Positions 1 through 64,000 of a DNA stretch of 64,000 bases are shown here, one piece after another; the stretch's first letter is position 1, and the number at the start of each line of letters is the position of its first letter. The notes under the pieces are model-generated. The model saw nothing but the letters and a program-made list of their open reading frames with translations. It was not told where the DNA came from and made no database searches. The stretch is from Rhodocyclaceae bacterium (GTDB lineage Bacteria > Pseudomonadota > Gammaproteobacteria > Burkholderiales > Rhodocyclaceae), in assembly GCA_030681195.1 (NCBI GenBank), contig JAUXXJ010000005.1, forward strand, positions 186,001 to 250,000, given 5' to 3'. The translations under genes and the position numbers were made by a program.

Positions 1-12
1 TGCGGGACGCCC

Positions 13-1014
13 ATGAGGTTTTTCACGCGAACAATCCTCTTGTTGGTGGCGGGCAGTCTGTCTGCCAGCGTGCAGGCACAGATAGCGCCGGGGCAGGGCG
101 AAGCTTTGTCTTGGTTGCAAAAGGTCTCTACTGCCGCGCGTCAGTTGAGCTATAGCGGTACTTTTGTGTTCCAGAACGGTACACGCAGCGAAACCTCGCG
201 CATCGTGCATGTGGCGGCGGGAGGCAACCAGTTCGAAAGGCTGGAGGTGCTGGATGGTAGCCCGCGCGAGGTGATTCGCCATAACGACGAGGTGACGTGC
301 TATCTCCCCGAAAAGCGTCTGGTGGTTATCGAACAGCGTAGCCCACGCAACAGTTTTCCCGCCTTGCTGCCTGCAAGTCTGGCTGGTTTAGGGGAGCACT
401 ATCAGATTCGCAAAGGCGCAAATGTTCGGGTGGCCGGTCGCGAAAGCCAGCTAATCAGGCTGGAACCGCGCGATGGCTGGCGTTTCGGACGGCAATTCTG
501 GATTGACCAAGAAAATGGCTTGCTACTCAAAGCAGAAGTTTTGAGTGCGCAAGGTGAGTCTTTGGAGTCGCTTTCCTTTACCGAGCTAAATATCGGCGTA
601 CCGGCTGGAGCCGATGCGGCGAAGCTGAGCACCGCCAATAGTGAGCGTGTGCGTGACTGGACGATTCGCAAGCCCCGCGTGCAGGAGTTGCGTGACGAAT
701 TTCGCTGGCAGTTTCGTTCGGAACTGCCGGGCTTCCGTCGTCAGTCGGCGATGTTGCGCAGTTCAGGTCGCCTGAGTGATGGCGATGTACGCGATGTAAA
801 GCATTGGGTTTTTTCCGATGGACTGGCCGCAGTATCGGTATTTATTTCTCCGCTGACAGGGGGGGGGGAGGTTACAGACGGCGAGATGGAAACAATGGGG
901 GCCATCAGCGTGATCAAACGCGTGATTGATGGCCACAAGGTAGTGGTGATGGGCGATGCCCCCCCGACTGCGATCCGGCACTTTGCCTCTGGCATTGGAA
1001 CGCGTAGCAAATGA
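13..1014 (+). CDS. rseB: RseB/MucB sigma-E regulatory protein
   Basis: A 333-residue exported protein with an N-terminal signal peptide (hydrophobic residues 8-20, cleavage probably after AQA near residue 22). The body matches the MucB/RseB family: an N-terminal lipoprotein-like beta domain (SYSGTFVFQ, YLPEKRLVVIEQ) and a small C-terminal domain (WVFSDGLAAVSVFI, GHKVVVMGDAP). In the known family RseB sits in the periplasm, binds the anti-sigma factor RseA and shields it from DegS cleavage. It overlaps rseC by four bases (ATGA). A TGA at 14-16 in another frame could be the stop of an upstream rseA, which would then lie just outside the window (inference). A run of ten G lies inside the gene. 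Confidence 0.92.
   Translation: MRFFTRTILLLVAGSLSASVQAQIAPGQGEALSWLQKVSTAARQLSYSGTFVFQNGTRSETSRIVHVAAGGNQFERLEVLDGSPREVIRHNDEVTCYLPEKRLVVIEQRSPRNSFPALLPASLAGLGEHYQIRKGANVRVAGRESQLIRLEPRDGWRFGRQFWIDQENGLLLKAEVLSAQGESLESLSFTELNIGVPAGADAAKLSTANSERVRDWTIRKPRVQELRDEFRWQFRSELPGFRRQSAMLRSSGRLSDGDVRDVKHWVFSDGLAAVSVFISPLTGGGEVTDGEMETMGAISVIKRVIDGHKVVVMGDAPPTAIRHFASGIGTRSK
859..868 (+). repeat. G10 homopolymer inside rseB
   Basis: Ten consecutive G encode Gly-Gly-Gly plus the first base of Glu at about residues 283-286 of RseB, near the start of the C-terminal domain. Tracts of this length are slippage-prone in replication. A one-base change would truncate or replace the last 50 or so residues. Confidence 0.9.
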
Positions 1015-1439
1015 ATGAGATTGATGGGGTCGTCGTGCGCGTGGAAGATGATTTTGCCTATGTCAGCACGGCGGGTGTGGCCAGTGCCTGTGGTTCGTGT
1101 TCGAGTCGAGGCGGTTGCGGCAGTGCGGATGTCGAGCTGGGTGCGCAAAAGAAGGCGCATGTATTGCGCTTGCCCAATCTGATTCATGCGCGAGCGGGGG
1201 ATCAGGTGGTGATTCAGGCTGCGCAAGGGGCCGTACTGCGTGCCGTTTGGTGGGTCTATTTGTTGCCCTTGTTGCTCGCGGTCGTTGGTGCTGCGGGGCT
1301 GCTTGCCATGACCGGCAACGAAATGGTCGCCCTGTTGGGATTGCTGGTCGGGCTGGCTGCCGGATTTCTTGGCTTGCGACGGCAGAAACCCAGTTGCAAT
1401 TCGCGACAGCCAATCTTATCTATTGCTTTCAAGGTTTGA
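1011..1439 (+). CDS. rseC: RseC/MucC family membrane protein
   Basis: A 142-residue protein of the RseC/MucC family. The N-terminal half holds a Cys cluster (ACGSCSSRGGCGS, residues about 27-39) as in RseC/RsxC-reducing-system proteins. It is followed by two predicted membrane segments (about 80-100 and 103-122). In E. coli RseC affects sigma-E activity and helps reduce SoxR; which role applies here is not visible. Its ATG overlaps the rseB stop and degQ follows 15 bases later, so rseB-rseC-degQ is probably one transcript. Confidence 0.9.
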   Translation: MNEIDGVVVRVEDDFAYVSTAGVASACGSCSSRGGCGSADVELGAQKKAHVLRLPNLIHARAGDQVVIQAAQGAVLRAVWWVYLLPLLLAVVGAAGLLAMTGNEMVALLGLLVGLAAGFLGLRRQKPSCNSRQPILSIAFKV

Positions 1440-1454
1440 ATTAGGGGGTATCCG

Positions 1455-2894
1455 ATGATCAGGAATTGGTTATTGACGATTGGTTTGGCGTTGTTCCCCA
1501 GTCTGTTGCTCGCCCAGTCACAGCTTCCCGACTTTGTCGATCTGGCCGAGAAGCAGGGGGCTGCGGTGGTGAATATCAGCACCACACAAGTTGTGCGTGG
1601 GCACCGTTTTGGACAGGGATTCCCCTTTGATGAGGATGATCCGGCCTTCGAATTTTTCAAGCGTTTTGCGCCGCGTCAGTTTCCTGGCCCCAATGCGCCA
1701 AATGTTCCCAATGCGCCGCGTGAGTTTGAGAACAAGTCGCTGGGCTCAGGTTTCATCATCAGCGCCGATGGCTACATCCTGACCAACGCGCATGTGATCG
1801 ATGGGGCGGATGAGGTGGTCGTTAAACTGGCCGACAAGCGTGAGCTGAAGGCCAAGGTGATCGGTGCCGACAAGCGTACGGATGTGGCGTTGATCAAAAT
1901 TGATGGCAACGGTTTTCCTTCCGTCAAACTGGGTGACACCACCAAGCTGAGAGTCGGTGAGTGGGTAGTGGCGATTGGATCGCCCTTTGGCTTCGAGAAT
2001 ACGGTGACAGCAGGCATCGTCAGTGCCAAGGGACGCTCTCTGCCGCAGGAAAACTTTGTGCCTTTCATTCAGACCGATGTAGCCATCAATCCGGGCAACT
2101 CGGGCGGTCCCTTATTCAACATGAGGGGGGAAGTGGTTGGCATCAACTCCCAGATATACAGCCGTTCCGGCGGTTATCAGGGAATTGCCTTCTCCATTCC
2201 GATTGATGTGGCGATGGAAATCCAGACCCAGTTGCGTAGTGGTGGCAAGGTCAGTCGCGGTCGCATCGGGGTGGTGATTCAGGAGGTGAGTAAGGAACTG
2301 GCAGATTCCTTCGGCCTGTCCAAAGCGCAGGGTGCCTTGATTGCGTCGATCGAGAAGGGTGGTCCGGCCGACAAGGCTGGACTCGAAGCCGGTGACGTGA
2401 TTCTTGAGTTCAATGGCAGGCCCGTCGTTCAGTCAAGCGACCTGCCGCGCATGGTGGGCAACACCAAGCCGGGTAGTAAGGCCAAGCTGGAAATCTGGCG
2501 CGGGGGTGCGTCGAAAGCGCTGAGCATGACGGTGGGCGAGATGCCGGATGAGCCGCTCAATGGCAAGGCATCACGGCGCGGCAAACCTGCCGATCCGGCG
2601 CCGGCCAACAAACTTGGGCTGGTCTTATCCGAACCCAGTGCTGAACAAAAGCATCAGATGGGCATTCATCATGGCCTGATCATTCAGGAGGTGCGCGACG
2701 GCGGTCGTGGTGAGTTGCGCCAGGGCGATGTGATCCTGGCACTGATCCAGCGCGGCGTTCAGACCGAGGTGCGTTCCGCTGATCAGTTCAACGATCTGCT
2801 GGCCAAGCAAGGGAAAGGGGCATCGATCACCCTGCTGGTGCGCCGCGGCGACAGTCAGACCTTCGTGACGATTCGGGGCGCTCAAGATAAATAA
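1455..2894 (+). CDS. degQ: DegQ/MucD-type periplasmic serine protease (HtrA family)
   Basis: A 479-residue HtrA/Do protease. Order: signal peptide (1-20, ending LLLAQS), a trypsin-like domain with triad His113 (NAHVI), Asp143 (TDVALIK) and Ser216 (NPGNSGGPL), then two PDZ domains (about 265-355 and 385-475). The family degrades or refolds misfolded envelope proteins, and MucD-type members sit next to the MucB/RseB regulators as here. A GGGGG run about 9 bases upstream serves as the ribosome binding site. MucD and DegP/DegQ cannot be separated from sequence alone, but the context favours MucD. Confidence 0.95.
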   Translation: MIRNWLLTIGLALFPSLLLAQSQLPDFVDLAEKQGAAVVNISTTQVVRGHRFGQGFPFDEDDPAFEFFKRFAPRQFPGPNAPNVPNAPREFENKSLGSGFIISADGYILTNAHVIDGADEVVVKLADKRELKAKVIGADKRTDVALIKIDGNGFPSVKLGDTTKLRVGEWVVAIGSPFGFENTVTAGIVSAKGRSLPQENFVPFIQTDVAINPGNSGGPLFNMRGEVVGINSQIYSRSGGYQGIAFSIPIDVAMEIQTQLRSGGKVSRGRIGVVIQEVSKELADSFGLSKAQGALIASIEKGGPADKAGLEAGDVILEFNGRPVVQSSDLPRMVGNTKPGSKAKLEIWRGGASKALSMTVGEMPDEPLNGKASRRGKPADPAPANKLGLVLSEPSAEQKHQMGIHHGLIIQEVRDGGRGELRQGDVILALIQRGVQTEVRSADQFNDLLAKQGKGASITLLVRRGDSQTFVTIRGAQDK

Positions 2895-2904
2895 GCCACA
2901 CTTC

Positions 2905-3135
2905 ATTCTCCATGGCCGGTCGCACTGCCATTTGTGTGATGACATGCTCGTTGCGCTCAAGCGCTTGCGCAGCGAGCATGATTTCGAGGTGTCCGTGCAG
3001 GATATCGATGCCTGCCCTGATAAACGCGAGTCATATGATCGGCTTGTGCCCGTTTTGACCTTGGATGATGGAGAAATTTGCCATCATTTTCTCGACGAGG
3101 TGAAAGTGCGTGAGGTTTTAAGCCGCTTTCGCTAA
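2905..3135 (+). CDS. Glutaredoxin-like protein (DUF836/thioredoxin fold), ATT start likely
   Basis: A small thioredoxin-fold protein: beta1, then a Cys-His-Leu-Cys redox motif, an Asp-Ile-Asp-Ala-Cys-Pro segment and a cis-Pro region (LVPVLTLDDGE), as in the glutaredoxin-like DUF836 family. The frame opens at 2869 after a TGA. There is no ATG or GTG before the domain, and the only canonical start, TTG at 2932, would remove the first motif Cys. ATT at 2905 (or ATA at 2887) gives the full fold. degQ ends only 10 bases before 2905, so translation may be coupled. A strong terminator follows. Confidence 0.75.
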   Translation: MLHGRSHCHLCDDMLVALKRLRSEHDFEVSVQDIDACPDKRESYDRLVPVLTLDDGEICHHFLDEVKVREVLSRFR

Positions 3136-3156
3136 AATCCGTCTCCCGATTGATTG

Positions 3157-3190
3157 AAGGCGCCGATCCTGGCGCCTTTGTCTTTGTTTT
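3157..3190 (+). terminator. Rho-independent terminator after the rse-degQ-glutaredoxin unit
   Basis: Perfect 8-bp stem AAGGCGCC / GGCGCCTT with a 6-base loop (GATCCT), followed by the T-rich stretch TGTCTTTGTTTT. It lies between the glutaredoxin-like stop and the lepA start, separating the two units. Confidence 0.85.
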
Positions 3191-3201
3191 GGTACCTTTC
3201 C

Positions 3202-4995
3202 GTGCAGCACATCAGAAATTTTTCCATCATTGCGCATATCGATCACGGCAAGTCGACGCTGGCTGATCGCATCATTCAGCGTTGCGGCGGTCTCTCAGAC
3301 CGCGAGATGGAGGCGCAGGTGCTCGATTCGATGGATATCGAGCGCGAGCGAGGCATTACCATCAAGGCCCAGACGGCGGCGTTGCAATACAAGGCGCGTG
3401 ACGGCAAGATCTACAACCTGAATCTGATCGATACCCCGGGGCACGTCGACTTTTCCTACGAAGTCTCGCGCAGCCTCTCGGCTTGTGAAGGTGCGTTGTT
3501 GGTGGTCGATGCCTCGCAAGGTGTTGAGGCCCAAACGGTGGCCAATTGCTATACCGCTATTGAACTTGGTGTCGAGGTGGTGCCGGTACTCAACAAGATG
3601 GATCTGCCGCAGGCCGATCCCGATGGTGCCCGTCAGGAAGTCGAGGAAGTGATTGGCATTGATGCCACCGATGCGATTCCCTGTTCGGCCAAGACCGGCA
3701 TGGGCGTCGAAGACATTCTTGAAGCCGTGATCGCGCGCATTCCCGCACCCAGAGGAAAACTGGATGCGCCGCTCAAGGCCTTGATCATCGACTCCTGGTT
3801 CGATAACTACGTCGGGGTGGTGATGCTGGTGCGGGTTGTCGACGGCTCGCTCAAGGCCAAGGATAAGATCAAGCTGATGTCGACCGGCACGGTGCATCTG
3901 TGCGAACAGGTCGGCGTGTTTACCCCGAAATCGCTGCCCCGGCCAGAACTACGTGCCGGCGAGGTGGGATTCATCATCTCCGGCATCAAGGAACTGCAGG
4001 CGGCCAAGGTCGGTGATACGGTCACGCTGGTGGATCGTCCCGCGACGGAGGCGTTGCCCGGGTTCAAGGAAATCAAGTCACAGGTGTTTGCCGGCCTTTA
4101 TCCGGTCGAGTCGAATCAATATGACAGCCTGCGCGATGCTCTAGAGAAGTTGCAACTCAACGATGCCTCCTTGCATTACGAGCCCGAAGTTTCACAGGCG
4201 CTGGGTTTTGGTTTTCGCTGTGGCTTCCTTGGCCTGTTGCACATGGAAATCGTGCAGGAGCGTCTGGAACGTGAATTTGACCAAGATCTGATTACGACGG
4301 CCCCGACCGTGGTGTATGAAGTTTTGATGCGCGACGGCAGCGTGGTGCAAGTCGAGAACCCCGCCAAGCTGCCGGACAGTCAGAAGGCCGAGGAAATCCG
4401 CGAGCCGATCATTACGACCAAGATCTTCGTGCCGCAGGATTATCTGGGTGCGGTGATCATGTTGTGCGAAAGCAAGCGCGGTTCACAAGTCAATATGGCC
4501 TATCACGGTCGTCAGGTGCAACTGACCTACGATATGCCCATGGCCGAAGTGGTGATGGATTTCTTCGACAAGCTCAAATCCGTGTCGCGCGGTTATGCCT
4601 CGCTGGATTATGAGTTCAAGGAATATCGTGCAGCCGATGTGGTCAAGCTGGATGTGCTGATCAACACTGAGAAAGTCGATGCCCTCTCGCTGATTGTCCA
4701 TCGTGCCAATGCCCCTTATCGTGGTCGAGAATTGGCTTCCAAGATGCGCGAACTGATTCCGCGCCAGATGTACGATGTGGCGATTCAGGCCGCGATTGGC
4801 TCAACCATCGTCGCGCGCGAGAATGTCAAGGCGATGCGCAAGGATGTACTGGCCAAGTGCTACGGCGGTGACATTTCGCGCAAGAAGAAGCTGCTGGAAA
4901 AGCAGAAGGCCGGCAAGAAGCGCATGAAACAGGTGGGCAGCGTCGAGATTCCACAGGAGGCCTTTTTGGCGGTACTGCGGGTTGGGGGCAAGTAG
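3202..4995 (+). CDS. lepA: Elongation factor 4 (LepA) translational GTPase
   Basis: Start chosen at GTG 3202 ([12 protein letters not shown]), giving 597 residues against 599 in E. coli. A longer reading from 3154 would run through the terminator stem. GTPase motifs: G1 AHIDHGKST (11-19), G2 RGITI, G3 DTPGH, G4 NKMD. The EF4-specific C-terminal domain is present with its Lys-rich tail ([17 protein letters not shown]). LepA acts on the ribosome, with roles described in back-translocation and in 30S biogenesis. lepB begins on the next base, the usual proteobacterial pair. Confidence 0.97.
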
Positions 4996-5784
4996 ATGAA
5001 CTTCGCCCTGATCCTGTTCATCCTGCTGGTGGTGAGTGCCGCGCTTTGGGTTGCCGATCACTTTGTCTTTCGCAAAAAGCGCGGGCCGAATGCCAAAGAG
5101 CCTTGGTGGGTCGAGTATGGCGCCAGTTTCTTCCCGGTGATCCTGATCGTCTTCGTGTTGCGCTCATTCATCGTCGAGCCCTTCAAGATTCCCTCCGGCT
5201 CAATGATCCCGACGCTGCTGGTTGGCGACTTCATTGCTGTCAATAAATTCACCTATGGCATTCGCTTGCCCGTGATCAATAAGAAGGTGATCGACCTGAA
5301 TCTGCCACAGCGTGGCGACGTGGCGGTTTTTCGCTACCCCCCCGACCCTTCGCTTGATTACATCAAGCGTGTCGTAGGCGTGCCCGGCGATAGGGTGGCC
5401 TACCAGAACAAGCGTCTCAGCATTAATGGGCAGGCGGTCTCGATGGAACGCGATGGTGATTACTTCGATGCAGAGCGACTGTTCTATACGCCGCGATTTA
5501 TCGAGAAGATCGGCAATGTCGACCATCAGGCGCTGGTTGAGGAGGATGTGCCCGGTTTTGTCCCGCACGCAATGCAATTCCCGTATCGGGATAAATGCCT
5601 CTACAATAACGAAGGTGTCATTTGCGAAGTACCTGACGGCCATTATTTTGTGATGGGCGATAATCGGGATAACTCGCAAGACAGTCGGGTGTGGGGTTTC
5701 GTGCCCGAAGAGAATCTGGTGGGCAAGGCATTTTTTGTCTGGTTCAACTTTAGTGACTTGAAGCGAATTGGCGGATTCCGTTGA
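4996..5784 (+). CDS. lepB: Signal peptidase I
   Basis: A 262-residue type I signal peptidase. It has two N-terminal membrane segments (about 2-20 and 36-55), then box B with nucleophile Ser69 (PSGSMIPTL), box D with general base Lys124 (DYIKRVVGVPGD), and box E GDNRDNSQDSR near 215-225. It cleaves signal peptides of exported proteins at the periplasmic face of the inner membrane. The start abuts the lepA stop, so the two are translationally linked. Confidence 0.97.
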   Translation: MNFALILFILLVVSAALWVADHFVFRKKRGPNAKEPWWVEYGASFFPVILIVFVLRSFIVEPFKIPSGSMIPTLLVGDFIAVNKFTYGIRLPVINKKVIDLNLPQRGDVAVFRYPPDPSLDYIKRVVGVPGDRVAYQNKRLSINGQAVSMERDGDYFDAERLFYTPRFIEKIGNVDHQALVEEDVPGFVPHAMQFPYRDKCLYNNEGVICEVPDGHYFVMGDNRDNSQDSRVWGFVPEENLVGKAFFVWFNFSDLKRIGGFR

Positions 5785-5809
5785 TCGACTGGCGCTTCGG
5801 ACAAGGGGA

Positions 5810-6163
5810 ATGATGAAAAGCAAACAGTGGGGTGTGAGCCTTTCGGGTTTGTTGGTATCGGCAGCGATTCTGGCCGTTGTGGCGCTCTTGGGTATGAAGG
5901 TTGGCCCCGAGGTCGCGGAGTATTACCAGATTGTCAAGACGGTAAAAAAGATCGCCGGCGGCGGTGCTGAGACTGTCGCTGATGTCCGCAAGGCCTTTGA
6001 TAACCAGGCCACTATTGACAACATCAAAGCCATTACTGCGCAGGATCTTGAGATCAGCAAGGATAGCGGGACGCTTGATGTCTCCTTTGCCTACGAAAGT
6101 CGTGTCCATCTGTTTGGTAATGTGAGCCTGTTGCTCGAGTTCCAAGGATCCTCCGGAGGCTAG
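5810..6163 (+). CDS. DUF4845 single-pass membrane protein
   Basis: A 117-residue protein starting MMKSKQWGVSLSG behind an AAGGGG ribosome binding site. It has one N-terminal membrane helix (about 12-32), then a small periplasmic domain. The position between lepB and rnc is the standard betaproteobacterial place of DUF4845 proteins. No catalytic motif is visible and its function is unknown; a type IV pilin-like N-terminus is a loose resemblance only. Confidence 0.85.
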   Translation: MMKSKQWGVSLSGLLVSAAILAVVALLGMKVGPEVAEYYQIVKTVKKIAGGGAETVADVRKAFDNQATIDNIKAITAQDLEISKDSGTLDVSFAYESRVHLFGNVSLLLEFQGSSGG

Positions 6164-6166
6164 TGG

Positions 6167-6862
6167 TTGTCGGGACAGTTGGGGCGATCGGGACAGTTGG
6201 GGCGATTAGCGCTGGCGCTCGGATATCAGTTTAATCAGCCAGAACTGCTGCGTCAGGCACTGACGCATCGCAGCCACTCATCTCCCCACAATGAACGTCT
6301 GGAGTTTCTTGGCGACAGCGTGCTGAACTGCACGGTGGCAACATTGCTTTACCAGCGTTTTCCGAATGTCAATGAAGGCGATTTATCCCGCTTGCGCGCC
6401 AGCCTTGTGCGCCAGGAAACCCTGGCGGAAATTGGCGAGAAGCTAGCCTTGGGCGATGTCCTGCACCTGGGCGAGGGGGAGCTGAAAAGCGGTGGTTTTC
6501 GCCGTCCCTCCATCATCGCGGATGCGCTGGAAGCCCTGTTTGGGGCGATTTATCTGGATGCGGATTTTGATGCGGCCCAGCGCGTGATCGGTGATCTGTA
6601 CCGTTCGCGCCTTGAAGAAATTGATCCACGCAAGGCTGGCAAGGATGCCAAGACCAGTTTGCAGGAATACCTGCAGGCACGCCATCTGCCAGTGCCTACC
6701 TACACACTCAAAGCTACCCACGGGGATGCCCATGCTCAGCAGTTTTCTGTCAGTTGCACCATCCCCACCTTGCAGATCGAAACCCAGGGCAATGGCCCCA
6801 GTCGCCGTGCTGCCGAACAGCAAGCCGCACAAGCCGTGCTTGATGGATTGGGGCAGGCATGA
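6167..6862 (+). CDS. rnc: Ribonuclease III
   Basis: A 231-residue RNase III: catalytic domain with the signature [10 protein letters not shown] (42-51; Glu46 and Asp50 are metal ligands) and a C-terminal double-stranded RNA binding domain (about 158-228, TSLQEYLQ to AAEQQAAQ). It processes rRNA precursors and double-stranded RNA. The start is TTG 6167, placed 7 bases after GGAGG. In-frame TTG codons also exist at 6179 and 6197. The extreme N-terminus is a tandem 18-base duplication. The gene overlaps era by four bases. Confidence 0.96.
6170..6205 (+). repeat. 18-bp perfect tandem duplication at the rnc 5' end
   Basis: Two adjacent identical 18-base units (6170-6187, 6188-6205) encode SGQLGR twice right after the TTG start. 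The unit carries a TTG that may act as a start. This looks like a recent slippage event. Confidence 0.95.
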
Positions 6863-7752
6863 CTGATCCCTTGATCACGCGTGCGGGCTACATCGCCATT
6901 GTGGGCATTCCCAATGTCGGCAAGTCGACGCTGATGAATCGACTGATCGGGGCGAAGCTCAGCATTACCTCGAAAAAAGCCCAGACGACACGTCATCGTA
7001 TTCACGGCATCCTGACCGTAGATGATTGCCAGTATGTATTCGTCGATACCCCCGGATTCCAGACCGAGCATCGCAATGCGCTGAATCGGGCGATGAACCG
7101 CTCGGTGGTTGGCGCACTGGGTGATGTCAATGTGATTTTGCTCGTCATTGAGGCGGAACGCTGGCGCGAGGCCGATCAGGCGGTGCTGGCGAAGTTGCCA
7201 GAAGAGGCTTCCGTTATCCTGGTGGTCAATAAGTCCGATCGCCTGGCCGACCGGAGTCGGCTGTTGCCGTTCATGGAAAAGCTGTCGGCCGAGCCGCGCT
7301 TTGCCGAGATCGTCCCGGTGAGTGCCGAGCGGGGCGAGAACATCGATACGCTCCTGAAGGTCATTGCATGCTATCTACCCCAGTCCGAGTTCATTTTCGA
7401 GCCGGAAACCCTAACCGATCGCTCCGAGCGTTTTCTGGCGGCGGAACTGTTGCGCGAGAAGCTGTTTCGCAACCTTGGCGAGGAATTGCCCTACGGCATT
7501 GCCGTCGAGATCGAGAAATTCGAGGAAGTGGATGGCGTTCGTCGTATCCATGCCGCGATCATTGTGGATCGTGAAGCGCACAAAGCAATGGTCATCGGCA
7601 AAGGCGGCAGTCGCCTGAAACGCATTGTCAGCGATGCCCGCAAGGACATGGAAGCTTTGTTCGGTGGCAAGGTCTGGCTGGAGACCTGGGTGAAGGTCAA
7701 GAGTGGCTGGGCCGATGACGAACGTGCCCTGCGCAGCCTGGGCTACGAATGA
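6859..7752 (+). CDS. era: GTPase Era
   Basis: A 297-residue Era. The GTPase domain has G1 GIPNVGKST (16-24), a Thr-Thr-Arg-His switch I, G3 DTPGFQ and G4 NKSD. The C-terminal KH RNA-binding domain has [13 protein letters not shown] at about 242-254. Era binds the 3' end of 16S rRNA and acts in 30S assembly. It overlaps rnc and recO by four bases each, consistent with one operon. Confidence 0.97.
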
Positions 7753-8489
7753 CGCCTCCGCATTCGCGGGTGACGCAGCAGCGTCAGCGTGTCGACGGCG
7801 CAGCCGCGTTTCTGCTGCATGCGTATCCGTATAGCGAAACCAGCCTGATTCTTGAAGTATTTGCACGGGACCATGGTCGTCTCGCGATTCTTGCCCGTGG
7901 TGCCCGGCGGCCGCGTTCCGCATTGCGTGCGGTGTTGGTGTCCTTCCAGCCCCTTGAACTTGGCTGGTTTGGTGGCGGTGAGGTCAAGACGCTGGCCAAG
8001 GCCGAATGGCTGGGGGGCATGCCGCTGCTGGCCCGGGAGGGCCTGCTGCTCGGGTATTATCTGAACGAGTTGCTGCTGAAGTTGCTGCCGCGTGAGGATG
8101 CCCATGCCAACCTGTTTGACGCCTATGCGGCGGCCCTGGCGGCCCTGTCGCGCGGAGCGACCGAGACCGCCGAACTGCGGCGCTTCGAGAAGGCCATGCT
8201 GCGCGAGTTGGGTTATGGCTTGCTGCTCGACCATGATGGGGCTGGCAATGAGATTGATGTCGCCGGCCGTTATCGCTATCTGGTGGAGCGGGGGGCGATG
8301 CCGGAAGCGCTGGCCGAAAGCGGTGTGTTGGTGACAGGCAAAACCTTGCTGGATCTGGCGGCCGACGATTACAGCGATGCGCGCAGTTTGGCCGAAAGCA
8401 AACAGTTGATGCGGCATCTGCTGTCCCATTATCTTTCCGGCCAGCCTTTGCAGACGCGTCGGGTGTTCTTGGAATTACAGGATGTGTGA
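7749..8489 (+). CDS. recO: DNA repair protein RecO
   Basis: A 246-residue RecO with an N-terminal OB fold (AFLLHAYPYSETSLILEVFARDHGRLAILARGA, split here by description: residues about 16-50) and a helical C-terminal domain. It works with RecF/RecR to load RecA on SSB-coated DNA. No CxxC zinc motif is seen, as in many proteobacterial RecO proteins. The start overlaps the era stop (ATGA); pdxJ follows 9 bases later. Confidence 0.93.
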   Translation: MTPPHSRVTQQRQRVDGAAAFLLHAYPYSETSLILEVFARDHGRLAILARGARRPRSALRAVLVSFQPLELGWFGGGEVKTLAKAEWLGGMPLLAREGLLLGYYLNELLLKLLPREDAHANLFDAYAAALAALSRGATETAELRRFEKAMLRELGYGLLLDHDGAGNEIDVAGRYRYLVERGAMPEALAESGVLVTGKTLLDLAADDYSDARSLAESKQLMRHLLSHYLSGQPLQTRRVFLELQDV

Positions 8490-8498
8490 GGGAATGAA

Positions 8499-9248
8499 AT
8501 GATCGATCTCGGTGTCAATATCGACCACGTGGCGACCTTGCGGCAGGCGCGCCGTACCTATGAGCCAGACCCTGTCTGGGCGGCTGCAGCGGCCCATCTG
8601 GGCGGCGCAGACTGCATCACAGTGCATTTGCGCGAGGACCGTCGCCACATCGTGGATCGCGATGTCGAACTGCTGCGGCAGAGTGTGCAGGCCAAGCTCA
8701 ATCTCGAAATGGCGGCTACCGACGAGATGGTCGGCATCGCCTGCCGGCTCAAGCCGGAAATGGTCACGCTGGTACCCGAAGGACGCCATGAGGTGACGAC
8801 CGAAGGCGGCCTGGATGTGGCCGGGCAGCGTCCGCGCATGCAGGACGTCGTCGCGCAACTGCAGGCGGCAGGCATTTACGTCAGCCTCTTTATTGACGCA
8901 GATCAGAAGCAGGTCGAAGCATCCGCGCAGGTCGGCGCCAAGGCCTGTGAAATTCATACCGGCCCGTATGCCCATGCTTTTTATGAAGGCGGGCGCGATA
9001 TCGAAATGCCGGCGGCGCAGGCGGAGCTGCGAAAAGTCGGCGCTGCCGGGACGGCGATTGTCGGCCTCGGCATGCGTTTCAATGCCGGCCATGCCCTCAA
9101 CTACTTCAATGTCCAGCCGATTGCCGCCTTGCCTGGTGTGCGTGAGTTGCATATCGGTCATGCGATTGTCAGCCGCGCGGTGTTTGTTGGACTTGAGCAG
9201 GCGGTGCGTGAGATGAAGCGTTTGATTCGCGAGATTGCTGCAGGATGA
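8499..9248 (+). CDS. pdxJ: Pyridoxine 5'-phosphate synthase PdxJ
   Basis: A 249-residue TIM-barrel enzyme. It condenses 1-deoxy-xylulose 5-phosphate with 3-amino-2-oxopropyl phosphate to pyridoxine 5'-phosphate in the DXP-dependent vitamin B6 route. Family motifs: [15 protein letters not shown] (N-terminus), [42 protein letters not shown] and IGHAIVSRA. One copy of the dispersed 24-bp repeat is read here as KVGAAGTA, without apparent change of length compared with the family. The end overlaps acpS by four bases. Confidence 0.96.
9032..9055 (+). repeat. Dispersed 24-bp repeat, copy 1 (in pdxJ, 1 mismatch)
   Basis: Same orientation as pdxJ, read in the KVGAGGTA frame as KVGAAGTA, in the helix before the NAGH loop. 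Confidence 0.8.
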
Positions 9249-9622
9249 TTTATGGTGTCGGCACCGATCTGGTGGCCATCAGTCGGCTCACGGAAATGTG
9301 GCAGCGCCATGGTGAGCGGGCGCTAGGGAAATTGCTGGCGCCCGATGAGCGTGCCGATTGCCGCGCCAGTACCGATCCCGGCCGCTTCCTGGCCAAGCGT
9401 TTTGCTGCCAAGGAAGCGCTGGGAAAGGCGCTTGGAACGGGCATTCGTGCCCCGGTCCTGTTGCCCGCGATCGCCATCGTGCATGACGAACTGGGCAAGC
9501 CAGGCTTCCGTTTTACCGATGCGCTTTCTGATTGGATTACTGCGCGAAAACTGGTCTGCCATCTGTCGGTGAGTGACGAGGCGGATTACGCGCAGGCATT
9601 TGTCGTGGTGGAGGAAATATGA
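9245..9622 (+). CDS. acpS: Holo-[acyl-carrier-protein] synthase
   Basis: A 125-residue AcpS-type phosphopantetheinyl transferase: GVGTDLVAI (Asp8, Mg ligand) and the second motif [14 protein letters not shown] with its Glu ligand. It transfers 4'-phosphopantetheine from CoA to a Ser of acyl carrier protein. It overlaps pdxJ and nagZ by four bases each, so the pdxJ-acpS-nagZ order is translationally coupled. Confidence 0.96.
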
Positions 9623-10614
9623 ACGGCCCCTTGATGATCGATATCGCAGGTACTGCGATGACCGAAGATGAGCGCGAACGGCTGCGTCACCCGCTGGTGG
9701 GCGGCGTCATCCTGTTCAGCCGCAACTATGCCGATCCGGTCCAGTTGAAGGCCTTGTGTACCGAGATTCATGCCTTGCGTTCTCCGCCCTTGTTGATCGC
9801 TATCGATCATGAGGGCGGGAGGGTGCAGCGTTGTCGCACGAGCTTTACCCATATCCCGCCCATGCGCAAGCTGGGCGACTGGTGGGATCGCGATGCCACG
9901 GCGGCGCTGGCTGGCGCGCAAGCGATTGGTTTCGCCCTCGCGGCGGAGCTGCGCGCCTGCGGGGTGGATCTTTCCTTCACTCCCGTGCTGGATCTCGATT
10001 ACGGCGCCAGCGGCGTGATTGGCGATCGCGCCTTCCATCGTGATCCTCAGGCCGTCATCGCCCTCGCCGGTGCGCTGATCGACGGCCTGCATCAGGCCGG
10101 CATGGCGTGCTGTGGCAAACATTTCCCCGGGCATGGTTTCATCAAGGCCGATTCGCACTTGGCAATCCCTGTCGATGAGCGGGTTGATGCCGACATGGGC
10201 GATGATCAGTTACCCTACCGTCGTTTGAAGCTCGACGCCGTGATGCCGGCCCATGTGATCTATCCGCAGATTGATGCCCGGCCGGCTGGATTCTCGCCTG
10301 TCTGGATCAGCCGTCTGCGCCAGGAGTTCGGGCATGAGGGCGCCATCTTCAGCGACGACCTGTCCATGGAAGGGGCGAGCGTGGCCGGCGGTATCGTTGG
10401 GCGTGCCGAGGCAGCCTGGCAGGCAGGCTGCGACATGATGCCGGTATGCAACAAGCCGGAAACGGTGATTGAACTGCTGGCGCAATGGACACCTACCCTC
10501 GACCCAATTCGCAGTGCGCGGATTGCACGCCTAGTGCCGGCAAGCCCGCTGGAGGGCATCGATACCATGCCGATGTGCCTTGCCGGGCGTGAAGCCTGTC
10601 GGGCCCTGGCCTAG
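9619..10614 (+). CDS. nagZ: Beta-N-acetylhexosaminidase NagZ
   Basis: A 331-residue glycoside hydrolase family 3 enzyme. Motifs: [22 protein letters not shown] (His of the catalytic dyad) and SDDLSMEGA (nucleophile Asp). NagZ is cytosolic and removes GlcNAc from muropeptides during peptidoglycan recycling. It ends the long co-directional run that begins at lepA. Confidence 0.95.
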
Positions 10615-10635
10615 TGATAACGTGTGGAGCGGCAC

Positions 10636-11127
10636 ATGACCCCGGAAGAGAAGCAGCAACTGGCTGAACAAGTTTACGAAAAAGCGGCACAGTACGAACT
10701 GGACTACGGCTGCTGTCCGCAGTGCGTGCTGGCGACTATCCAGGAAACGGTAGGCGGTATCGATGACGCCACGATCAAGGCGGTGCACGGTCTTTCTGGG
10801 GGCGGCGCGCTGATGTCCGAGGGCACTTGCGGCGCACTGACCGGTGGGCTGGTGGCCATATCCGCAAAATATGGCCGTGACCGCGACAAACTCGACAAGG
10901 GCCGCTACATCAATAACTTCAAGAAGTGCAAGACGCTCGTCGAACGCTTTCGTGAGGAATTTGGCGGTGTGACCTGTAGCGAGTTGCAGCAGCAGTTCAC
11001 CGGCAAGACCTACGACATGTGGAATGCCGAGGAATACAAAGCCTTTGATGAAGCGCGTGGCAAACAGTGTGCGCATGCCACGGGCAAGGTCACCCAGTGG
11101 GTGATCGAGATGACGGCCGAGAAATAA
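10636..11127 (+). CDS. C_GCAxxG_C_C-type Cys-rich redox-associated protein
   Basis: A 163-residue protein. The Cys pattern matches the C_GCAxxG_C_C family of putative redox-active proteins: CCPQC near residue 25, then GLSGGGALMSEGTCGALTGG, then single Cys in FKKC and VTCSEL. A further Cys lies at KQCAHATG near the C-terminus. The spacing suggests a metal or Fe-S site, but no ligand set is proven. Start ATG 10636 follows GGAG at a good distance; GTG 10624 is an alternative. No signal peptide is seen. It is transcribed toward efp with a shared terminator between them. Confidence 0.75.
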   Translation: MTPEEKQQLAEQVYEKAAQYELDYGCCPQCVLATIQETVGGIDDATIKAVHGLSGGGALMSEGTCGALTGGLVAISAKYGRDRDKLDKGRYINNFKKCKTLVERFREEFGGVTCSELQQQFTGKTYDMWNAEEYKAFDEARGKQCAHATGKVTQWVIEMTAEK

Positions 11128-11154
11128 AAAAGGACAGCTTCGGCTGTCCTTTTT
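11127..11154. terminator. Bidirectional rho-independent terminator
   Basis: Stem AAAAAGGACAGC / GCTGTCCTTTTT closed by a TTCG tetraloop. It sits between the convergent 3' ends of the Cys-rich gene (+) and efp (-), with A and T tracts on both sides so that it can work both ways. Confidence 0.93.
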
Positions 11155-11170
11155 CGGTGGTGCGCTTGTC

Positions 11171-11731
11171 TTACTTGACGCGGCTCTTATATTCGCCGGT
11201 GCGGGTATCGATTTCAATCTTGTCGCCGGTCGCCACGAAGATCGGCACCATGACTTCCAAGCCGCTCGGCTTGATCTTGGCGGGCTTGAGCACTTTGCCC
11301 GACGTGTCACCCTTGATGGCCGGCTCGGTGTATTCGACTTCGCGTACGACGCTGTTGGGCATTTCGACCGAGATGGCCTTGCCTTCGTAGAACACCACTT
11401 CCACCTGCATGCCATCCTCGATGTAGGGAATGGCGTCTTCCATGTTCTCGGCCTCAACTTCGTACTGGTGGTACTCCTCGTCCATGAAGACGTACATCGG
11501 ATCGGCGAAGTAGGAATAGGTACATTCCTTGCGCTCGGGGATGACCTGCTCGAACTTGTCGTCGGCCTTGTAGATGGCTTCGGACGGGGCACCGGTCAGC
11601 AGGTTCTTGAACTTGAACTTGACGACGGCCGAGTTGCGGCCGGACTTGTTGTATTCGTTCTTGGTGACGACGAGCGGGGCGCCGTCGATCATGATGACAT
11701 TGCCGGAGCGGAGTTCTTGAGCGGTTTTCAT
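11171..11731 (-). CDS. efp: Elongation factor P (Arg32 type)
   Basis: A 186-residue three-domain EF-P. The loop that reaches the peptidyl-transferase centre reads YNKSGRNSA with Arg at position 32 rather than the Lys34 of E. coli. Arg32 EF-P proteins are activated by EarP arginine rhamnosylation, and earP lies directly upstream. EF-P relieves ribosome stalling at polyproline. Start ATG 11731 gives the family N-terminus [10 protein letters not shown]; a longer frame to 11839 lies inside earP and is not needed. Confidence 0.97.
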
Positions 11732-11765
11732 GGGAAATGCCTGATCTGTAAAATAAAAGCGGCGA

Positions 11766-11771
11766 ATTATA
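11766..11771 (-). promoter_or_regulatory. Candidate -10 box for efp
   Basis: On the minus strand GGCTATAATTCG places a perfect TATAAT 35 bases before the efp start, overlapping the last codons of earP. The -35 (GGTCAA at 17-bp spacing) is poor. It would give efp its own transcript in addition to any earP-efp read-through. Confidence 0.45.
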
Positions 11772-12798
11772 GCCGCGCCACACAAAACTTGACCAGATTT
11801 CCAGCAAGATCGCCGTGTGCCTGAATTTTGGCGGCCCATTCCGGTGCATGAGCGGTGAGTGCCGGCAGGGTAGCGGCGAAAGCGGGCCAGTCGAGGGCGC
11901 TATCGCCATTCCAGGCTTGGAAGAAGCGCCGCGCTGCCGGTTCGTTCGTGTAAACGCTCAGGAAGGCGTCGAGTTTGGCGAAGTGCGCATCGTCCGCCTG
12001 CGGATAGATTTGCCAGACGAAGGGCCGCTCAGCCCATTGCGCACGCACGAAAGAATCCTCGCCGCGCACGAAATTCAGGTGGCAGCGCGCAAGCAGCGCG
12101 TCGTATTCCGTCTGCGGCAGAAAGGGCAGCGCCTCCAGGCGCAGATGGCCGCGCGCAGTTGTTGTCATGGCCGGCAGGGATACGCCAAGCCAAGCCTCCA
12201 CCTGCCGACGCGGCAGGCCGTCGCAGACATGGCAGACGATGGGCCGCTCGCCATCGCGCCAGGCTTCGAGCAGTGCGGGCAGTTGCGGGTTGTCGTAGCA
12301 GAACAGGGAGATTTCGAGGTTCTCACCAAAAGTCGGTGCTGGCGGGACGGCATAATCCTTTTCACGCAGCAGCCCGCCGGTGCCGGCAACAAAGCCGGGG
12401 AAAAAGAAATGCTTCTCCATGTCGACCTGCGGCGAAGGCAGACCGTGACAACTCGTCACCCAATCTTCGGCCGACAGATAGTCGAGATTGAGCCAGACCG
12501 GCGCTTTTTCCCGAACGAGCATCGACCGGATGTAGGCCGGCGGCGGGTTGCAGGCGAAGGCCTCAATCACCACATCGACCGGCTCGACTGCCTCGAAGTC
12601 GCCTTCCCATTGACGTACTTCCACCGTGTGCTGGCCGGGGGCAAGCAGGGCGATGGGCGTGGGATCGTCGATGAGCAGCCGCACGCGCCAGCCATGCTCA
12701 ACCGCCAACTGCCGCGCCAGCCGCCAGCAGACGCCAGCATCACCGAGGTTGTCGATGACGGTGCAGAAGATGTCGCAGGAACATGGAGGGGAGACCAC
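11767..12798 (-). CDS. earP: EF-P arginine 32 rhamnosyltransferase EarP
   Basis: A 343-residue EarP (DUF2331), GT-B-like inverting glycosyltransferase that moves rhamnose from dTDP-beta-L-rhamnose to Arg32 of EF-P. Family motifs are clear: [20 protein letters not shown] at the N-terminus (catalytic Asp region) and [23 protein letters not shown] (nucleotide-sugar site) around 250-270. The start is GTG 12798. A dispersed repeat copy is read antisense as AVPPAPTF around residue 150. It is upstream of efp on the same strand. dTDP-rhamnose synthesis genes are not in the window. Confidence 0.95.
12328..12351 (+). repeat. Dispersed 24-bp repeat, copy 2 (in earP, 1 mismatch)
   Basis: The only intragenic copy that runs opposite to its gene; the earP frame reads AVPPAPTF. 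A second degenerate look-alike with small indels may lie at about 12804-12830, just upstream of earP. Confidence 0.8.
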
Positions 12799-12856
12799 GA
12801 TTTCAAAGTGTCGGCGCTGGGACGACGGCCATTATCCATGACCTTTGACGGCGCGA

Positions 12857-12905
12857 TTGACATTGCTTGCTCTCTCCGGTATTGTTTATACATTGTATAA
12901 ACAAT
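12857..12905 (+). promoter_or_regulatory. Promoter with palindromic operator of the mazEF-type pair
   Basis: TTGACA at 12857-12862, then a 17-base spacer and TATTGT at 12880. A perfect inverted repeat overlaps it: ATTGTTTATA (12881-12890), spacer CATTG, TATAAACAAT (12896-12905). It lies 11 bases before the antitoxin start. Such palindromes are the usual autorepression sites of MazE-type antitoxins. It is also 83 bases upstream of earP on the other strand. Confidence 0.7.
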
Positions 12906-12915
12906 AGGTGCGATC

Positions 12916-13167
12916 ATGGCCGAGGCGGTTCTGGATATCAAGCATTGGGGCAACAACTTGGGCGTACGGTTGCCGGCGGCGGTGGCGCGGGCGGCGCATT
13001 TGCATGCCGATCAGCGCGTGCGGGTTGAGGTTCTGGAGGGGCGGGTGGTGATTACACCGCTGACCGACGCGCCCGCGACGCTCGAACAGCGGCTGGCCCG
13101 CTTTGATCCCGACCGCCACGGTGGCGAGGCGATGGCGGCGCCTGCCGTCGGAGCCGAGCGGTGGTAG
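12916..13167 (+). CDS. MazE/AbrB-type antitoxin
   Basis: An 83-residue protein with the swapped-hairpin AbrB/MazE DNA-binding fold (IKHWGNNLGVRLPAAVARAAHLHADQRVRVEV at residues about 8-40, described by position). A charged C-terminal tail probably wraps the toxin. It precedes and overlaps the toxin gene. MazE-type antitoxins neutralise the toxin and bind their own promoter; a palindrome sits immediately upstream. Confidence 0.88.
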   Translation: MAEAVLDIKHWGNNLGVRLPAAVARAAHLHADQRVRVEVLEGRVVITPLTDAPATLEQRLARFDPDRHGGEAMAAPAVGAERW

Positions 13168-13544
13168 CGGCGCGTGCCGGGAAAGGCTGGGCGCCGGAAC
13201 GGCGGGACATCATCTGGATCGACTGCAATCCGCAGGCCGGCCGCGAGATGCGCGACCGGCATCCCTTCCTGGTGCTGTCGCCGCGCAATTTCAACGAGCG
13301 CACTTCGCTGGTGATCGGGCTGCCGATGACCACCGCCGCCTACAACGCGGACAATCCCTTCGCCGTGGTCGCAGGACGGGCCGGTGGGGCGAAGACCGGC
13401 AAGACCAGTTACGTGCTTTGCCACCAGCCGAAATCTTTCGATTGGCGCATACGCGATGCGGCACCGCACCCGCTGAAGCAGCTCGACGCTGCGCGCTTCG
13501 CCGAGGTGTGTGGCGTGCTCAACCAGATTGTGCAACTGACCTGA
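13161..13544 (+). CDS. MazF/PemK-type endoribonuclease toxin
   Basis: A 127-residue MazF/PemK-family protein starting at GTG 13161, overlapping the antitoxin by 7 bases. Family features: GDII-like IIWIDCNPQAGREMRDRHPFLVLSP (catalytic Arg region), then LVIGLPMTTA and a conserved KTSYVL strand, with a C-terminal helix. The family cleaves mRNA at short motifs. GC content is high like the neighbours, so no obvious recent transfer. Confidence 0.88.
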   Translation: MVAARAGKGWAPERRDIIWIDCNPQAGREMRDRHPFLVLSPRNFNERTSLVIGLPMTTAAYNADNPFAVVAGRAGGAKTGKTSYVLCHQPKSFDWRIRDAAPHPLKQLDAARFAEVCGVLNQIVQLT

Positions 13545-13560
13545 TGGGGCCTGACAGCGC

Positions 13561-13611
13561 GCCGTCCCGCCAGTCCCGCAAAAGGGATTTCCTTCGGTCA
13601 CGCTGACTTTT
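13561..13611 (-). repeat. Dispersed repeat, copy 3, split by a 27-bp module
   Basis: Core parts at 13561-13573 and 13601-13611 rebuild the 24-mer with one mismatch. Between them is a 27-base insert (13574-13600; TCCCGCAAAAGGGA hairpin followed by TTTCCTTCGGTC). The insert is nearly identical to the one in the copy at 46092 but in opposite relative orientation. The pair CGCAAAAG (13577-13584) and CTTTTGCG (13607-13614) forms an 8-bp inverted repeat reaching the uvrC start. Confidence 0.8.
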
Positions 13612-13614
13612 GCG

Positions 13615-15411
13615 ATGAACGAACCGAGCTTCGACAGCAAATCCTTCCTCGCCTCGCTTACCGAGGCGCCGGGCGTCTATCGCATGCTGGCCGCCGACGG
13701 CGGGGTGCTGTATGTCGGCAAGGCTAAGAATCTCAAGAAGCGGGTTTCTAGCTACTTCAACAAGTCCGGCCACAGCTCGCGCATCGCGCTGATGCTCCAG
13801 CAAGTGGCGGGCATGGAGACGACAGCGACGCGTTCCGAGGCCGAGGCGTTGATCCTCGAAAATACCCTCATCAAGAAGCTCAAGCCGAAGTACAACATCC
13901 TCTTCCGCGACGACAAGTCCTACGCCTATATCGCGCTGTCGAGTGGCGCATTTCCTCGGCTGTTCTTTCATCGCGGCGCCTTCGAAAAGAAGTCGCGCTA
14001 CTTCGGGCCGTTCCCGAGCGGGCTGGCGGTGAAAGAGGGCATCCATCTGATCCAGAAAACCTTCCTGCTGCGTACCTGCGAGGAGGCCGTCTTTGCGCAC
14101 CGTTTACGCCCCTGCATGCTGTACCAGATTCAGCGCTGCAAGGCGCCCTGTGTCGGGTTGGTGTCGGCAGGCGCATATGCGGCAGACGTGCGGCTGGCTG
14201 AGTTGTTCCTCAAGGGCAAGCATGGCGAGGTGATCGAAAAGCTGACGCAGCAAATGGAGGCGGAATCGGCCGCACTGCGCTTCGAGCAGGCGGCCGCCTT
14301 GCGTGATCAGATCAAGGCCTTGCAGGCGGTTTTGCATCGGCAGTATGTGAGTTCGACCAAGGATGCGGATGTCGATATTGTCGTCGCGGTCGTGGAGCGC
14401 GGCGAGCTGTGCGTCAATTTGGCGATGGTGCGCGGCGGGCTGCATCTGGGTGATCGCGCCCATTTTCCGCAATCTGAACTTGAAGCGAGCCCGGAGGAGG
14501 GGTTGGCGGCTTTTCTTGAGCAGCATTACGTCGAGCAGGATGCGCCCCCGCGTTTGATTCTTGATCCCTGGCCGCTGGACGATCTCCCGGAAAGCCTACC
14601 CGGCAGCGCAGCGCGAAACGAAATGGAGCGTGCCTGGGTGGACATGGCGCTGAATAATGCCCGGCTGGCGCTGACGGCGAGGCGACAAAACCGCACGCGT
14701 GCCAGCGGCCGGCTGGAAGCCTTGCGTGCAGCGCTCGATTTGCCAGAGTTGCCGCGCCGCATCGAATGCTTCGACATCAGCCACACGATGGGCGAAGGTA
14801 CGGTCGCTTCGTGCGTGGTTTGTGTCGATGGGGCGATGAAGAAGAGCGATTACCGGCGCTTCAACATCGAGGGCATTACGCCCGGCGACGATTACGCGGC
14901 GATGCGTCAGGCGCTGACGCGGCGCTATGAAAAAGTCGGCGCTGGCAGCACGGCAGAATGCGCGGCAGCCCCTGATCTGGTGCTGATCGATGGCGGCAAG
15001 GGGCAGCATGGGGTGGCGCGCGAGGTGTTCGCCGAGTTGGGCTTGAGCAATTTGGCGAGCATCGGCGTGGCCAAGGGGGATGCGCGCAAACCCGGACTGG
15101 AAACGCTTTTCGTCCACGGCCGGGCCAAGCCGCTAGAATTGGCCATGGACAACGCCGGCTTCCACCTGATTCAGGAGATTCGCGACGAAGCGCATCGCTT
15201 CGCCATCGTCGGTCATCGGGCGCGGCGTGCCAAGCTGCGCGGACGTTCGGCGCTGGAGGATGTGGTCGGTATCGGGCCGACGCGGCGCCGCAATCTGCTG
15301 GCGCAGTTCGGCGGATTGGATGGGGTGAAAGCGGCCACCGTCGAAGATTTGTGTCGCGTTCCCGGCATCAGCCGCAAGCTGGCCGAAGATATTTACAGAC
15401 AGTTGCACTGA
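13615..15411 (+). CDS. uvrC: Excinuclease ABC subunit C
   Basis: A 598-residue UvrC. Order: GIY-YIG nuclease (GVYRML at 20-25, LYVGKAKNL from 32), a UVR motif (about 205-240), the RNase H-like second nuclease domain (IECFDISH, VLIDGGKGQ), and a C-terminal helix-hairpin-helix pair. It makes both incisions in nucleotide excision repair. No clear Shine-Dalgarno precedes ATG 13615 because a dispersed repeat ends 3 bases before it. Another repeat copy sits in the variable linker as KVGAGSTA. It overlaps pgsA by one base. Confidence 0.96.
   Translation: MNEPSFDSKSFLASLTEAPGVYRMLAADGGVLYVGKAKNLKKRVSSYFNKSGHSSRIALMLQQVAGMETTATRSEAEALILENTLIKKLKPKYNILFRDDKSYAYIALSSGAFPRLFFHRGAFEKKSRYFGPFPSGLAVKEGIHLIQKTFLLRTCEEAVFAHRLRPCMLYQIQRCKAPCVGLVSAGAYAADVRLAELFLKGKHGEVIEKLTQQMEAESAALRFEQAAALRDQIKALQAVLHRQYVSSTKDADVDIVVAVVERGELCVNLAMVRGGLHLGDRAHFPQSELEASPEEGLAAFLEQHYVEQDAPPRLILDPWPLDDLPESLPGSAARNEMERAWVDMALNNARLALTARRQNRTRASGRLEALRAALDLPELPRRIECFDISHTMGEGTVASCVVCVDGAMKKSDYRRFNIEGITPGDDYAAMRQALTRRYEKVGAGSTAECAAAPDLVLIDGGKGQHGVAREVFAELGLSNLASIGVAKGDARKPGLETLFVHGRAKPLELAMDNAGFHLIQEIRDEAHRFAIVGHRARRAKLRGRSALEDVVGIGPTRRRNLLAQFGGLDGVKAATVEDLCRVPGISRKLAEDIYRQLH
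14931..14954 (+). repeat. Dispersed 24-bp repeat, copy 4 (in uvrC, 2 mismatches)
   Basis: Same orientation as uvrC, read as KVGAGSTA in a poorly conserved loop just before PDLVLIDGG. Confidence 0.75.
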
Positions 15412-15974
15412 TGCCGCTGAATATCCCCAATCTGTTGACCTGGGCGCGTATCGTGCTGATTCCGCTGGTGGTCGGTGTCTATTACCTGCCCTTGCCGGTG
15501 CATGAGCAGAACCAGATTGCGACGATAGCTTTTGTCGTTGCAGCTGTCACCGACTGGTTTGACGGCTGGTTGGCCCGGAAATTGGGCCAGACATCAGCTT
15601 TTGGAGAATTTCTCGATCCGGTGGCGGACAAGCTGATGGTGGCGGCCGCACTGGTGATGTTGGTGCAACTGGACCGGACCAATGCCATCGTCGCCTTCAT
15701 CATTGTCGGCCGCGAGATCGCCATTTCGGCCCTGCGCGAATGGATGGCCAAGATCGGTGCGGCCCGCAGCGTGGCGGTTTCTTTTGTCGGCAAGCTCAAG
15801 ACGACAGCGCAGATGATCGCCATTCCATTGTTGCTTTACCACGATCCCTTGTTTGGCTTGCCGATCGCCGTCATGGGCGAGTGGCTGATCTGGCTGGCAG
15901 CGCTCCTGACCGTCTGGTCGATGGCGTATTACCTCAACAAAGCCTGGCCGGAGATTCGCAGCCGGGGTTTTTGA
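15411..15974 (+). CDS. pgsA: CDP-diacylglycerol-glycerol-3-phosphate 3-phosphatidyltransferase
   Basis: A 187-residue integral membrane enzyme starting MPLNIPNLLTWARI (ATG shares its A with the uvrC stop). The CDP-alcohol phosphotransferase signature is intact: D-x2-DG-x2-AR-x8-G-x3-D-x3-D (TDWFDGWLARKLG, GEFLDPVADK). It commits CDP-diacylglycerol to phosphatidylglycerol synthesis. Four to six membrane segments are apparent. The uvrC-pgsA pair is common in proteobacteria. Confidence 0.95.
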   Translation: MPLNIPNLLTWARIVLIPLVVGVYYLPLPVHEQNQIATIAFVVAAVTDWFDGWLARKLGQTSAFGEFLDPVADKLMVAAALVMLVQLDRTNAIVAFIIVGREIAISALREWMAKIGAARSVAVSFVGKLKTTAQMIAIPLLLYHDPLFGLPIAVMGEWLIWLAALLTVWSMAYYLNKAWPEIRSRGF

Positions 15975-15983
15975 CGCCGGTTT

Positions 15984-18489
<2,506 letters not shown>

Positions 18490-18504
18490 AGTTTAACGAT
18501 CTGA

Positions 18505-19803
<1,299 letters not shown>

Positions 19804-19812
19804 GCTGCGGCC

Positions 19813-20091
19813 ATGAGGTGGCCGACCTGGGTGCTGATCGCCCTGCTCATTGCACTGCAATATCCATTGTGGTTCGGTAAGGGCGGTTTGCTCCGGGTGG
19901 CGGATCTGGAGCGCCAGCTCGATGGGCAGCGCGAGGTCAATCAGTCGCTTGAGGCGCGCAATGCCTCGCTCGATGCGGAAGTGCGAGACTTGAAGGCAGG
20001 GTACGAGGCCATCGAGGAGCGGGCACGCTACGAGCTTGGTCTGGTCAAGGACGGTGAAGTTTTCGTCCAGACGCCGCAAAAACGAAATTAA
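19813..20091 (+). CDS. ftsB: Cell division protein FtsB
   Basis: A 92-residue bitopic protein: short cytoplasmic start, one membrane helix (about 5-21), then a periplasmic coiled coil (about 29-70) and the family-typical [16 protein letters not shown] end. FtsB joins FtsL and FtsQ in the divisome. It sits 9 bases after eno, the usual position. Confidence 0.93.
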
Positions 20092-20102
20092 GGCAGTCAA
20101 AG

Positions 20103-20492
20103 ATGAGCAAGTTAAAGCAGTGGGCGCTGGTCCTGGGCATCATGCTCAGCACGACCGCCTTGGCCAGTGGCGGTGGTGGGGAAGCCGGCGGTGGCAACTT
20201 CCTCAAGCTGGAGCCTGTGATCGTCAATGTCAAAGTCGGGAATGGTTCCGGTTACCTGAACTTTGTGCCCCAGCTCAAGCTGGCCGATCCGTTGGATGCG
20301 GAATTCGTCAAAGCGCATACGCCAATCCTGCGGCACATGCTGATCAAGACACTCCTTGGACAGGATGGCACCACCCTGCAGTCCACCGAGTTCATGGGCA
20401 GCTTTTCGCACAAGGCAGCCGAAATTCTCAACAAGGTGCTGGATGGCGAATACGTCAAGGACGTATTCTTCGACCGCTGGGTGATTCAGTAA
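20103..20492 (+). CDS. FliL-like exported protein
   Basis: A 129-residue protein with a signal peptide or membrane anchor (8-22, ending ALASGGGG) and a FliL-like stomatin-related domain (LEPVIVNV, YLNFVPQLKL, FVKAHTPILRHMLIKTLLG). Flagellar FliL is a stator-associated basal-body protein. No other flagellar gene is in the window, so a flagellar role is uncertain. It follows ftsB by 11 bases and may share its transcript. Confidence 0.75.
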   Translation: MSKLKQWALVLGIMLSTTALASGGGGEAGGGNFLKLEPVIVNVKVGNGSGYLNFVPQLKLADPLDAEFVKAHTPILRHMLIKTLLGQDGTTLQSTEFMGSFSHKAAEILNKVLDGEYVKDVFFDRWVIQ

Positions 20493-20507
20493 GCGCGAGT
20501 AAGCGTT

Positions 20508-21194
20508 TTACTCGGCCAGTTCAATCTGGCCGTTGATATTCACCGTGATGTTCGACTCGCCCGCTTCGACGGGCATCGGGGCTGATTCGGCCGCCATCAG
20601 CATCGCACCGCGAGCGACCGGGTAGGGCTGCGGGTACTGGTGGCTGCCATTCACGCTCATCTGACGGATGCGGTAGGGCTTCTTCATCGTGGCGGCGATG
20701 CGTTCGGCCTTGGTGCGGAAGGCGTCGATGGCTTCCAGCGTGGCTTCATCCTCTGCCTTGCGCCGCGTCTCGGCTGCGGGCGAAAAGTTGATGTTGCTGA
20801 CGGCCAGCGACCCCTGAAGTTTTCCCACGGCCGTGGATAGGGCTCCTGCGTCGCGACTTTCAAGAATGATTTCCGAGCGCATGCGCCAGCTTTCGATGGT
20901 GCGACCGCCCTTGCTGTAGACCGGATAGGTGTGGGTGTTGCCGCTTTTCACCGTAACGCCCGCTTGCGCCTTGGCGGTGGCAAGGCCGTCGGCAATCGCC
21001 GCTTTGACTTTGCGCGCTACCTCGGCGGCGTCGCTGCCAGTTATCTCGCTGTAGGCCGTGGCACGTCCCAGGTCGTTGGCGACGCTTTTCTGCACATCGA
21101 CACGAAAATCGATCAGCGTACCGGCGGGTTTGGTCGGTTCGGCAGCCCAGACGGGCAGGGTGGCGAATGCAAACAGGAGCAGGGTACGTTTCAT
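20508..21194 (-). CDS. SIMPL domain protein (DUF541), periplasmic
   Basis: A 228-residue protein with signal peptide (1-17, PVWAAE) and a SIMPL/DUF541 domain ([20 protein letters not shown] at the N-terminal part, SNINFSP and [17 protein letters not shown] later). The family is exported and linked to oxidative or envelope stress in a few cases; no catalytic residue is known. It is the last gene of the queD-gcv operon, overlapping the preceding gene by four bases. Confidence 0.85.
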
Positions 21195-21718
21195 TGGACA
21201 ACCTCCATGAGGGACTGTTGGTAGCGTTGGACGTTTTGCACGTAATGCGCCGCCGACTGAACGATGCGCGCGACCTGTTCATCCGTCAGTTCGCGCACCA
21301 CCTTGCCGGGCGAGCCCATGACAAGTGAGCGGTCGGGAATGACTTTGCCTTCCGGGATCAGCGTGTTGGCGCCAATCAGGCAGTGTTTGCCGATTACGGC
21401 GCCGTTGAGAATCACGCTTTTGATACCGATCAGCGAGCCATCGCCGATGGTACAGCCATGCAGCATGACCATGTGGCCAACGGTAATGTCGCGGCCGAGA
21501 CTCATCGGTACGCCCGCGTCGGTATGCAGTACCGAACCATCCTGAATGTTGGTGTTGGCGCCGATGCTGATCGGATCGTTGTCACCGCGCAGCACGGCGT
21601 TCCACCAGATGCTGACGTTGGCGGCGAGGTGAACGTCGCCGATCAGGGTGGCATTGGGCGCGAGCCAGACGCCTGGGCCAAGCTGCGGCAACTTGTTGCC
21701 TAGGCGATACACAGGCAT
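21191..21718 (-). CDS. Gamma-class carbonic anhydrase-like protein
   Basis: A 175-residue left-handed beta-helix protein built from hexapeptide repeats ([44 protein letters not shown]). The zinc ligands of the YrdA/CaiE/PaaY group are visible as His in [14 protein letters not shown]. Whether it hydrates CO2 cannot be seen. It shares one base with the upstream gene and overlaps the downstream one, so it is co-translated in the gcv operon. Confidence 0.9.
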
Positions 21719-22231
21719 CAGAGCATCTCGCCGAGCTTGATCTCAACCATCAGATCATCGGACAATTTTTCCAGTGCCGCCTTGAGTTCGCGGGCATTGA
21801 AGTCGGGTGAAGCGGTCAGTTCGGCTTCGCAGTGGAAAAGGATTTCCGCCGACATCGGCGCGCTACTGGTGCGAGTTTGCAGGTCCTCGACGTTGACGGC
21901 ATGACTGGCCAGCACCTGCGAGACTTCCCTGACGATACCAATGCGGTCGTGTCCGACGAGATTCAGGCTCAGGCGCCGTCCTGCCAACGCCGACTTTTGC
22001 GCAGCGGCGCTTTCCACGCTGACCTTGAGGCCCTTGAGCCCGGAGAGCGTGGTTTTGAGCTCGGCGGCCTCGGCAGCGGGAACGGCCACTTCGACAATGC
22101 CGGCGAATTTGCCCGAGAGCTGGGACATCGAGGCTTCGAGCCAGTTGCCACCATGCGTGGAGATCGCGATGGCAAGTTCCTCGACGAGGCCGGGGCGGTC
22201 GTCGCCGATGACGGTGAGAATCAGGCGTGTA

Positions 22232-22239
<8 letters not shown>
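21718..22239 (-). CDS. GcvR-like tandem ACT domain protein
   Basis: A 173-residue protein of two ACT domains ([18 protein letters not shown] at the N-terminus; [20 protein letters not shown] in the middle), matching the GcvR family, which in E. coli represses the glycine cleavage genes by sequestering GcvA. It overlaps the end of gcvP: starts ATG 22245 or 22239 both lie inside the last gcvP codons. Between the two domains a dispersed repeat copy encodes KSALAGRR. No gcvA-type regulator is in the window. Confidence 0.85.
21975..21998 (-). repeat. Dispersed 24-bp repeat, copy 6 (in gcvR-like gene, 2 mismatches)
   Basis: Same orientation as the gene, read KSALAGR in the linker between the two ACT domains. 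Confidence 0.75.
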
Positions 22240-25056
<2,817 letters not shown>

Positions 25057-25057
<1 letters not shown>

Positions 25058-25440
25058 CAGGATTCCGTGGCGATTTTTTCGTAGGCGCTGGCGTCGAGCA
25101 ATGCGCCAAGGTCGGCGGCGTTGGCCGGCTTCAGCTTGAACAGCCAGGCGGCGTAGGCGTCCTGATTGACGCTTTCGGGCGCATCAATGGCGGCATCGTT
25201 CTTCGCCACGACTTCGCCGGCGATCGGCGCGTAGATATCAGAGGCGGCCTTGACCGACTCGACGACGGCGCATTCTTCGCCGGCCTTGACCGTGCGGCCG
25301 GCATCGGGCAGTTCGAGGAAGACGATGTCGCCGAGCGCTTCCTGCGCATGGTCGGTGATACCGATGGTGACGGTGCCATCGGCTTCAAGCAGTGCCCACT
25401 CGTGGGACTTGGTGTATTTCAGGTTAGCGGGAACGCTCAT
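25057..25440 (-). CDS. gcvH: Glycine cleavage system H protein
   Basis: A 127-residue lipoyl carrier protein starting [15 protein letters not shown]. The lipoyl lysine lies in [12 protein letters not shown] at about residue 63. It shuttles the aminomethyl group among P, T and L proteins. AGGAG ends 9 bases before ATG 25440; the in-frame ATG at 25446 is only 3 bases from it and less likely. It sits 13 bases after gcvT and shares a base with gcvP. Confidence 0.96.
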
Positions 25441-25453
25441 CTTCATTGACTCC

Positions 25454-26539
25454 TTAAAGTTGGGATTTGCCGTTGCGGGCGAAGACCGGCTTGACGACTT
25501 TCGCCTTGAGTAATTTGTCGCGAATCTCGACCTGCACCTCGTCGCCGATGGCAACACCAGCGGGCAGGCGGGCGAGGGCGATGGACTGGTTCAGCGTGGG
25601 CGAGAACGAACCGCTGGTGGTCTCGCCGTTGCCGTGCGCGGTGACGACTTTCTGGTGGGCGCGCAGGATGCCCTTGTCGAGCAGCAGCAGGCCGAGAAAA
25701 ACCTTGAGCGATCCGGCCGCTTGCCGTCCCACGAGCGCCGACTTTCCAATGAAGTTGCGGTTAGCATCTTTGAAATCGACGGTCCAGCTCAGGCCGGATT
25801 CAAGCGGGTTCTGTGTTTCGTCCATGTCCTGACCATAGAGGTTCATGCCGGCTTCGAGGCGCAGCGTGTCGCGCGCGCCCAGTCCTGCCGGCTTGACGCC
25901 CGCTTCGATGAGTTTTTGCCAGACCGTGGCGGCTTCGGTTGCGGGGATGGCAATTTCGAAGCCATCTTCGCCGGTGTAACCGGTGCGGGCGATCAGCCAG
26001 CCGTCCCACTCGGCGGCCTGGAAAACCCCAAGGGTGACCGAGTACGAACGGGCGACGGGGAAGGCGGTCCAGAAACGCTCGCGTGCCTGTGGGCCCTGCA
26101 CAGCGATCATCGCCAGGTCGCGACGTGGCGTCAGGCTGACGGCAAAGTCCGCGGCCTGCAGCCGCATCCAGGCCAGGTCTTTTTCCGAGGTACCGGCATT
26201 GACGACGATGCGGTATTTCGTTTCTGTGAAGAAATAGACGATGAGGTCGTCGATGACGCCGCCGTCTTCCTGCAGCATGCAAGAGTAGAGCGCCTTGCCG
26301 GGCACGGTCAGTTTCGCCACGTCGTTGGCGAGCAGACGACGCAGGAAGGCCTGCGACTCGGCACCGACGAGGTCGATGGCGAGCATGTGCGACACATCGA
26401 ACATGCCGGCATTCGTGCGAACGCAGTGGTGCTCTTCAATCTGCGAGCCGTAGTTGATCGGCATCTGCCAGCCGGCAAAATCGACGATTTTTGCGCCGGC
26501 GGCAACGTGGGTCTCGTAAAGCGGTGTTTTCTGGATCAT
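25454..26539 (-). CDS. gcvT: Aminomethyltransferase, T protein
   Basis: A 361-residue tetrahydrofolate-dependent T protein. It releases ammonia and makes 5,10-methylene-THF from the aminomethyl-lipoyl H protein. Motifs: [43 protein letters not shown] and [19 protein letters not shown] drifted repeat copy is read KSALVGRQ. The start ATG 26539 overlaps the queD stop by four bases. Confidence 0.96.
25723..25746 (-). repeat. Dispersed 24-bp repeat, copy 9 (in gcvT, 3 mismatches)
   Basis: Same orientation as gcvT, read in the KSALAGR frame as KSALVGR before the C-terminal domain. The family often has a similar Lys-Glu/Ser-x-Leu segment here, so part of the match may be convergent. Confidence 0.55.
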
Positions 26540-26991
26540 GGTGTGATGTCGGCGCAGTGGCAGTCGGCCCAGCAATTGGGGGTTTCGTAGAGGCGCACCT
26601 GTTCGAGGTGCAGGTGGTTTCCGTAGGTGTCCCGATAGGCCGGGTCAAGAATCTCGAAGGCGATACGCGCAAGATTCTCAGCCGTCGGTACGCGGTCGAG
26701 CGCGACGGTTTTGTGGCCGGGCAGGGTGGCCAGAAACTGCACGATCTGTGTGTCGCCGCGATAGACGAGGAAGGCGTGATCCCACACCTCGACCACCTGG
26801 CGCATGGCGATCTGCTTGACTTCGGAGAAGTCCATCACCATGCCGTTGTTTGGCTGGCCGGCGGCCTCAATGACCTCTCCGGCGAGGGTGATTTCCAGCA
26901 CATACCGATGCCCGTGCAGATGGCGGCACTGACTTTGATGGTCGGGAATGCGGTGGCCGGCGTCGAATTCGAGGCGGCGGGTGATTTGCAT
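26536..26991 (-). CDS. queD: 6-carboxy-5,6,7,8-tetrahydropterin synthase
   Basis: A 151-residue QueD/PTPS-family protein. Zinc ligands: His in FDAGHRI and the pair in CRHLHGHRY; the catalytic Cys is probably the one in [10 protein letters not shown]. It turns 7,8-dihydroneopterin triphosphate into carboxytetrahydropterin for queuosine. It is the first gene of the minus-strand run into gcvTHP, overlapping gcvT by four bases, an unusual pairing. The next gene on the plus strand is a radical SAM protein. Confidence 0.93.
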
Positions 26992-27019
26992 GAGAAGGGG
27001 GATAATCTGAGAGTCCAGA

Positions 27020-27025
27020 ATTATA
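27020..27025 (-). promoter_or_regulatory. Candidate -10 box for the queD-gcv operon
   Basis: Minus-strand TATAAT about 29 bases before the queD ATG, in the 52-base gap between divergent genes. GACATA lies 17 bases upstream as a weak -35. No glycine riboswitch fold was recognised in this gap. Confidence 0.4.
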
Positions 27026-27043
27026 GTCTCGCCCTTCCCTCTT

Positions 27044-27886
27044 ATGTCCCGTCTATCCGTCCAGGATCACAACCGTAATGCCACCGGAATGACCTACGTC
27101 TATCCGGTCATGTCGCGTCGTGCCGGCGGGGTATCGGTGGGGATCAACCTCAATCCGAACAATGCCTGCAACTGGCGCTGTATCTACTGTCAGGTGCCTG
27201 ATTTGCAGCGTGGTGGTCCGCCACCCATTGATTTGGCGCGACTTGAGGCAGAGTTATTCGACATGCTGTCGCAACTCTATCGAGGTGACTACATCGCGCG
27301 GCACGCACCGCCAGAGGCACGCCGGGTCGTGGATATCGCCTTTTCCGGCAACGGCGAACCGACCAGTGCCGCCGAGTTTCCCGCAGCGGTGGACATGGTT
27401 GGCCGACTTTTGGACAGTTTTGCCTTGCCCGAGCCACCCCGGATTCGACTGATTACCAACGGTAGCCTGCTGGATCGAGAGGACGTTCAGGCCGGTATTG
27501 CCAATATTGGCTTGCAACGCGGCGAGGTTTGGTTCAAGGTCGATGTCGTCGATCCGGCCCGGATGAAGCAGATCAATGGCGTTGGCTACGAGCCGGCCAC
27601 GGTGCTGCGACGTCTGAAACGCTGTGGCGATCTGTGTGAAACCTGGGTGCAGACCTGTTGGTTTGCCTTGGATGGTCAGCCGATCATGGCGGCAGAATCG
27701 GAGGCCTATCCCGATTTCCTGACAACTGTTAAGGACTTTGTGGCCGGGGTCCATCTTTACGGGCTGGCGCGTCCCTCTTTGCAAGCAGAAGCCTCTCGGC
27801 TATCGGCCCTGCCAGCAGCACAACTAGAACAGTTGGCGGCGCATATCCGCAAAAAAACAGGGCTGACCGTTCAGGTCAGCCCTTGA
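27044..27886 (+). CDS. Radical SAM protein of unknown substrate
   Basis: A 280-residue radical SAM protein. The Fe-S motif CNWRCIYC (Cys-x3-Cys-x2-Cys) is at about residues 44-51, followed by FSGNGEPT (SAM-binding GGE-like motif) near 104. There is no extra Cys-rich SPASM tail. The MTYVYPVMSRRAGGVSVGINLNP lead-in is like COG0731-type tRNA-modifying or activating enzymes, but no named family could be fixed. It is divergent from queD, yet it is not a QueE by sequence. Its last codons carry a terminator stem for the opposite gene. Confidence 0.8.
   Translation: MSRLSVQDHNRNATGMTYVYPVMSRRAGGVSVGINLNPNNACNWRCIYCQVPDLQRGGPPPIDLARLEAELFDMLSQLYRGDYIARHAPPEARRVVDIAFSGNGEPTSAAEFPAAVDMVGRLLDSFALPEPPRIRLITNGSLLDREDVQAGIANIGLQRGEVWFKVDVVDPARMKQINGVGYEPATVLRRLKRCGDLCETWVQTCWFALDGQPIMAAESEAYPDFLTTVKDFVAGVHLYGLARPSLQAEASRLSALPAAQLEQLAAHIRKKTGLTVQVSP
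27851..27882 (-). terminator. Terminator for the XRE gene, inside the radical SAM 3' end
   Basis: Stem GGGCTGACC / GGTCAGCCC with a five-base loop (GTTCA). Read on the minus strand the stem is followed by CTG and seven T. It therefore stops transcription from the minus-strand regulator gene ending at 27896, although the DNA encodes the C-terminus of the radical SAM protein. Confidence 0.8.
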
Positions 27887-27895
27887 TGCACCAAC

Positions 27896-28189
27896 TCAGC
27901 CTGCCTTTTTCAGTGCCTTGGCCTCTTTCTTGAATTCCTTGAAGAGGTCCGATTTCTTTGCCTTCAGATACTCGACGACCTCGTAGTCATCGCGCTTGAT
28001 TTTAGCGATGTCGATCTGCTCCACATGAACCAGACGCAACAGATGCTGAACGGGGCGCGGCATATTGCGGCCACTCTCATAACGTGAACCGCCGCTTTGG
28101 GTCACGCCCAGTTTCGACCAGAATTGCTGCTGGTTCATGCCAAGCTTGCGGCGAATCTCGCGGGCATCGATTTTGTCCATACTCTTCAT
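27896..28189 (-). CDS. XRE-type helix-turn-helix protein
   Basis: A 97-residue protein with an N-terminal helix-turn-helix (REIRRKLGMNQQQFWSKLGV, then SGGSRYESGRNMP, about residues 8-45) typical of XRE/Cro regulators. The C-terminus is Lys-rich (KKSDLFKEFKKEAKALKKAG). Start ATG 28189 follows AAGGA by 7 bases. It is divergent from lysC and alone on its strand. Target unknown. Confidence 0.8.
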   Translation of the reverse strand: MKSMDKIDAREIRRKLGMNQQQFWSKLGVTQSGGSRYESGRNMPRPVQHLLRLVHVEQIDIAKIKRDDYEVVEYLKAKKSDLFKEFKKEAKALKKAG

Positions 28190-28347
28190 GATGGTGTCCT
28201 TTTTGGTTGAGTGGTTATTACAACGGAAGTTATATGACTTGCAGGATAGCGAATATTTGTATGCCATACAAGCGGCTGTCATCATTTTTTGTGCCGTAGT
28301 GGATAAGCTTCGGCTAAAATTCGCGCCTTTCCGAAATTGGACGAAAT

Positions 28348-29589
28348 ATGGCGCTAATTGTTCAAAAATATGGCGGCACGTCGATGGGCTCTCCCGACCG
28401 CATTCGGGATGTGGCCCGTCGCGTTAAGCGCTGGCAAGCTCAGGGTAACCAGGTTGTGGTCGTCGTGTCGGCCATGAGTGGCGAAACCAACCGCCTCATC
28501 GGCCTGGCCAAGGATGTGTCCCCCCAGCCGCATCCGCGTGAGCTGGACGTGATGATTTCCACCGGCGAGCAAGTCACCATTGCCCTGCTGGCCATGGCGC
28601 TGCAGGATATAGGTGTTGTTGCCAAGAGCTATACCGGAGCACAGGTCAAGGTTCTGACCGACAGTACCTTCACAAAGGCGCGCATTCTCTCTATCGACGA
28701 ACAGAATATTCGCCGCGATCTGGAAAGTAACACTGTGGTTATCGTGGCGGGCTTCCAAGGGGTGGATGAACTCGGCAATATCACTACGCTCGGTCGCGGC
28801 GGCTCCGATACCTCCGCCGTCGCGCTGGCCGCTGCGCTCAAGGCAGACGAGTGCCAGATCTACACCGATGTCGATGGCGTCTATACCACCGACCCGCGCA
28901 TCGTTCCCGAGGCCCGCAAGCTGGATCGCATTACCTTTGAGGAAATGCTTGAAATGGCCAGCCTGGGCTCGAAAGTCCTGCAAATCCGCTCGGTCGAATT
29001 TGCCGGAAAATATAAAGTCAAACTGCGCGTGCTCTCCAGCTTCGAGGAAGAGGGTAAGGAAACCCCCGGCACGCTGATTACCGTTGAGGACGACATCACC
29101 ATGGAACAACCGATCATTTCCGGCATCGCATTCAACCGTGACGAAGCCAAACTCACCGTGCTGGGCGTCCCTGACCGTCCTGGCATCGCCTCGCAAATCC
29201 TCGGCCCGATTGCCGAAGCCAATGTCGACGTCGACATGATCATCCAGAACGTCGGCCATGACGGCCTGACCGACTTCTCCTTCACCGTCAATCGTGGTGA
29301 ATATGCCCGCACCCTGAAAATCCTTGAGGAACAGATCAAGCCGCATATCGGTGCACGCGCCATTGAAGGCGACAACAAGATTTGCAAGGTCTCGGCGGTC
29401 GGTGTCGGCATGCGCTCCCATCCGGGCGTGGCAAGCAAGATGTTCCGTGCGCTGGCCGAGGAAGGCATCAACATCCAGATGATCTCCACGTCGGAAATCA
29501 AGATTTCCGTTGTGGTGGACGAGAAGTACCTGGAACTGGCCGTGCGTGTGCTGCATCAGACCTTTGGTTTGGACAAGGCTCCAGCCTGA
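28348..29589 (+). CDS. lysC: Aspartate kinase
   Basis: A 413-residue aspartokinase: kinase domain beginning [15 protein letters not shown] with [16 protein letters not shown], and a C-terminal pair of ACT domains ([34 protein letters not shown]) that bind lysine and/or threonine. The internal SIDE start typical of alpha2beta2 enzymes was not assessed. It phosphorylates aspartate for Lys/Thr/Met synthesis. A GCTAAAAT -10-like element lies at 28313-28320 without a convincing -35. Confidence 0.96.
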
Positions 29590-29603
29590 TTTGACCCAGA
29601 CAT

Positions 29604-29631
29604 AAGGAGGCGAGTATCATGCGCCTCCTTT
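29604..29631 (+). terminator. Hairpin terminator between lysC and tRNA-Ser
   Basis: Nine-base-pair stem AAGGAGGCG / CGCCTCCTT with a nine-base loop, 14 bases after the lysC stop. The following T tract is only three bases, so efficiency may be modest; it ends right at the tRNA 5' end. Confidence 0.6.
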
Positions 29632-29724
29632 GGAGACGTGGCCGAGTGGTCGAAGGCACGCCCCTGCTAAGGGCGCATCTGGGCAAAACCTGGATCCAGG
29701 GTTCGAATCCCTGCGTCTCCGCCA
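29632..29724 (+). tRNA. tRNA-Ser(GCU)
   Basis: A 93-base class II tRNA. Acceptor stem GGAGACG / CGTCTCC, anticodon loop CTGCTAA giving anticodon GCU (codons AGC/AGU), long variable arm, T arm with GGTTCGAATCC, and an encoded CCA at 29722-29724. Confidence 0.96.
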
Positions 29725-29759
29725 GAATTTCTGGCTAAACCAGTCTCTGACTGGGCGAT

Positions 29760-29793
29760 AACCCCACCGAGCCACGCGCTTTGTGGGGTTTTT
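29760..29793 (+). terminator. Terminator after tRNA-Ser(GCU)
   Basis: Stem AACCCCAC / GTGGGGTT with a loop of about 15 bases followed by TTTCGTTT. The following 200 bases up to 30000 contain no feature I can support. Confidence 0.75.
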
Positions 29794-30000
29794 CGTTTAT
29801 GCCTGTTGACTACGAGCATCTCGGTTCAGGTTTTCAATCGACCATCTGACAAGGGTTTCCGGGCGGTCAGGATCGAGTTTGTATTACGATATCGCCTTAA
29901 CGTTTCGGTCTAGAGTTGCCGGATAATCTCGGCAATGGCGGACGTCGCCAACGTGAAAATTGCTGCGATCAAGGGATACCAGCAGTCGAGGGAGTCATGA

Positions 30001-30363
30001 ATGAGCCATACAAAATCGCAGGAAGTCGTTCTCGCCATCAAAATCACGGAAGATCTGCACAAGGCGCTCAACGCACTGCGCGCTGCCTGGAAGCAGGATG
30101 CCCATTCAGTGCCCAAAGGCCTGTCCTGTTCAGAATCCAAGGAAGGGCAGTTCGTCCTGATGGCTGCTGAAGCGGCTTTCGTCACGTTGCCCGGTGCCTG
30201 CGTCATCAAGGGCCTGGGGGCGATCGAGCTGGCCGGCGCCGAGCCCGTCTTCGAAGACGGCGCGAGTTCGAAGACGCTGGTGCTGCGGGATACCCCGGAT
30301 GGCTGGAAGTTTTCTGTAAAGTTCGTGCCGCCCATCGTGCGAGAACGAAACTCGAAGAAATAG
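30001..30363 (+). CDS. Hypothetical protein
   Basis: A 120-residue soluble protein, not recognised. The composition is ordinary, with no signal peptide, Cys pair or repeat. An ATG at 30001 follows GGGAG by about 7 bases, supporting the start. It is followed within a few bases by two other small genes, so the three may form a transcript. Ribosome-binding-site spacing and continuous codon use suggest a real gene. Confidence 0.65.
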
Positions 30364-30367
30364 TCCA

Positions 30368-30607
30368 ATGGATACCCAGCCCAACAATCCTCTCCATGGC
30401 ACCACCCTGGAAGCGCTTCTGAATGAACTGGTGACGTATTACGGTTGGCATGACTTGGGACGGCAGATCGACATTCGCTGCTTCCGCTTCACCCACGACC
30501 CCAGTATTCCATCGAGCCTCAAGTTTCTCCGTCGTACCCCGTGGGCAAGGGCGCGTGTGGAGTCGTTGTATGTCGACATGCTGACGCACAGTAAGAAGGC
30601 CATCTGA
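30368..30607 (+). CDS. VF530 family (DUF2132) small protein
   Basis: A 79-residue protein matching the VF530 family almost end to end: [53 protein letters not shown]. The family is a small helical fold proposed to bind DNA; its role is not established. It sits 4 bases after the preceding hypothetical gene. Confidence 0.88.
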
Positions 30608-30612
30608 TTGGG

Positions 30613-30831
30613 ATGAGCTCTGAGGATCTCGAATTGCTGGTCACTCGCGAAATGCCCTTCGGCAAGCACAAGGGCACGCTGATTGCGGATCTTCCTGGCA
30701 ACTACCTCAACTGGTTTGCGCGTGAGGGGTTTCCAAAGGGGGAGATCGGCCGTCTGCTGGCCCTGATGCAGGAAATGGATCACAACGGTTTGCGGCCCTT
30801 GCTCAACCCTCTGCGGAAGAATCTTCGATGA
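30613..30831 (+). CDS. DUF3820 family small protein
   Basis: A 72-residue protein with the DUF3820 core MPFGKHKGTLIADLPGNYLNWFAREGFPKGEIGRLL (given here as the span of residues 14-49). The family is annotated as a putative quorum-sensing-regulated virulence factor from a Pseudomonas member; no mechanism is known. It follows the VF530 gene by 5 bases. Confidence 0.87.
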   Translation: MSSEDLELLVTREMPFGKHKGTLIADLPGNYLNWFAREGFPKGEIGRLLALMQEMDHNGLRPLLNPLRKNLR

Positions 30832-30936
30832 GCGACAGCCGTGTCTGGGGCCTAACTTTCAGATGGATCAGCATGTTTGGCTAGCTACTATTCGTTGCTG
30901 ACCCACTGCCGCAACAGCGTAGATGATTTGTGTCGG

Positions 30937-31194
30937 TTACTTGTGGCGGATCTTCAGGAACAGCACGGTTCCGGCCAGTGCCAGCGTGATGGTGTTGGCG
31001 ATAATAATCGGCCAGCTTTCCAGTACCATGCCGTAGAGCAACCATAGGGCGACGCCCAGCGTGAAGAGACTGTACATGCTGAGCGAGACGCCGGAAAGAT
31101 CACGTGAGCGCCAGGAGTGAAGGGTTTGCGGAATGAAGGCGAGGGTCGTAAAAGTCGCAGCGGCGTAGCCGATCAGGTCATGCATCAGGTTCAA
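30937..31194 (-). CDS. SemiSWEET-type small sugar transporter
   Basis: An 85-residue three-helix membrane protein with the PQ-loop (AFIPQTLHSWRSRDLSGVSL) of SemiSWEETs, which dimerise to move sugars across the inner membrane. Membrane segments are at about 8-24, 38-55 and 61-79. It overlaps the upstream methyltransferase gene by four bases. Substrate cannot be read from sequence. Confidence 0.88.
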   Translation of the reverse strand: MNLMHDLIGYAAATFTTLAFIPQTLHSWRSRDLSGVSLSMYSLFTLGVALWLLYGMVLESWPIIIANTITLALAGTVLFLKIRHK

Positions 31195-31871
31195 GGTTTT
31201 CTGAACTCCAGAAAGTAATTATCTTGCAGAAAATCATGCGTGCGATCCAAATGGAAGCCTGCTGCAGTAATTTCTGCAATCACCGTCTCGCGGTTGGCGC
31301 GCACATGGCTCATCACCCAGGAGCTGGAACGTCCCGGGATCTTTTCGTAGTCAATGACGATCAGGCGTCCGCCCGGCTTGAGGGCAGAACGAAGCGAAGC
31401 CAGCATCGCCTGTGGATATTCAAAGTGGTGATAGGTGTCGCTGGTAAAGATCAGATCAACGCTGCCAGCAAGCAAGCGCGCGTCCTTTTCGCCGCCTAGC
31501 AGTGTGCGCACCTGTGAAAGCCCGGCCTTTCGGGCACGGTCCTCGATGCCGCGGAGAAATTCCGGCACAATGTCCTGCGCGATCGCCGTCCCGCCAGCGC
31601 CGACTTTTTGCGCGAACAGCAAGGACAAGACACCGGTTCCCGCGCCGACATCGGCAATGACCATGCCCGGCTTGATTGCCAGCGCATCGACGATCGCGTG
31701 ACGCTGCTCGAAGATTTCGCGCCCCTCGGTTTCGAAGGCGACTTGCCAGCGTGCGTACTCCGGGTTTTCGTAGGCGCGGTTGACGCCCGGGGAGATGCTG
31801 CGCTCCTGCGCGCCAGCCAAGGCTGGCAGCAGAATTATCAGGAGGGTAAGAAGGAGTCGGCTATGTTTCAT
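31191..31871 (-). CDS. Exported class I SAM-dependent methyltransferase
   Basis: A 226-residue protein with a signal peptide (1-21, ALAGAQ) and a Rossmann methyltransferase fold. Motif I is VIADVGAGTGVLSLLFA, motif II AQDI, post-motif DLIFTSDTYHH, and LKPGGRLIVIDYE near the C-terminus. Methyltransferases with export signals are uncommon because SAM is cytosolic, so the predicted location is a puzzle. An exact dispersed repeat copy encodes KVGAGGTA between motifs I and II. It overlaps the SemiSWEET gene. Confidence 0.85.
   Translation of the reverse strand: MKHSRLLLTLLIILLPALAGAQERSISPGVNRAYENPEYARWQVAFETEGREIFEQRHAIVDALAIKPGMVIADVGAGTGVLSLLFAQKVGAGGTAIAQDIVPEFLRGIEDRARKAGLSQVRTLLGGEKDARLLAGSVDLIFTSDTYHHFEYPQAMLASLRSALKPGGRLIVIDYEKIPGRSSSWVMSHVRANRETVIAEITAAGFHLDRTHDFLQDNYFLEFRKP
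31585..31608 (-). repeat. Dispersed 24-bp repeat, copy 10 (in methyltransferase, exact)
   Basis: Exact copy, same orientation as the gene, read KVGAGGTA. It lies in the loop where relatives usually have a Gly-rich turn such as VGPxGKV before the motif II Asp. Confidence 0.9.
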
Positions 31872-32145
31872 CGTGATAGGTTATGAACGCGTTGGTAGTG
31901 ATCGCGAGTGAAGTCGCGTTGCCGGTATCATCTCATAAGCTTGTTTATACCTATTACACCCCGGACGCGTCCAAGGTGATTGACAAGGATGTCCAAGTCA
32001 AAACTGAATCCCCATCAATGACGGCCTCATATCAGGCTACGCTGCTGCCAAGTCTGCCCCCTGAATTACGGTTATCATTGATCGGTGCCAGCCCGGCATC
32101 ATGCGGGCTGACGTTCTTTTACCGCCGCTTATCGAGAAAGATTGC

Positions 32146-32583
32146 ATGGGAATTCTGACCAATATCATCGCCGCCGAAGAGGACGAAGTTGAAGCAATCG
32201 GCGAATCGTTGCAGCCCATTGATGAATGGAGCGGCATTGCGCTGCGCGATGTCACCATTCCCAAAATCGTCACGCTGCATTGTTTGCTGACCGGCGATCT
32301 GTTCGATGATGCCTGCGAGCTTTACGAACCGATTTATCTGTCGGCTGCCGAAGGTGCCTTGGTGCTGCGGATGTCTGAAGAGGCCGTGGCGCGCTTGGCT
32401 GCGCTCGACGAGGATGCCCTGGCGGCGGTGGCGGCGGAACTGACGGCGACGGAAGAATTCGAGGATGCCGGCTGGCCGGAAGAGGATATTGGCGATATGC
32501 TGGCTGCTCTAGGTGATCTGGCCCGGTTGGCGGAATCCCAGGGCCAGACCTTGTTTGTCTGGATGCATCCGCTGCGGACCTGA
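32146..32583 (+). CDS. Hypothetical acidic protein
   Basis: A 145-residue, strongly acidic protein, not recognised. It opens MGILTNIIAAEEDEVEAIGES and ends with an Ala-rich helix and FVWMHPLRT. ATG 32146 is preferred over earlier in-frame codons because a hairpin (CAGCCCG / CGGGCTG, about 32091-32112) would lie inside a longer reading. The 270 bases upstream hold no gene I accept. Confidence 0.6.
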   Translation: MGILTNIIAAEEDEVEAIGESLQPIDEWSGIALRDVTIPKIVTLHCLLTGDLFDDACELYEPIYLSAAEGALVLRMSEEAVARLAALDEDALAAVAAELTATEEFEDAGWPEEDIGDMLAALGDLARLAESQGQTLFVWMHPLRT

Positions 32584-32622
32584 GGGGGCAGCATTGATTC
32601 GGGATACTTTGGAGGCCAAGTG

Positions 32623-33639
32623 ATGAACAAGGTACGTGCATGGGCGGCGCATGCCGCCGGAGCGAAGCTGGAACGCTACGACTACACGCCGGGCCCGTTG
32701 GGCGAGGAGGAGGTCGAGATTGCCGTCGAGTATTGCGGGGTATGTCATTCTGATCTGTCGATGATCGACAATGCCTGGAACTTCACCACCTATCCGCTGG
32801 TGGCGGGTCATGAAGCGGTTGGCAAGATCGTTGCCATGGGGGCGCAAGTCAAGGGACTGAGCATTGGACAGCGGGTGGGGGTGGGCTGGACCAACAGCAG
32901 TTGCCTGCATTGCGCGCCCTGCGTGGGCGGCGATCACCATCTGTGCGGAGATTCGCAAGCGACGATCTCCAATCATCCCGGTGGTTTTGCCGAGCGCATG
33001 CGTGCCCAGTGGATATGGGCGGTTCCCTTGCCGCCAGAGGTACGGCCTGAAATTGCCGGCCCGCTTTTCTGCGGCGGCATTACGGTATTCAGCCCCTTCG
33101 TGGAGTTTGGCGTTTCCCCGACCAGTCGGGTCGGCGTGATCGGCATTGGCGGGCTCGGGCATCTGGCCGTCAAGTTTGCCAAGGCATGGGGCTGTGAAGT
33201 CACTGCATTGACCTCCAGTGCGGCCAAACATGCCGAGGCCAAGGCGATGGGCGCCCATCGCGTGGTCTCCAGCAGCGACGCGGCGGAAATCGCGGCCATG
33301 GCCGGCAACCTCGATCTGGTGATCGTCACCGTCAATGTGCCAATGGATTGGGAGGCGGTCATTGCAACCCTGGCCCCGAAGGGACGTTTGCATTTCGTCG
33401 GCGCCGTGTTGGAGCCCATCCAGGTCCAGGCTTTTTCCCTGATCGGCGGGCAACGGAGCATTTCCGGTTCGCCCATCGGCTCGCCGGCCAACATGGCGAA
33501 AATGCTCGACTTCTGCGCCCGCCACGGTATTGAACCCCAAGTCGAGCATTTTCCGATGCGTCGTATCAACGAGGCACTTGATCACCTGAGGGCTGGCAAG
33601 GCGCGCTACCGCATCGTGCTCGATGCTGATTGGGAATAG
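32623..33639 (+). CDS. Zinc-dependent NAD(P) alcohol dehydrogenase (YahK/cinnamyl-type)
   Basis: A 338-residue medium-chain dehydrogenase. Catalytic zinc ligands: Cys in CGVCHSD and His in GHEAVGKI. The structural zinc cluster is visible as CLHCAPCVGGDHHLC. The Rossmann motif GIGGLGHLAVKFA is at about 180. The closest layout is the YahK/AdhC aldehyde reductase branch. GGAGG lies 7 bases before ATG 32623. It is followed at 6 bases by an unknown membrane protein. Confidence 0.92.
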   Translation: MNKVRAWAAHAAGAKLERYDYTPGPLGEEEVEIAVEYCGVCHSDLSMIDNAWNFTTYPLVAGHEAVGKIVAMGAQVKGLSIGQRVGVGWTNSSCLHCAPCVGGDHHLCGDSQATISNHPGGFAERMRAQWIWAVPLPPEVRPEIAGPLFCGGITVFSPFVEFGVSPTSRVGVIGIGGLGHLAVKFAKAWGCEVTALTSSAAKHAEAKAMGAHRVVSSSDAAEIAAMAGNLDLVIVTVNVPMDWEAVIATLAPKGRLHFVGAVLEPIQVQAFSLIGGQRSISGSPIGSPANMAKMLDFCARHGIEPQVEHFPMRRINEALDHLRAGKARYRIVLDADWE

Positions 33640-33645
33640 TGGGTC

Positions 33646-34347
33646 ATGCGTTTATTGAAATCAATCGGCTTGTTTATTGTCTTGGTTGTCCTCTTCCTGA
33701 CGGTGCCAATCCTTTTTACGGACAAGCAACCGCCCGTGAATCAGGAGACCGCCGATGGCTTGCCCTGGCAGATCGACGTGCTGCCAGGCGGCGGCTCACG
33801 CGTGTTCGGCATTACACTCGGTCAGTCAACGTTCAATGAGATACGGCAACAGTTTGGTGATGAAGGCAAACTGGCCCTGATCGTTGCGCCGGGAGAGTCT
33901 GGTGCGGTCGAAGCCTATTTCGAAAAGATCAATGCCGGTTTTGTGAGCGGGAAACTGTTGCTCACCATCCAAAGCAGCCTGCCGGAGCGCGAAGCCATGC
34001 TGCAACGCGCCGTCAAGGCTGACTACATGGACAGCACCACCAAGCGGATTACCCTGAATGAGGTGGATATCGAGGCCATGCAGAAGTCACCCATCATCGG
34101 CGTGAGTTTCATTCCTGCGGCCAATCTCGATGAGGACATCATTCAGCAGCGCTTTGGCATGCCGGCAGAGCGGATTCGTGGCAGTGAACACACCGAGCAT
34201 TTTCTCTACCCGGATCGCGGGCTTGATTTGGTTCTGGATCGTAAAGGCAAAGAGGTGCTGCAGTACGTTGCGCCGAAAAACTTCGCCAGCCTGCGTGATC
34301 CCCTGATCGCTGCCGTGCAAGCAGCAGCGGCGGGACCAGCAAAGTAA
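33646..34347 (+). CDS. Membrane-anchored hypothetical protein
   Basis: A 233-residue protein, not recognised. It has one N-terminal membrane helix (about 6-24, IGLFIVLVVLFLTVPILF), then a periplasmic domain with a repeated GITLGQSTFNEIRQQFG / FGMPAERIRG pattern that looks like two small alpha/beta lobes. ATGs overlap with the next gene (A of the stop), suggesting co-translation with it. Confidence 0.72.
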   Translation: MRLLKSIGLFIVLVVLFLTVPILFTDKQPPVNQETADGLPWQIDVLPGGGSRVFGITLGQSTFNEIRQQFGDEGKLALIVAPGESGAVEAYFEKINAGFVSGKLLLTIQSSLPEREAMLQRAVKADYMDSTTKRITLNEVDIEAMQKSPIIGVSFIPAANLDEDIIQQRFGMPAERIRGSEHTEHFLYPDRGLDLVLDRKGKEVLQYVAPKNFASLRDPLIAAVQAAAAGPAK

Positions 34348-35021
34348 TGCCCCGACAGCTTCACGCGCTGTGGCTAGTCCTCACTGGGCTAGCCAGTTTC
34401 AATGTCAGCGCCAGTGGCTACTATTTATGCCAAGACCCCAAGACGGGCAAGAAAACGGCGCAGGATTCTCCCTGCCAGCAAGCCAAACAGATCGGTAACT
34501 ATCCGCAGGTGTCCGACGAAGAACTCAAGGCGCGTGAGGTGCAAAGTCGCAAAAGCCGGCGTGAATTTGAGCAGAAGCACCCGGGCACTTACCGTCCTGA
34601 AGAGTACATGACGGACGAGGAGCTTGCCGAATACCAGAGCAAGGCCATCGAACGCGAGGCCGAGCGCAAAAAGCGCGAAGACGAAAAGACCTTGCAAGAC
34701 GCCAGTCGGCGCGCGGTGGAAGCAGAATTGCGCGCCAAGGAGGCCGAACGGGTCGCGCATGAAGCAAGCGCTCGGGCCGCCGCTGCCGAGCAGGCTGCAC
34801 AGGAGGCGGCTGCACAGGCACGTCAGCCGCTCATTCTGATGCCATCGCCGAATTATCCGCGGCCGGTCATGTCGCCGCCCTATCTGCCTCGCAAGCGGTC
34901 GTCCTGTGATGACGGCAAGTGCAATGCCGATGGGACTCGGAAAACGGAGTTATCCAAGGATAAGCGCCTGGGGGAGGCTCAAAAGCGCTGCAAACCGGGT
35001 GGTGTCGAGGCCTGTCTTTGA
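34347..35021 (+). CDS. Exported coiled-coil protein (DUF4124-like N-terminus)
   Basis: A 224-residue protein with a signal peptide (1-22, NVSASG). A short DUF4124-like segment follows (YYLCQDPKTGKKTAQDSPC, two Cys), then a long charged helix rich in Ala/Glu/Arg (about 75-160) and a Pro-rich tail. Many betaproteobacterial envelope proteins of unknown function have this layout. The first base overlaps the previous stop. Confidence 0.72.
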   Translation: MPRQLHALWLVLTGLASFNVSASGYYLCQDPKTGKKTAQDSPCQQAKQIGNYPQVSDEELKAREVQSRKSRREFEQKHPGTYRPEEYMTDEELAEYQSKAIEREAERKKREDEKTLQDASRRAVEAELRAKEAERVAHEASARAAAAEQAAQEAAAQARQPLILMPSPNYPRPVMSPPYLPRKRSSCDDGKCNADGTRKTELSKDKRLGEAQKRCKPGGVEACL

Positions 35022-35029
35022 GGGAGGGG

Positions 35030-35119
35030 TGGCGGAAGCGGTGAGATTCGAACTCACGGAGGACTTGCATCCTCGCCAGTTTTCAAGACTGGTGCATTCA
35101 ACCGCTCTGCCACGCTTCC
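35030..35119 (-). tRNA. tRNA-Ser(UGA)
   Basis: A 90-base class II tRNA on the minus strand. Acceptor stem GGAAGCG / CGCTTCC, anticodon loop CTTGAAA giving anticodon UGA, long variable arm, T loop GTTCGAATC, and an encoded CCA at the 3' end (35030-35032). Confidence 0.96.
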
Positions 35120-35129
35120 AAGCGCCGAA

Positions 35130-35468
35130 TTATAAACTGCCCAAGGGCCTCAAGCCGTAACGACGGCGCGCATCGTCACAGGCTTCGTCGCCGCTGCCGA
35201 TGGCCGAGAGCGGGGCGAAATCCCGGCAGGCGGCGGGGCGTTGCGCATAGATCGTGCAATGGACTTCACTGCCGACTTCACCGGCCAGTGCAATGCAGCG
35301 GCCGGGATGGTCGGGGTGCTCGCGCATGCAGGCAGTCGTGGCGGTGTAGAGCTGGGTGAGGCCGGCGGGCACCCAGCCATCTGCACTGCTATCGAGGTCG
35401 ACGCGGGGTAGGGTGATGCGATAGGTGGCGCAGCAGGCGCCGCAGCTTTGGCAAACCGAGTCGGCCAT
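35130..35468 (-). CDS. YkgJ family cysteine cluster protein
   Basis: A 112-residue protein with the YkgJ zinc/iron-chelating Cys set: CQSCGACC at residues 6-13, then Cys in TTACMREH, GRCIAL, VHCTIY and PAACRDF. Function of the family is unknown. It is the last gene of the chemotaxis cluster, 3 bases after cheD. Confidence 0.87.
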   Translation of the reverse strand: MADSVCQSCGACCATYRITLPRVDLDSSADGWVPAGLTQLYTATTACMREHPDHPGRCIALAGEVGSEVHCTIYAQRPAACRDFAPLSAIGSGDEACDDARRRYGLRPLGSL

Positions 35469-35471
35469 GCA

Positions 35472-36065
35472 TCAGAACAGCTCGATCTTTTTCTCGGTCG
35501 ACATGGCGGGTTTCTTGGGCACGTTGAGCGATTTCTCGTAATCGCTCTCGGCCTTGACCATCGCCACCACATCGGGCTGGTTGATCGGGTTGCGGCGACA
35601 GAAGGCATCGCCGCTGACCGGGTCGATGATCACCTTGCGCGACCAGGCGCCGCCGAAGTCGGAGGCGACCAGCGGAACCTTTTCACGTTCGAGCCATTCC
35701 TTGGCAAACTCGGCGTTGCGGGCGCCGATCGCCATCTGGATCGAGTTAACGATGTTGCCGCCACCGAAGGCCTTGGCGATCAGTCGGGCGGGCGAGGCGC
35801 CTCTGGCGTACATGGCGTTGCGCAACACTTCCATCGCATAGTCGCCGTTCAATACCACGTCCTCATCCTGCATCTTGCTGGAGGCACGGCTGGGCAGCAG
35901 GAAGTGATTCATGCCCGCCAGCTTCAGTTTGGGATCGTAGAAGCAGACCGCGACGCAGGAGCCAAGCAGAGTCGCAATCGGCCGCTCGGTCTGCACCGAC
36001 CAGCCGCCGGGATTGATGTTCAGGGCAAGGCGTTCAAAATCCTTGCCGGTTGTGGTGGGAGGCAT
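35472..36065 (-). CDS. cheD: Chemoreceptor glutamine deamidase CheD
   Basis: A 197-residue CheD. The catalytic Cys37 is in LLGSCVAVCF and His54 in LAGMNHFLLP, as in the family's Cys-His-Thr triad. It deamidates specific Gln in transducers to Glu. It ends the cheR-cheB-cheD block with 3-4 base gaps. The C-terminus is longer than T. maritima CheD and ends KKIELF. Confidence 0.95.
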   Translation of the reverse strand: MPPTTTGKDFERLALNINPGGWSVQTERPIATLLGSCVAVCFYDPKLKLAGMNHFLLPSRASSKMQDEDVVLNGDYAMEVLRNAMYARGASPARLIAKAFGGGNIVNSIQMAIGARNAEFAKEWLEREKVPLVASDFGGAWSRKVIIDPVSGDAFCRRNPINQPDVVAMVKAESDYEKSLNVPKKPAMSTEKKIELF

Positions 36066-36068
36066 GCC

Positions 36069-37145
36069 TTAGCGTCCGTACGCAATGATTTCCTGCGGGA
36101 TGCGGTCAAGCGGCACGATCTTGTCTACGCCGCCCATGTCGATGGCCACCTTGGGCATGCCGAACACCACGCAGGTCGATTCATCTTCGGCCACTGTTTG
36201 CGCGCCGGCATCGTGCATTTCCTTCATGCCACGGGCGCCGTCGTCGCCCATGCCGGTCATGATCACGCCGAGGGCATTGCGGCCGGCAATTTGTGCGACA
36301 GAGCGGAACAGCACGTCGACAGAAGGCTTGTGACGATTGACCACGGGGCCGTCGGCGACGGTGACGTAATACTGGGCACCGCTGCGCTTGAGCATCATGT
36401 GACGGCCGCCGGGGGCGATCAGCGCACGACCGGGCAACACGCGGTCGCCATCCTTGGCTTCACGCACTTCGAGCTTGCACAGGCTGTTGAGACGCTCGGC
36501 GAACATCGCCGTAAATTTTTCCGGCATGTGCTGGACGACCACGATGCCCGCCGTAGTGGCTGGCAGTTTGGTCAGCACGGCTTCCAGTGCTTGCGTACCC
36601 CCGGTGGAGGTGCCGATGGCGATGACCTTGTCGGTGGTGTTGGCCATGGCCACGCCGCTCGCCGCCTGGGCGGCCAGCATGGCATCCGCCGTCAGCTTGG
36701 GACGCAGCGTCGGCGGCAGGCTGGCACCGGGCGTGACGCGGCGCATGTTGGCGCGGGCAGCAGCGCGCACCGCACTGACGATGTCGTCGCCGGATTCCTG
36801 CAGGAACTGTTTGACCCCCATCTTCGGCTTGGTGATGATCGAGAGCGCCCCGGCGGCCAGCGCTTCCATGGTCGCCGCAGCGCCCTTCTCGGCCAGCGAA
36901 GAGCACACCACGAACGGCGTCGGGTGCTCGCTCATGATCTTCTTGAGGAAGGTGATGCCATCCATGCGCGGCATTTCGATGTCGGTGACGATTACGTCCG
37001 GCCACGACAGCTTCATCTTCTCGATGGCATAAAGCGGGTCGGCCACGGCGATGACCTCGATATCGGCTTCCTTTTCGAGTGTTTCCTTATTGACCTGCCG
37101 GACGACGGCCGAGTCATCGACGACGAGAACCTTGATTTTTGCCAT
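36069..37145 (-). CDS. cheB: Protein-glutamate methylesterase/glutaminase CheB
   Basis: A 358-residue CheB: an N-terminal receiver domain (DDSAVVRQV, phospho-acceptor Asp55 in [11 protein letters not shown]) and a C-terminal methylesterase domain with the active-site elements [10 protein letters not shown] (Ser), VVQHM (His) and MGDDGARGM (Asp). It removes methyl groups from transducers after phosphorylation by CheA. cheR is 4 bases upstream and cheD 3 bases downstream. Confidence 0.97.
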
Positions 37146-37149
37146 GGGA

Positions 37150-37965
37150 TTAGTTGGGCAAGCGATAAATGGTGGGTTTGACAGTTTTCAGCGTCTCGTT
37201 GATGCCATTAAGGCTTTCCGAGTGGCCGACGATGAAATATCCGCCAGGGCGCAGTTTTTCAACCATGCGGGCGACGACTTTGCGCTTGGTGTCGTTATCG
37301 AAATAGATCATCACGTTGCGCAGAAAGATCACATGGAACTTGCCGATTTCGGGCAACGTGGTATTCAAGTTGATCTGCATGAAGCGCGCATGACGCCTTA
37401 GGCTCGGGTCGATAATGAAGCTGCCTTCCTGGGCGCGCACACCTTTGAGGCAGTATTTCCTGAGATATTCCTTGGGCAGGCCGCGTGTGCGGTCGAGCCA
37501 ATACTGGCCGCGTTGTGCGATGCCGAGCACATGGGTGCTGATGTCCGAACCGAGAATCGACCACTGGGCATCGGCCCCGAGTTCATCGGCCAGCACCATG
37601 GAGAGCGTGTAGATTTCCTCGCCGGTAGACGAAGCGCCGCTCCAGATATCGAGCGACTGGCCGGCCGGATGCTGCGGGATGACCACCTGGCGCAAAAAAT
37701 CGAAATGCGCCTCTTCGCGGAAAAAGTAAGTTTCGTTGGTGGTCAGCAGATCCACCATCGTCTGACGTTCGTGCGGATCGTTGCCGTTCACCACGTACTT
37801 GTAATAGGCGCCGAAGCTGGCCAGATTCAAGGCTGTCAGGCGCTTGCCGAGGCGGCCAACCAGCAGCACCTTCTTCGAGTCAGCGAGGCTGATGCCGGCG
37901 ATCTGGTAAATCAGGCGCTGGAACTGGGCGAACTCGGCATCGTTGATACTGGGGTGCTCAAGCAT
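37150..37965 (-). CDS. cheR: Chemotaxis protein methyltransferase CheR
   Basis: A 271-residue CheR with the all-helical N-terminal domain ([14 protein letters not shown]) and the SAM-binding domain ([36 protein letters not shown]). It methylates transducer glutamates. A dispersed repeat lies 43 bases upstream, between this gene and the preceding transducer gene. Confidence 0.97.
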
Positions 37966-38007
37966 AGGGTAGTCAAGTCATTTCGGCAGGCAAGAGTCTA
38001 CCCGTTT

Positions 38008-38031
38008 GCCGTCCTGCCAGCGCCGACTTTT
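38008..38031 (-). repeat. Dispersed 24-bp repeat, copy 11 (intergenic, 1 mismatch)
   Basis: Between the transducer stop (38042) and cheR start (37965), in the direction of transcription. Confidence 0.85.
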
Positions 38032-38041
38032 CTGAAAAAAA

Positions 38042-39916
38042 CTATGACGCCTCGTTGATCTTGAAGAAGGCCATCAGATCGTGCAGCTTTTCCACCTGGC
38101 CGCCCATTTCCTCGGCGGTGGCGGCGAGTTCCTCGGAAGCGGAGGCATTTTGTTGTGTTGCCTTGTTGAGCTGGCCCATCGCGCCGTTGATCTGGCCGAC
38201 GCCCTGACTTTGCTCCTGCGAAGCGGCAGCGATTTCCTGGACGAGATCGGAGGTCTTCTTGATCGAAGGCACCATCTCGTCGAGGAGCGCGCCCGCCTTC
38301 TCGGCCAGTTTCACCGAACTGGTGGCGACCTGACCGATTTCCTGCGCGGCGACCTGCGAGCGTTCGGCCAGTTTGCGCACTTCAGCCGCAACCACGGCGA
38401 AGCCCTTGCCGTGCTCGCCGGCACGGGCGGCTTCGATGGCGGCGTTCAAGGCGAGCAAATTGGTCTGGTAGGCAATATCGTCGATGATGCCGATCTTGCC
38501 GGCGATCTGCTTCATCGCCTCGACGGTTTGCTTGACCGCCCCACCGCCCTCGACGGCCTGATGCGCCGCACCCGAGGCCATGGTGTTGGTGACATTGGCA
38601 TTGTCCGTGTTCTGGTTGATGCTGGCCGTGATCTGCTCGACACTGGCCGATGTCTCCTCGACCGAGGCGGCCTGTTCGGAACTTGATTGTGACAGTGATT
38701 GTGCCGTGGCCGAGACCTGGCTGGCCGAGTTGAGCAGCATGTCCGAGGTCTGCGAGACTTCACCGATGGTGTGGGAGAGTTTGTCGATGGTGTAGGCCAG
38801 CGATGACATCAACTGACCCATTTCGTCCTTCGAGTCAATCTTTGCCTGCACGGTCAGATCGCCCTGCGAGAGTGCCTTGGCGAGTCCCACCGCGTGTTGC
38901 AGGCGCCGCAGCATGCCGTTGAGCAGCCAGAAGAAGGCGATGGCCAGCATCACCACCACCACGGACGAGGCGGCTGAAAACGCCACGCCGAACAGCGCCT
39001 GATCGCCATAATTCTTGACCGTGTGTTGCAATTCCGTGGCGAGCGCATCTTCAAACACCTTCATGGCGTCGATCTTGGCGGTGATGGTCGAGAACCAGAC
39101 GGGTGGTTCGATGCCGAAATTGCCTTCGAAGGCCTTTTCAATCACCGATGCGCGCATGCGGGCGGTTTCCTGCGCTGGCTTGTCGGCAAAGAGCGCATCA
39201 AGTGCCTTGAGGGTTTCTGCTGAAGCCAGCGTGCGGAAGGTCGCGAGATTGACATCCTGGGCGGTGACAATCGTTTGCAGACGTTGGAAGAGGGCGACAT
39301 TCAGGCTGACGTTGGCGGCCAGGGTGCCATTGACCGTCGCCCGCTCACGACCCGCCTGCTCCTTCGCGTTGATGAACATCGTGTAGGCCATCACGCGTTT
39401 CGCAATCCCCGCTTCGTCGGTGACAGCGGTAGAGAGGCCGAGCATGGCTAGCAGCCGGTCGATTGCCGAGGTATAGAAACCGAAGGATTCGGGGCCGGTC
39501 GCCTGCTGCGCGGAAACGCGACTGCGGGTATCCGCCAGCTTGCCGAGGTTGGCAATGCCCTCGTCGAGGGTACGCCGCAGGTTCTCGGGCATTGCCGCTA
39601 CTTCGCCGCTGGCGAGGAGCTGGGACAACGCCTTTTGCTGCGTGTCGGTGAGGGTACGTTGCTTATTCAGTTCGTCGGAAAACTTGGCACCCTTGCTGCC
39701 GATGAAGCCGGCCGACAGCCCGCGTTCCTTTTGCAGTTCATGCACCACGCCGCTGACGGCAATGCCAGTGCGGACGATGGCGGTGACTTGCTGCGATTGC
39801 TGCAACTCCCGCCAGTCACCCAGCAGATTCACAATCGAGTAGTACAACGTACCGGCCAACACCAGGCCGAACAGCAGCAGCAAACGACCCCGCAGGGTAG
39901 TTAAAAATCCCTTCAT
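38042..39916 (-). CDS. Methyl-accepting chemotaxis protein with NIT sensor
   Basis: A 624-residue transducer. Order: membrane helix 1 (about 10-30), a long periplasmic NIT-type nitrate/nitrite-sensing domain (VVHELQKERGLSAGFIGSKG), membrane helix 2 (about 305-325), HAMP, then the cytoplasmic signalling coil with the conserved tip [31 protein letters not shown] and adaptation helices. It ends FFKINEAS without a CheR-tethering pentapeptide. GAGGAGG precedes the ATG. Ligand choice is inference from the NIT resemblance. Confidence 0.92.
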   Translation of the reverse strand: MKGFLTTLRGRLLLLFGLVLAGTLYYSIVNLLGDWRELQQSQQVTAIVRTGIAVSGVVHELQKERGLSAGFIGSKGAKFSDELNKQRTLTDTQQKALSQLLASGEVAAMPENLRRTLDEGIANLGKLADTRSRVSAQQATGPESFGFYTSAIDRLLAMLGLSTAVTDEAGIAKRVMAYTMFINAKEQAGRERATVNGTLAANVSLNVALFQRLQTIVTAQDVNLATFRTLASAETLKALDALFADKPAQETARMRASVIEKAFEGNFGIEPPVWFSTITAKIDAMKVFEDALATELQHTVKNYGDQALFGVAFSAASSVVVVMLAIAFFWLLNGMLRRLQHAVGLAKALSQGDLTVQAKIDSKDEMGQLMSSLAYTIDKLSHTIGEVSQTSDMLLNSASQVSATAQSLSQSSSEQAASVEETSASVEQITASINQNTDNANVTNTMASGAAHQAVEGGGAVKQTVEAMKQIAGKIGIIDDIAYQTNLLALNAAIEAARAGEHGKGFAVVAAEVRKLAERSQVAAQEIGQVATSSVKLAEKAGALLDEMVPSIKKTSDLVQEIAAASQEQSQGVGQINGAMGQLNKATQQNASASEELAATAEEMGGQVEKLHDLMAFFKINEAS

Positions 39917-39995
39917 TACAGCCTCCTCGCTCTTGGCTTATTGTGTCAGCCTCGACGCGGGCGGTCTTTGATATCTGTCAAGTTTGCGGACGCCA

Positions 39996-40004
39996 CCCCC
40001 CCCC
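39996..40004. repeat. C9 homopolymer upstream of a transducer gene
   Basis: Nine C (G9 on the coding strand) about 80 bases before the NIT transducer start and 13 bases after the preceding transducer's stop, next to a GGCGCCGG palindrome. Confidence 0.85.
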
Positions 40005-40016
40005 GGCGCCGGCTGT

Positions 40017-41555
40017 TTACTTCTGCAATTTGAAAAACGCCATCAGATCCTGCAGTTGATTGACTTGTCCGTTCATTTCCTCGGCGGTGGCCGCGAGTTC
40101 CTCGGAGGCCGAAGCATTTTGTTGAGTCGACTTGTTCACCTGGCCCATGGCACTATTGATCTGGCCGACGCCGGCGGATTGCTCGTTTGATGATGCAGCA
40201 ATTTCCTCGACCAGATCGGCCGTCTTGCGAATGGTCGGCACCATTTCGTCGAGCAGCGCCCCGGCTTTTTCGGCGCGCCGGACGGAGGAGCCCGCCAGCC
40301 CACCGATTTCCTGCGCGGCCACCTGCGAGCGCTCGGCCAGCTTGCGCACCTCGGCGGCGACCACGGCAAAACCCTTGCCGGCATCGCCCGCACGCGCCGC
40401 TTCGATGGCGGCATTGAGGGCCAGCAGATTGGTCTGGTAGGCGATGTCGTCCACGATGCCGATCTTGTCGGCAATCTGCTTCATGGCCTCGACGGTTTGC
40501 TTGACGGCGTCGCCGCCTTCAACCGCCTGCACCGAGGCATTGCTGGCCATGCTGTTGGTGAGCTTGGAATTCTCGGTGTTCTGCGAAATGGAAGCGGTCA
40601 TCTGCTCAATGCTCGCGGAGGTTTCCTCGACTGAGGCGGCCTGCTCGCTGGCGGATTGTGATAGCGATTGCGCCGTTTCCGAAACCTGATGGGCGGCATT
40701 GCCGATCTCGTTTGCCGTGGTGCTGACATCGGCGATGATGCTGCGTAGCTTGTCGATCATCTCCTGCATGGCGGAACCCAGCGACGCCAGTTCGTCGTGG
40801 CCGACTGGATGGCACTGCACCGAGAGATCACCTTGTGCAAGTCCATGGGCAGCATCTACCGCGTGTTTGAGCGGTTGGGTAATCGAGCGCACGATCGCAT
40901 AACCGAGTGCGATGGCAATCAGGACCGCCAGTGTTCCCGCACCGAGCACCCAGGCGCGCGCACTGCGGTAGGTCGCCGCAGCCTCGGCATTGAGCATTTT
41001 GGACTCTTCCTCAAAGCTGCGCGAGAGTGCGTCGGCATGCTTGTTGAAAGCGTTCTGGTTCGGGTTGACTTTCTTCAGCAGCAGGATATTAGCTTCGCGA
41101 TATTCGCCCTTGACCATGGCGGCGAGTGTTGGCTTGAAGCCTTCTTCGATCAGCGGTTTCTGAACTTCGCGCAAGGCATCCAGAATCTTCGCTTCCTCCG
41201 GGTGGTCGGCCTCACGAGTGGTGAATTTTGCCCAGATGGCTTCGCTTTCCTTGAGCCGGTTGGCAATGTTGTCGGTGTGCATCGTCGCCGGGTGGTCGTG
41301 CATCGCCAGGAAAGGGCTATCCGGTGCATGCTGGAGCGTCAGCAGGATTTGCGTCCGAATTTCGCCATAGTGGTTGACGACCTCGGCCAGTTGTCCCTTG
41401 GGCACGATGTTTTCGTTGAAGGAGTTCTCGCTTTGATGCACCATGGCGTTCAGGTTCCACAGGCCGATGCCGGCAATGGTGCACATCAGGGCGATGACCA
41501 GGGTCAGGAGGAAGCCCAGGCGTGGGCCGATACGGATATTTTGCAGTAGGTTCAT
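40017..41555 (-). CDS. Methyl-accepting chemotaxis protein (4-helix-bundle type)
   Basis: A 512-residue transducer: membrane helix 1 (about 12-32), a roughly 150-residue periplasmic four-helix-bundle domain, membrane helix 2 (about 190-210), HAMP, and the signalling coil with [31 protein letters not shown]. The [12 protein letters not shown] segment in the sensor is shared in style with the transducer at 42148 ([12 protein letters not shown]), hinting at related ligands. No repeat copy lies in this gene, unlike its two upstream paralogues. Confidence 0.92.
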
Positions 41556-41572
41556 TGGGCTATTGCCTTAGG

Positions 41573-42130
41573 TTAGCTGGCCGGGGTGGCTTCTGGACTG
41601 CTTTCGGCGACATTGGCAAGCAGCGCCATTTCATCGACGGAGAGGACGCGGTCGATCTGCAGGATGATGACGAACTTGCCGGCGACTTTGCCCATGCCGG
41701 CGATGAAATCGGCGCGAATCTTGGCGCCGAAGGAAGGCGCGGGTTCGATATCCTTGACGCCGATCTCGAGGACTTCGGACACTGCATCGACCATGATGCC
41801 GATATCGTGCTTGGCGTCATCCTGCGTCACCTCGACGATGACCACACAGGTACGGCGCTGCACGGCAGAGATCTTGCCACCGAAACGGGCGGCCAGATCG
41901 ACGACCGGAACCACCGCACCGCGCAGGTTGATCACACCGCGAATGAAGCTAGGCATCATCGGAATCTCGGTGAGATTGCCGTATTCGATGATCTCCTTCA
42001 CATTGAGAATGCCGACGGCGAACATCTCGCTGCCGAGTGTGAAGGTGAGATATTGATGGGTATCGCCACCGCCGGCGCCCTGCTTGGCGACGGCGACTGC
42101 GCTGTTCTGCGACTTGATGAGATCAGACAT
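41573..42130 (-). CDS. cheW: CheW coupling protein (copy 1)
   Basis: A 185-residue CheW linking CheA to transducers: YLTFTLGSEMFAVGILNVKEII, MMPSFIRGVINLRGAVVPVVDLAARF, and GIMVDAVSEVLEI. It is nearly identical to the CheW at 43854 apart from the RFGGKI loop, the 130-145 region and the last residues. Both pairs have the order transducer then cheW, so a tandem duplication is likely. Confidence 0.95.
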   Translation of the reverse strand: MSDLIKSQNSAVAVAKQGAGGGDTHQYLTFTLGSEMFAVGILNVKEIIEYGNLTEIPMMPSFIRGVINLRGAVVPVVDLAARFGGKISAVQRRTCVVIVEVTQDDAKHDIGIMVDAVSEVLEIGVKDIEPAPSFGAKIRADFIAGMGKVAGKFVIILQIDRVLSVDEMALLANVAESSPEATPAS

Positions 42131-42147
42131 AGTGATGGCCTCCCGGA

Positions 42148-43815
42148 TCAGAAGCGTTCGAAATCGGACTCGTCGGCTGCGGCCACGGCCGCCTGGAAAC
42201 TGCTCTTGCCCGGGCGGGCGGCGGCCTTGGCGGCCGGCTTCTTTGCCGTCCCGCCAGCGCCGACTTTTTTACCGGTGCTGTTGTCGAGGCGGAAGAAGCT
42301 CATCAGTTCGGTGAGCTGGGCAGCCTGACCACCCATTTCTTCAGCGGTAGCCGCCAGCTCTTCGGAAGCCGAGGCGTTTTGCTGGGTGGCCTTGTTGAGT
42401 TGGCCCATGGCGCCGTTGATCTGGCCGACGCCCTGGCTTTGTTCCTGCGAGGCAGCGGCGATTTCCTGCACCAGATCGGAAGTCTTCTTGATCGAAGGCA
42501 CCATCTGGTCGAGAAGGTTGCCGGCCTTCTCGGCGAGCTTGACGGAAGAACCGGCCACCTGACCGATTTCCTGCGCGGCGACTTGCGAACGCTCGGCCAG
42601 CTTGCGCACTTCTGCCGCGACGACCGCGAAGCCCTTGCCGTGTTCACCGGCTCGGGCGGCTTCAATGGCGGCGTTCAGGGCGAGCAGGTTGGTCTGGTAG
42701 GCGATGTCGTCGATGATGCCGATCTTGTCGGCGATCTGCTTCATCGCATCGACGGTTTCCTTGACGGCGCTGCCGCCGTCTTCGGCCTGATGGGCGGCCG
42801 AGGTGGCCATGCCGTCGGTGACCTTGGCATTCTCGGTGTTCTGCGTGATGCTGGCGGTCATTTCTTCGATTGAGGCGCTGGTCTCTTCGACCGAGGCAGC
42901 CTGCTCGGAAGAGGACTGCGACAAGCTCTGCGCCGTGGCCGAGACCTGACCGGCGGCGTTGTTGAGCGCTTCGCTAGCCACATTGACGTCGGAAATGATG
43001 CTGGTGAGCTTTTCGACCATGCTCTTGACGGCAAACAGGGCGCTGCTGGTATCGCCGGCACGCGTGGTGACTTTGACGGTCATGTCGCCTTCTGCCACTT
43101 GACTCACCACCGCCGCCAAGTCGCGCGGCTCGGCACCGAGTTGGGCGAACAGGGAGCGCACGATCCAGAAACCGAGTAGCGCCGCGAACAGGATGCCACC
43201 GCCGATGATGCCGATATCGATGATCAGGCTTTCCTCGTAGTATTCGGTGGCGGAGTCGAACTCATGCTTCGCGACATCAATTTGAAGCTGTAAGAGCTTT
43301 TCGGCTTCTCCTCGGGCATCCGCAAATAATGGGCCGACTGATCGCACCAGATGCGCATTACCTTCGGCATACTGGCCATCCTTGAAGAATTTCATCGCCC
43401 CCTGCAGACCCTCCTGCACAAAGCGTGCACGTTTGCTTGCATAAGCTTCGGCAAGAATTTTTTCATCGGGAGTCAGGTGGGTTGCCATGAACTCTTTCCA
43501 TATCTGGCCGATTTCCCCGATATTTTTATCCACGACATCAAGGTGCAGCGTGATCGGGTGGTCATGCAGGGCGTGCTCGGGCAGGCGGGGGTCGTGCATC
43601 GACGCCAGATGCAACTGGCGCACATTTTCCAGCATCAGCAGATTGATTCTCGCAATCTGGCCGGTTGGCACCAGTCGGTCGTTGTAAACGGAACCAAGGC
43701 TGGTGTTGATGGAACGCATGCCCATCAAGCCCTGTACGCCGATCCCGAGCAACAGCAGGCACAGGATCGACAGTATCGAGATTAATCGCGTCTTTATCGT
43801 CATATTGTTGAGCAT
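42148..43815 (-). CDS. Methyl-accepting chemotaxis protein (paralogue A)
   Basis: A 555-residue transducer: membrane helix 1 (about 10-30), four-helix-bundle-like sensor domain with [23 protein letters not shown] (span about 80-105), membrane helix 2 (about 195-215), HAMP, signalling coil with [31 protein letters not shown]. The C-terminal tail beyond the adaptation helix contains the exact dispersed repeat as [11 protein letters not shown], followed by [17 protein letters not shown], which resembles a tethered tail. It is 17 bases upstream of cheW copy 1. Confidence 0.93.
42245..42268 (-). repeat. Dispersed 24-bp repeat, copy 12 (in transducer tail, exact)
   Basis: Exact copy in the flexible C-terminal tail, same orientation as the gene, read KVGAGGTA. 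Confidence 0.9.
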
Positions 43816-43853
43816 GAACCTTCCCCCGATTATGTGGTTATGTAGTTCTCAAA

Positions 43854-44414
43854 TTACGCTGCGTTGATTGCTTCTGGACTGGCTTCGGCGACATTGGCAA
43901 GCAGCGCCATTTCGTCGACGGAAAGAACACGGTCGATCTGCAGGATGATGACAAACTTGCCGGCGACTTTGCCCATGCCGGCGATGAAATCGGCGCGGAT
44001 CTTGGCGCCGAAGGAGGGCGGCGGCTCGATCTCGCTGGCCTGAATTTCGAGCACCTCGGAGACCGCATCGACCATGATGCCGATATCGTGCTTGGCATCT
44101 TCCTGCCGCACCTCGACGATGACGATACAGGTGCGGCGCTGCACCGCCGAAATCTTGCCGTGGGTGAAGCGGGCGGCCAGATCGACCACCGGGACGACGG
44201 CGCCGCGCAGATTGATCACGCCACGAATGAAAGCGGGCATCATCGGAATCTCGGTGAGATTGCCGTATTCGATGATCTCCTTCACATTGAGAATGCCGAC
44301 GGCGAACATCTCGCTGCCGAGTGTGAAGGTGAGATATTGATGGGTATCGCCACCGCCGGCGCCTTGCTTGGCGACGGCGACTGCGCTGTTCTGGGACTTG
44401 ACGAGATCAGACAT
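43854..44414 (-). CDS. cheW: CheW coupling protein (copy 2)
   Basis: A 186-residue CheW, near-identical to the copy at 41573 over the first 95 residues and the last third. Differences: RFTHGKI instead of RFGGKI, VRQEDAKHD, QASEIEPPPSF. It lies between transducers B and A. Two adaptors could bias coupling to different arrays, but the changes are conservative. Confidence 0.95.
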   Translation of the reverse strand: MSDLVKSQNSAVAVAKQGAGGGDTHQYLTFTLGSEMFAVGILNVKEIIEYGNLTEIPMMPAFIRGVINLRGAVVPVVDLAARFTHGKISAVQRRTCIVIVEVRQEDAKHDIGIMVDAVSEVLEIQASEIEPPPSFGAKIRADFIAGMGKVAGKFVIILQIDRVLSVDEMALLANVAEASPEAINAA

Positions 44415-44431
44415 GGTGGTGGCCTCCCGGA

Positions 44432-46063
44432 TCAGAAGCGTTCGAAATCGGTCTCATCGGCAGCGGCCACGGCCGCCTGGAAACTGCTCTTGCCCGGGCG
44501 GGCGGCGGCCTTGGCGACCGGCCGCTTTGCCGTCCCGCCAGCGCCGACTTTTCTAGCGGTGCCGCTGTCGAGGCGGAAGAAGCTCATCAACTCGGTGAGT
44601 TGCGCCGCCTGACCGCCCATTTCCTCGGCGGTAGCGGCCAGCTCTTCGGAAGCTGAAGCGTTCTGCTGGGTGGCCTTGTTGAGCTGGCTCATCGCGCCGT
44701 TAATCTGGCCGACGCCCTGGCTTTGCTCCTGCGAGGCAGCGGCGATTTCTTCGACGAGGTCCGAGGTCTTCTTGATCGAAGGCACCATTTCGCTGAGCAG
44801 GCTGCCGGCACGCTCGGCGAGTTTGACGGAAGAACCGGCCACCTGACCGATTTCCTGCGCGGCGACTTGCGAACGCTCGGCTAGCTTGCGCACTTCCGCA
44901 GCGACGACGGCGAAGCCCTTGCCGTGTTCGCCGGCACGAGCGGCTTCGATGGCGGCGTTCAGCGCGAGCAGGTTGGTCTGGTAGGCGATGTCGTCGATGA
45001 TGCCGATCTTCTGGGCAATCTGCTTCATGGCCTCGACGGTGTCGCTCACCGCTTGACCGCCTTCAGTGGCTTCGGCGGACGATTTGTTGGCCATGCCGTT
45101 GGTGACCTTGGCGTTTTCGGTGTTCTGAGAGATCGAGGCGGTCATCTGCTCGATGGAGGCGGTGGTTTCTTCGACCGAAGCCGCCTGCTCGGAGGAGGAC
45201 TGCGACAAGCTCTGCGCCGTGGCCGAGACCTGCCCCGCCGCGTTGTTCAGTGCGTCGGAGGCGACATTCACCTCGCTGATGATGCTGGAAAGCTTGGTGA
45301 TCATCGCCTGCATCGCGGCCATCAGCATGCCGACTTCGTCTTTGCTGTCGGCATTGACCTTTACCGTCAGGTTGCCTTCGGCCAACTCTTGTGCGGCAGC
45401 GGCGGCTTCGGAGATCGGGCGGGTGATTGAGCGGGTGATAAACCAGGCCAGCATGATCGCCAGCAGGATTGCAACGATTGATAGCGTGACAATTAGATTT
45501 TCGGCGGCAGTTGCCAGCGCGTCCGCGTTCTTGCCGTTTTGCGCCATCAACTCCGACTGATAGGCGACCAAGTCGGTGATCGACTTGATGTAATCGCCCT
45601 GACTCTTGCGCATGTTGCCCATCATCAAGACCGTGGCCTCTTCACGCTTGCCGGCGATAATGGCTTCTCTAAGCTTGTTCAAGTCATCTACATATCCTTT
45701 ACGCGCGGTCTGGAGCGCGGCGATCAATTCGCGGCCCTTGGCGCTTTGAATGGTTTTGTCGAGTTGCTCAATGCGCTCGCTGATGATCTTGCTTTGCGCG
45801 GGTATACGATCCAGTTCGCGTTGGCTGTCGGCAGGATTGGTCAGCAAGATGGCATTGCGCGTTGAGCGCGCAACGATGTTGACGGCATCGACAATGTCGT
45901 TGGCTTGCACTGTTTTGGGAAACAGATCTTGAACGAGAGCGGTCACTTCACTATGCAGTGCGACGACACGGGTATAGCTCACGACAGAAATCGCGATCAG
46001 CAAGGCCAGAACGACGGCAAAGGCGATGCCAAGACGGACACCAATTTTTAGATTTTTAAACAT
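44432..46063 (-). CDS. Methyl-accepting chemotaxis protein (paralogue B)
   Basis: A 543-residue transducer starting [15 protein letters not shown] behind AGGAG. A longer frame to 46144 would run through a split repeat and is not accepted. Membrane helices at about 10-30 and 190-210, four-helix-bundle sensor between them, HAMP and a signalling coil almost identical to paralogue A. The C-terminal tail also matches paralogue A and carries the repeat at the same place ([11 protein letters not shown], then [17 protein letters not shown]). The sensor domains differ, so only the cytoplasmic half and the cheW look recently duplicated or converted. Confidence 0.93.
44529..44552 (-). repeat. Dispersed 24-bp repeat, copy 13 (in transducer tail, exact)
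   Basis: Exact copy at the equivalent position of copy 12 in the paralogous gene; probably co-duplicated rather than independently inserted. Confidence 0.9.
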
Positions 46064-46091
46064 GGTTTGCTCCTGCGGGGGTTGCAATACG

Positions 46092-46142
46092 AAAACTCGG
46101 CGTCCCGTAAAGGGGACTTCCTTCGGTCGCTGGCGGGGTGGC
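46092..46142 (+). repeat. Dispersed repeat, copy 14, split by a 27-bp module
   Basis: Core parts 46092-46101 and 46129-46142 rebuild the 24-mer with three mismatches. The 27-base insert (46102-46128) has a GTCCC-GTAAA-GGGGAC hairpin followed by TTCCTTCGGTC. It is the same module as in copy 3 (23 of 26 aligned bases) but inverted relative to the core. Confidence 0.75.
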
Positions 46143-46180
46143 ATCAGCCGGGAGGTCGCGTGGTATGGGGGTGGGGGTGG

Positions 46181-46744
46181 TCATGTTGTGTCGCCTTTCT
46201 TGCGCCACAAGCGCGCGAAATCAATGGTGAAACGGCATGGGCCTAAGTCGAATTCGAAACTTTCGTGCGTTAGGTCGGCCTGCTTCACATAGCGGCCCTC
46301 GTGCAGTCGATAGATTTTCAGCACGCGATCTTCGGGATGGATCAACACGTAGTATCGAACCCCCTCGGATTCGTAAAGCCGCATCTTGACGCCTTCATCC
46401 TTCGAGGCGGTGGAGGGCGAGAGGATTTCGAAAATAAGGGCTGGCGCACGCGTCAGGTAGTTCTGGTTCTCAGGTTCGTGACAGATCACCAGATTGTCCG
46501 GACAGACTACCGTGGATTCGTCGATCTTCCAGTCGAAATCCTGAATCGGCTGGCAGTGAGGGCAATCTTCAAGGGCTTCCTTGAGCAGGACATGAAGATC
46601 GCCGTAAATCCGCTGATGCTCGAAGCTAGGCGAGGGCGACATGGCATACGCAACGCCGTCAATCAGCTCCCAGCGCCCTTCCCACCGCGCGTAGTCCGCG
46701 TAGGTGTAGTGAGGCAAGTCTTCTTTGCGCAGGGCGAGGCTCAT
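46181..46744 (-). CDS. Uma2 family putative restriction endonuclease (DUF820)
   Basis: A 187-residue PD-(D/E)xK-like Uma2 protein: YADYARWEGRWELIDGVAYAMSPSPSFEHQRI at the N-terminus (span 16-47) and the core APALIFEILSPSTASKDEGVKMRLYESEGVRYYVLIHPED (span about 108-147), with the Asp, Glu and Lys of the nuclease fold. Uma2 genes are abundant in multicellular and environmental bacteria; function is unproven. Start ATG 46744; an upstream TTG adds three residues. It is foreign to a chemotaxis operon and flanked by repeats on both sides. Confidence 0.87.
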   Translation of the reverse strand: MSLALRKEDLPHYTYADYARWEGRWELIDGVAYAMSPSPSFEHQRIYGDLHVLLKEALEDCPHCQPIQDFDWKIDESTVVCPDNLVICHEPENQNYLTRAPALIFEILSPSTASKDEGVKMRLYESEGVRYYVLIHPEDRVLKIYRLHEGRYVKQADLTHESFEFDLGPCRFTIDFARLWRKKGDTT

Positions 46745-46752
46745 GGTTGGCA

Positions 46753-46776
46753 AAAAGTCGGCGCTGGCGGGACGGC
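46753..46776 (+). repeat. Dispersed 24-bp repeat, copy 15 (intergenic, exact)
   Basis: Exact copy in the gap between the hicB stop and the Uma2 start, 9 bases upstream of the Uma2 ATG, so it covers the place of its ribosome binding site. Confidence 0.92.
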
Positions 46777-46778
46777 GA

Positions 46779-46991
46779 TCATGCGTACATTAGCTTTCCA
46801 ACTGGCTCGGGGATATGGCGGCCCAGTTGATGTGCAGTTTCCAGCCATTCCTCAATGACGGTTTCGGCGTTCTGAACAGACTCTATATAACTGACACCAT
46901 CGGCCATGCATCCCGGCAGTTCTGGCACTTCAACGATGAAGCGCTGATCGGCGTCGCTCCAGTAGATAACAAGTTCATATCGGCTTTGCAT
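46779..46991 (-). CDS. hicB: HicB-type antitoxin
   Basis: A 70-residue protein with the HicB RNase-H-like core (YELVIYWSDADQRFIVEVPELPGCMADG, span 5-32, then a helix with AETVIEEWLETAHQLG). No C-terminal DNA-binding domain is present, so this is the short form. It lies 4 bases downstream of the toxin gene. HicB neutralises HicA. Confidence 0.88.
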   Translation of the reverse strand: MQSRYELVIYWSDADQRFIVEVPELPGCMADGVSYIESVQNAETVIEEWLETAHQLGRHIPEPVGKLMYA

Positions 46992-46995
46992 GTCT

Positions 46996-47244
46996 TTACC
47001 TCGCCAGCTTGTACTTTACGATCAGGTTACGGACTTGTTTTACCTGATAGGCTTTTGCTTTGTTACCCAAGGGTTGCAGATTGATAATTTCTGATACGCC
47101 GTTCTTGCTAAAAATGAAGTGATCTCCTTTGACGCGTTCGTCAAACTCAAGCACGGTTAGTAGGTGACGTAAGTCAGAAAATGAAAAGTTGTTGTCTGAC
47201 GTCCCGCTCAGTAAGGCAGCAAAAAGCTTGTCTAAATTTCCCAC
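46996..47244 (-). CDS. hicA: HicA-type mRNA interferase toxin
   Basis: An 82-residue HicA: small double-stranded RNA-binding-like fold with GDHFIFSKNG (the catalytic His is expected in this GxH motif) and INLQPLGNKAKAYQVKQVRNLI. HicA toxins cleave mRNA. Order toxin then antitoxin is the classical hicAB arrangement. AT content is higher than in the neighbouring che genes, consistent with acquisition. Confidence 0.87.
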   Translation of the reverse strand: MGNLDKLFAALLSGTSDNNFSFSDLRHLLTVLEFDERVKGDHFIFSKNGVSEIINLQPLGNKAKAYQVKQVRNLIVKYKLAR

Positions 47245-47287
47245 AGTTGTTTAGTTAAAGAAGCCACGTTTTTAAACACGTCATCTG

Positions 47288-47311
47288 AAAAGTCGGCGTT
47301 GGTGAGACGGC
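47288..47311 (+). repeat. Dispersed 24-bp repeat, copy 16 (intergenic, 3 mismatches)
   Basis: Lies between the cheA stop (47315) and the hicA start (47244), i.e. at the upstream edge of the accessory block. Confidence 0.7.
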
Positions 47312-47314
47312 GGC

Positions 47315-49519
47315 TTAATGCGATTCCAGGGCCGGTGCGCGTTGGCCACCCGGTAGCTGGCGGCGCTCTTCGGTTTGGCCGGCCAGTTGGGTGAGGGCGG
47401 CGACGTCGAGGATCAGGGCGACTTCACCGGTGCCGAGGATGGTCGAGCCACCAATGCCGCGCAGGTGTTTGAACAGGCTGCCGAGCGGTTTGATGACGGT
47501 CTGGAACTCGCCGAGCAACTGATCGACAACGATGCCGGCCTTGCGGCCGCTGGCGGAGATGACCACGACGTTTTCGCGTTGCGGCCGTTCGCCTTCGACA
47601 TCGAAGAATTCGCGCAGACGGATGAAGGGCAGCACTTCGCCCCGCAGGTTGAGCATGTGGCCGCGCGTGTCGTCGTCACGCAGTTCGAGACATTCGACGA
47701 CGCTGTCGAGCGGGATGACATAGGAGGCATCGCCCACCGAGGTGAGGAAGCCGTCGATGATGGCGAGGGTGAGCGGCAGGCGGATGATGAAGCGCGAGCC
47801 GACCCCCACTTCGGTGCGGACATCAACCTGGCCGCGCAGGGCCTGGATGTTGCGGCGCACGACGTCCATGCCGACGCCACGGCCGGAGAGATTGCTGACC
47901 TTCTCCATGGTGGAGAAGCCGGCTTCGAAGATGAGGTTGACGATCTCTTGCTCAGACAGGGTCTGCCCCGGCTGGATGAGGCCTTTTTCGATGGCTTTGG
48001 CCTGGATGCGGTCGGCTTTGAGGCCGCCACCGTCGTCGACGACTTCGATGACGATGCTGCCCGAGTCGTGGAAGGCGTTGAGTTCGACACGGCCCTTGAC
48101 CGGCTTGCCGTTGGCGGCCCGTACTTCAGCCGGCTCGATGCCGTGATCCAGCGCGTTTCTGACCAGGTGCATGAGCGGATCGCCAATTTTCTCGACCACC
48201 GACTTGTCGAGTTCGGTTTCGGCACCGGTGATGACGAGGTCGATGTCCTTGCCCAGTTCCTTGGAGACATCGCGGACGACGCGATTGAACTTGTTGAAGG
48301 TTTCGCCAATCTGCACCATGCGCAGTTGCAGGGCGGAGTCGCGGATGTTTTCAACCAGACGGGAAAGTACCGAGGTGGCTTCGACCAGCGTGCTCTGGCC
48401 GCTTTTCTGGGCGAGCAGGTTAGCGCTGGCACCAGCGATGACGAGTTCGCCGACCAGGTCGATGAGCTGGTCGAGCTTGTCGGCCTGGACGCGGATGAGG
48501 CGGGCTTCGGCGGTTTTCTTCTCGGCCACCTGTTTTTGCTTGGCAGCGGCGGCCTCGACGATCTCGGGCTGCACCATTTTCCGCTCGACGAGGATGTCGC
48601 CGAGTTGTGGGCTGGGCTGCTCGGTGGCTTCGGCAATCCTCGCGGCGGCCTTCTGGCGCCGCAGACCCTGATCCAGTTCTTCCTGCGTCAGCGCGCCGGA
48701 ACGGACGAGGATTTCGCCGAGGCGCAGGCTTTCTTCGGGCAGGCGTTCGATCAGGCCCAGATAATCGTCCATCTTGCTGTTGGGCGGCAGGATGTAGAGA
48801 TCGCACTCATCGCGGCAGAAGCTGAAGACGTTTTCGATCTGTTCCTTGGTGGCATGCGAGCGCAGGGTGATCTCGAAACCGAGGTAGCAGGACTCAGGGT
48901 CCATGTCCTCAGCCTGCGGCATGCCATCGCACAGGGTGGCGAGGTGGGCGATTTCGCCGAGGTTGAGCAGATAGCGCAGGAAAGCAAGGGGTTCCATGCC
49001 CATTTTGAGCACGTCGCGGCCAAAGCGGATGGAGATGTGCCAGCAATCGGAAATGGCCTGATCGCCGCCCGCGCGCTCGACGTTGGCGACGCTGGGTTCG
49101 ACCATGCTGCTCTTGGTCTCGGCGGCGCTACCACCACTGGTGAAGGCACGCAGGGCGTCGGCACTGGCTTCGCCTTTTTGCTTCTGCTCCGGGTCTTCGT
49201 CCATGTTGCCTTGATCAACGCGGTCGAGCAGGGCGCCGATGTGGTCGCAACCTTGCAGCAAGGCGGTGATCATCTCGCTGCTGACCTGTAGCTCGCCATT
49301 TCTCAGCTTGTCGAGCAGGTTTTCGAGGATGTGGGTGAATTTCTCGATGTGGTGTATTTCGACGACGCCCGAGGCACCTTTGATGGTGTGGGCGGCGCGG
49401 AATATTCCGTTGATGGTTTCTGCGTCGTGGTCACCTTGCTCCATGCGCAGCAGGCCGTCTTCCATGGCCGTGAGCTGCTCGCGGGCTTCCTGGGCAAAGA
49501 CGCTAACGATCTCTTCCAT
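47315..49519 (-). CDS. cheA: Chemotaxis histidine kinase CheA
   Basis: A 734-residue CheA. P1/Hpt domain with phosphorylatable His44 (FRAAHTIKGASG); a middle region (about 160-250, WHISIRFGRDVLKMGMEPLAFLRYLLNLGEI) of the type seen in CheA proteins with a beta-proteobacterial insert rather than the usual P2; dimerisation helices (VQADKLDQLIDLVGELV); the HATPase with N-box (VRNALDHGIEP), G1 (VVDDGGGL) and G2 (GRGVGMDVV); and a C-terminal CheW-like P5 domain. It phosphorylates CheY and CheB. The downstream accessory genes may be co-transcribed. Confidence 0.96.
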   Translation of the reverse strand: MEEIVSVFAQEAREQLTAMEDGLLRMEQGDHDAETINGIFRAAHTIKGASGVVEIHHIEKFTHILENLLDKLRNGELQVSSEMITALLQGCDHIGALLDRVDQGNMDEDPEQKQKGEASADALRAFTSGGSAAETKSSMVEPSVANVERAGGDQAISDCWHISIRFGRDVLKMGMEPLAFLRYLLNLGEIAHLATLCDGMPQAEDMDPESCYLGFEITLRSHATKEQIENVFSFCRDECDLYILPPNSKMDDYLGLIERLPEESLRLGEILVRSGALTQEELDQGLRRQKAAARIAEATEQPSPQLGDILVERKMVQPEIVEAAAAKQKQVAEKKTAEARLIRVQADKLDQLIDLVGELVIAGASANLLAQKSGQSTLVEATSVLSRLVENIRDSALQLRMVQIGETFNKFNRVVRDVSKELGKDIDLVITGAETELDKSVVEKIGDPLMHLVRNALDHGIEPAEVRAANGKPVKGRVELNAFHDSGSIVIEVVDDGGGLKADRIQAKAIEKGLIQPGQTLSEQEIVNLIFEAGFSTMEKVSNLSGRGVGMDVVRRNIQALRGQVDVRTEVGVGSRFIIRLPLTLAIIDGFLTSVGDASYVIPLDSVVECLELRDDDTRGHMLNLRGEVLPFIRLREFFDVEGERPQRENVVVISASGRKAGIVVDQLLGEFQTVIKPLGSLFKHLRGIGGSTILGTGEVALILDVAALTQLAGQTEERRQLPGGQRAPALESH

Positions 49520-49558
49520 GAGCTAATCCTTTATGTGGTTCGATCCGTGTTCGGCGGC

Positions 49559-49885
49559 TCAGTGTTCAGCCGGAATGATCATGGGGTCGCCAAAGAAGAC
49601 GTCCATGTTGTAGAAGTCGATGACATCGCGCACCGGCTGGCTGTGCGCGACGATGCGCAGGGTGTGGCCGAGGCGCTGGCTTTCGCGCTTGGCCATGACC
49701 AGCAACTGGAAGCCGGCGGTGTCCATCTCGCCGACGTGCGAGAGATCAATCTCAAGGATGCTCGATGTGCTGAGCGCGCCCATCAACTGCGCCTTGATGT
49801 CGCCGGCGTTGTAGATGGTCATCGGGCCATCGAGGATCAGGTGCAGCGCACCGTCGGTGGTGGTTTGGGTGGCGAATTCGGTCAT
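49559..49885 (-). CDS. STAS domain protein in the chemotaxis cluster
   Basis: A 108-residue STAS protein. The phosphorylatable Thr56 lies in HVGEMDTAGFQLLVMAKRE, the place of the Ser/Thr of SpoIIAA-type anti-anti-sigma factors. It sits between cheA and the HAMP-less transducer, where many proteobacterial chemotaxis clusters have a STAS gene of unknown role. No anti-sigma kinase is seen here. Confidence 0.9.
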   Translation of the reverse strand: MTEFATQTTTDGALHLILDGPMTIYNAGDIKAQLMGALSTSSILEIDLSHVGEMDTAGFQLLVMAKRESQRLGHTLRIVAHSQPVRDVIDFYNMDVFFGDPMIIPAEH

Positions 49886-49898
49886 GCAACATCCTCCT

Positions 49899-51170
49899 TC
49901 AGAAGAGTTCTACTTTGGTGCCGCTAGACTCGACAGCCTTGACGCCCGTGTTGAGCGACGAGTTGTGGCTGTCACGCTGAGAGTTCATGACGTAGCTGCT
50001 GTAAATCTCGTCGAGGTGAGACGACAGCGGACGCATTTCGTAGTTGGGATCTTCGAAGGCAGCCAGCCGTTCGGCCAGCATCGCTGTGTGCCCGTCGAGA
50101 CGTTCGAGTGCACTATTGACCTGTTCGATCTGCTGGCGGGTGCAATCCTGGAACTGCACGCTCGCCATGGCATCCATGAACATGGCGGAGAGTGTCTGAC
50201 TGCTTTCGCGCACCTGGGTCAGCACGAGGGCATCATGCTCGGTCATCTCCTGATAGTTCTTGCCGAGGGCGTTCAGCTGAGCAGAGAAGCCCTGCAGGGC
50301 TTCACGCTCGGCCTGGATGTTGTTGTGCGTGAGTTTGTCCTGAAATTGCGACTCGATCGAGGTGGCAACGCCCCGGATGCCCTGATTGATCTGGCTGACG
50401 GCTTTGTCGGTTTCGGCCGAGAGCTTGCGTACTTCGTCGGCAACGACGGCGAAGCCACGACCCGCTTCGCCCGCCCGGGCGGCTTCGATGGCGGCATTCA
50501 GGGCGAGCAGGTTGGTCTGGCCGGAGATGCTCTTGATCAGTTCGACCAGCTTGGTGAGTGAGCGCGCCTCTTCGACGACCAGACCGATGCGTTCTTGATC
50601 TTCTTGCGCCTCTTTCACCCGCTGAACGATGTAGAAGTCCAGTTTCTCGATCAGGGTGCGGTTCTGGGCAATACGTTCTTCGGAGGCACTGATGAGTTCG
50701 TCGGTTTGATGGGCGCTGGAGTCGACGAAGTTGCTCAGCTTCGTGATGACCTCGTCAATGCCCAGCAGCCGCGAGGTGATGTCGTAGGCGGCTTTTTCTG
50801 TTTCGGTCACGATGGTGCCGAGTTGGCCGCGTACGACATCGTTGAAGGTTTTGACCTGGATGAGTTCGTCGCTGACCTGGTCGGCCACCGAGATGAAGGT
50901 GTCGGAGCGATAACTTTGCTCGGCGTTGTATTTCGTCATGCCGAGCATCCAGTCGCGGAAGATGGCGATGGAGAGCAGGCGCTGCGTGGCAAAGCCGAGG
51001 ATGACGATGAACAGCGTGCCGATCGCATCACCGACGGCGGCAGAGACACCCATCAACGGCAGGACGGTTAAATGGTACCAGTCATGCATGAAGTAGACGG
51101 AGATGCTTGCGCCCAGACCGACCAGTATGGCAACGAGCGTGGCCCGTCGCAACAGCATGAGGAAGTCCAC
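49899..51170 (-). CDS. HAMP-less membrane chemotaxis transducer
   Basis: A 423-residue protein with two N-terminal membrane helices (about 8-26 and 44-62) and almost no periplasmic loop, then a transducer signalling region with [39 protein letters not shown] (tip span about 220-260) and a C-terminal helical tail. No HAMP or sensor domain is visible, so it probably reads an internal or membrane signal. Such genes commonly neighbour STAS-CheA-CheY clusters. Its ribosome binding site lies just after cheY. Confidence 0.87.
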
Positions 51171-51174
51171 AGTT

Positions 51175-51540
51175 TTACCTCAGGACGAGTTTGATGGTGT
51201 TGAGCAGTTCATCCGCAGTGGCCGGCTTGACCAGCCAGCCGGATGCGCCTGCCGCCTTGGCTTCAGCGCGCTTCGATTGTTGCGATTCGGTCGTCAGGAA
51301 GAGAATGGGCATGAATTTGTAGGACGGCAATTTGCGCACTTCCTTGATAAATTCGATGCCATTCATGCCCGGCATGTTGAGGTCGGTGATGAGCAGGTCA
51401 ACCTTGACGCCGCCTTGAAACTTCTTGAGACCCTCTTGGGCATTGGCAGCTTTTTCGACACCGTAGCCGGCCTTGCTCAGAATGTTCGAGATGGAAAGTA
51501 GGATGGTGGCAGAGTCATCCACCAGCATGATGGTCTTCAT
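51175..51540 (-). CDS. cheY: CheY-like response regulator
   Basis: A 121-residue single receiver domain. Acidic pocket Asp8/Asp9, phospho-acceptor Asp53 ([13 protein letters not shown]), switch Thr in LFLTTES and Lys in [12 protein letters not shown]. It is the first gene of the chemotaxis run, and likely binds the flagellar switch (inference). There is no output domain. A sigma-dependent promoter was sought upstream (51541-51640) but not convincingly found. Confidence 0.94.
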
Positions 51541-51669
51541 GTTTTATTTCCTCTAACAGTTGTTGTGCTGCACGACCCCTGTGATTATGCCTGAGTTAAT
51601 ACACAGGTACAGTGTGTGAATTTACGTAATAAAGCTTGAGAAGTCGATGTTTAACCACGATAATGTGGG

Positions 51670-51950
51670 CATAGTCGTAATTCCGGCAAACCGGAAGCGT
51701 TTCGGACGGCGGTTCGATTCCGCCCACCTCCACCACTAAAAGTATCATTTTTACGATATGGGGGTGCACTGGCTTCGACGGGGCGAAAGAAGGCTAGCAG
51801 GCGACTCGTCAGGCGATCGACGTTAATGAAGCAAATCTCTAAACGCCAACGATGAGCGTTTTGCACTGGCCGCTTAAGGTCTATGCCGAGGCCGCTTTAG
51901 CCTTGTAACCCAAGAAAAGCCGGCGGGGACTCCATGAAAATGGAGTCCCC
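51670..51950 (+). ncRNA. ssrA: Permuted two-piece tmRNA
   Basis: The gene order is reversed from one-piece tmRNA. First comes the acceptor piece, ending GCGTTTCGGACGGCGG-TTCGATTCCGCC-CACCTCC-A-CCA at 51735 (TpsiC arm GGCGG/CCGCC, acceptor CACCTCC, encoded CCA; 5' limit approximate). After a 24-base intervening segment (51736-51759) the coding piece begins GGGGGTG at 51760, pairing with CACCTCC including one G-U. It contains the D-loop-like GGCTTCGACGGGG and the tag frame at 51845-51877: ANDERFALAA then TAA. It tags stalled proteins with SmpB. The two pieces are expected to be cut out of a precursor, as known in some betaproteobacteria. Confidence 0.93.
51925..51950 (+). terminator. Strong hairpin at the 3' side of ssrA
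   Basis: Perfect 11-bp stem GGGGACTCCAT / ATGGAGTCCCC with a GAAA tetraloop. There is no T tract, so it may be the 3' end structure or processing signal of the tmRNA precursor rather than a rho-independent terminator. Confidence 0.65.
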
Positions 51951-51975
51951 GTCGTCATTCCAGCCTTGTGGAAGC

Positions 51976-52221
51976 TTATCGTTCCTGCTGAATCTTGTTG
52001 AGCATGCGGGCACGCCCTGAAGCTTCGGCTTGATTGGCAGCGGAAACCTGGCGACCGTATTGGTCGCGTTCTTCCTTGGAACGCTTAACGGCTTCGATGC
52101 TCTTGACACAGCGCCAGCGCGACCCGGTTTTGGTGATGAGCAATTTCATTTCCTCAACTGGGTGATGCGTGCGGCAGTGGTAGCAGTAGCGGGTAGCGGG
52201 GGAGTTGTTTTCGTCTCTCAT
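51976..52221 (-). CDS. Small hypothetical Cys-containing protein
   Basis: An 81-residue protein, not recognised. CYHC near residue 13 and a single Cys in RWRCVKS could bind zinc, though a fourth ligand is missing (His in CRTHHP may serve). The C-terminus is basic and Gln/Arg-rich. It is convergent with ssrA and 90 bases downstream of pyrD on the same strand. Confidence 0.55.
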   Translation of the reverse strand: MRDENNSPATRYCYHCRTHHPVEEMKLLITKTGSRWRCVKSIEAVKRSKEERDQYGRQVSAANQAEASGRARMLNKIQQER

Positions 52222-52310
52222 AATGCCCGCACATTATAACAAGAGATGGCTATGGCATGACGCGCCGCGCCGCGCTGATTATGACAGGTGGAGTATTTCC
52301 CGATGGCAGA

Positions 52311-53327
52311 TTAAGCGGCCTTTCGGGTTGCGGTGACGCATGCCTTGACGAGTTCTGGGCCTTTGAATACCAGGCCGGAATAGATCTGGACGAGTGCGGC
52401 GCCCGCATCGAGTTTTGCTTTCGCTTTTGCCCCGTCCGTCACACCACCGGCAGCGATGATCGGTACTTCCCCGGCCAATGCACCGACGAGTTTGCGGACA
52501 ACTTCTGTCGAGGCTTCGAACAATGGCGCACCGGACAGGCCGCCGGTCTCGTCAGCATGCGGCAGCCCCGCGACTTTGCTGCGATCAAGGGTGGTATTGG
52601 TGGCGATGACGGCGTCGATGCGGTGGCGACGCAAAGCATCCGCAATGGTGCTGATCTGGGTGTCATCAAGGTCCGGCGCGATTTTCAGGGCCAGTGGGAT
52701 GTAGCGCCCGTGCTGTTGGGTAAGCATGGCCTGGCGATGTTTGAGGGCTGCCAGAAGGGCATCCAGTTCGTTTTCGCCTTGTAGCGCACGCAGGTTCTTG
52801 GTGTTCGGGCTGGAGATGTTGATCGCGATGTAGCTGGCATGCGGATAGGCCTTGTCGAGGCCGATCAGGTAGTCGTCGGCCGCACGCTCGATTGGCGTAT
52901 CGGCGTTCTTGCCGATGTTGATGCCGAGGATGCCACGGAATTTGGCGGCCTTGATGTTGGTGATCAGGGCATCGATGCCATGGTTGTTAAATCCCATGCG
53001 ATTGATGATGCCTTCGGCTTGCGGCAGGCGGAACATGCGCGGCTTGGGATTGCCCGGTTGCGGGCGCGGGGTCACTGTCCCGACCTCGATGAAGCCGAAG
53101 CCCCAACTGGCCAGTGCATCGATGGCTTCCCCATTTTTGTCGAGTCCGGCGGCGAGGCCGATACGGTTCGGGAAGGTGATGCCCATGACATCGGTTGGCG
53201 TGTCGGGGAGCGGCTTACCGGTCGGCAGCAGGGCGCCGGTGAGGCGCATGCCGGCAATGGCCGTTTCATGGGCGATTTCGGGATCGAGGGCGAAAACGAA
53301 GGGCTTGAGCAGGCAGTAGGGCAGCAT
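52311..53327 (-). CDS. pyrD: Dihydroorotate dehydrogenase (quinone), class 2
   Basis: A 338-residue membrane-associated DHODH starting [21 protein letters not shown] (N-terminal helical quinone tunnel). FMN and substrate motifs: [34 protein letters not shown] (catalytic Ser) and IIAAGGV. It oxidises dihydroorotate in pyrimidine synthesis using ubiquinone. Start ATG 53327; an upstream in-frame stretch to 53531 lies through a repeat copy and is not needed. Confidence 0.95.
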
Positions 53328-53331
53328 GGGT

Positions 53332-53355
53332 AAAAGTCGGCGCTGGTGGGATGGA
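53332..53355 (+). repeat. Dispersed 24-bp repeat, copy 17 (intergenic, 3 mismatches)
   Basis: In the 56-base gap between bpt (end 53384) and pyrD (start 53327), antisense to both genes and touching the pyrD ribosome binding site region. Confidence 0.7.
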
Positions 53356-53383
53356 ATGCCCCGTATGGGGTACGGCGAGGATA

Positions 53384-54127
53384 TCAGACGGCGACTTCCT
53401 TGCCGTCCAGGCGTTGCCATTTGCTTTGACGCAAGGCTTCGAGCGGTTGGAAGTTGGCCTTGTAGCTCATCTTGCGACTGTGTTCGATCCAGTAGCCCAG
53501 GTAGAGATGAGGCAGGCCGAGGTGCTGGCATTGCGCGATTTGCCAGAGCACCGCATAGGTGCCATAGCTGGCCGTACGGATCGCCGGGTCATAAAACGTA
53601 TAGACAGACGAGAGTCCGTCGGCAAGCACGTCGATGATACAGACCATGCGTGGGATGTCGTTTTCGCAAAACTCGATCAGTCGCGTGTCGACATGCGTTT
53701 GAAGCAGAAAGTGGCCATATTGTTCGCGGTTGTCGTTATCCATGCCGCCGCCACTGTGTCGGGCCAACTGGTAGCGCTGATAGAGCTGGTAATGTTCTTC
53801 GCGATAAGCCAGCGGGCGTTCGTGCGCAATTAATTCGGTATGACGCGCCAGTGCGCGGCGCTGACTGCGATTGGCGGTGAATGCCTGCACCGGCACGCGT
53901 ACCGGAATACATTCACGACAGTTGTCGCACCATGGACGATAGGTGAATACACCGCTGCGCCGAAAGCCGATCTTAACCAGTTCGCTGTAGGTTGCCGCAT
54001 CAATCAGGTGCGTGGGGGTGCTAACTTGCGAACGGGCGACCCGGCCTGGCAGGTAGGAGCAGCCATACGGCGAGGTGGCATAGAACTGCAGCAGCGGAAA
54101 AGGCGGGAGATCGCGTAGATGCGTCAT
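53384..54127 (-). CDS. bpt: Bacterial leucyl-transferase Bpt (N-degron pathway)
   Basis: A 247-residue aspartate/glutamate leucyltransferase (ATE-like). Motifs: [30 protein letters not shown] (Cys cluster), and [20 protein letters not shown]. It adds Leu to proteins with N-terminal Asp or Glu, making them ClpS-ClpAP substrates. It overlaps aat by four bases, so both N-end rule transferases are co-translated. Confidence 0.95.
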
Positions 54128-54840
54128 GTCGGCCGCCGGAAAACACCATCGATCCCCTTGGCGGGCCAGCGTTCAAAAGGCGCTTTGTCATCAACGAGCG
54201 CGGTGATCCGCGCGACGAACACATCGCGGGGGATTGGCTGCGCGCCGAGAGAGGCAAGGTGGCTGGTTTCCATTTGGCAGTCAATTATGCCGAATCCGCG
54301 CGCATCCAGAAAAGCGCAGAGGTGCGCCAGTGCAATTTTTGAGGCATCGGTGCGGTGTGAAAACATCGATTCGCCGAAAAATGCGCGGCCCAGCGCAATA
54401 CCGTAGAGTCCGCCGACCAATTTGTCGTTATGCCATGTTTCGACGCTGTGGGCGATGCCGAGCCTGTGCAACTGCTGGTAGGCCGCGATCATTTCAGCCG
54501 TGATCCACGTGCCCGATTGCCCGTGACGAGGGGTGGCGGCGCAGGCTGAGATGACTTGATCGAACGCTGTATCAAGCTGCACGGTGTAATCGGCATGGCG
54601 CAGTGTTTTGGCGAGCGAGCGTGAAATCTTGAGGGCGCTGGGGGCCAGCACCATGCGCGGATCGGGGCTCCACCACAAGATGGGCTGACCGGGCGAAAAC
54701 CAGGGAAAGATGCCGCGTCGGTAGGCAGCAATCAGCCGTTCAGGCGACAAGTCTGCACCGGCCGCCAGCAGACCGTTCGGCTCAATCAGGGCAGTGGCAA
54801 GCGGCGGAAACGGGGTGTCGCGTTCCAGCCAGGGAATCAT
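54124..54840 (-). CDS. aat: Leucyl/phenylalanyl-tRNA-protein transferase
   Basis: A 238-residue Aat. Motifs: [50 protein letters not shown] and [15 protein letters not shown]. It adds Leu or Phe to N-terminal Lys/Arg. It overlaps bpt by four bases and the iron transporter ATPase by four bases, so it is linked to that operon. Confidence 0.96.
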
Positions 54841-55904
54841 GCGATCTGGCGAAATGCGACGACATGGTCGACATCCAGACGGATGCCGATATGTTCGCCG
54901 ATGGCATGGTTATGGTGGGAGGGCACCAGCGACAGGACCTGGGCGCCGGAGGCAAGTTTCAGGGTGTACAGGAAGTCGGCGCCGCGAAATGCCTTGGCGG
55001 CGACTTTAGCCTGTGTGGGGGCATTGTCGTCATGCACGATGTCGTCCGGCCGGATCAGGATGTCCAGTGCGCAGCCTTTGCCGCAGGTCATGCAGGATTG
55101 CGTGCATTCGAGGGGTAACTGGCTTTTCAACATGCCCAGTTCAATCGCAACCGTGTCGCGGTCGATTACCTGGCCTGGTAGAAACACGCCCTGTCCGACA
55201 AAGTCGGCGACTTGGCGGGTAGCAGGGCGGTGGTAGAGGTTATAGGGCGTATCCCACTGCTCAATGCGACCGGTGTGCATGATGCCGATGACATCGGCGA
55301 CGGCAAATGCCTCGTGCTGGTCGTGGGTGACGAGGATGGCGGCTGTCCCGGTCTGCTTGAGAATGTTGCGAACTTCGAGGGAAAGGCGCTCGCGCAATTC
55401 GACATCGAGGTTCGAGAAGGGCTCGTCAAGCAGCAGCAGATGCGGGCGCGGGGCGAGTGCCCGGGCGAGAGCGACGCGCTGCTGCTGGCCGCCGGACAGT
55501 TCGTGGGGAAATTTGTGGCCCAGGCCGGCAAGTCCGACGATGGCCAGCAGCTCCTCGACACGGGTGTTCGCCTTGTCTGCGGCGTGGTCACGCAGACCAA
55601 AGCCGATGTTTGCGGCAATATTAAGGTGCGGGAAGAGGGCGTAGTCCTGGAAGACCATGCCGATGCGACGTTTTTCCGGGGCGACTTGGCGCTCGTGTGT
55701 CGCGATCAGTTCATCGCGCAACAGGATGCGGCCTTCCGAGGGTGTTTCGAACCCGGCGATCAGTCGCAATACGGTGGTTTTGCCACAACCGGAGGTGCCG
55801 AGAAGGCAGCCAATTTCACCCTCGCCCAGCTTGAGCGACAAGTCCTTGACCACCGCAAAATGGCCGTAGGCATGGCTGATGTGGTTGAGAACCAAGAGTG
55901 ACAT
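54837..55904 (-). CDS. fbpC: Ferric iron ABC transporter ATP-binding protein
   Basis: A 355-residue ABC ATPase: Walker [10 protein letters not shown], signature [15 protein letters not shown], Walker [13 protein letters not shown]-loop VTHDQ, plus a C-terminal regulatory domain carrying [12 protein letters not shown], a Cys cluster of possible metal sensing use (inference). Start ATG 55904 is only 7 bases from a TATAAT, so the mRNA may be leaderless; an in-frame codon upstream extends it by 10 residues. Partners are fbpB (divergent) and fbpA. Confidence 0.93.
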
Positions 55905-55910
55905 GGCTCT

Positions 55911-55934
55911 ATTATAATTGAGAAAGGTTCTCAA
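55911..55934. promoter_or_regulatory. Divergent fbp promoter region with Fur-like palindrome
   Basis: A perfect inverted repeat TTGAGAA-AGG-TTCTCAA (55918-55934) stands between fbpC and fbpB. It abuts ATTATAAT, which gives a TATAAT on both strands. GAGAA/TTCTC half-sites resemble the fbpA operator at 58742-58760. Iron-Fur repression is the likely reading. Confidence 0.65.
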
Positions 55935-55961
55935 ATAACTCCGCCAATACTTTCCCTCTTT

Positions 55962-57620
55962 ATGCGCTCTCCCCTGGTTGTGATGGCCACGCTGATTGGC
56001 GTGCTGGTGGCATTGCCCGTCTTGTCGGTCGGCGCCAATTTGCTGGCCGGTGATACCGGTTCGACCTGGTCACACCTGGCGTCGACGGTGTTGCCGGAGT
56101 ATGTGCTGAATTCGCTGCTGCTTTCCTTGGGGGTTGGCCTGGGCGTGGCCTTGCTGGGCGTCAGTACCGCCTGGTTTACCGCGATGACCGATTTTCCCGG
56201 CCGGCGCGTTTTCGAGTGGGCGCTGTTATTGCCCTTGGCGATGCCGGCCTACGTTATGGCCTACGTGTACACCGATCTGCTGCAATTCGTCGGGCCGATC
56301 CAGACCTTTCTGCGCGAGAGTTTTGCGTGGCGCCGTGGCGACTACTGGTTTCCTGAGATTCGCAGTCTGGGCGGCGCAATGCTGATGTTCATCTGCGTGC
56401 TCTATCCCTACGTCTATTTGCTGGCACGCACGGCGTTTCTCGAACGTGGCTCGGGCACTTTCGAGGCGGCTCGTTCATTGGGGCTGTCGCCGTGGGGTGC
56501 GTTTTATCGGGTGTCGCTGCCGCTGGCGCGTCCGGCTGTGGCGGCGGGTGTTGCGCTGGTCTTGATGGAGACGCTGGCCGATTACGGCACGGTGGCCTAT
56601 TTTTCGGTGCCGACGTTCACGACAGGCATCTATCGCGCCTGGTTTTCGCTGGGAGATCGCGTGGCCGCAGCACAGTTGGCTGGTGCCTTGCTGATGTTCG
56701 TGTTGCTGCTGTTAGCCATGGAGCGTTTGAGCCGCGGCCGTGCCCGTTTTCATGAAACGGGGCGGCGCGTGGGGGTGCGACGGCCGCTTGCCGGCTGGCA
56801 TGCCTGGGCTGCGCATGCCGTTTGCCAGTTGCCCTTGTTGCTGGGTTTTTTGCTTCCCGCCGGCTTGTTGCTGAAGCTTGCGCTTGAAGAGGGGGATAGC
56901 GAGTTTGGTGTCCGCTATGCGGTGCTGGCGCAAAATAGTTTGCTGGTGGCAGGGATCAGCGCCGTCTTGGCAGTTTTGCTCGCCATCCTGCTGGCGTATG
57001 GTTTTCGGCTCGCGCAGGAGCAGCGCGGCGCTGGCGGGCGTGGGGCAGCGTTGTTTGCACGCATGGCAAATCGCGTGGTCGGCTTGGGTTACGCCGTACC
57101 CGGCTCGGTGATCGCGGTGGGCGTGCTGATTCCGGTGACGCGTCTCGACCATTGGCTGGGTGCGCGCTGGCTGGAGTGGTTTGGCACGAATCCCGGACTG
57201 ATTCTCACCGGTACGGTGGCGGCACTGATTTATGCTTATCTGGCGCGTTTTCTGGCGATTGCCCTGCACACCATTGATTCGGGGCTGGCACGCGTCACGC
57301 CAAGCATGGATGCGGCGGCGAAAAGCCTCGGCTGCGGGCCGCTGGAAACCTTGCGCCGTGTGCATGTGCCCTTGCTGAGCGGCAGTGTGTTCTCGGCCGG
57401 CTTGCTGGTGTTCGTCGATGTGATGAAGGAACTGCCGGCGACGCTGGTGATGCGGCCTTTCAATTTCGATACGCTGGCGACGCAAACCTACACGCTGGCC
57501 GCTGACGAGCGTCTGGCCGAAGCCTCGACGGCCGCATTGGCCATCGTGGCGGTCGGGTTGTTACCGGTCATGTTTCTGGCACGGCAGGTGGCAAAAGGCA
57601 AAGCCGGTTCAGCCTGCTAG
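55962..57620 (+). CDS. fbpB: Ferric iron ABC transporter permease
   Basis: A 552-residue permease with about 12 membrane segments in two halves, each with an EAA-type loop: EAARSLGLSPWGAFYRVSLP in the first (about residues 165-185) and AAKSLGCGPLETLRRVHVP in the second. This is the fused FbpB/SfuB/HitB type. It is transcribed away from fbpC from the shared operator. It ends 1 base before a dispersed repeat. Confidence 0.94.
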   Translation: MRSPLVVMATLIGVLVALPVLSVGANLLAGDTGSTWSHLASTVLPEYVLNSLLLSLGVGLGVALLGVSTAWFTAMTDFPGRRVFEWALLLPLAMPAYVMAYVYTDLLQFVGPIQTFLRESFAWRRGDYWFPEIRSLGGAMLMFICVLYPYVYLLARTAFLERGSGTFEAARSLGLSPWGAFYRVSLPLARPAVAAGVALVLMETLADYGTVAYFSVPTFTTGIYRAWFSLGDRVAAAQLAGALLMFVLLLLAMERLSRGRARFHETGRRVGVRRPLAGWHAWAAHAVCQLPLLLGFLLPAGLLLKLALEEGDSEFGVRYAVLAQNSLLVAGISAVLAVLLAILLAYGFRLAQEQRGAGGRGAALFARMANRVVGLGYAVPGSVIAVGVLIPVTRLDHWLGARWLEWFGTNPGLILTGTVAALIYAYLARFLAIALHTIDSGLARVTPSMDAAAKSLGCGPLETLRRVHVPLLSGSVFSAGLLVFVDVMKELPATLVMRPFNFDTLATQTYTLAADERLAEASTAALAIVAVGLLPVMFLARQVAKGKAGSAC

Positions 57621-57621
57621 C

Positions 57622-57645
57622 AAAAGTCGGCGCTGGCGGGACGGC
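57622..57645 (+). repeat. Dispersed 24-bp repeat, copy 18 (intergenic, exact)
   Basis: Exact copy starting 2 bases after the fbpB stop; its last base overlaps a perfect palindrome that follows. Confidence 0.92.
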
Positions 57646-57677
57646 CCTTGCCCTTCCCGTACGGGAAGGGCAAGGGC
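57644..57677. repeat. Perfect 34-bp palindrome between convergent fbpB and fbpA
   Basis: Left arm GCCCTTGCCCTTCCCGT (57644-57660) and right arm ACGGGAAGGGCAAGGGC (57661-57677) are exact reverse complements with no spacer. A transcript would fold into a very stable hairpin, without a T tract, so it may act as a 3' stabiliser or bidirectional stop for both genes. Confidence 0.85.
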
Positions 57678-57682
57678 TAGGG

Positions 57683-58705
57683 TTACTTCCAGCCGGCGCG
57701 GTCGTAGATCTTTTGTGCCAAGACGGCGTTTTTCGCCAGCGTCGGAATCGGCAACGTGTCGGCCTTGAAGTTGCCCAGGGCAGCGAGTGCCGGGTTATCC
57801 GTTTTGACGCCGGGAACGGCTGGCCACTCGTTGTTGCCATCGGCAAAGTAGCGCTGCGCTTCGTCTGCCGCGAGGTACTCCATGAACTTCACGGCAGATT
57901 CCTTGTTGGGGGCCGTCTTCAGGATGCCGCCACCGGAGACGTTCATATGTACGCCCTGCGTTTTCTGGTTCGGCCAGATGACGCCGAGATTGTCGATAAT
58001 CTTTTTGTCTTCGGGTTTGGTCGAGCGCATCAGGCGGGCGAAGTAGTACGAGTTCGAAATGGCAACGCCGCACTCACCGGCAGCCACGGCCTTGATCTGA
58101 TCGGTGTCACCGCCCTTGGGGCTGCGGGCAAAGTTGGCCACGACACCGCGCGCCCATTCTTCGGCCTTCTGCTCACCCATATGGGCAATCAGCGAGGCCA
58201 GCAGCGACAGGTTATAGGGGTGCGAACCCGAGCGGCTGCACACTTGGTTCTTGAGTTTCGGGTTTGCCAAGTCTTCGTAATTCTGCACATCCTCTGGCTT
58301 GATATTGGCCTTGTTGTAGATGATTACCCGGGCGCGAGTTGAGAACGCGGCCCAGTCGGCCGAGCGCAGGTGTGCCGGAATGCGCGCTTCAATGACTTTT
58401 GATTGCAGCGGCGCAAAGATGCCCAGTTCATCCGCCTTGGCCAGTCGCGCCGCATCAACGGTCAGGAAGATATCCGCAGGACTCTGGGCACCTTCATTCT
58501 TGATGCGCTCAAGCAGTTCGTCTTCCTTCGCCTCGATGCGATTGATTTTGATACCGGTCTGCTTGGTGAAGTTGGCGTAGAGCGCTTCGTCTGTCTGGTA
58601 GTGGCGGGCAGAGTAAAGGTTCAGCACGCTCTCCTGGGCAATGGCGCCGCTGCTGATCAGGGCCGAAGTCAGAAGGGTGAGGCGGGCAAGCTTGGTGAGT
58701 GACAT
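57683..58705 (-). CDS. fbpA: Ferric iron ABC transporter substrate-binding protein
   Basis: A 340-residue periplasmic protein with signal peptide (1-24, GAIAQE) and a type II binding-protein fold: LNLYSARHYQTDEALYANFTKQTGIKINRIEAKEDELLERI at the N-terminal lobe (span about 27-67) and the iron-binding Tyr pair in SNSYYFARLM. The start ATG 58705 follows GGAG. It is convergent with fbpB and carries its own Fur-type promoter. With fbpB and fbpC it forms the ferric transporter. Confidence 0.95.
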   Translation of the reverse strand: MSLTKLARLTLLTSALISSGAIAQESVLNLYSARHYQTDEALYANFTKQTGIKINRIEAKEDELLERIKNEGAQSPADIFLTVDAARLAKADELGIFAPLQSKVIEARIPAHLRSADWAAFSTRARVIIYNKANIKPEDVQNYEDLANPKLKNQVCSRSGSHPYNLSLLASLIAHMGEQKAEEWARGVVANFARSPKGGDTDQIKAVAAGECGVAISNSYYFARLMRSTKPEDKKIIDNLGVIWPNQKTQGVHMNVSGGGILKTAPNKESAVKFMEYLAADEAQRYFADGNNEWPAVPGVKTDNPALAALGNFKADTLPIPTLAKNAVLAQKIYDRAGWK

Positions 58706-58734
58706 CGCAATCTCCATCGTTAAAAGGTGCATCC

Positions 58735-58762
58735 ATTATACAAATAAGAATGATTCTCACAA
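58735..58762 (-). promoter_or_regulatory. fbpA promoter with embedded Fur box
   Basis: Minus strand: TTGTGA (58762-58757), a 16-base spacer, TATAAT (58740-58735). The spacer holds AGAAT-G-ATTCT within TGAGAATCATTCTTA, a classical Fur-box shape. ATG 58705 is 30 bases downstream. Binding of Fur here would block the promoter. Confidence 0.8.
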
Positions 58763-58855
58763 GCTTATATGTGCGAGCATGGAAAGGGCTGTGGCTCTGG
58801 TCATAAGGCATACTCACATGGCTATAATCCAGGTAAATCAACAAGGGGAGGTTGC

Positions 58856-59845
58856 ATGAGCTTCAAGGCTTACTTGGTCCGTCAGGACGGAGATAAGGTG
58901 GTCTCGGCTTTTACCGAGATGTCCGAGGGGCAACTCGATGCGGGTGAGGTGACCATTGCCGTGGCCTACTCCGGCATCAACTACAAGGATGCGTTGGCGG
59001 CGACGGGTGCCGGTCGCATCATCCGGCGCTTTCCCTGTATTGGCGGCATCGATCTTTCCGGAACAGTGATTCAAAGCGACAGCCCGGATTTCAAGCCGGG
59101 CGATCAGGTCCTGGCGACCAACTTTGATATTGGGGTAGCGCATCACGGAGGTTTTGCGGAGCGCGCACGCGTGCCTGCCGCCTGGGTTAGAAAGTTACCG
59201 GCAGGCTTGGGTTTGCGCGACGCGATGGCGCTGGGAACTGCAGGATTTACGGCGGGCTTGGCGATCATGCGCATGGAGCGCGAAGGCTTGAAGCCCGGCA
59301 ATGGCCCGGTCATTGTCTCCGGGGCCACTGGCGGTGTCGGCAGTATCGCCATCGAGATTCTCGCCAAGCAAGGTTATGCTGTGCATGCGCTGACTGGCAA
59401 GGTCGAGTCAGCGGACTATCTCAAGGCGCTTGGTGCGCATGAAATCATCCTGCGCACCAGTCTTGATCTGACAAAAATCCGGCCACTGGGTGCGGCCATG
59501 TGGGCAGGCGCGATCGACAATCTGGGCGGCGATGTGCTGTCCTGGATGGCCAGCACGATGCAACCGAATGGCACGATTGCCAGCATCGGTTTGGCAGCCA
59601 GCATGGAGTTCAAAACTACTGTGGCACCTTTCATCCTGCGCGGGGTATCGTTGCTGGGCATTGACTCCGGCGCGATCGGCGAGCCTCTGCGCAGCGAGGT
59701 CTGGCGCAAACTGGGCGGTGAGTGGCGGCCCGATAAGGTGATTGCACAGGCGCGTGAAATTGCATTTGACGAGTTGCCAGGTGCATTCGATGATTTTTTG
59801 AAGTCCCGCATTACCGGGCGCGTCATCGTGCGCGTTCAGGATTAA
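58856..59845 (+). CDS. acuI: YhdH/AcuI-type acrylyl-CoA reductase (NADPH)
   Basis: A 329-residue medium-chain reductase of the YhdH/AcuI branch without zinc: YSGINYKDALAATG, GIDLSGTV, FAERARVPAAWVRKLP, and the NADPH motif VSGATGGVGSIAIEIL near 155. In known systems AcuI turns acrylyl-CoA into propionyl-CoA. The next gene makes propionyl-CoA from propionate. GGGGAGG precedes ATG 58856. A TATAAT lies at 58823-58828 without a clear -35. AcuI versus other YhdH activity is not proven. Confidence 0.85.
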   Translation: MSFKAYLVRQDGDKVVSAFTEMSEGQLDAGEVTIAVAYSGINYKDALAATGAGRIIRRFPCIGGIDLSGTVIQSDSPDFKPGDQVLATNFDIGVAHHGGFAERARVPAAWVRKLPAGLGLRDAMALGTAGFTAGLAIMRMEREGLKPGNGPVIVSGATGGVGSIAIEILAKQGYAVHALTGKVESADYLKALGAHEIILRTSLDLTKIRPLGAAMWAGAIDNLGGDVLSWMASTMQPNGTIASIGLAASMEFKTTVAPFILRGVSLLGIDSGAIGEPLRSEVWRKLGGEWRPDKVIAQAREIAFDELPGAFDDFLKSRITGRVIVRVQD

Positions 59846-59866
59846 TTCTTAGAGGGGAGTGAAGCA

Positions 59867-61756
59867 ATGAAATACGCGGATTTTCACCGTCGTTCCATCG
59901 AGGATCGTGATGGCTTCTGGGCCGAACAGGCGCAACTGGTGGACTGGCAGACGCCACCGCAAACCATTTGCGATTACAGCAAACCACCGTTCGTCAAGTG
60001 GTTCTCGGGTGGCAAGATCAATTTGTGCCATAACGCGGTGGATCGTCACGCCGCCCAGCGGCCGAACGACCGTGCGTTGATCTATGTCTCCACCGAGACC
60101 AACGAAGAGAAGATCTACAACTTCGCCGAGTTGAAAGCCGAAGTGATGCGCATGGCGGCGATCTATCAGGGCCTTGGCGTTAAGAAGGGCGACCGCGTCC
60201 TGATCTACATGCCGATGATCGCGCAGGCAACATTCGCCATTCTCGCCTGTGCCCGCATCGGCGCTATCCATTCTGTGGTGTTTGGCGGCTTCGCTTCCGG
60301 CTCGCTCGCCACCCGCATCGACGATGCCAAGCCCGTGCTGGTCGTGTCCTCCGACGCCGGCATGCGCAACGGCAAGGCCGTTCCCTACAAGCATCTGCTC
60401 GACGAGGCGATCAACCTGGCCGAGTACAAGCCCGCCAAGGTGCTCATGATTGACCGTGGCCTGGACAAGGACTATCCCAAGGTGGCCGGTCGCGATGTCG
60501 ACTACGCCAACCTGCGCAGCCAGCACATGGATGCCGACGTGCCGTGCGAGTGGATGGAGTCTTCCGAGCCGTCTTATATTCTTTATACCTCTGGCACGAC
60601 CGGCAAGCCCAAAGGCGTACAGCGGGATACCGGCGGTTATGCCGTGGCCTTGGCCGCGAGCATGAAAAACATCTACTGCGGCAACGCGGGCGAAACCTAC
60701 TTCTCCACCTCCGACATCGGCTGGGTGGTCGGTCACAGCTACATCATCTACGGCCCGCTGATCGCCGGCATGGCCACGATCATGTACGAAGGCACGCCGC
60801 TACGTCCAGATCCGGGCATCTGGTGGCAGATCGTCGAGAAATACAAGGTCAACGTCATGTTCTCGGCGCCGACCGCAGCCCGCGTCCTGAAGAAGCAGGA
60901 TCCGGCCTACATGCACAAATACGACATCTCCAGTCTCAAGCACCTGTTCATGGCCGGCGAGCCGCTCGACCAGCCGACCCACGAATGGATCATGGGCGAG
61001 CTTGGCATCCCTGTCATCGACAACTACTGGCAGACCGAGACCGGCTGGCCAATGCTGTCCTCCTGCCCCGGCGTCGAGAAGACCAAGCTCAAGTTCGGCT
61101 CGCCCAGTTTCCCGGTGTATGGCTACAACCTCAAGATCTTCCGCGAGGACGGCTCGGAGTGCGGTCCCAACGAAAAGGGCATCGCTGCGGTGATTCCGCC
61201 GTTGCCCCCAGGCTGCCTGACCACCGTATGGGGTCAGGACGAGCGCTTCGTCAGCACCTATTTCAGCCTGTTCAAGGATCCGCTGGTGTATTCCTCGTTC
61301 GACTGGGCGATCAAGGATGATGAGGGCTACTACACCATCCTCGGCCGCACCGACGACGTCATCAACGTTGCCGGCCATCGCCTCGGCACGCGCGAGATTG
61401 AGGAAGCCGTGCAGAACCATCCTGCCATCGCTGAAGTCGCGGTGGTCGGTGTCGAAGACAAACTCAAGGGTCAGGAGCCGATGGCCTTCGCCGTCGTCAA
61501 GGATCCCGCGAAGATTGCCACACCGGAACTGCGTGCCGCGCTGGAAGCCGAAGTCAAGAAGACCGTCGATGGCATTCTCGGCGCCATCGCGCGGCCGAAG
61601 CATGTGCATTTCGTGAACGGCCTACCCAAGACACGCTCCGGCAAGATGCTGCGCCGCTCCATCCAGGCGCTGGCGGAGGGCCGTGATCCGGGTGATCTAA
61701 CCACTCTGGATGATCCGACCACGCTAGAACAGATCAGAAATATCCTGAAAGGCTGA
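59867..61756 (+). CDS. prpE: Propionate-CoA ligase PrpE
   Basis: A 629-residue acyl-CoA synthetase of the acetyl-CoA synthetase superfamily, matching PrpE in length and motifs: ILYTSGTTGKPKGVQRD (AMP-binding P-loop), YWQTETGWPM, GRTDDVINVAGHRLGTREIEE and the acetylation-site Lys593 in KTRSGKMLRR. It activates propionate for the methylcitrate or methylmalonyl route. It is 21 bases after acuI, so the two are co-transcribed, and the tRNA-Val follows. Acetate activity is possible too. Confidence 0.92.
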   Translation: MKYADFHRRSIEDRDGFWAEQAQLVDWQTPPQTICDYSKPPFVKWFSGGKINLCHNAVDRHAAQRPNDRALIYVSTETNEEKIYNFAELKAEVMRMAAIYQGLGVKKGDRVLIYMPMIAQATFAILACARIGAIHSVVFGGFASGSLATRIDDAKPVLVVSSDAGMRNGKAVPYKHLLDEAINLAEYKPAKVLMIDRGLDKDYPKVAGRDVDYANLRSQHMDADVPCEWMESSEPSYILYTSGTTGKPKGVQRDTGGYAVALAASMKNIYCGNAGETYFSTSDIGWVVGHSYIIYGPLIAGMATIMYEGTPLRPDPGIWWQIVEKYKVNVMFSAPTAARVLKKQDPAYMHKYDISSLKHLFMAGEPLDQPTHEWIMGELGIPVIDNYWQTETGWPMLSSCPGVEKTKLKFGSPSFPVYGYNLKIFREDGSECGPNEKGIAAVIPPLPPGCLTTVWGQDERFVSTYFSLFKDPLVYSSFDWAIKDDEGYYTILGRTDDVINVAGHRLGTREIEEAVQNHPAIAEVAVVGVEDKLKGQEPMAFAVVKDPAKIATPELRAALEAEVKKTVDGILGAIARPKHVHFVNGLPKTRSGKMLRRSIQALAEGRDPGDLTTLDDPTTLEQIRNILKG

Positions 61757-61812
61757 AACTGGTAGACGTAGGGCGTGTTTCATGTAGAATGCGCCCCTCT
61801 TTGCTTCACTGC

Positions 61813-61889
61813 AGGCGCGTAGCTCAGCTGGTTAGAGCACCACCTTGACATGGTGGGGGTCGTTGGTTCGAGTCCAATCGCGCCTACCA
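61813..61889 (+). tRNA. tRNA-Val(GAC)
   Basis: A 77-base tRNA with acceptor stem AGGCGCG / CGCGCCT, D arm AGCTCAGCTGG, anticodon loop TTGACAT giving anticodon GAC, T arm GTTCGAGTC, and encoded CCA at 61887-61889. Confidence 0.96.
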
Positions 61890-61926
61890 AATTCATCGTA
61901 AGAATTTGGTAGTTGAGAGTAAAGAT

Positions 61927-61949
61927 AAACCGCCTCCGGGCGGTTTTTT
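61927..61949 (+). terminator. Terminator of tRNA-Val
   Basis: Stem AAACCGCC / GGCGGTTT with a TCCG loop and a run of six T (the last three beyond the stem). The group II intron begins 5 bases downstream of the T tract. Confidence 0.9.
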
Positions 61950-61953
61950 CTTG

Positions 61954-62769
61954 GTGCGCCCGGCAGGGCGCACTTACTTGGAGGTGGAAGTCCTCTACTC
62001 GCCCGACAAGGGGAAGAGTTAGCTGAACGGCAAGGGTGTTCTGGGCGACTGAAAATCTGGAGGAAGCCGAAGGCAAAGCGCTGGTCTGACGAACAGGAAG
62101 CGGATACGAGGCGGCACGGAGGGGTAAGGCGGCCAATATCGTCGAAGCCCGAAACTTGTACGGAACGCCGTGACGTATATCCGACAGGCATAAGCGTGAA
62201 GGTGAGTGCGCAATACCCGGGGAGATCTGCACGGGTGCCGAGGGGAACCTCCGTGCTACCGCCATCGAGAGGAGAAATTCTTCGATCGCGTCAATCACGA
62301 CCTGCTGATGCAGAAACTCTCGACGAAGATCGATGATGGGCGAATGCTTCGCCTCATCCGCCGGTATCTGGAAGCAGGCATGATGGCCGACGGGATGGTA
62401 TCCCAACGGACCGAAGGCACACCGCAAGGCGGGCCCTTGAGTCCGCTGCTGTCGAACATCCTGCTGACGGAATTGGATCCTGTGGCGACAGTGGAAACGC
62501 CCCTATACTCGCGCCAAGAACTTGATGAGGGCAGGACTGAAGGAAGAGCGGGCATTTTGCTCGGCGTTCAACCAACGTGGGCCGTGGTGGAACAGTGGCG
62601 CGAGCCACATGAACCAGGCTTTCCCGAAGTCCTTCTTTGATCGATTAGGTCTGCTGTCGCTGCTCGATACGCTGCGACGACTCCAGTGTGTTCAATGAAC
62701 CGCCGGATGCGGAACCGCACGTCCGGTGGTGTGAGAGGGCGACGGGGGTGACCCCGTCCCCTACTTGAT
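61954..62769 (+). mobile_element. Degenerate group II intron inserted behind a terminator
   Basis: The 5' end GTGCGCC starts a structured intron 5' region (61954 to about 62270). The 3' end has an intact domain V (CCGGATGCGGAACCGCACGTCCGG, given here as 62703-62726) and domain VI, ending CTACTTGAT. The insertion point right after a rho-independent terminator is the habit of class C introns. The internal coding region is deleted and frameshifted, so it cannot move on its own; splicing RNA parts may be intact. Confidence 0.85.
62272..62699 (+). pseudogene. Deleted group II intron reverse transcriptase/maturase
   Basis: Two remnants in different frames. Part 1 is a middle RT segment (EKFFDRVNHDLLMQKLSTK, then GTPQGGPLSPLLSNILLTELD, about 62272-62475). 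Part 2, in another frame, is the C-terminal maturase end (LWRQWKRPYTRAKNLMRAG, then GPWWNSGASHMNQAFPKSFFDRLGLLSLLD and LQCVQ, about 62480-62699). The N-terminus, the YADD active site and the thumb domain are missing. An open frame at 62206-62640 is only a fusion of the debris. Confidence 0.88.
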
Positions 62770-62781
62770 GTGCGCCCGGCA
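62770..62781 (+). repeat. Second copy of the intron 5' terminus
   Basis: The 12 bases directly after the intron 3' end (GTGCGCCCGGCA) are identical to the first 12 bases of the intron at 61954-61965. They look like the stub of an older intron into whose upstream side the present one inserted, or an exon mimic. Confidence 0.6.
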
Positions 62782-62875
62782 CCTTTGAGGTGGTCGTATC
62801 GACAAAGGCGATGTGCATGTTGGTGCCGTCGTTGGTCGTGCCAACAAAAATTCGCGACAGATAGGGCTAAGTGTC

Positions 62876-62904
62876 TTGAAATCTTGTAGTTTTCTGGTTA
62901 GAAT
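62876..62904 (+). promoter_or_regulatory. Promoter of the rpsF operon
   Basis: TTGAAA (62876-62881), 17-base spacer, TAGAAT (62899-62904). The spacing is ideal, and the rpsF ATG is 72 bases downstream. The leader holds no fold I recognise as an S6:S18-binding element. Confidence 0.7.
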
Positions 62905-62976
62905 CGCCGGCTTTTCATCCTTGCCCAAACCGTACGCATGCGGGAGGGCTCAACCACTGACCCAAAAGGAGCGTGC

Positions 62977-63369
62977 ATGCGACATTACGAAATCGTTTTC
63001 ATCGTCCATCCGGACCAATCCGACCAAGTGCCGGCCATGATCGAGCGTTACAAGGCGCTGGTCACTGCCAAAACGGGCGCCATTCATCGTCTCGAAGACT
63101 GGGGCCGTCGCCAGTTGGCCTACCCGATCCAGAAGGTTCACAAAGCACACTATGTGCTGATGAACATCGAATGCGATGGCGAAACCCTTGCAGAGCTCGA
63201 AAATGCATTCAAGTTCAACGATGCTGTGCTGCGTCACCTGACCGTCAAGATGGATAAGGCTGAAACCACCCCGTCGCCGATGATGAAGGAAGAGAAGTCG
63301 CGCTCCCTGACCAGCGAAGGCCAAGGCGAAGCCCGTACCGAGGAGGCTGCGGCTGCCGCTGCCGCTTGA
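62977..63369 (+). CDS. rpsF: 30S ribosomal protein S6
   Basis: A 130-residue S6 starting [14 protein letters not shown] behind AAAAGGAG. Core ferredoxin-like fold with [26 protein letters not shown] (span 37-62) and LRHLTVKMD. The C-terminal tail is long and ends in a run of Ala/Glu (EEAAAAAAA), possibly a target of RimK-like modification in relatives. It binds S18 on the platform. A longer start at 62938 is not needed. Confidence 0.96.
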
Positions 63370-63370
63370 G

Positions 63371-63667
63371 ATTAATCGCTGCGCGCTTTCCGGGCAGCTG
63401 ATCGAGCGAGGCCAGCTTCGTTACACGCCTGCCGGGATTCCGGTCATCGAATTCCGCGTTGGGCATGTTTCAGAGCAGCAGGAAGCCGGCAATCCACGTC
63501 GGGTCGAATGCGAAATGCCTTGTGTGGCTGTGGGACCTTCCGCCCTGATGCTCAAAACAGCCGATCCCGGAATGGCACTGGAACTCGAAGGTTTCCTCGC
63601 CGCCCGCAGCCTCAAGCAAAAATCAGTCGTGCTGCACGTTACGCACATCGAATTTACGGAAAATTGA
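63371..63667 (+). CDS. priB: Primosomal replication protein N (PriB), ATT start
   Basis: A 98-residue single OB-fold protein reading (M)NRCALSGQLIERGQLRYT, then GIPVIEFRVGH, FLAARS and LHVTHIEF, as in PriB. No ATG, GTG or TTG is in frame near its start; ATT at 63371, one base after the rpsF stop, gives the exact family N-terminus. The frame is otherwise intact. PriB helps PriA restart replication forks. Position between rpsF and rpsR is the standard one. Start codon choice is inference. Confidence 0.88.
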   Translation: MNRCALSGQLIERGQLRYTPAGIPVIEFRVGHVSEQQEAGNPRRVECEMPCVAVGPSALMLKTADPGMALELEGFLAARSLKQKSVVLHVTHIEFTEN

Positions 63668-63682
63668 ACAAAGGACTTTGAA

Positions 63683-63955
63683 ATGGCATTTAAGCCCGGC
63701 AACAAAAAAAAGGACGACCGCAACAAGAACCGCAACATGTTCAAGCGTCGCAAGTTCTGCCGCTTCTCGGCCGAAAAGATCGAGCAGGTGGATTACAAGG
63801 ATGTCGATATCCTGAAAGACTTCATCACTGAAAACGGCAAAATCATGCCGGCCCGCATCACCGGCACCAAGACGCGCTTCCAGCGCCAGTTGTCGACCGC
63901 CATCAAGCGAGCACGCTTCCTGGCCCTGATGCCCTACACCGATCTGCACCAGTAA
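63683..63955 (+). CDS. rpsR: 30S ribosomal protein S18
   Basis: A 90-residue S18: [22 protein letters not shown] then [30 protein letters not shown]. It contains one Cys (KFCRF), so it is of the single-Cys type rather than a full zinc form. It lies 15 bases after priB. Confidence 0.97.
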
Positions 63956-63970
63956 GCGAGGAGAACCACG

Positions 63971-64000
63971 ATGCAAATCATTCTGATGGACAAAGTTGTT
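63971..64000 (+). CDS. rplI: 50S ribosomal protein L9 (5' end only)
   Basis: The window ends after 10 codons, MQIILMDKVV, which match the L9 N-terminus (MQVILLEKV type). GAGGAG precedes the ATG. Position after rpsR is the standard operon order. Confidence 0.85.
   Translation, partial: MQIILMDKVV

Follow-up and report, generated by a model that had tools for sequence, protein, structure and literature searches.

Background

tmRNA is the RNA that rescues stuck ribosomes. The founding paper on its permuted form in betaproteobacteria is reportedly that of Sharkady and Williams in 2004.

Betaproteobacterial permuted tmRNA is a published class (PMC11915505, PMC3985003, PMC3978253). One of these sources presents gene segments and Rfam models of permuted tmRNA, 11,946 unique permuted sequences in a 2025 database, a CCA position "not always encoding CCA", and outer parts that differ between the alpha, beta and cyano groups (PMC11915505). 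Two-piece tmRNA is also published for phages (PMC9004378).

Here, we describe a gene of this class within a stretch of 64,000 nucleotides from a Rhodocyclaceae bacterium (the window) and compare it with tmRNA genes from genomes of the family and from phages and a plasmid.

Results

A permuted tmRNA gene in the window

The first-pass annotation of this locus had proposed a circularly permuted two-piece tmRNA gene and had named a covariance search with a permuted model as a check. The sequence, ARAGORN and two Rfam models support the proposal. ARAGORN called a permuted tmRNA (tmRNA*, 51643-51968). RF01850 (beta_tmRNA) matched 51622-51957 with 231.8 bits (gathering cut-off 84, E 1.1e-73) over model positions 1-331 of 331, and RF04321 (tmRNA_permuted) matched 51673-51877 with 167.9 bits (gathering cut-off 47, E 7.9e-34) over positions 1-213 of 213. 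Both matches are above cut-off and far beyond chance. The parts of the gene and its putative promoter, with the basis of each in brackets, are:

51636 to 51664, forward strand: sigma-70-like promoter, TTGAGA, 17 nt, GATAAT, 10/12, with the transcription start predicted at about 51671 (motif score)
51671 to 51735, forward strand: acceptor piece of about 65 nt with CCA encoded at its end, the predicted mature RNA 1 (sequence, ARAGORN, Rfam; 5' end predicted from the promoter position and from the RF04321 match, which begins at 51673)
51708 to 51724, forward strand: T arm GGCGG-TTCGATT-CCGCC (sequence; RF01850 and RF04321 alignment)
51725 to 51735, forward strand: 3' acceptor strand CACCTCC (51725-51731), discriminator A (51732) and CCA (51733-51735) (sequence)
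51736 to 51759, forward strand: intervening spacer of 24 nt, CTAAAAGTATCATTTTTACGATAT, presumably removed (sequence)
51760 to 51954, forward strand: coding piece, predicted mature RNA 2 (ARAGORN, Rfam; 3' end approximate, set at the base of the last hairpin)
51760 to 51766, forward strand: 5' acceptor strand GGGGGTG, with the RNase P cut expected just before it (pairs 7/7 with 51725-51731)
51845 to 51877, forward strand: tag reading frame GCC...TAA, encoding ANDERFALAA and TAA (ARAGORN; sequence)
51885 to 51920, forward strand: predicted pseudoknot region 3' of the tag (RF01850 alignment)
51921 to 51954, forward strand: 15-bp hairpin with a GAAA loop that closes the gene (fold of 51920-51957)

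The acceptor piece is encoded upstream of the coding piece. The acceptor piece with CCA up to 51735 and the 24-base spacer after it had been placed exactly by the earlier annotation, and the pairing of GGGGGTG with CACCTCC that it had noted is complete (7/7), with G.T as the third pair. We take a G3.U70 pair in the acceptor stem to be the alanine identity. ARAGORN returned the same tag as the earlier annotation, ANDERFALAA, and its frame ends in the degradation signal ALAA. The CGAAA/TTTCG pairing is present in the sequence, but offset from the P2 register drawn by RF01850. The fold of the 136-nt stretch from the acceptor piece to P2 was not convincingly above shuffles (z -1.67, 14/200 shuffles as good). 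The annotation had further held that the boundaries and the role of the spacer were undescribed. This holds only in part: PMC11915505 gives gene segments for the class together with Rfam models, and the comparison below suggests a role for the spacer as a dispensable linker.

The sole ssrA of the genome

We have little doubt that this gene is the sole ssrA of the Rhodocyclaceae bacterium, in the known permuted two-piece betaproteobacterial form and with a spacer that is most likely a linker. The genome, given as 99.96% complete, comprises 58 contigs and 3.66 Mb, with the window on C7; in it, RF01850 matched once only, at the window locus. An unpermuted tmRNA elsewhere had been named as the case against the permuted reading; in a search of this genome with the standard model RF00023 (cut-off 47), none was found above cut-off, the best match reaching 27.5 bits and the window locus 25.8 bits. 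The genome holds one PF01668 match for SmpB (202 bits, C1:195575-196003). The assembly thus shows the gene with its parts, in one copy, and an SmpB.

That the locus is a pseudogene or an island-made tmRNA fragment, with the working gene elsewhere, is hardly credible. Fragments of permuted ssrA are indeed seen near islands, as in G128, where a second piece of 45.6 bits, at a distance of about 8.5 kb, adjoins an ORF that matches the phage-integrase domain PF00589 (46.3 bits). However, the window gene is full length in both Rfam models, with an intact tag and a fully paired acceptor stem, and no other tmRNA reached cut-off in a nearly complete genome.

In G128 (L251 2981-12100), a mostly low-GC3 ORF block and the PF00589 phage-integrase protein stand between the permuted gene and the fragment; apparently, this block is an island inserted at the tmRNA gene.

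Judged by PyrD, the nearest named relatives are from Rhodocyclaceae, with 94% identity to a Rhodocyclaceae MAG. Within the genus of the window, RF01850 was above cut-off in 16 of 19 genomes and RF00023 in none of the 19; the other three genomes (G005, G011, G017) had neither form above cut-off.

Transcript ends and proposed maturation

Transcription probably starts near 51671, because the promoter-like site holds a constant place among the permuted loci (60 from Rhodocyclaceae and one plasmid): the best site lay at the same distance (+/-1 base) with a 17-nt gap in 59/61 loci, and it scored at least 9/12 in 52/61. In the window itself, one such site was found and shuffles averaged 0.7, which is weak alone. 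The start at 51670 given in the first-pass annotation fits better than the 51643 of ARAGORN, because 51643-51664 falls within the promoter-like site. The last hairpin (51920-51957) folds at -31.2 kcal/mol (z -7.37). No T run follows it and the T-run rule found no terminator-like site there, which is a point against the model.

From the sequence, we infer the start, the cuts and the activity of the gene as follows. One transcript from about 51671 would carry the acceptor piece, the 24-nt spacer and the coding piece in this order, and its acceptor strands would pair, leaving the spacer as a loop. RNase P would most likely cut before G51760, and exonucleases would trim the spacer remnant as far as the CCA that ends at 51735. 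Held together by the acceptor stem and P2, the resulting pair of RNAs would be charged with alanine (G3.U70), associate with SmpB and add the ANDERFALAA tag to stalled nascent chains.

Two precursor designs in Rhodocyclaceae

The 64 permuted genes that we parsed comprise 60 Rhodocyclaceae genes, three genes of Samunavirus phages and the gene of a Cupriavidus plasmid (L005). Among the Rhodocyclaceae genes, the window's own genus is over-represented (16/60; 11 type A and 5 type B), and five tmRNA loci without an ARAGORN call were left out (L226, L227, L349, L350, L351). As defined here, type A genes have an extended helix; type B genes have an encoded CCA, a spacer of at most 24 nt and no such helix.

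Type A comprises 43/60 Rhodocyclaceae genes and the Cupriavidus plasmid gene. These genes lack an encoded CCA, the third position being C, T or G, never A. Through a spacer of 24-48 nt that pairs with the discriminator, CCN and the bases after it, the acceptor helix becomes longer by some 12 bp; of the 12 positions beyond the acceptor stem, every one of the 44 genes has 10, 11 or 12 paired. Over 40 distinct rows, 92.9% of the cells were paired vs. a shuffle mean of 83.0%, with two-sided changes at 8/12 pairs (3.8 in shuffles) and in 45 cells (15.0 in shuffles). In 1000 column shuffles, not one of these three values was attained, with the caveat that column shuffles leave relatedness in and that the structure had been spotted by eye before testing. 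When the register was slid by 1-3 bases, pairing was 20-50%.

Type B comprises the other 17/60 Rhodocyclaceae genes, the window gene included, with CCA encoded and the extended helix absent. Their spacers measure 4 nt in 13/17; the other four, of 6, 20, 23 and 24 nt, are all in the genus of the window. The window gene belongs here, with its encoded CCA, its 24-nt spacer and no extended helix: of the first 7 positions, 2 could form pairs across the CCA region, vs. 10-12 of 12 in the 44 type A genes. Precursor folds ranged from -28 to -38 kcal/mol in six type A genes and from -9.8 to -12.3 kcal/mol in seven type B genes, with -12.3 kcal/mol for the window gene. A single origin of the encoded-CCA design was considered and set aside, as the 17 genes lie dispersed over the tmRNA tree; it is not refuted, however, since grouping them together was not rejected (p-AU 0.135).

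A helix only where CCA is unencoded fits all 60 parsed Rhodocyclaceae genes. As a general rule it was discarded: in families f4 and f24, the genes L368, L370, L373 and L374 combine an encoded CCA with the helix, and L371 has both by eye. L375 (f21) encodes CCA and has a 5-nt spacer; L372 (f3) could not be parsed.

The sequence after the tag, at the expected pseudoknot site, is of two unlike kinds, GCCGAGGC... and GCTGAGGAC...; among the genes compared, the GCTGAGGAC kind was seen only in type B, which has both.

For the window gene, we read the 24 nt as probably a dispensable, removable linker, because genes of the same design in its genus have 4, 6, 20 and 23 nt. Across these five genes, window included, the spacers share no conserved sequence except in the pair G000/G016, and the 23-nt spacer of G016 is similar to that of the window gene. 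This likeness, together with a weak A/U hairpin in the spacer (fold of 51725-51766, z -2.61, 1/200 shuffles as good), speaks for an AT-rich spacer with its own function in this strain, as a regulatory or processing signal. We regard such a function as quite improbable, given the unlike spacers of the other three genus genes of the design (4, 6 and 20 nt) and the 4 nt that prevail among all genes of the design (13/17).

For type A precursors, RNase Z was rejected as the general enzyme: TIGR02651 was above its cut-off of 292.95 bits in 0/121 family genomes, which makes a tRNase Z step doubtful for Rhodocyclaceae. Weaker matches (E <= 1e-20) occurred in 6/121, and those near cut-off came from a standard genome (G091, 268.3) and a type A genome (G120, 240.1); RNase Z may thus be present in a few family genomes. 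Among the 14 control genomes, 11 matched, 9 of them above cut-off. Our guess for type A is RNase III followed by CCA addition.

Distribution and descent of the two gene forms

Among the 121 family genomes, RF01850 was above cut-off in 49 and RF00023 in 66; one of the latter (G121, 47.2 bits) is a permuted locus, leaving 65 standard. Neither form was above cut-off in 8/121, two of which had partial standard matches (G041, G101), and the fragmented genomes of the sample may contain misbinned contigs. In 300 genomes sampled from the order, RF04321 was above cut-off in 14, seven Rhodocyclaceae and seven of four other families. One family genome (G030) holds both a permuted gene with a 4-nt spacer and a standard gene (loci L222/L228); its contamination is given as 2%, and misbinning is possible.

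The rpoB gene was matched in 100/121 genomes and used for 92, and the form was scored in 88 (39 permuted, 49 standard). On this tree, the form changes at least 17 times. With 87 genomes, the count was again 17, whereas 200 label shuffles averaged 28.6 changes and never fell below 23, so the form is partly inherited but often changing. On this quick tree without bootstrap, sister genomes that differ in form, at SH-aLRT values of 99 or higher, were G037/G097, G061/G116 and G046/G104. On the tmRNA tree (126 rows, 186 columns; L082 classed standard), one change separates permuted from standard genes (100/99) and the window gene stands among the permuted ones; the alignment is short, the bootstrap unsettled and the branch between the forms long (a program warning). 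Because 17 changes on the rpoB tree reduce to one on the tmRNA tree, these data suggest that permuted ssrA in Rhodocyclaceae is one lineage spreading laterally.

The chromosomal neighbourhood bears on the same question. At the standard loci (n=62), gph was directly upstream on the same strand in 40, ubiG was in the flank of 10 more, and 12 had neither. Among the 16/60 permuted loci with ubiG and/or gph, gph was downstream and inverted in 6 and upstream in the standard direction in 4, and 6 had ubiG only. A cheY-like gene adjoins 4/60 permuted genes, the window gene included, and 40/60 had none of these genes, a class that may include near misses as flanks were mostly 1.5-3 kb.

The alternative is repeated, independent permutation within Rhodocyclaceae, in which the gene was duplicated in tandem in place and then lost its outer ends, with no lateral spread of one gene. 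It would account for the 17 form changes on the rpoB tree, and ubiG and/or gph do flank some permuted genes (16/60, vs. 50/62 standard genes). Moreover, G037 (permuted) and G097 (standard) are colinear at 78% identity, the match ending about 92 and 103 bp ahead of the respective genes. We find this account unlikely. All 64 permuted genes fall on one side of the branch from the 62 standard ones (100/99), although the long branch, the unsettled bootstrap and a structural constraint able to separate the forms temper this argument. Besides, 6 of the 10 permuted genes with gph beside them show it in the orientation opposite to standard genes, and the other 44/60 were not seen beside ubiG or gph.

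A conserved place beside pyrD was also tried and rejected: ARAGORN found no tmRNA in any of the 80 named pyrD loci (flanks up to 6 kb, some shorter). The locus with 94% PyrD identity (L094) is colinear with the window for about 7.5 kb (about 89-91%, one gap) up to 51984, which is L094 7915 and 16 bases past the tmRNA end of ARAGORN. The next segment of L094 holds pnp-like and truB-like ORFs (named by eye) and matches contig C11 of the genome of the window. We read this break as an ordinary rearrangement end beside ssrA.

Elsewhere in the window, group II intron domains (62039-62769; RF02001 133.2 bits, RF00029 43.4 bits) lie shortly after a tRNA-Val (61813-61889).

Phage and plasmid carriers

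In viral contigs, a DNA pattern for the extended helix matched 61 and a pattern for the 4-nt spacer matched one. Of these 62 contigs, 18 were scanned with Rfam: 18/18 were above the RF04321 cut-off and 14/18 above that of RF01850. ARAGORN called no permuted tmRNA in 11/62 loci, L376 included, and two loci (L407, L377) are incomplete at the end of the sequence examined. The 62 loci represent 42 distinct genes, 41 of which were placed on a tree with 64 others. Viral and bacterial permuted genes are intermixed there, many forks being weakly supported. Two viral genes (L383, L425) are very close to bacterial ones and may be proviral or host DNA.

The viral tmRNAs (L377-L437) have the acceptor and spacer part in common and very different middle parts and tags (e.g., AKTFEFKTFSVEEVASNDFAFELAA), as if modules had been exchanged.

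Three Samunavirus Pseudomonas phages (L002-L004, about 2445-2836) carry a permuted tmRNA with the tag ANDTSFDVRLAA, a 112-nt spacer and encoded CCA; of the three records, two are annotated and list no tmRNA there. The Cupriavidus plasmid (L005 2371-2688) carries a full permuted tmRNA (231.7 bits, tag ANDKRFALAA). As RNA genes are not listed in the PLSDB table at all, the lack of an entry there is uninformative.

Discussion

At the family level, we tentatively join these results in one reading: a single lateral lineage of permuted genes, partly borne by phages and plasmids, which would repeatedly displace the standard gene and be displaced by it, with two precursor designs that would follow two maturation routes. 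In the first, a long hairpin over an unencoded CCA, with no RNase Z above cut-off, would perhaps be processed by RNase III and CCA addition. In the second, the design of the window gene, an open loop, mostly of 4 nt, with encoded CCA would be processed by RNase P and exonucleases.

In the parts of the literature searched, including PMC11915505, PMC9004378, PMC3985003, PMC3978253, PMC4131195 and PMC4383926 –the 2004 founding paper being outside this scope– we found nothing on a pair of spacer designs, on a covarying helix or on permuted and standard genes alternating within Rhodocyclaceae. The two designs raise a testable question: how a two-piece RNA is cut and how it receives its CCA. The cost or gain of a form change could be read from close pairs of unlike form, for instance standard G061 and permuted G116.

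Compared with known systems, the window gene agrees with RF01850 in piece order, acceptor stem, tag, P2 and final hairpin, and matches RF04321, which merges alpha, beta and cyano sequences, at all 213 positions. Within the betaproteobacterial class, it differs in encoding CCA and in a spacer that is not paired over CCA, whereas 43/60 Rhodocyclaceae genes and the Cupriavidus plasmid gene show the opposite. It shares the tRNA-like domain, the tag and the SmpB partner with standard one-piece tmRNA (RF00023), but not the piece order. With the two-piece tmRNA of phages it has the permuted order in common, while most phage coding pieces and tags are unlike its own. Thus, the window gene is one more case of a known gene class, and the family-level pattern around it is a lead.
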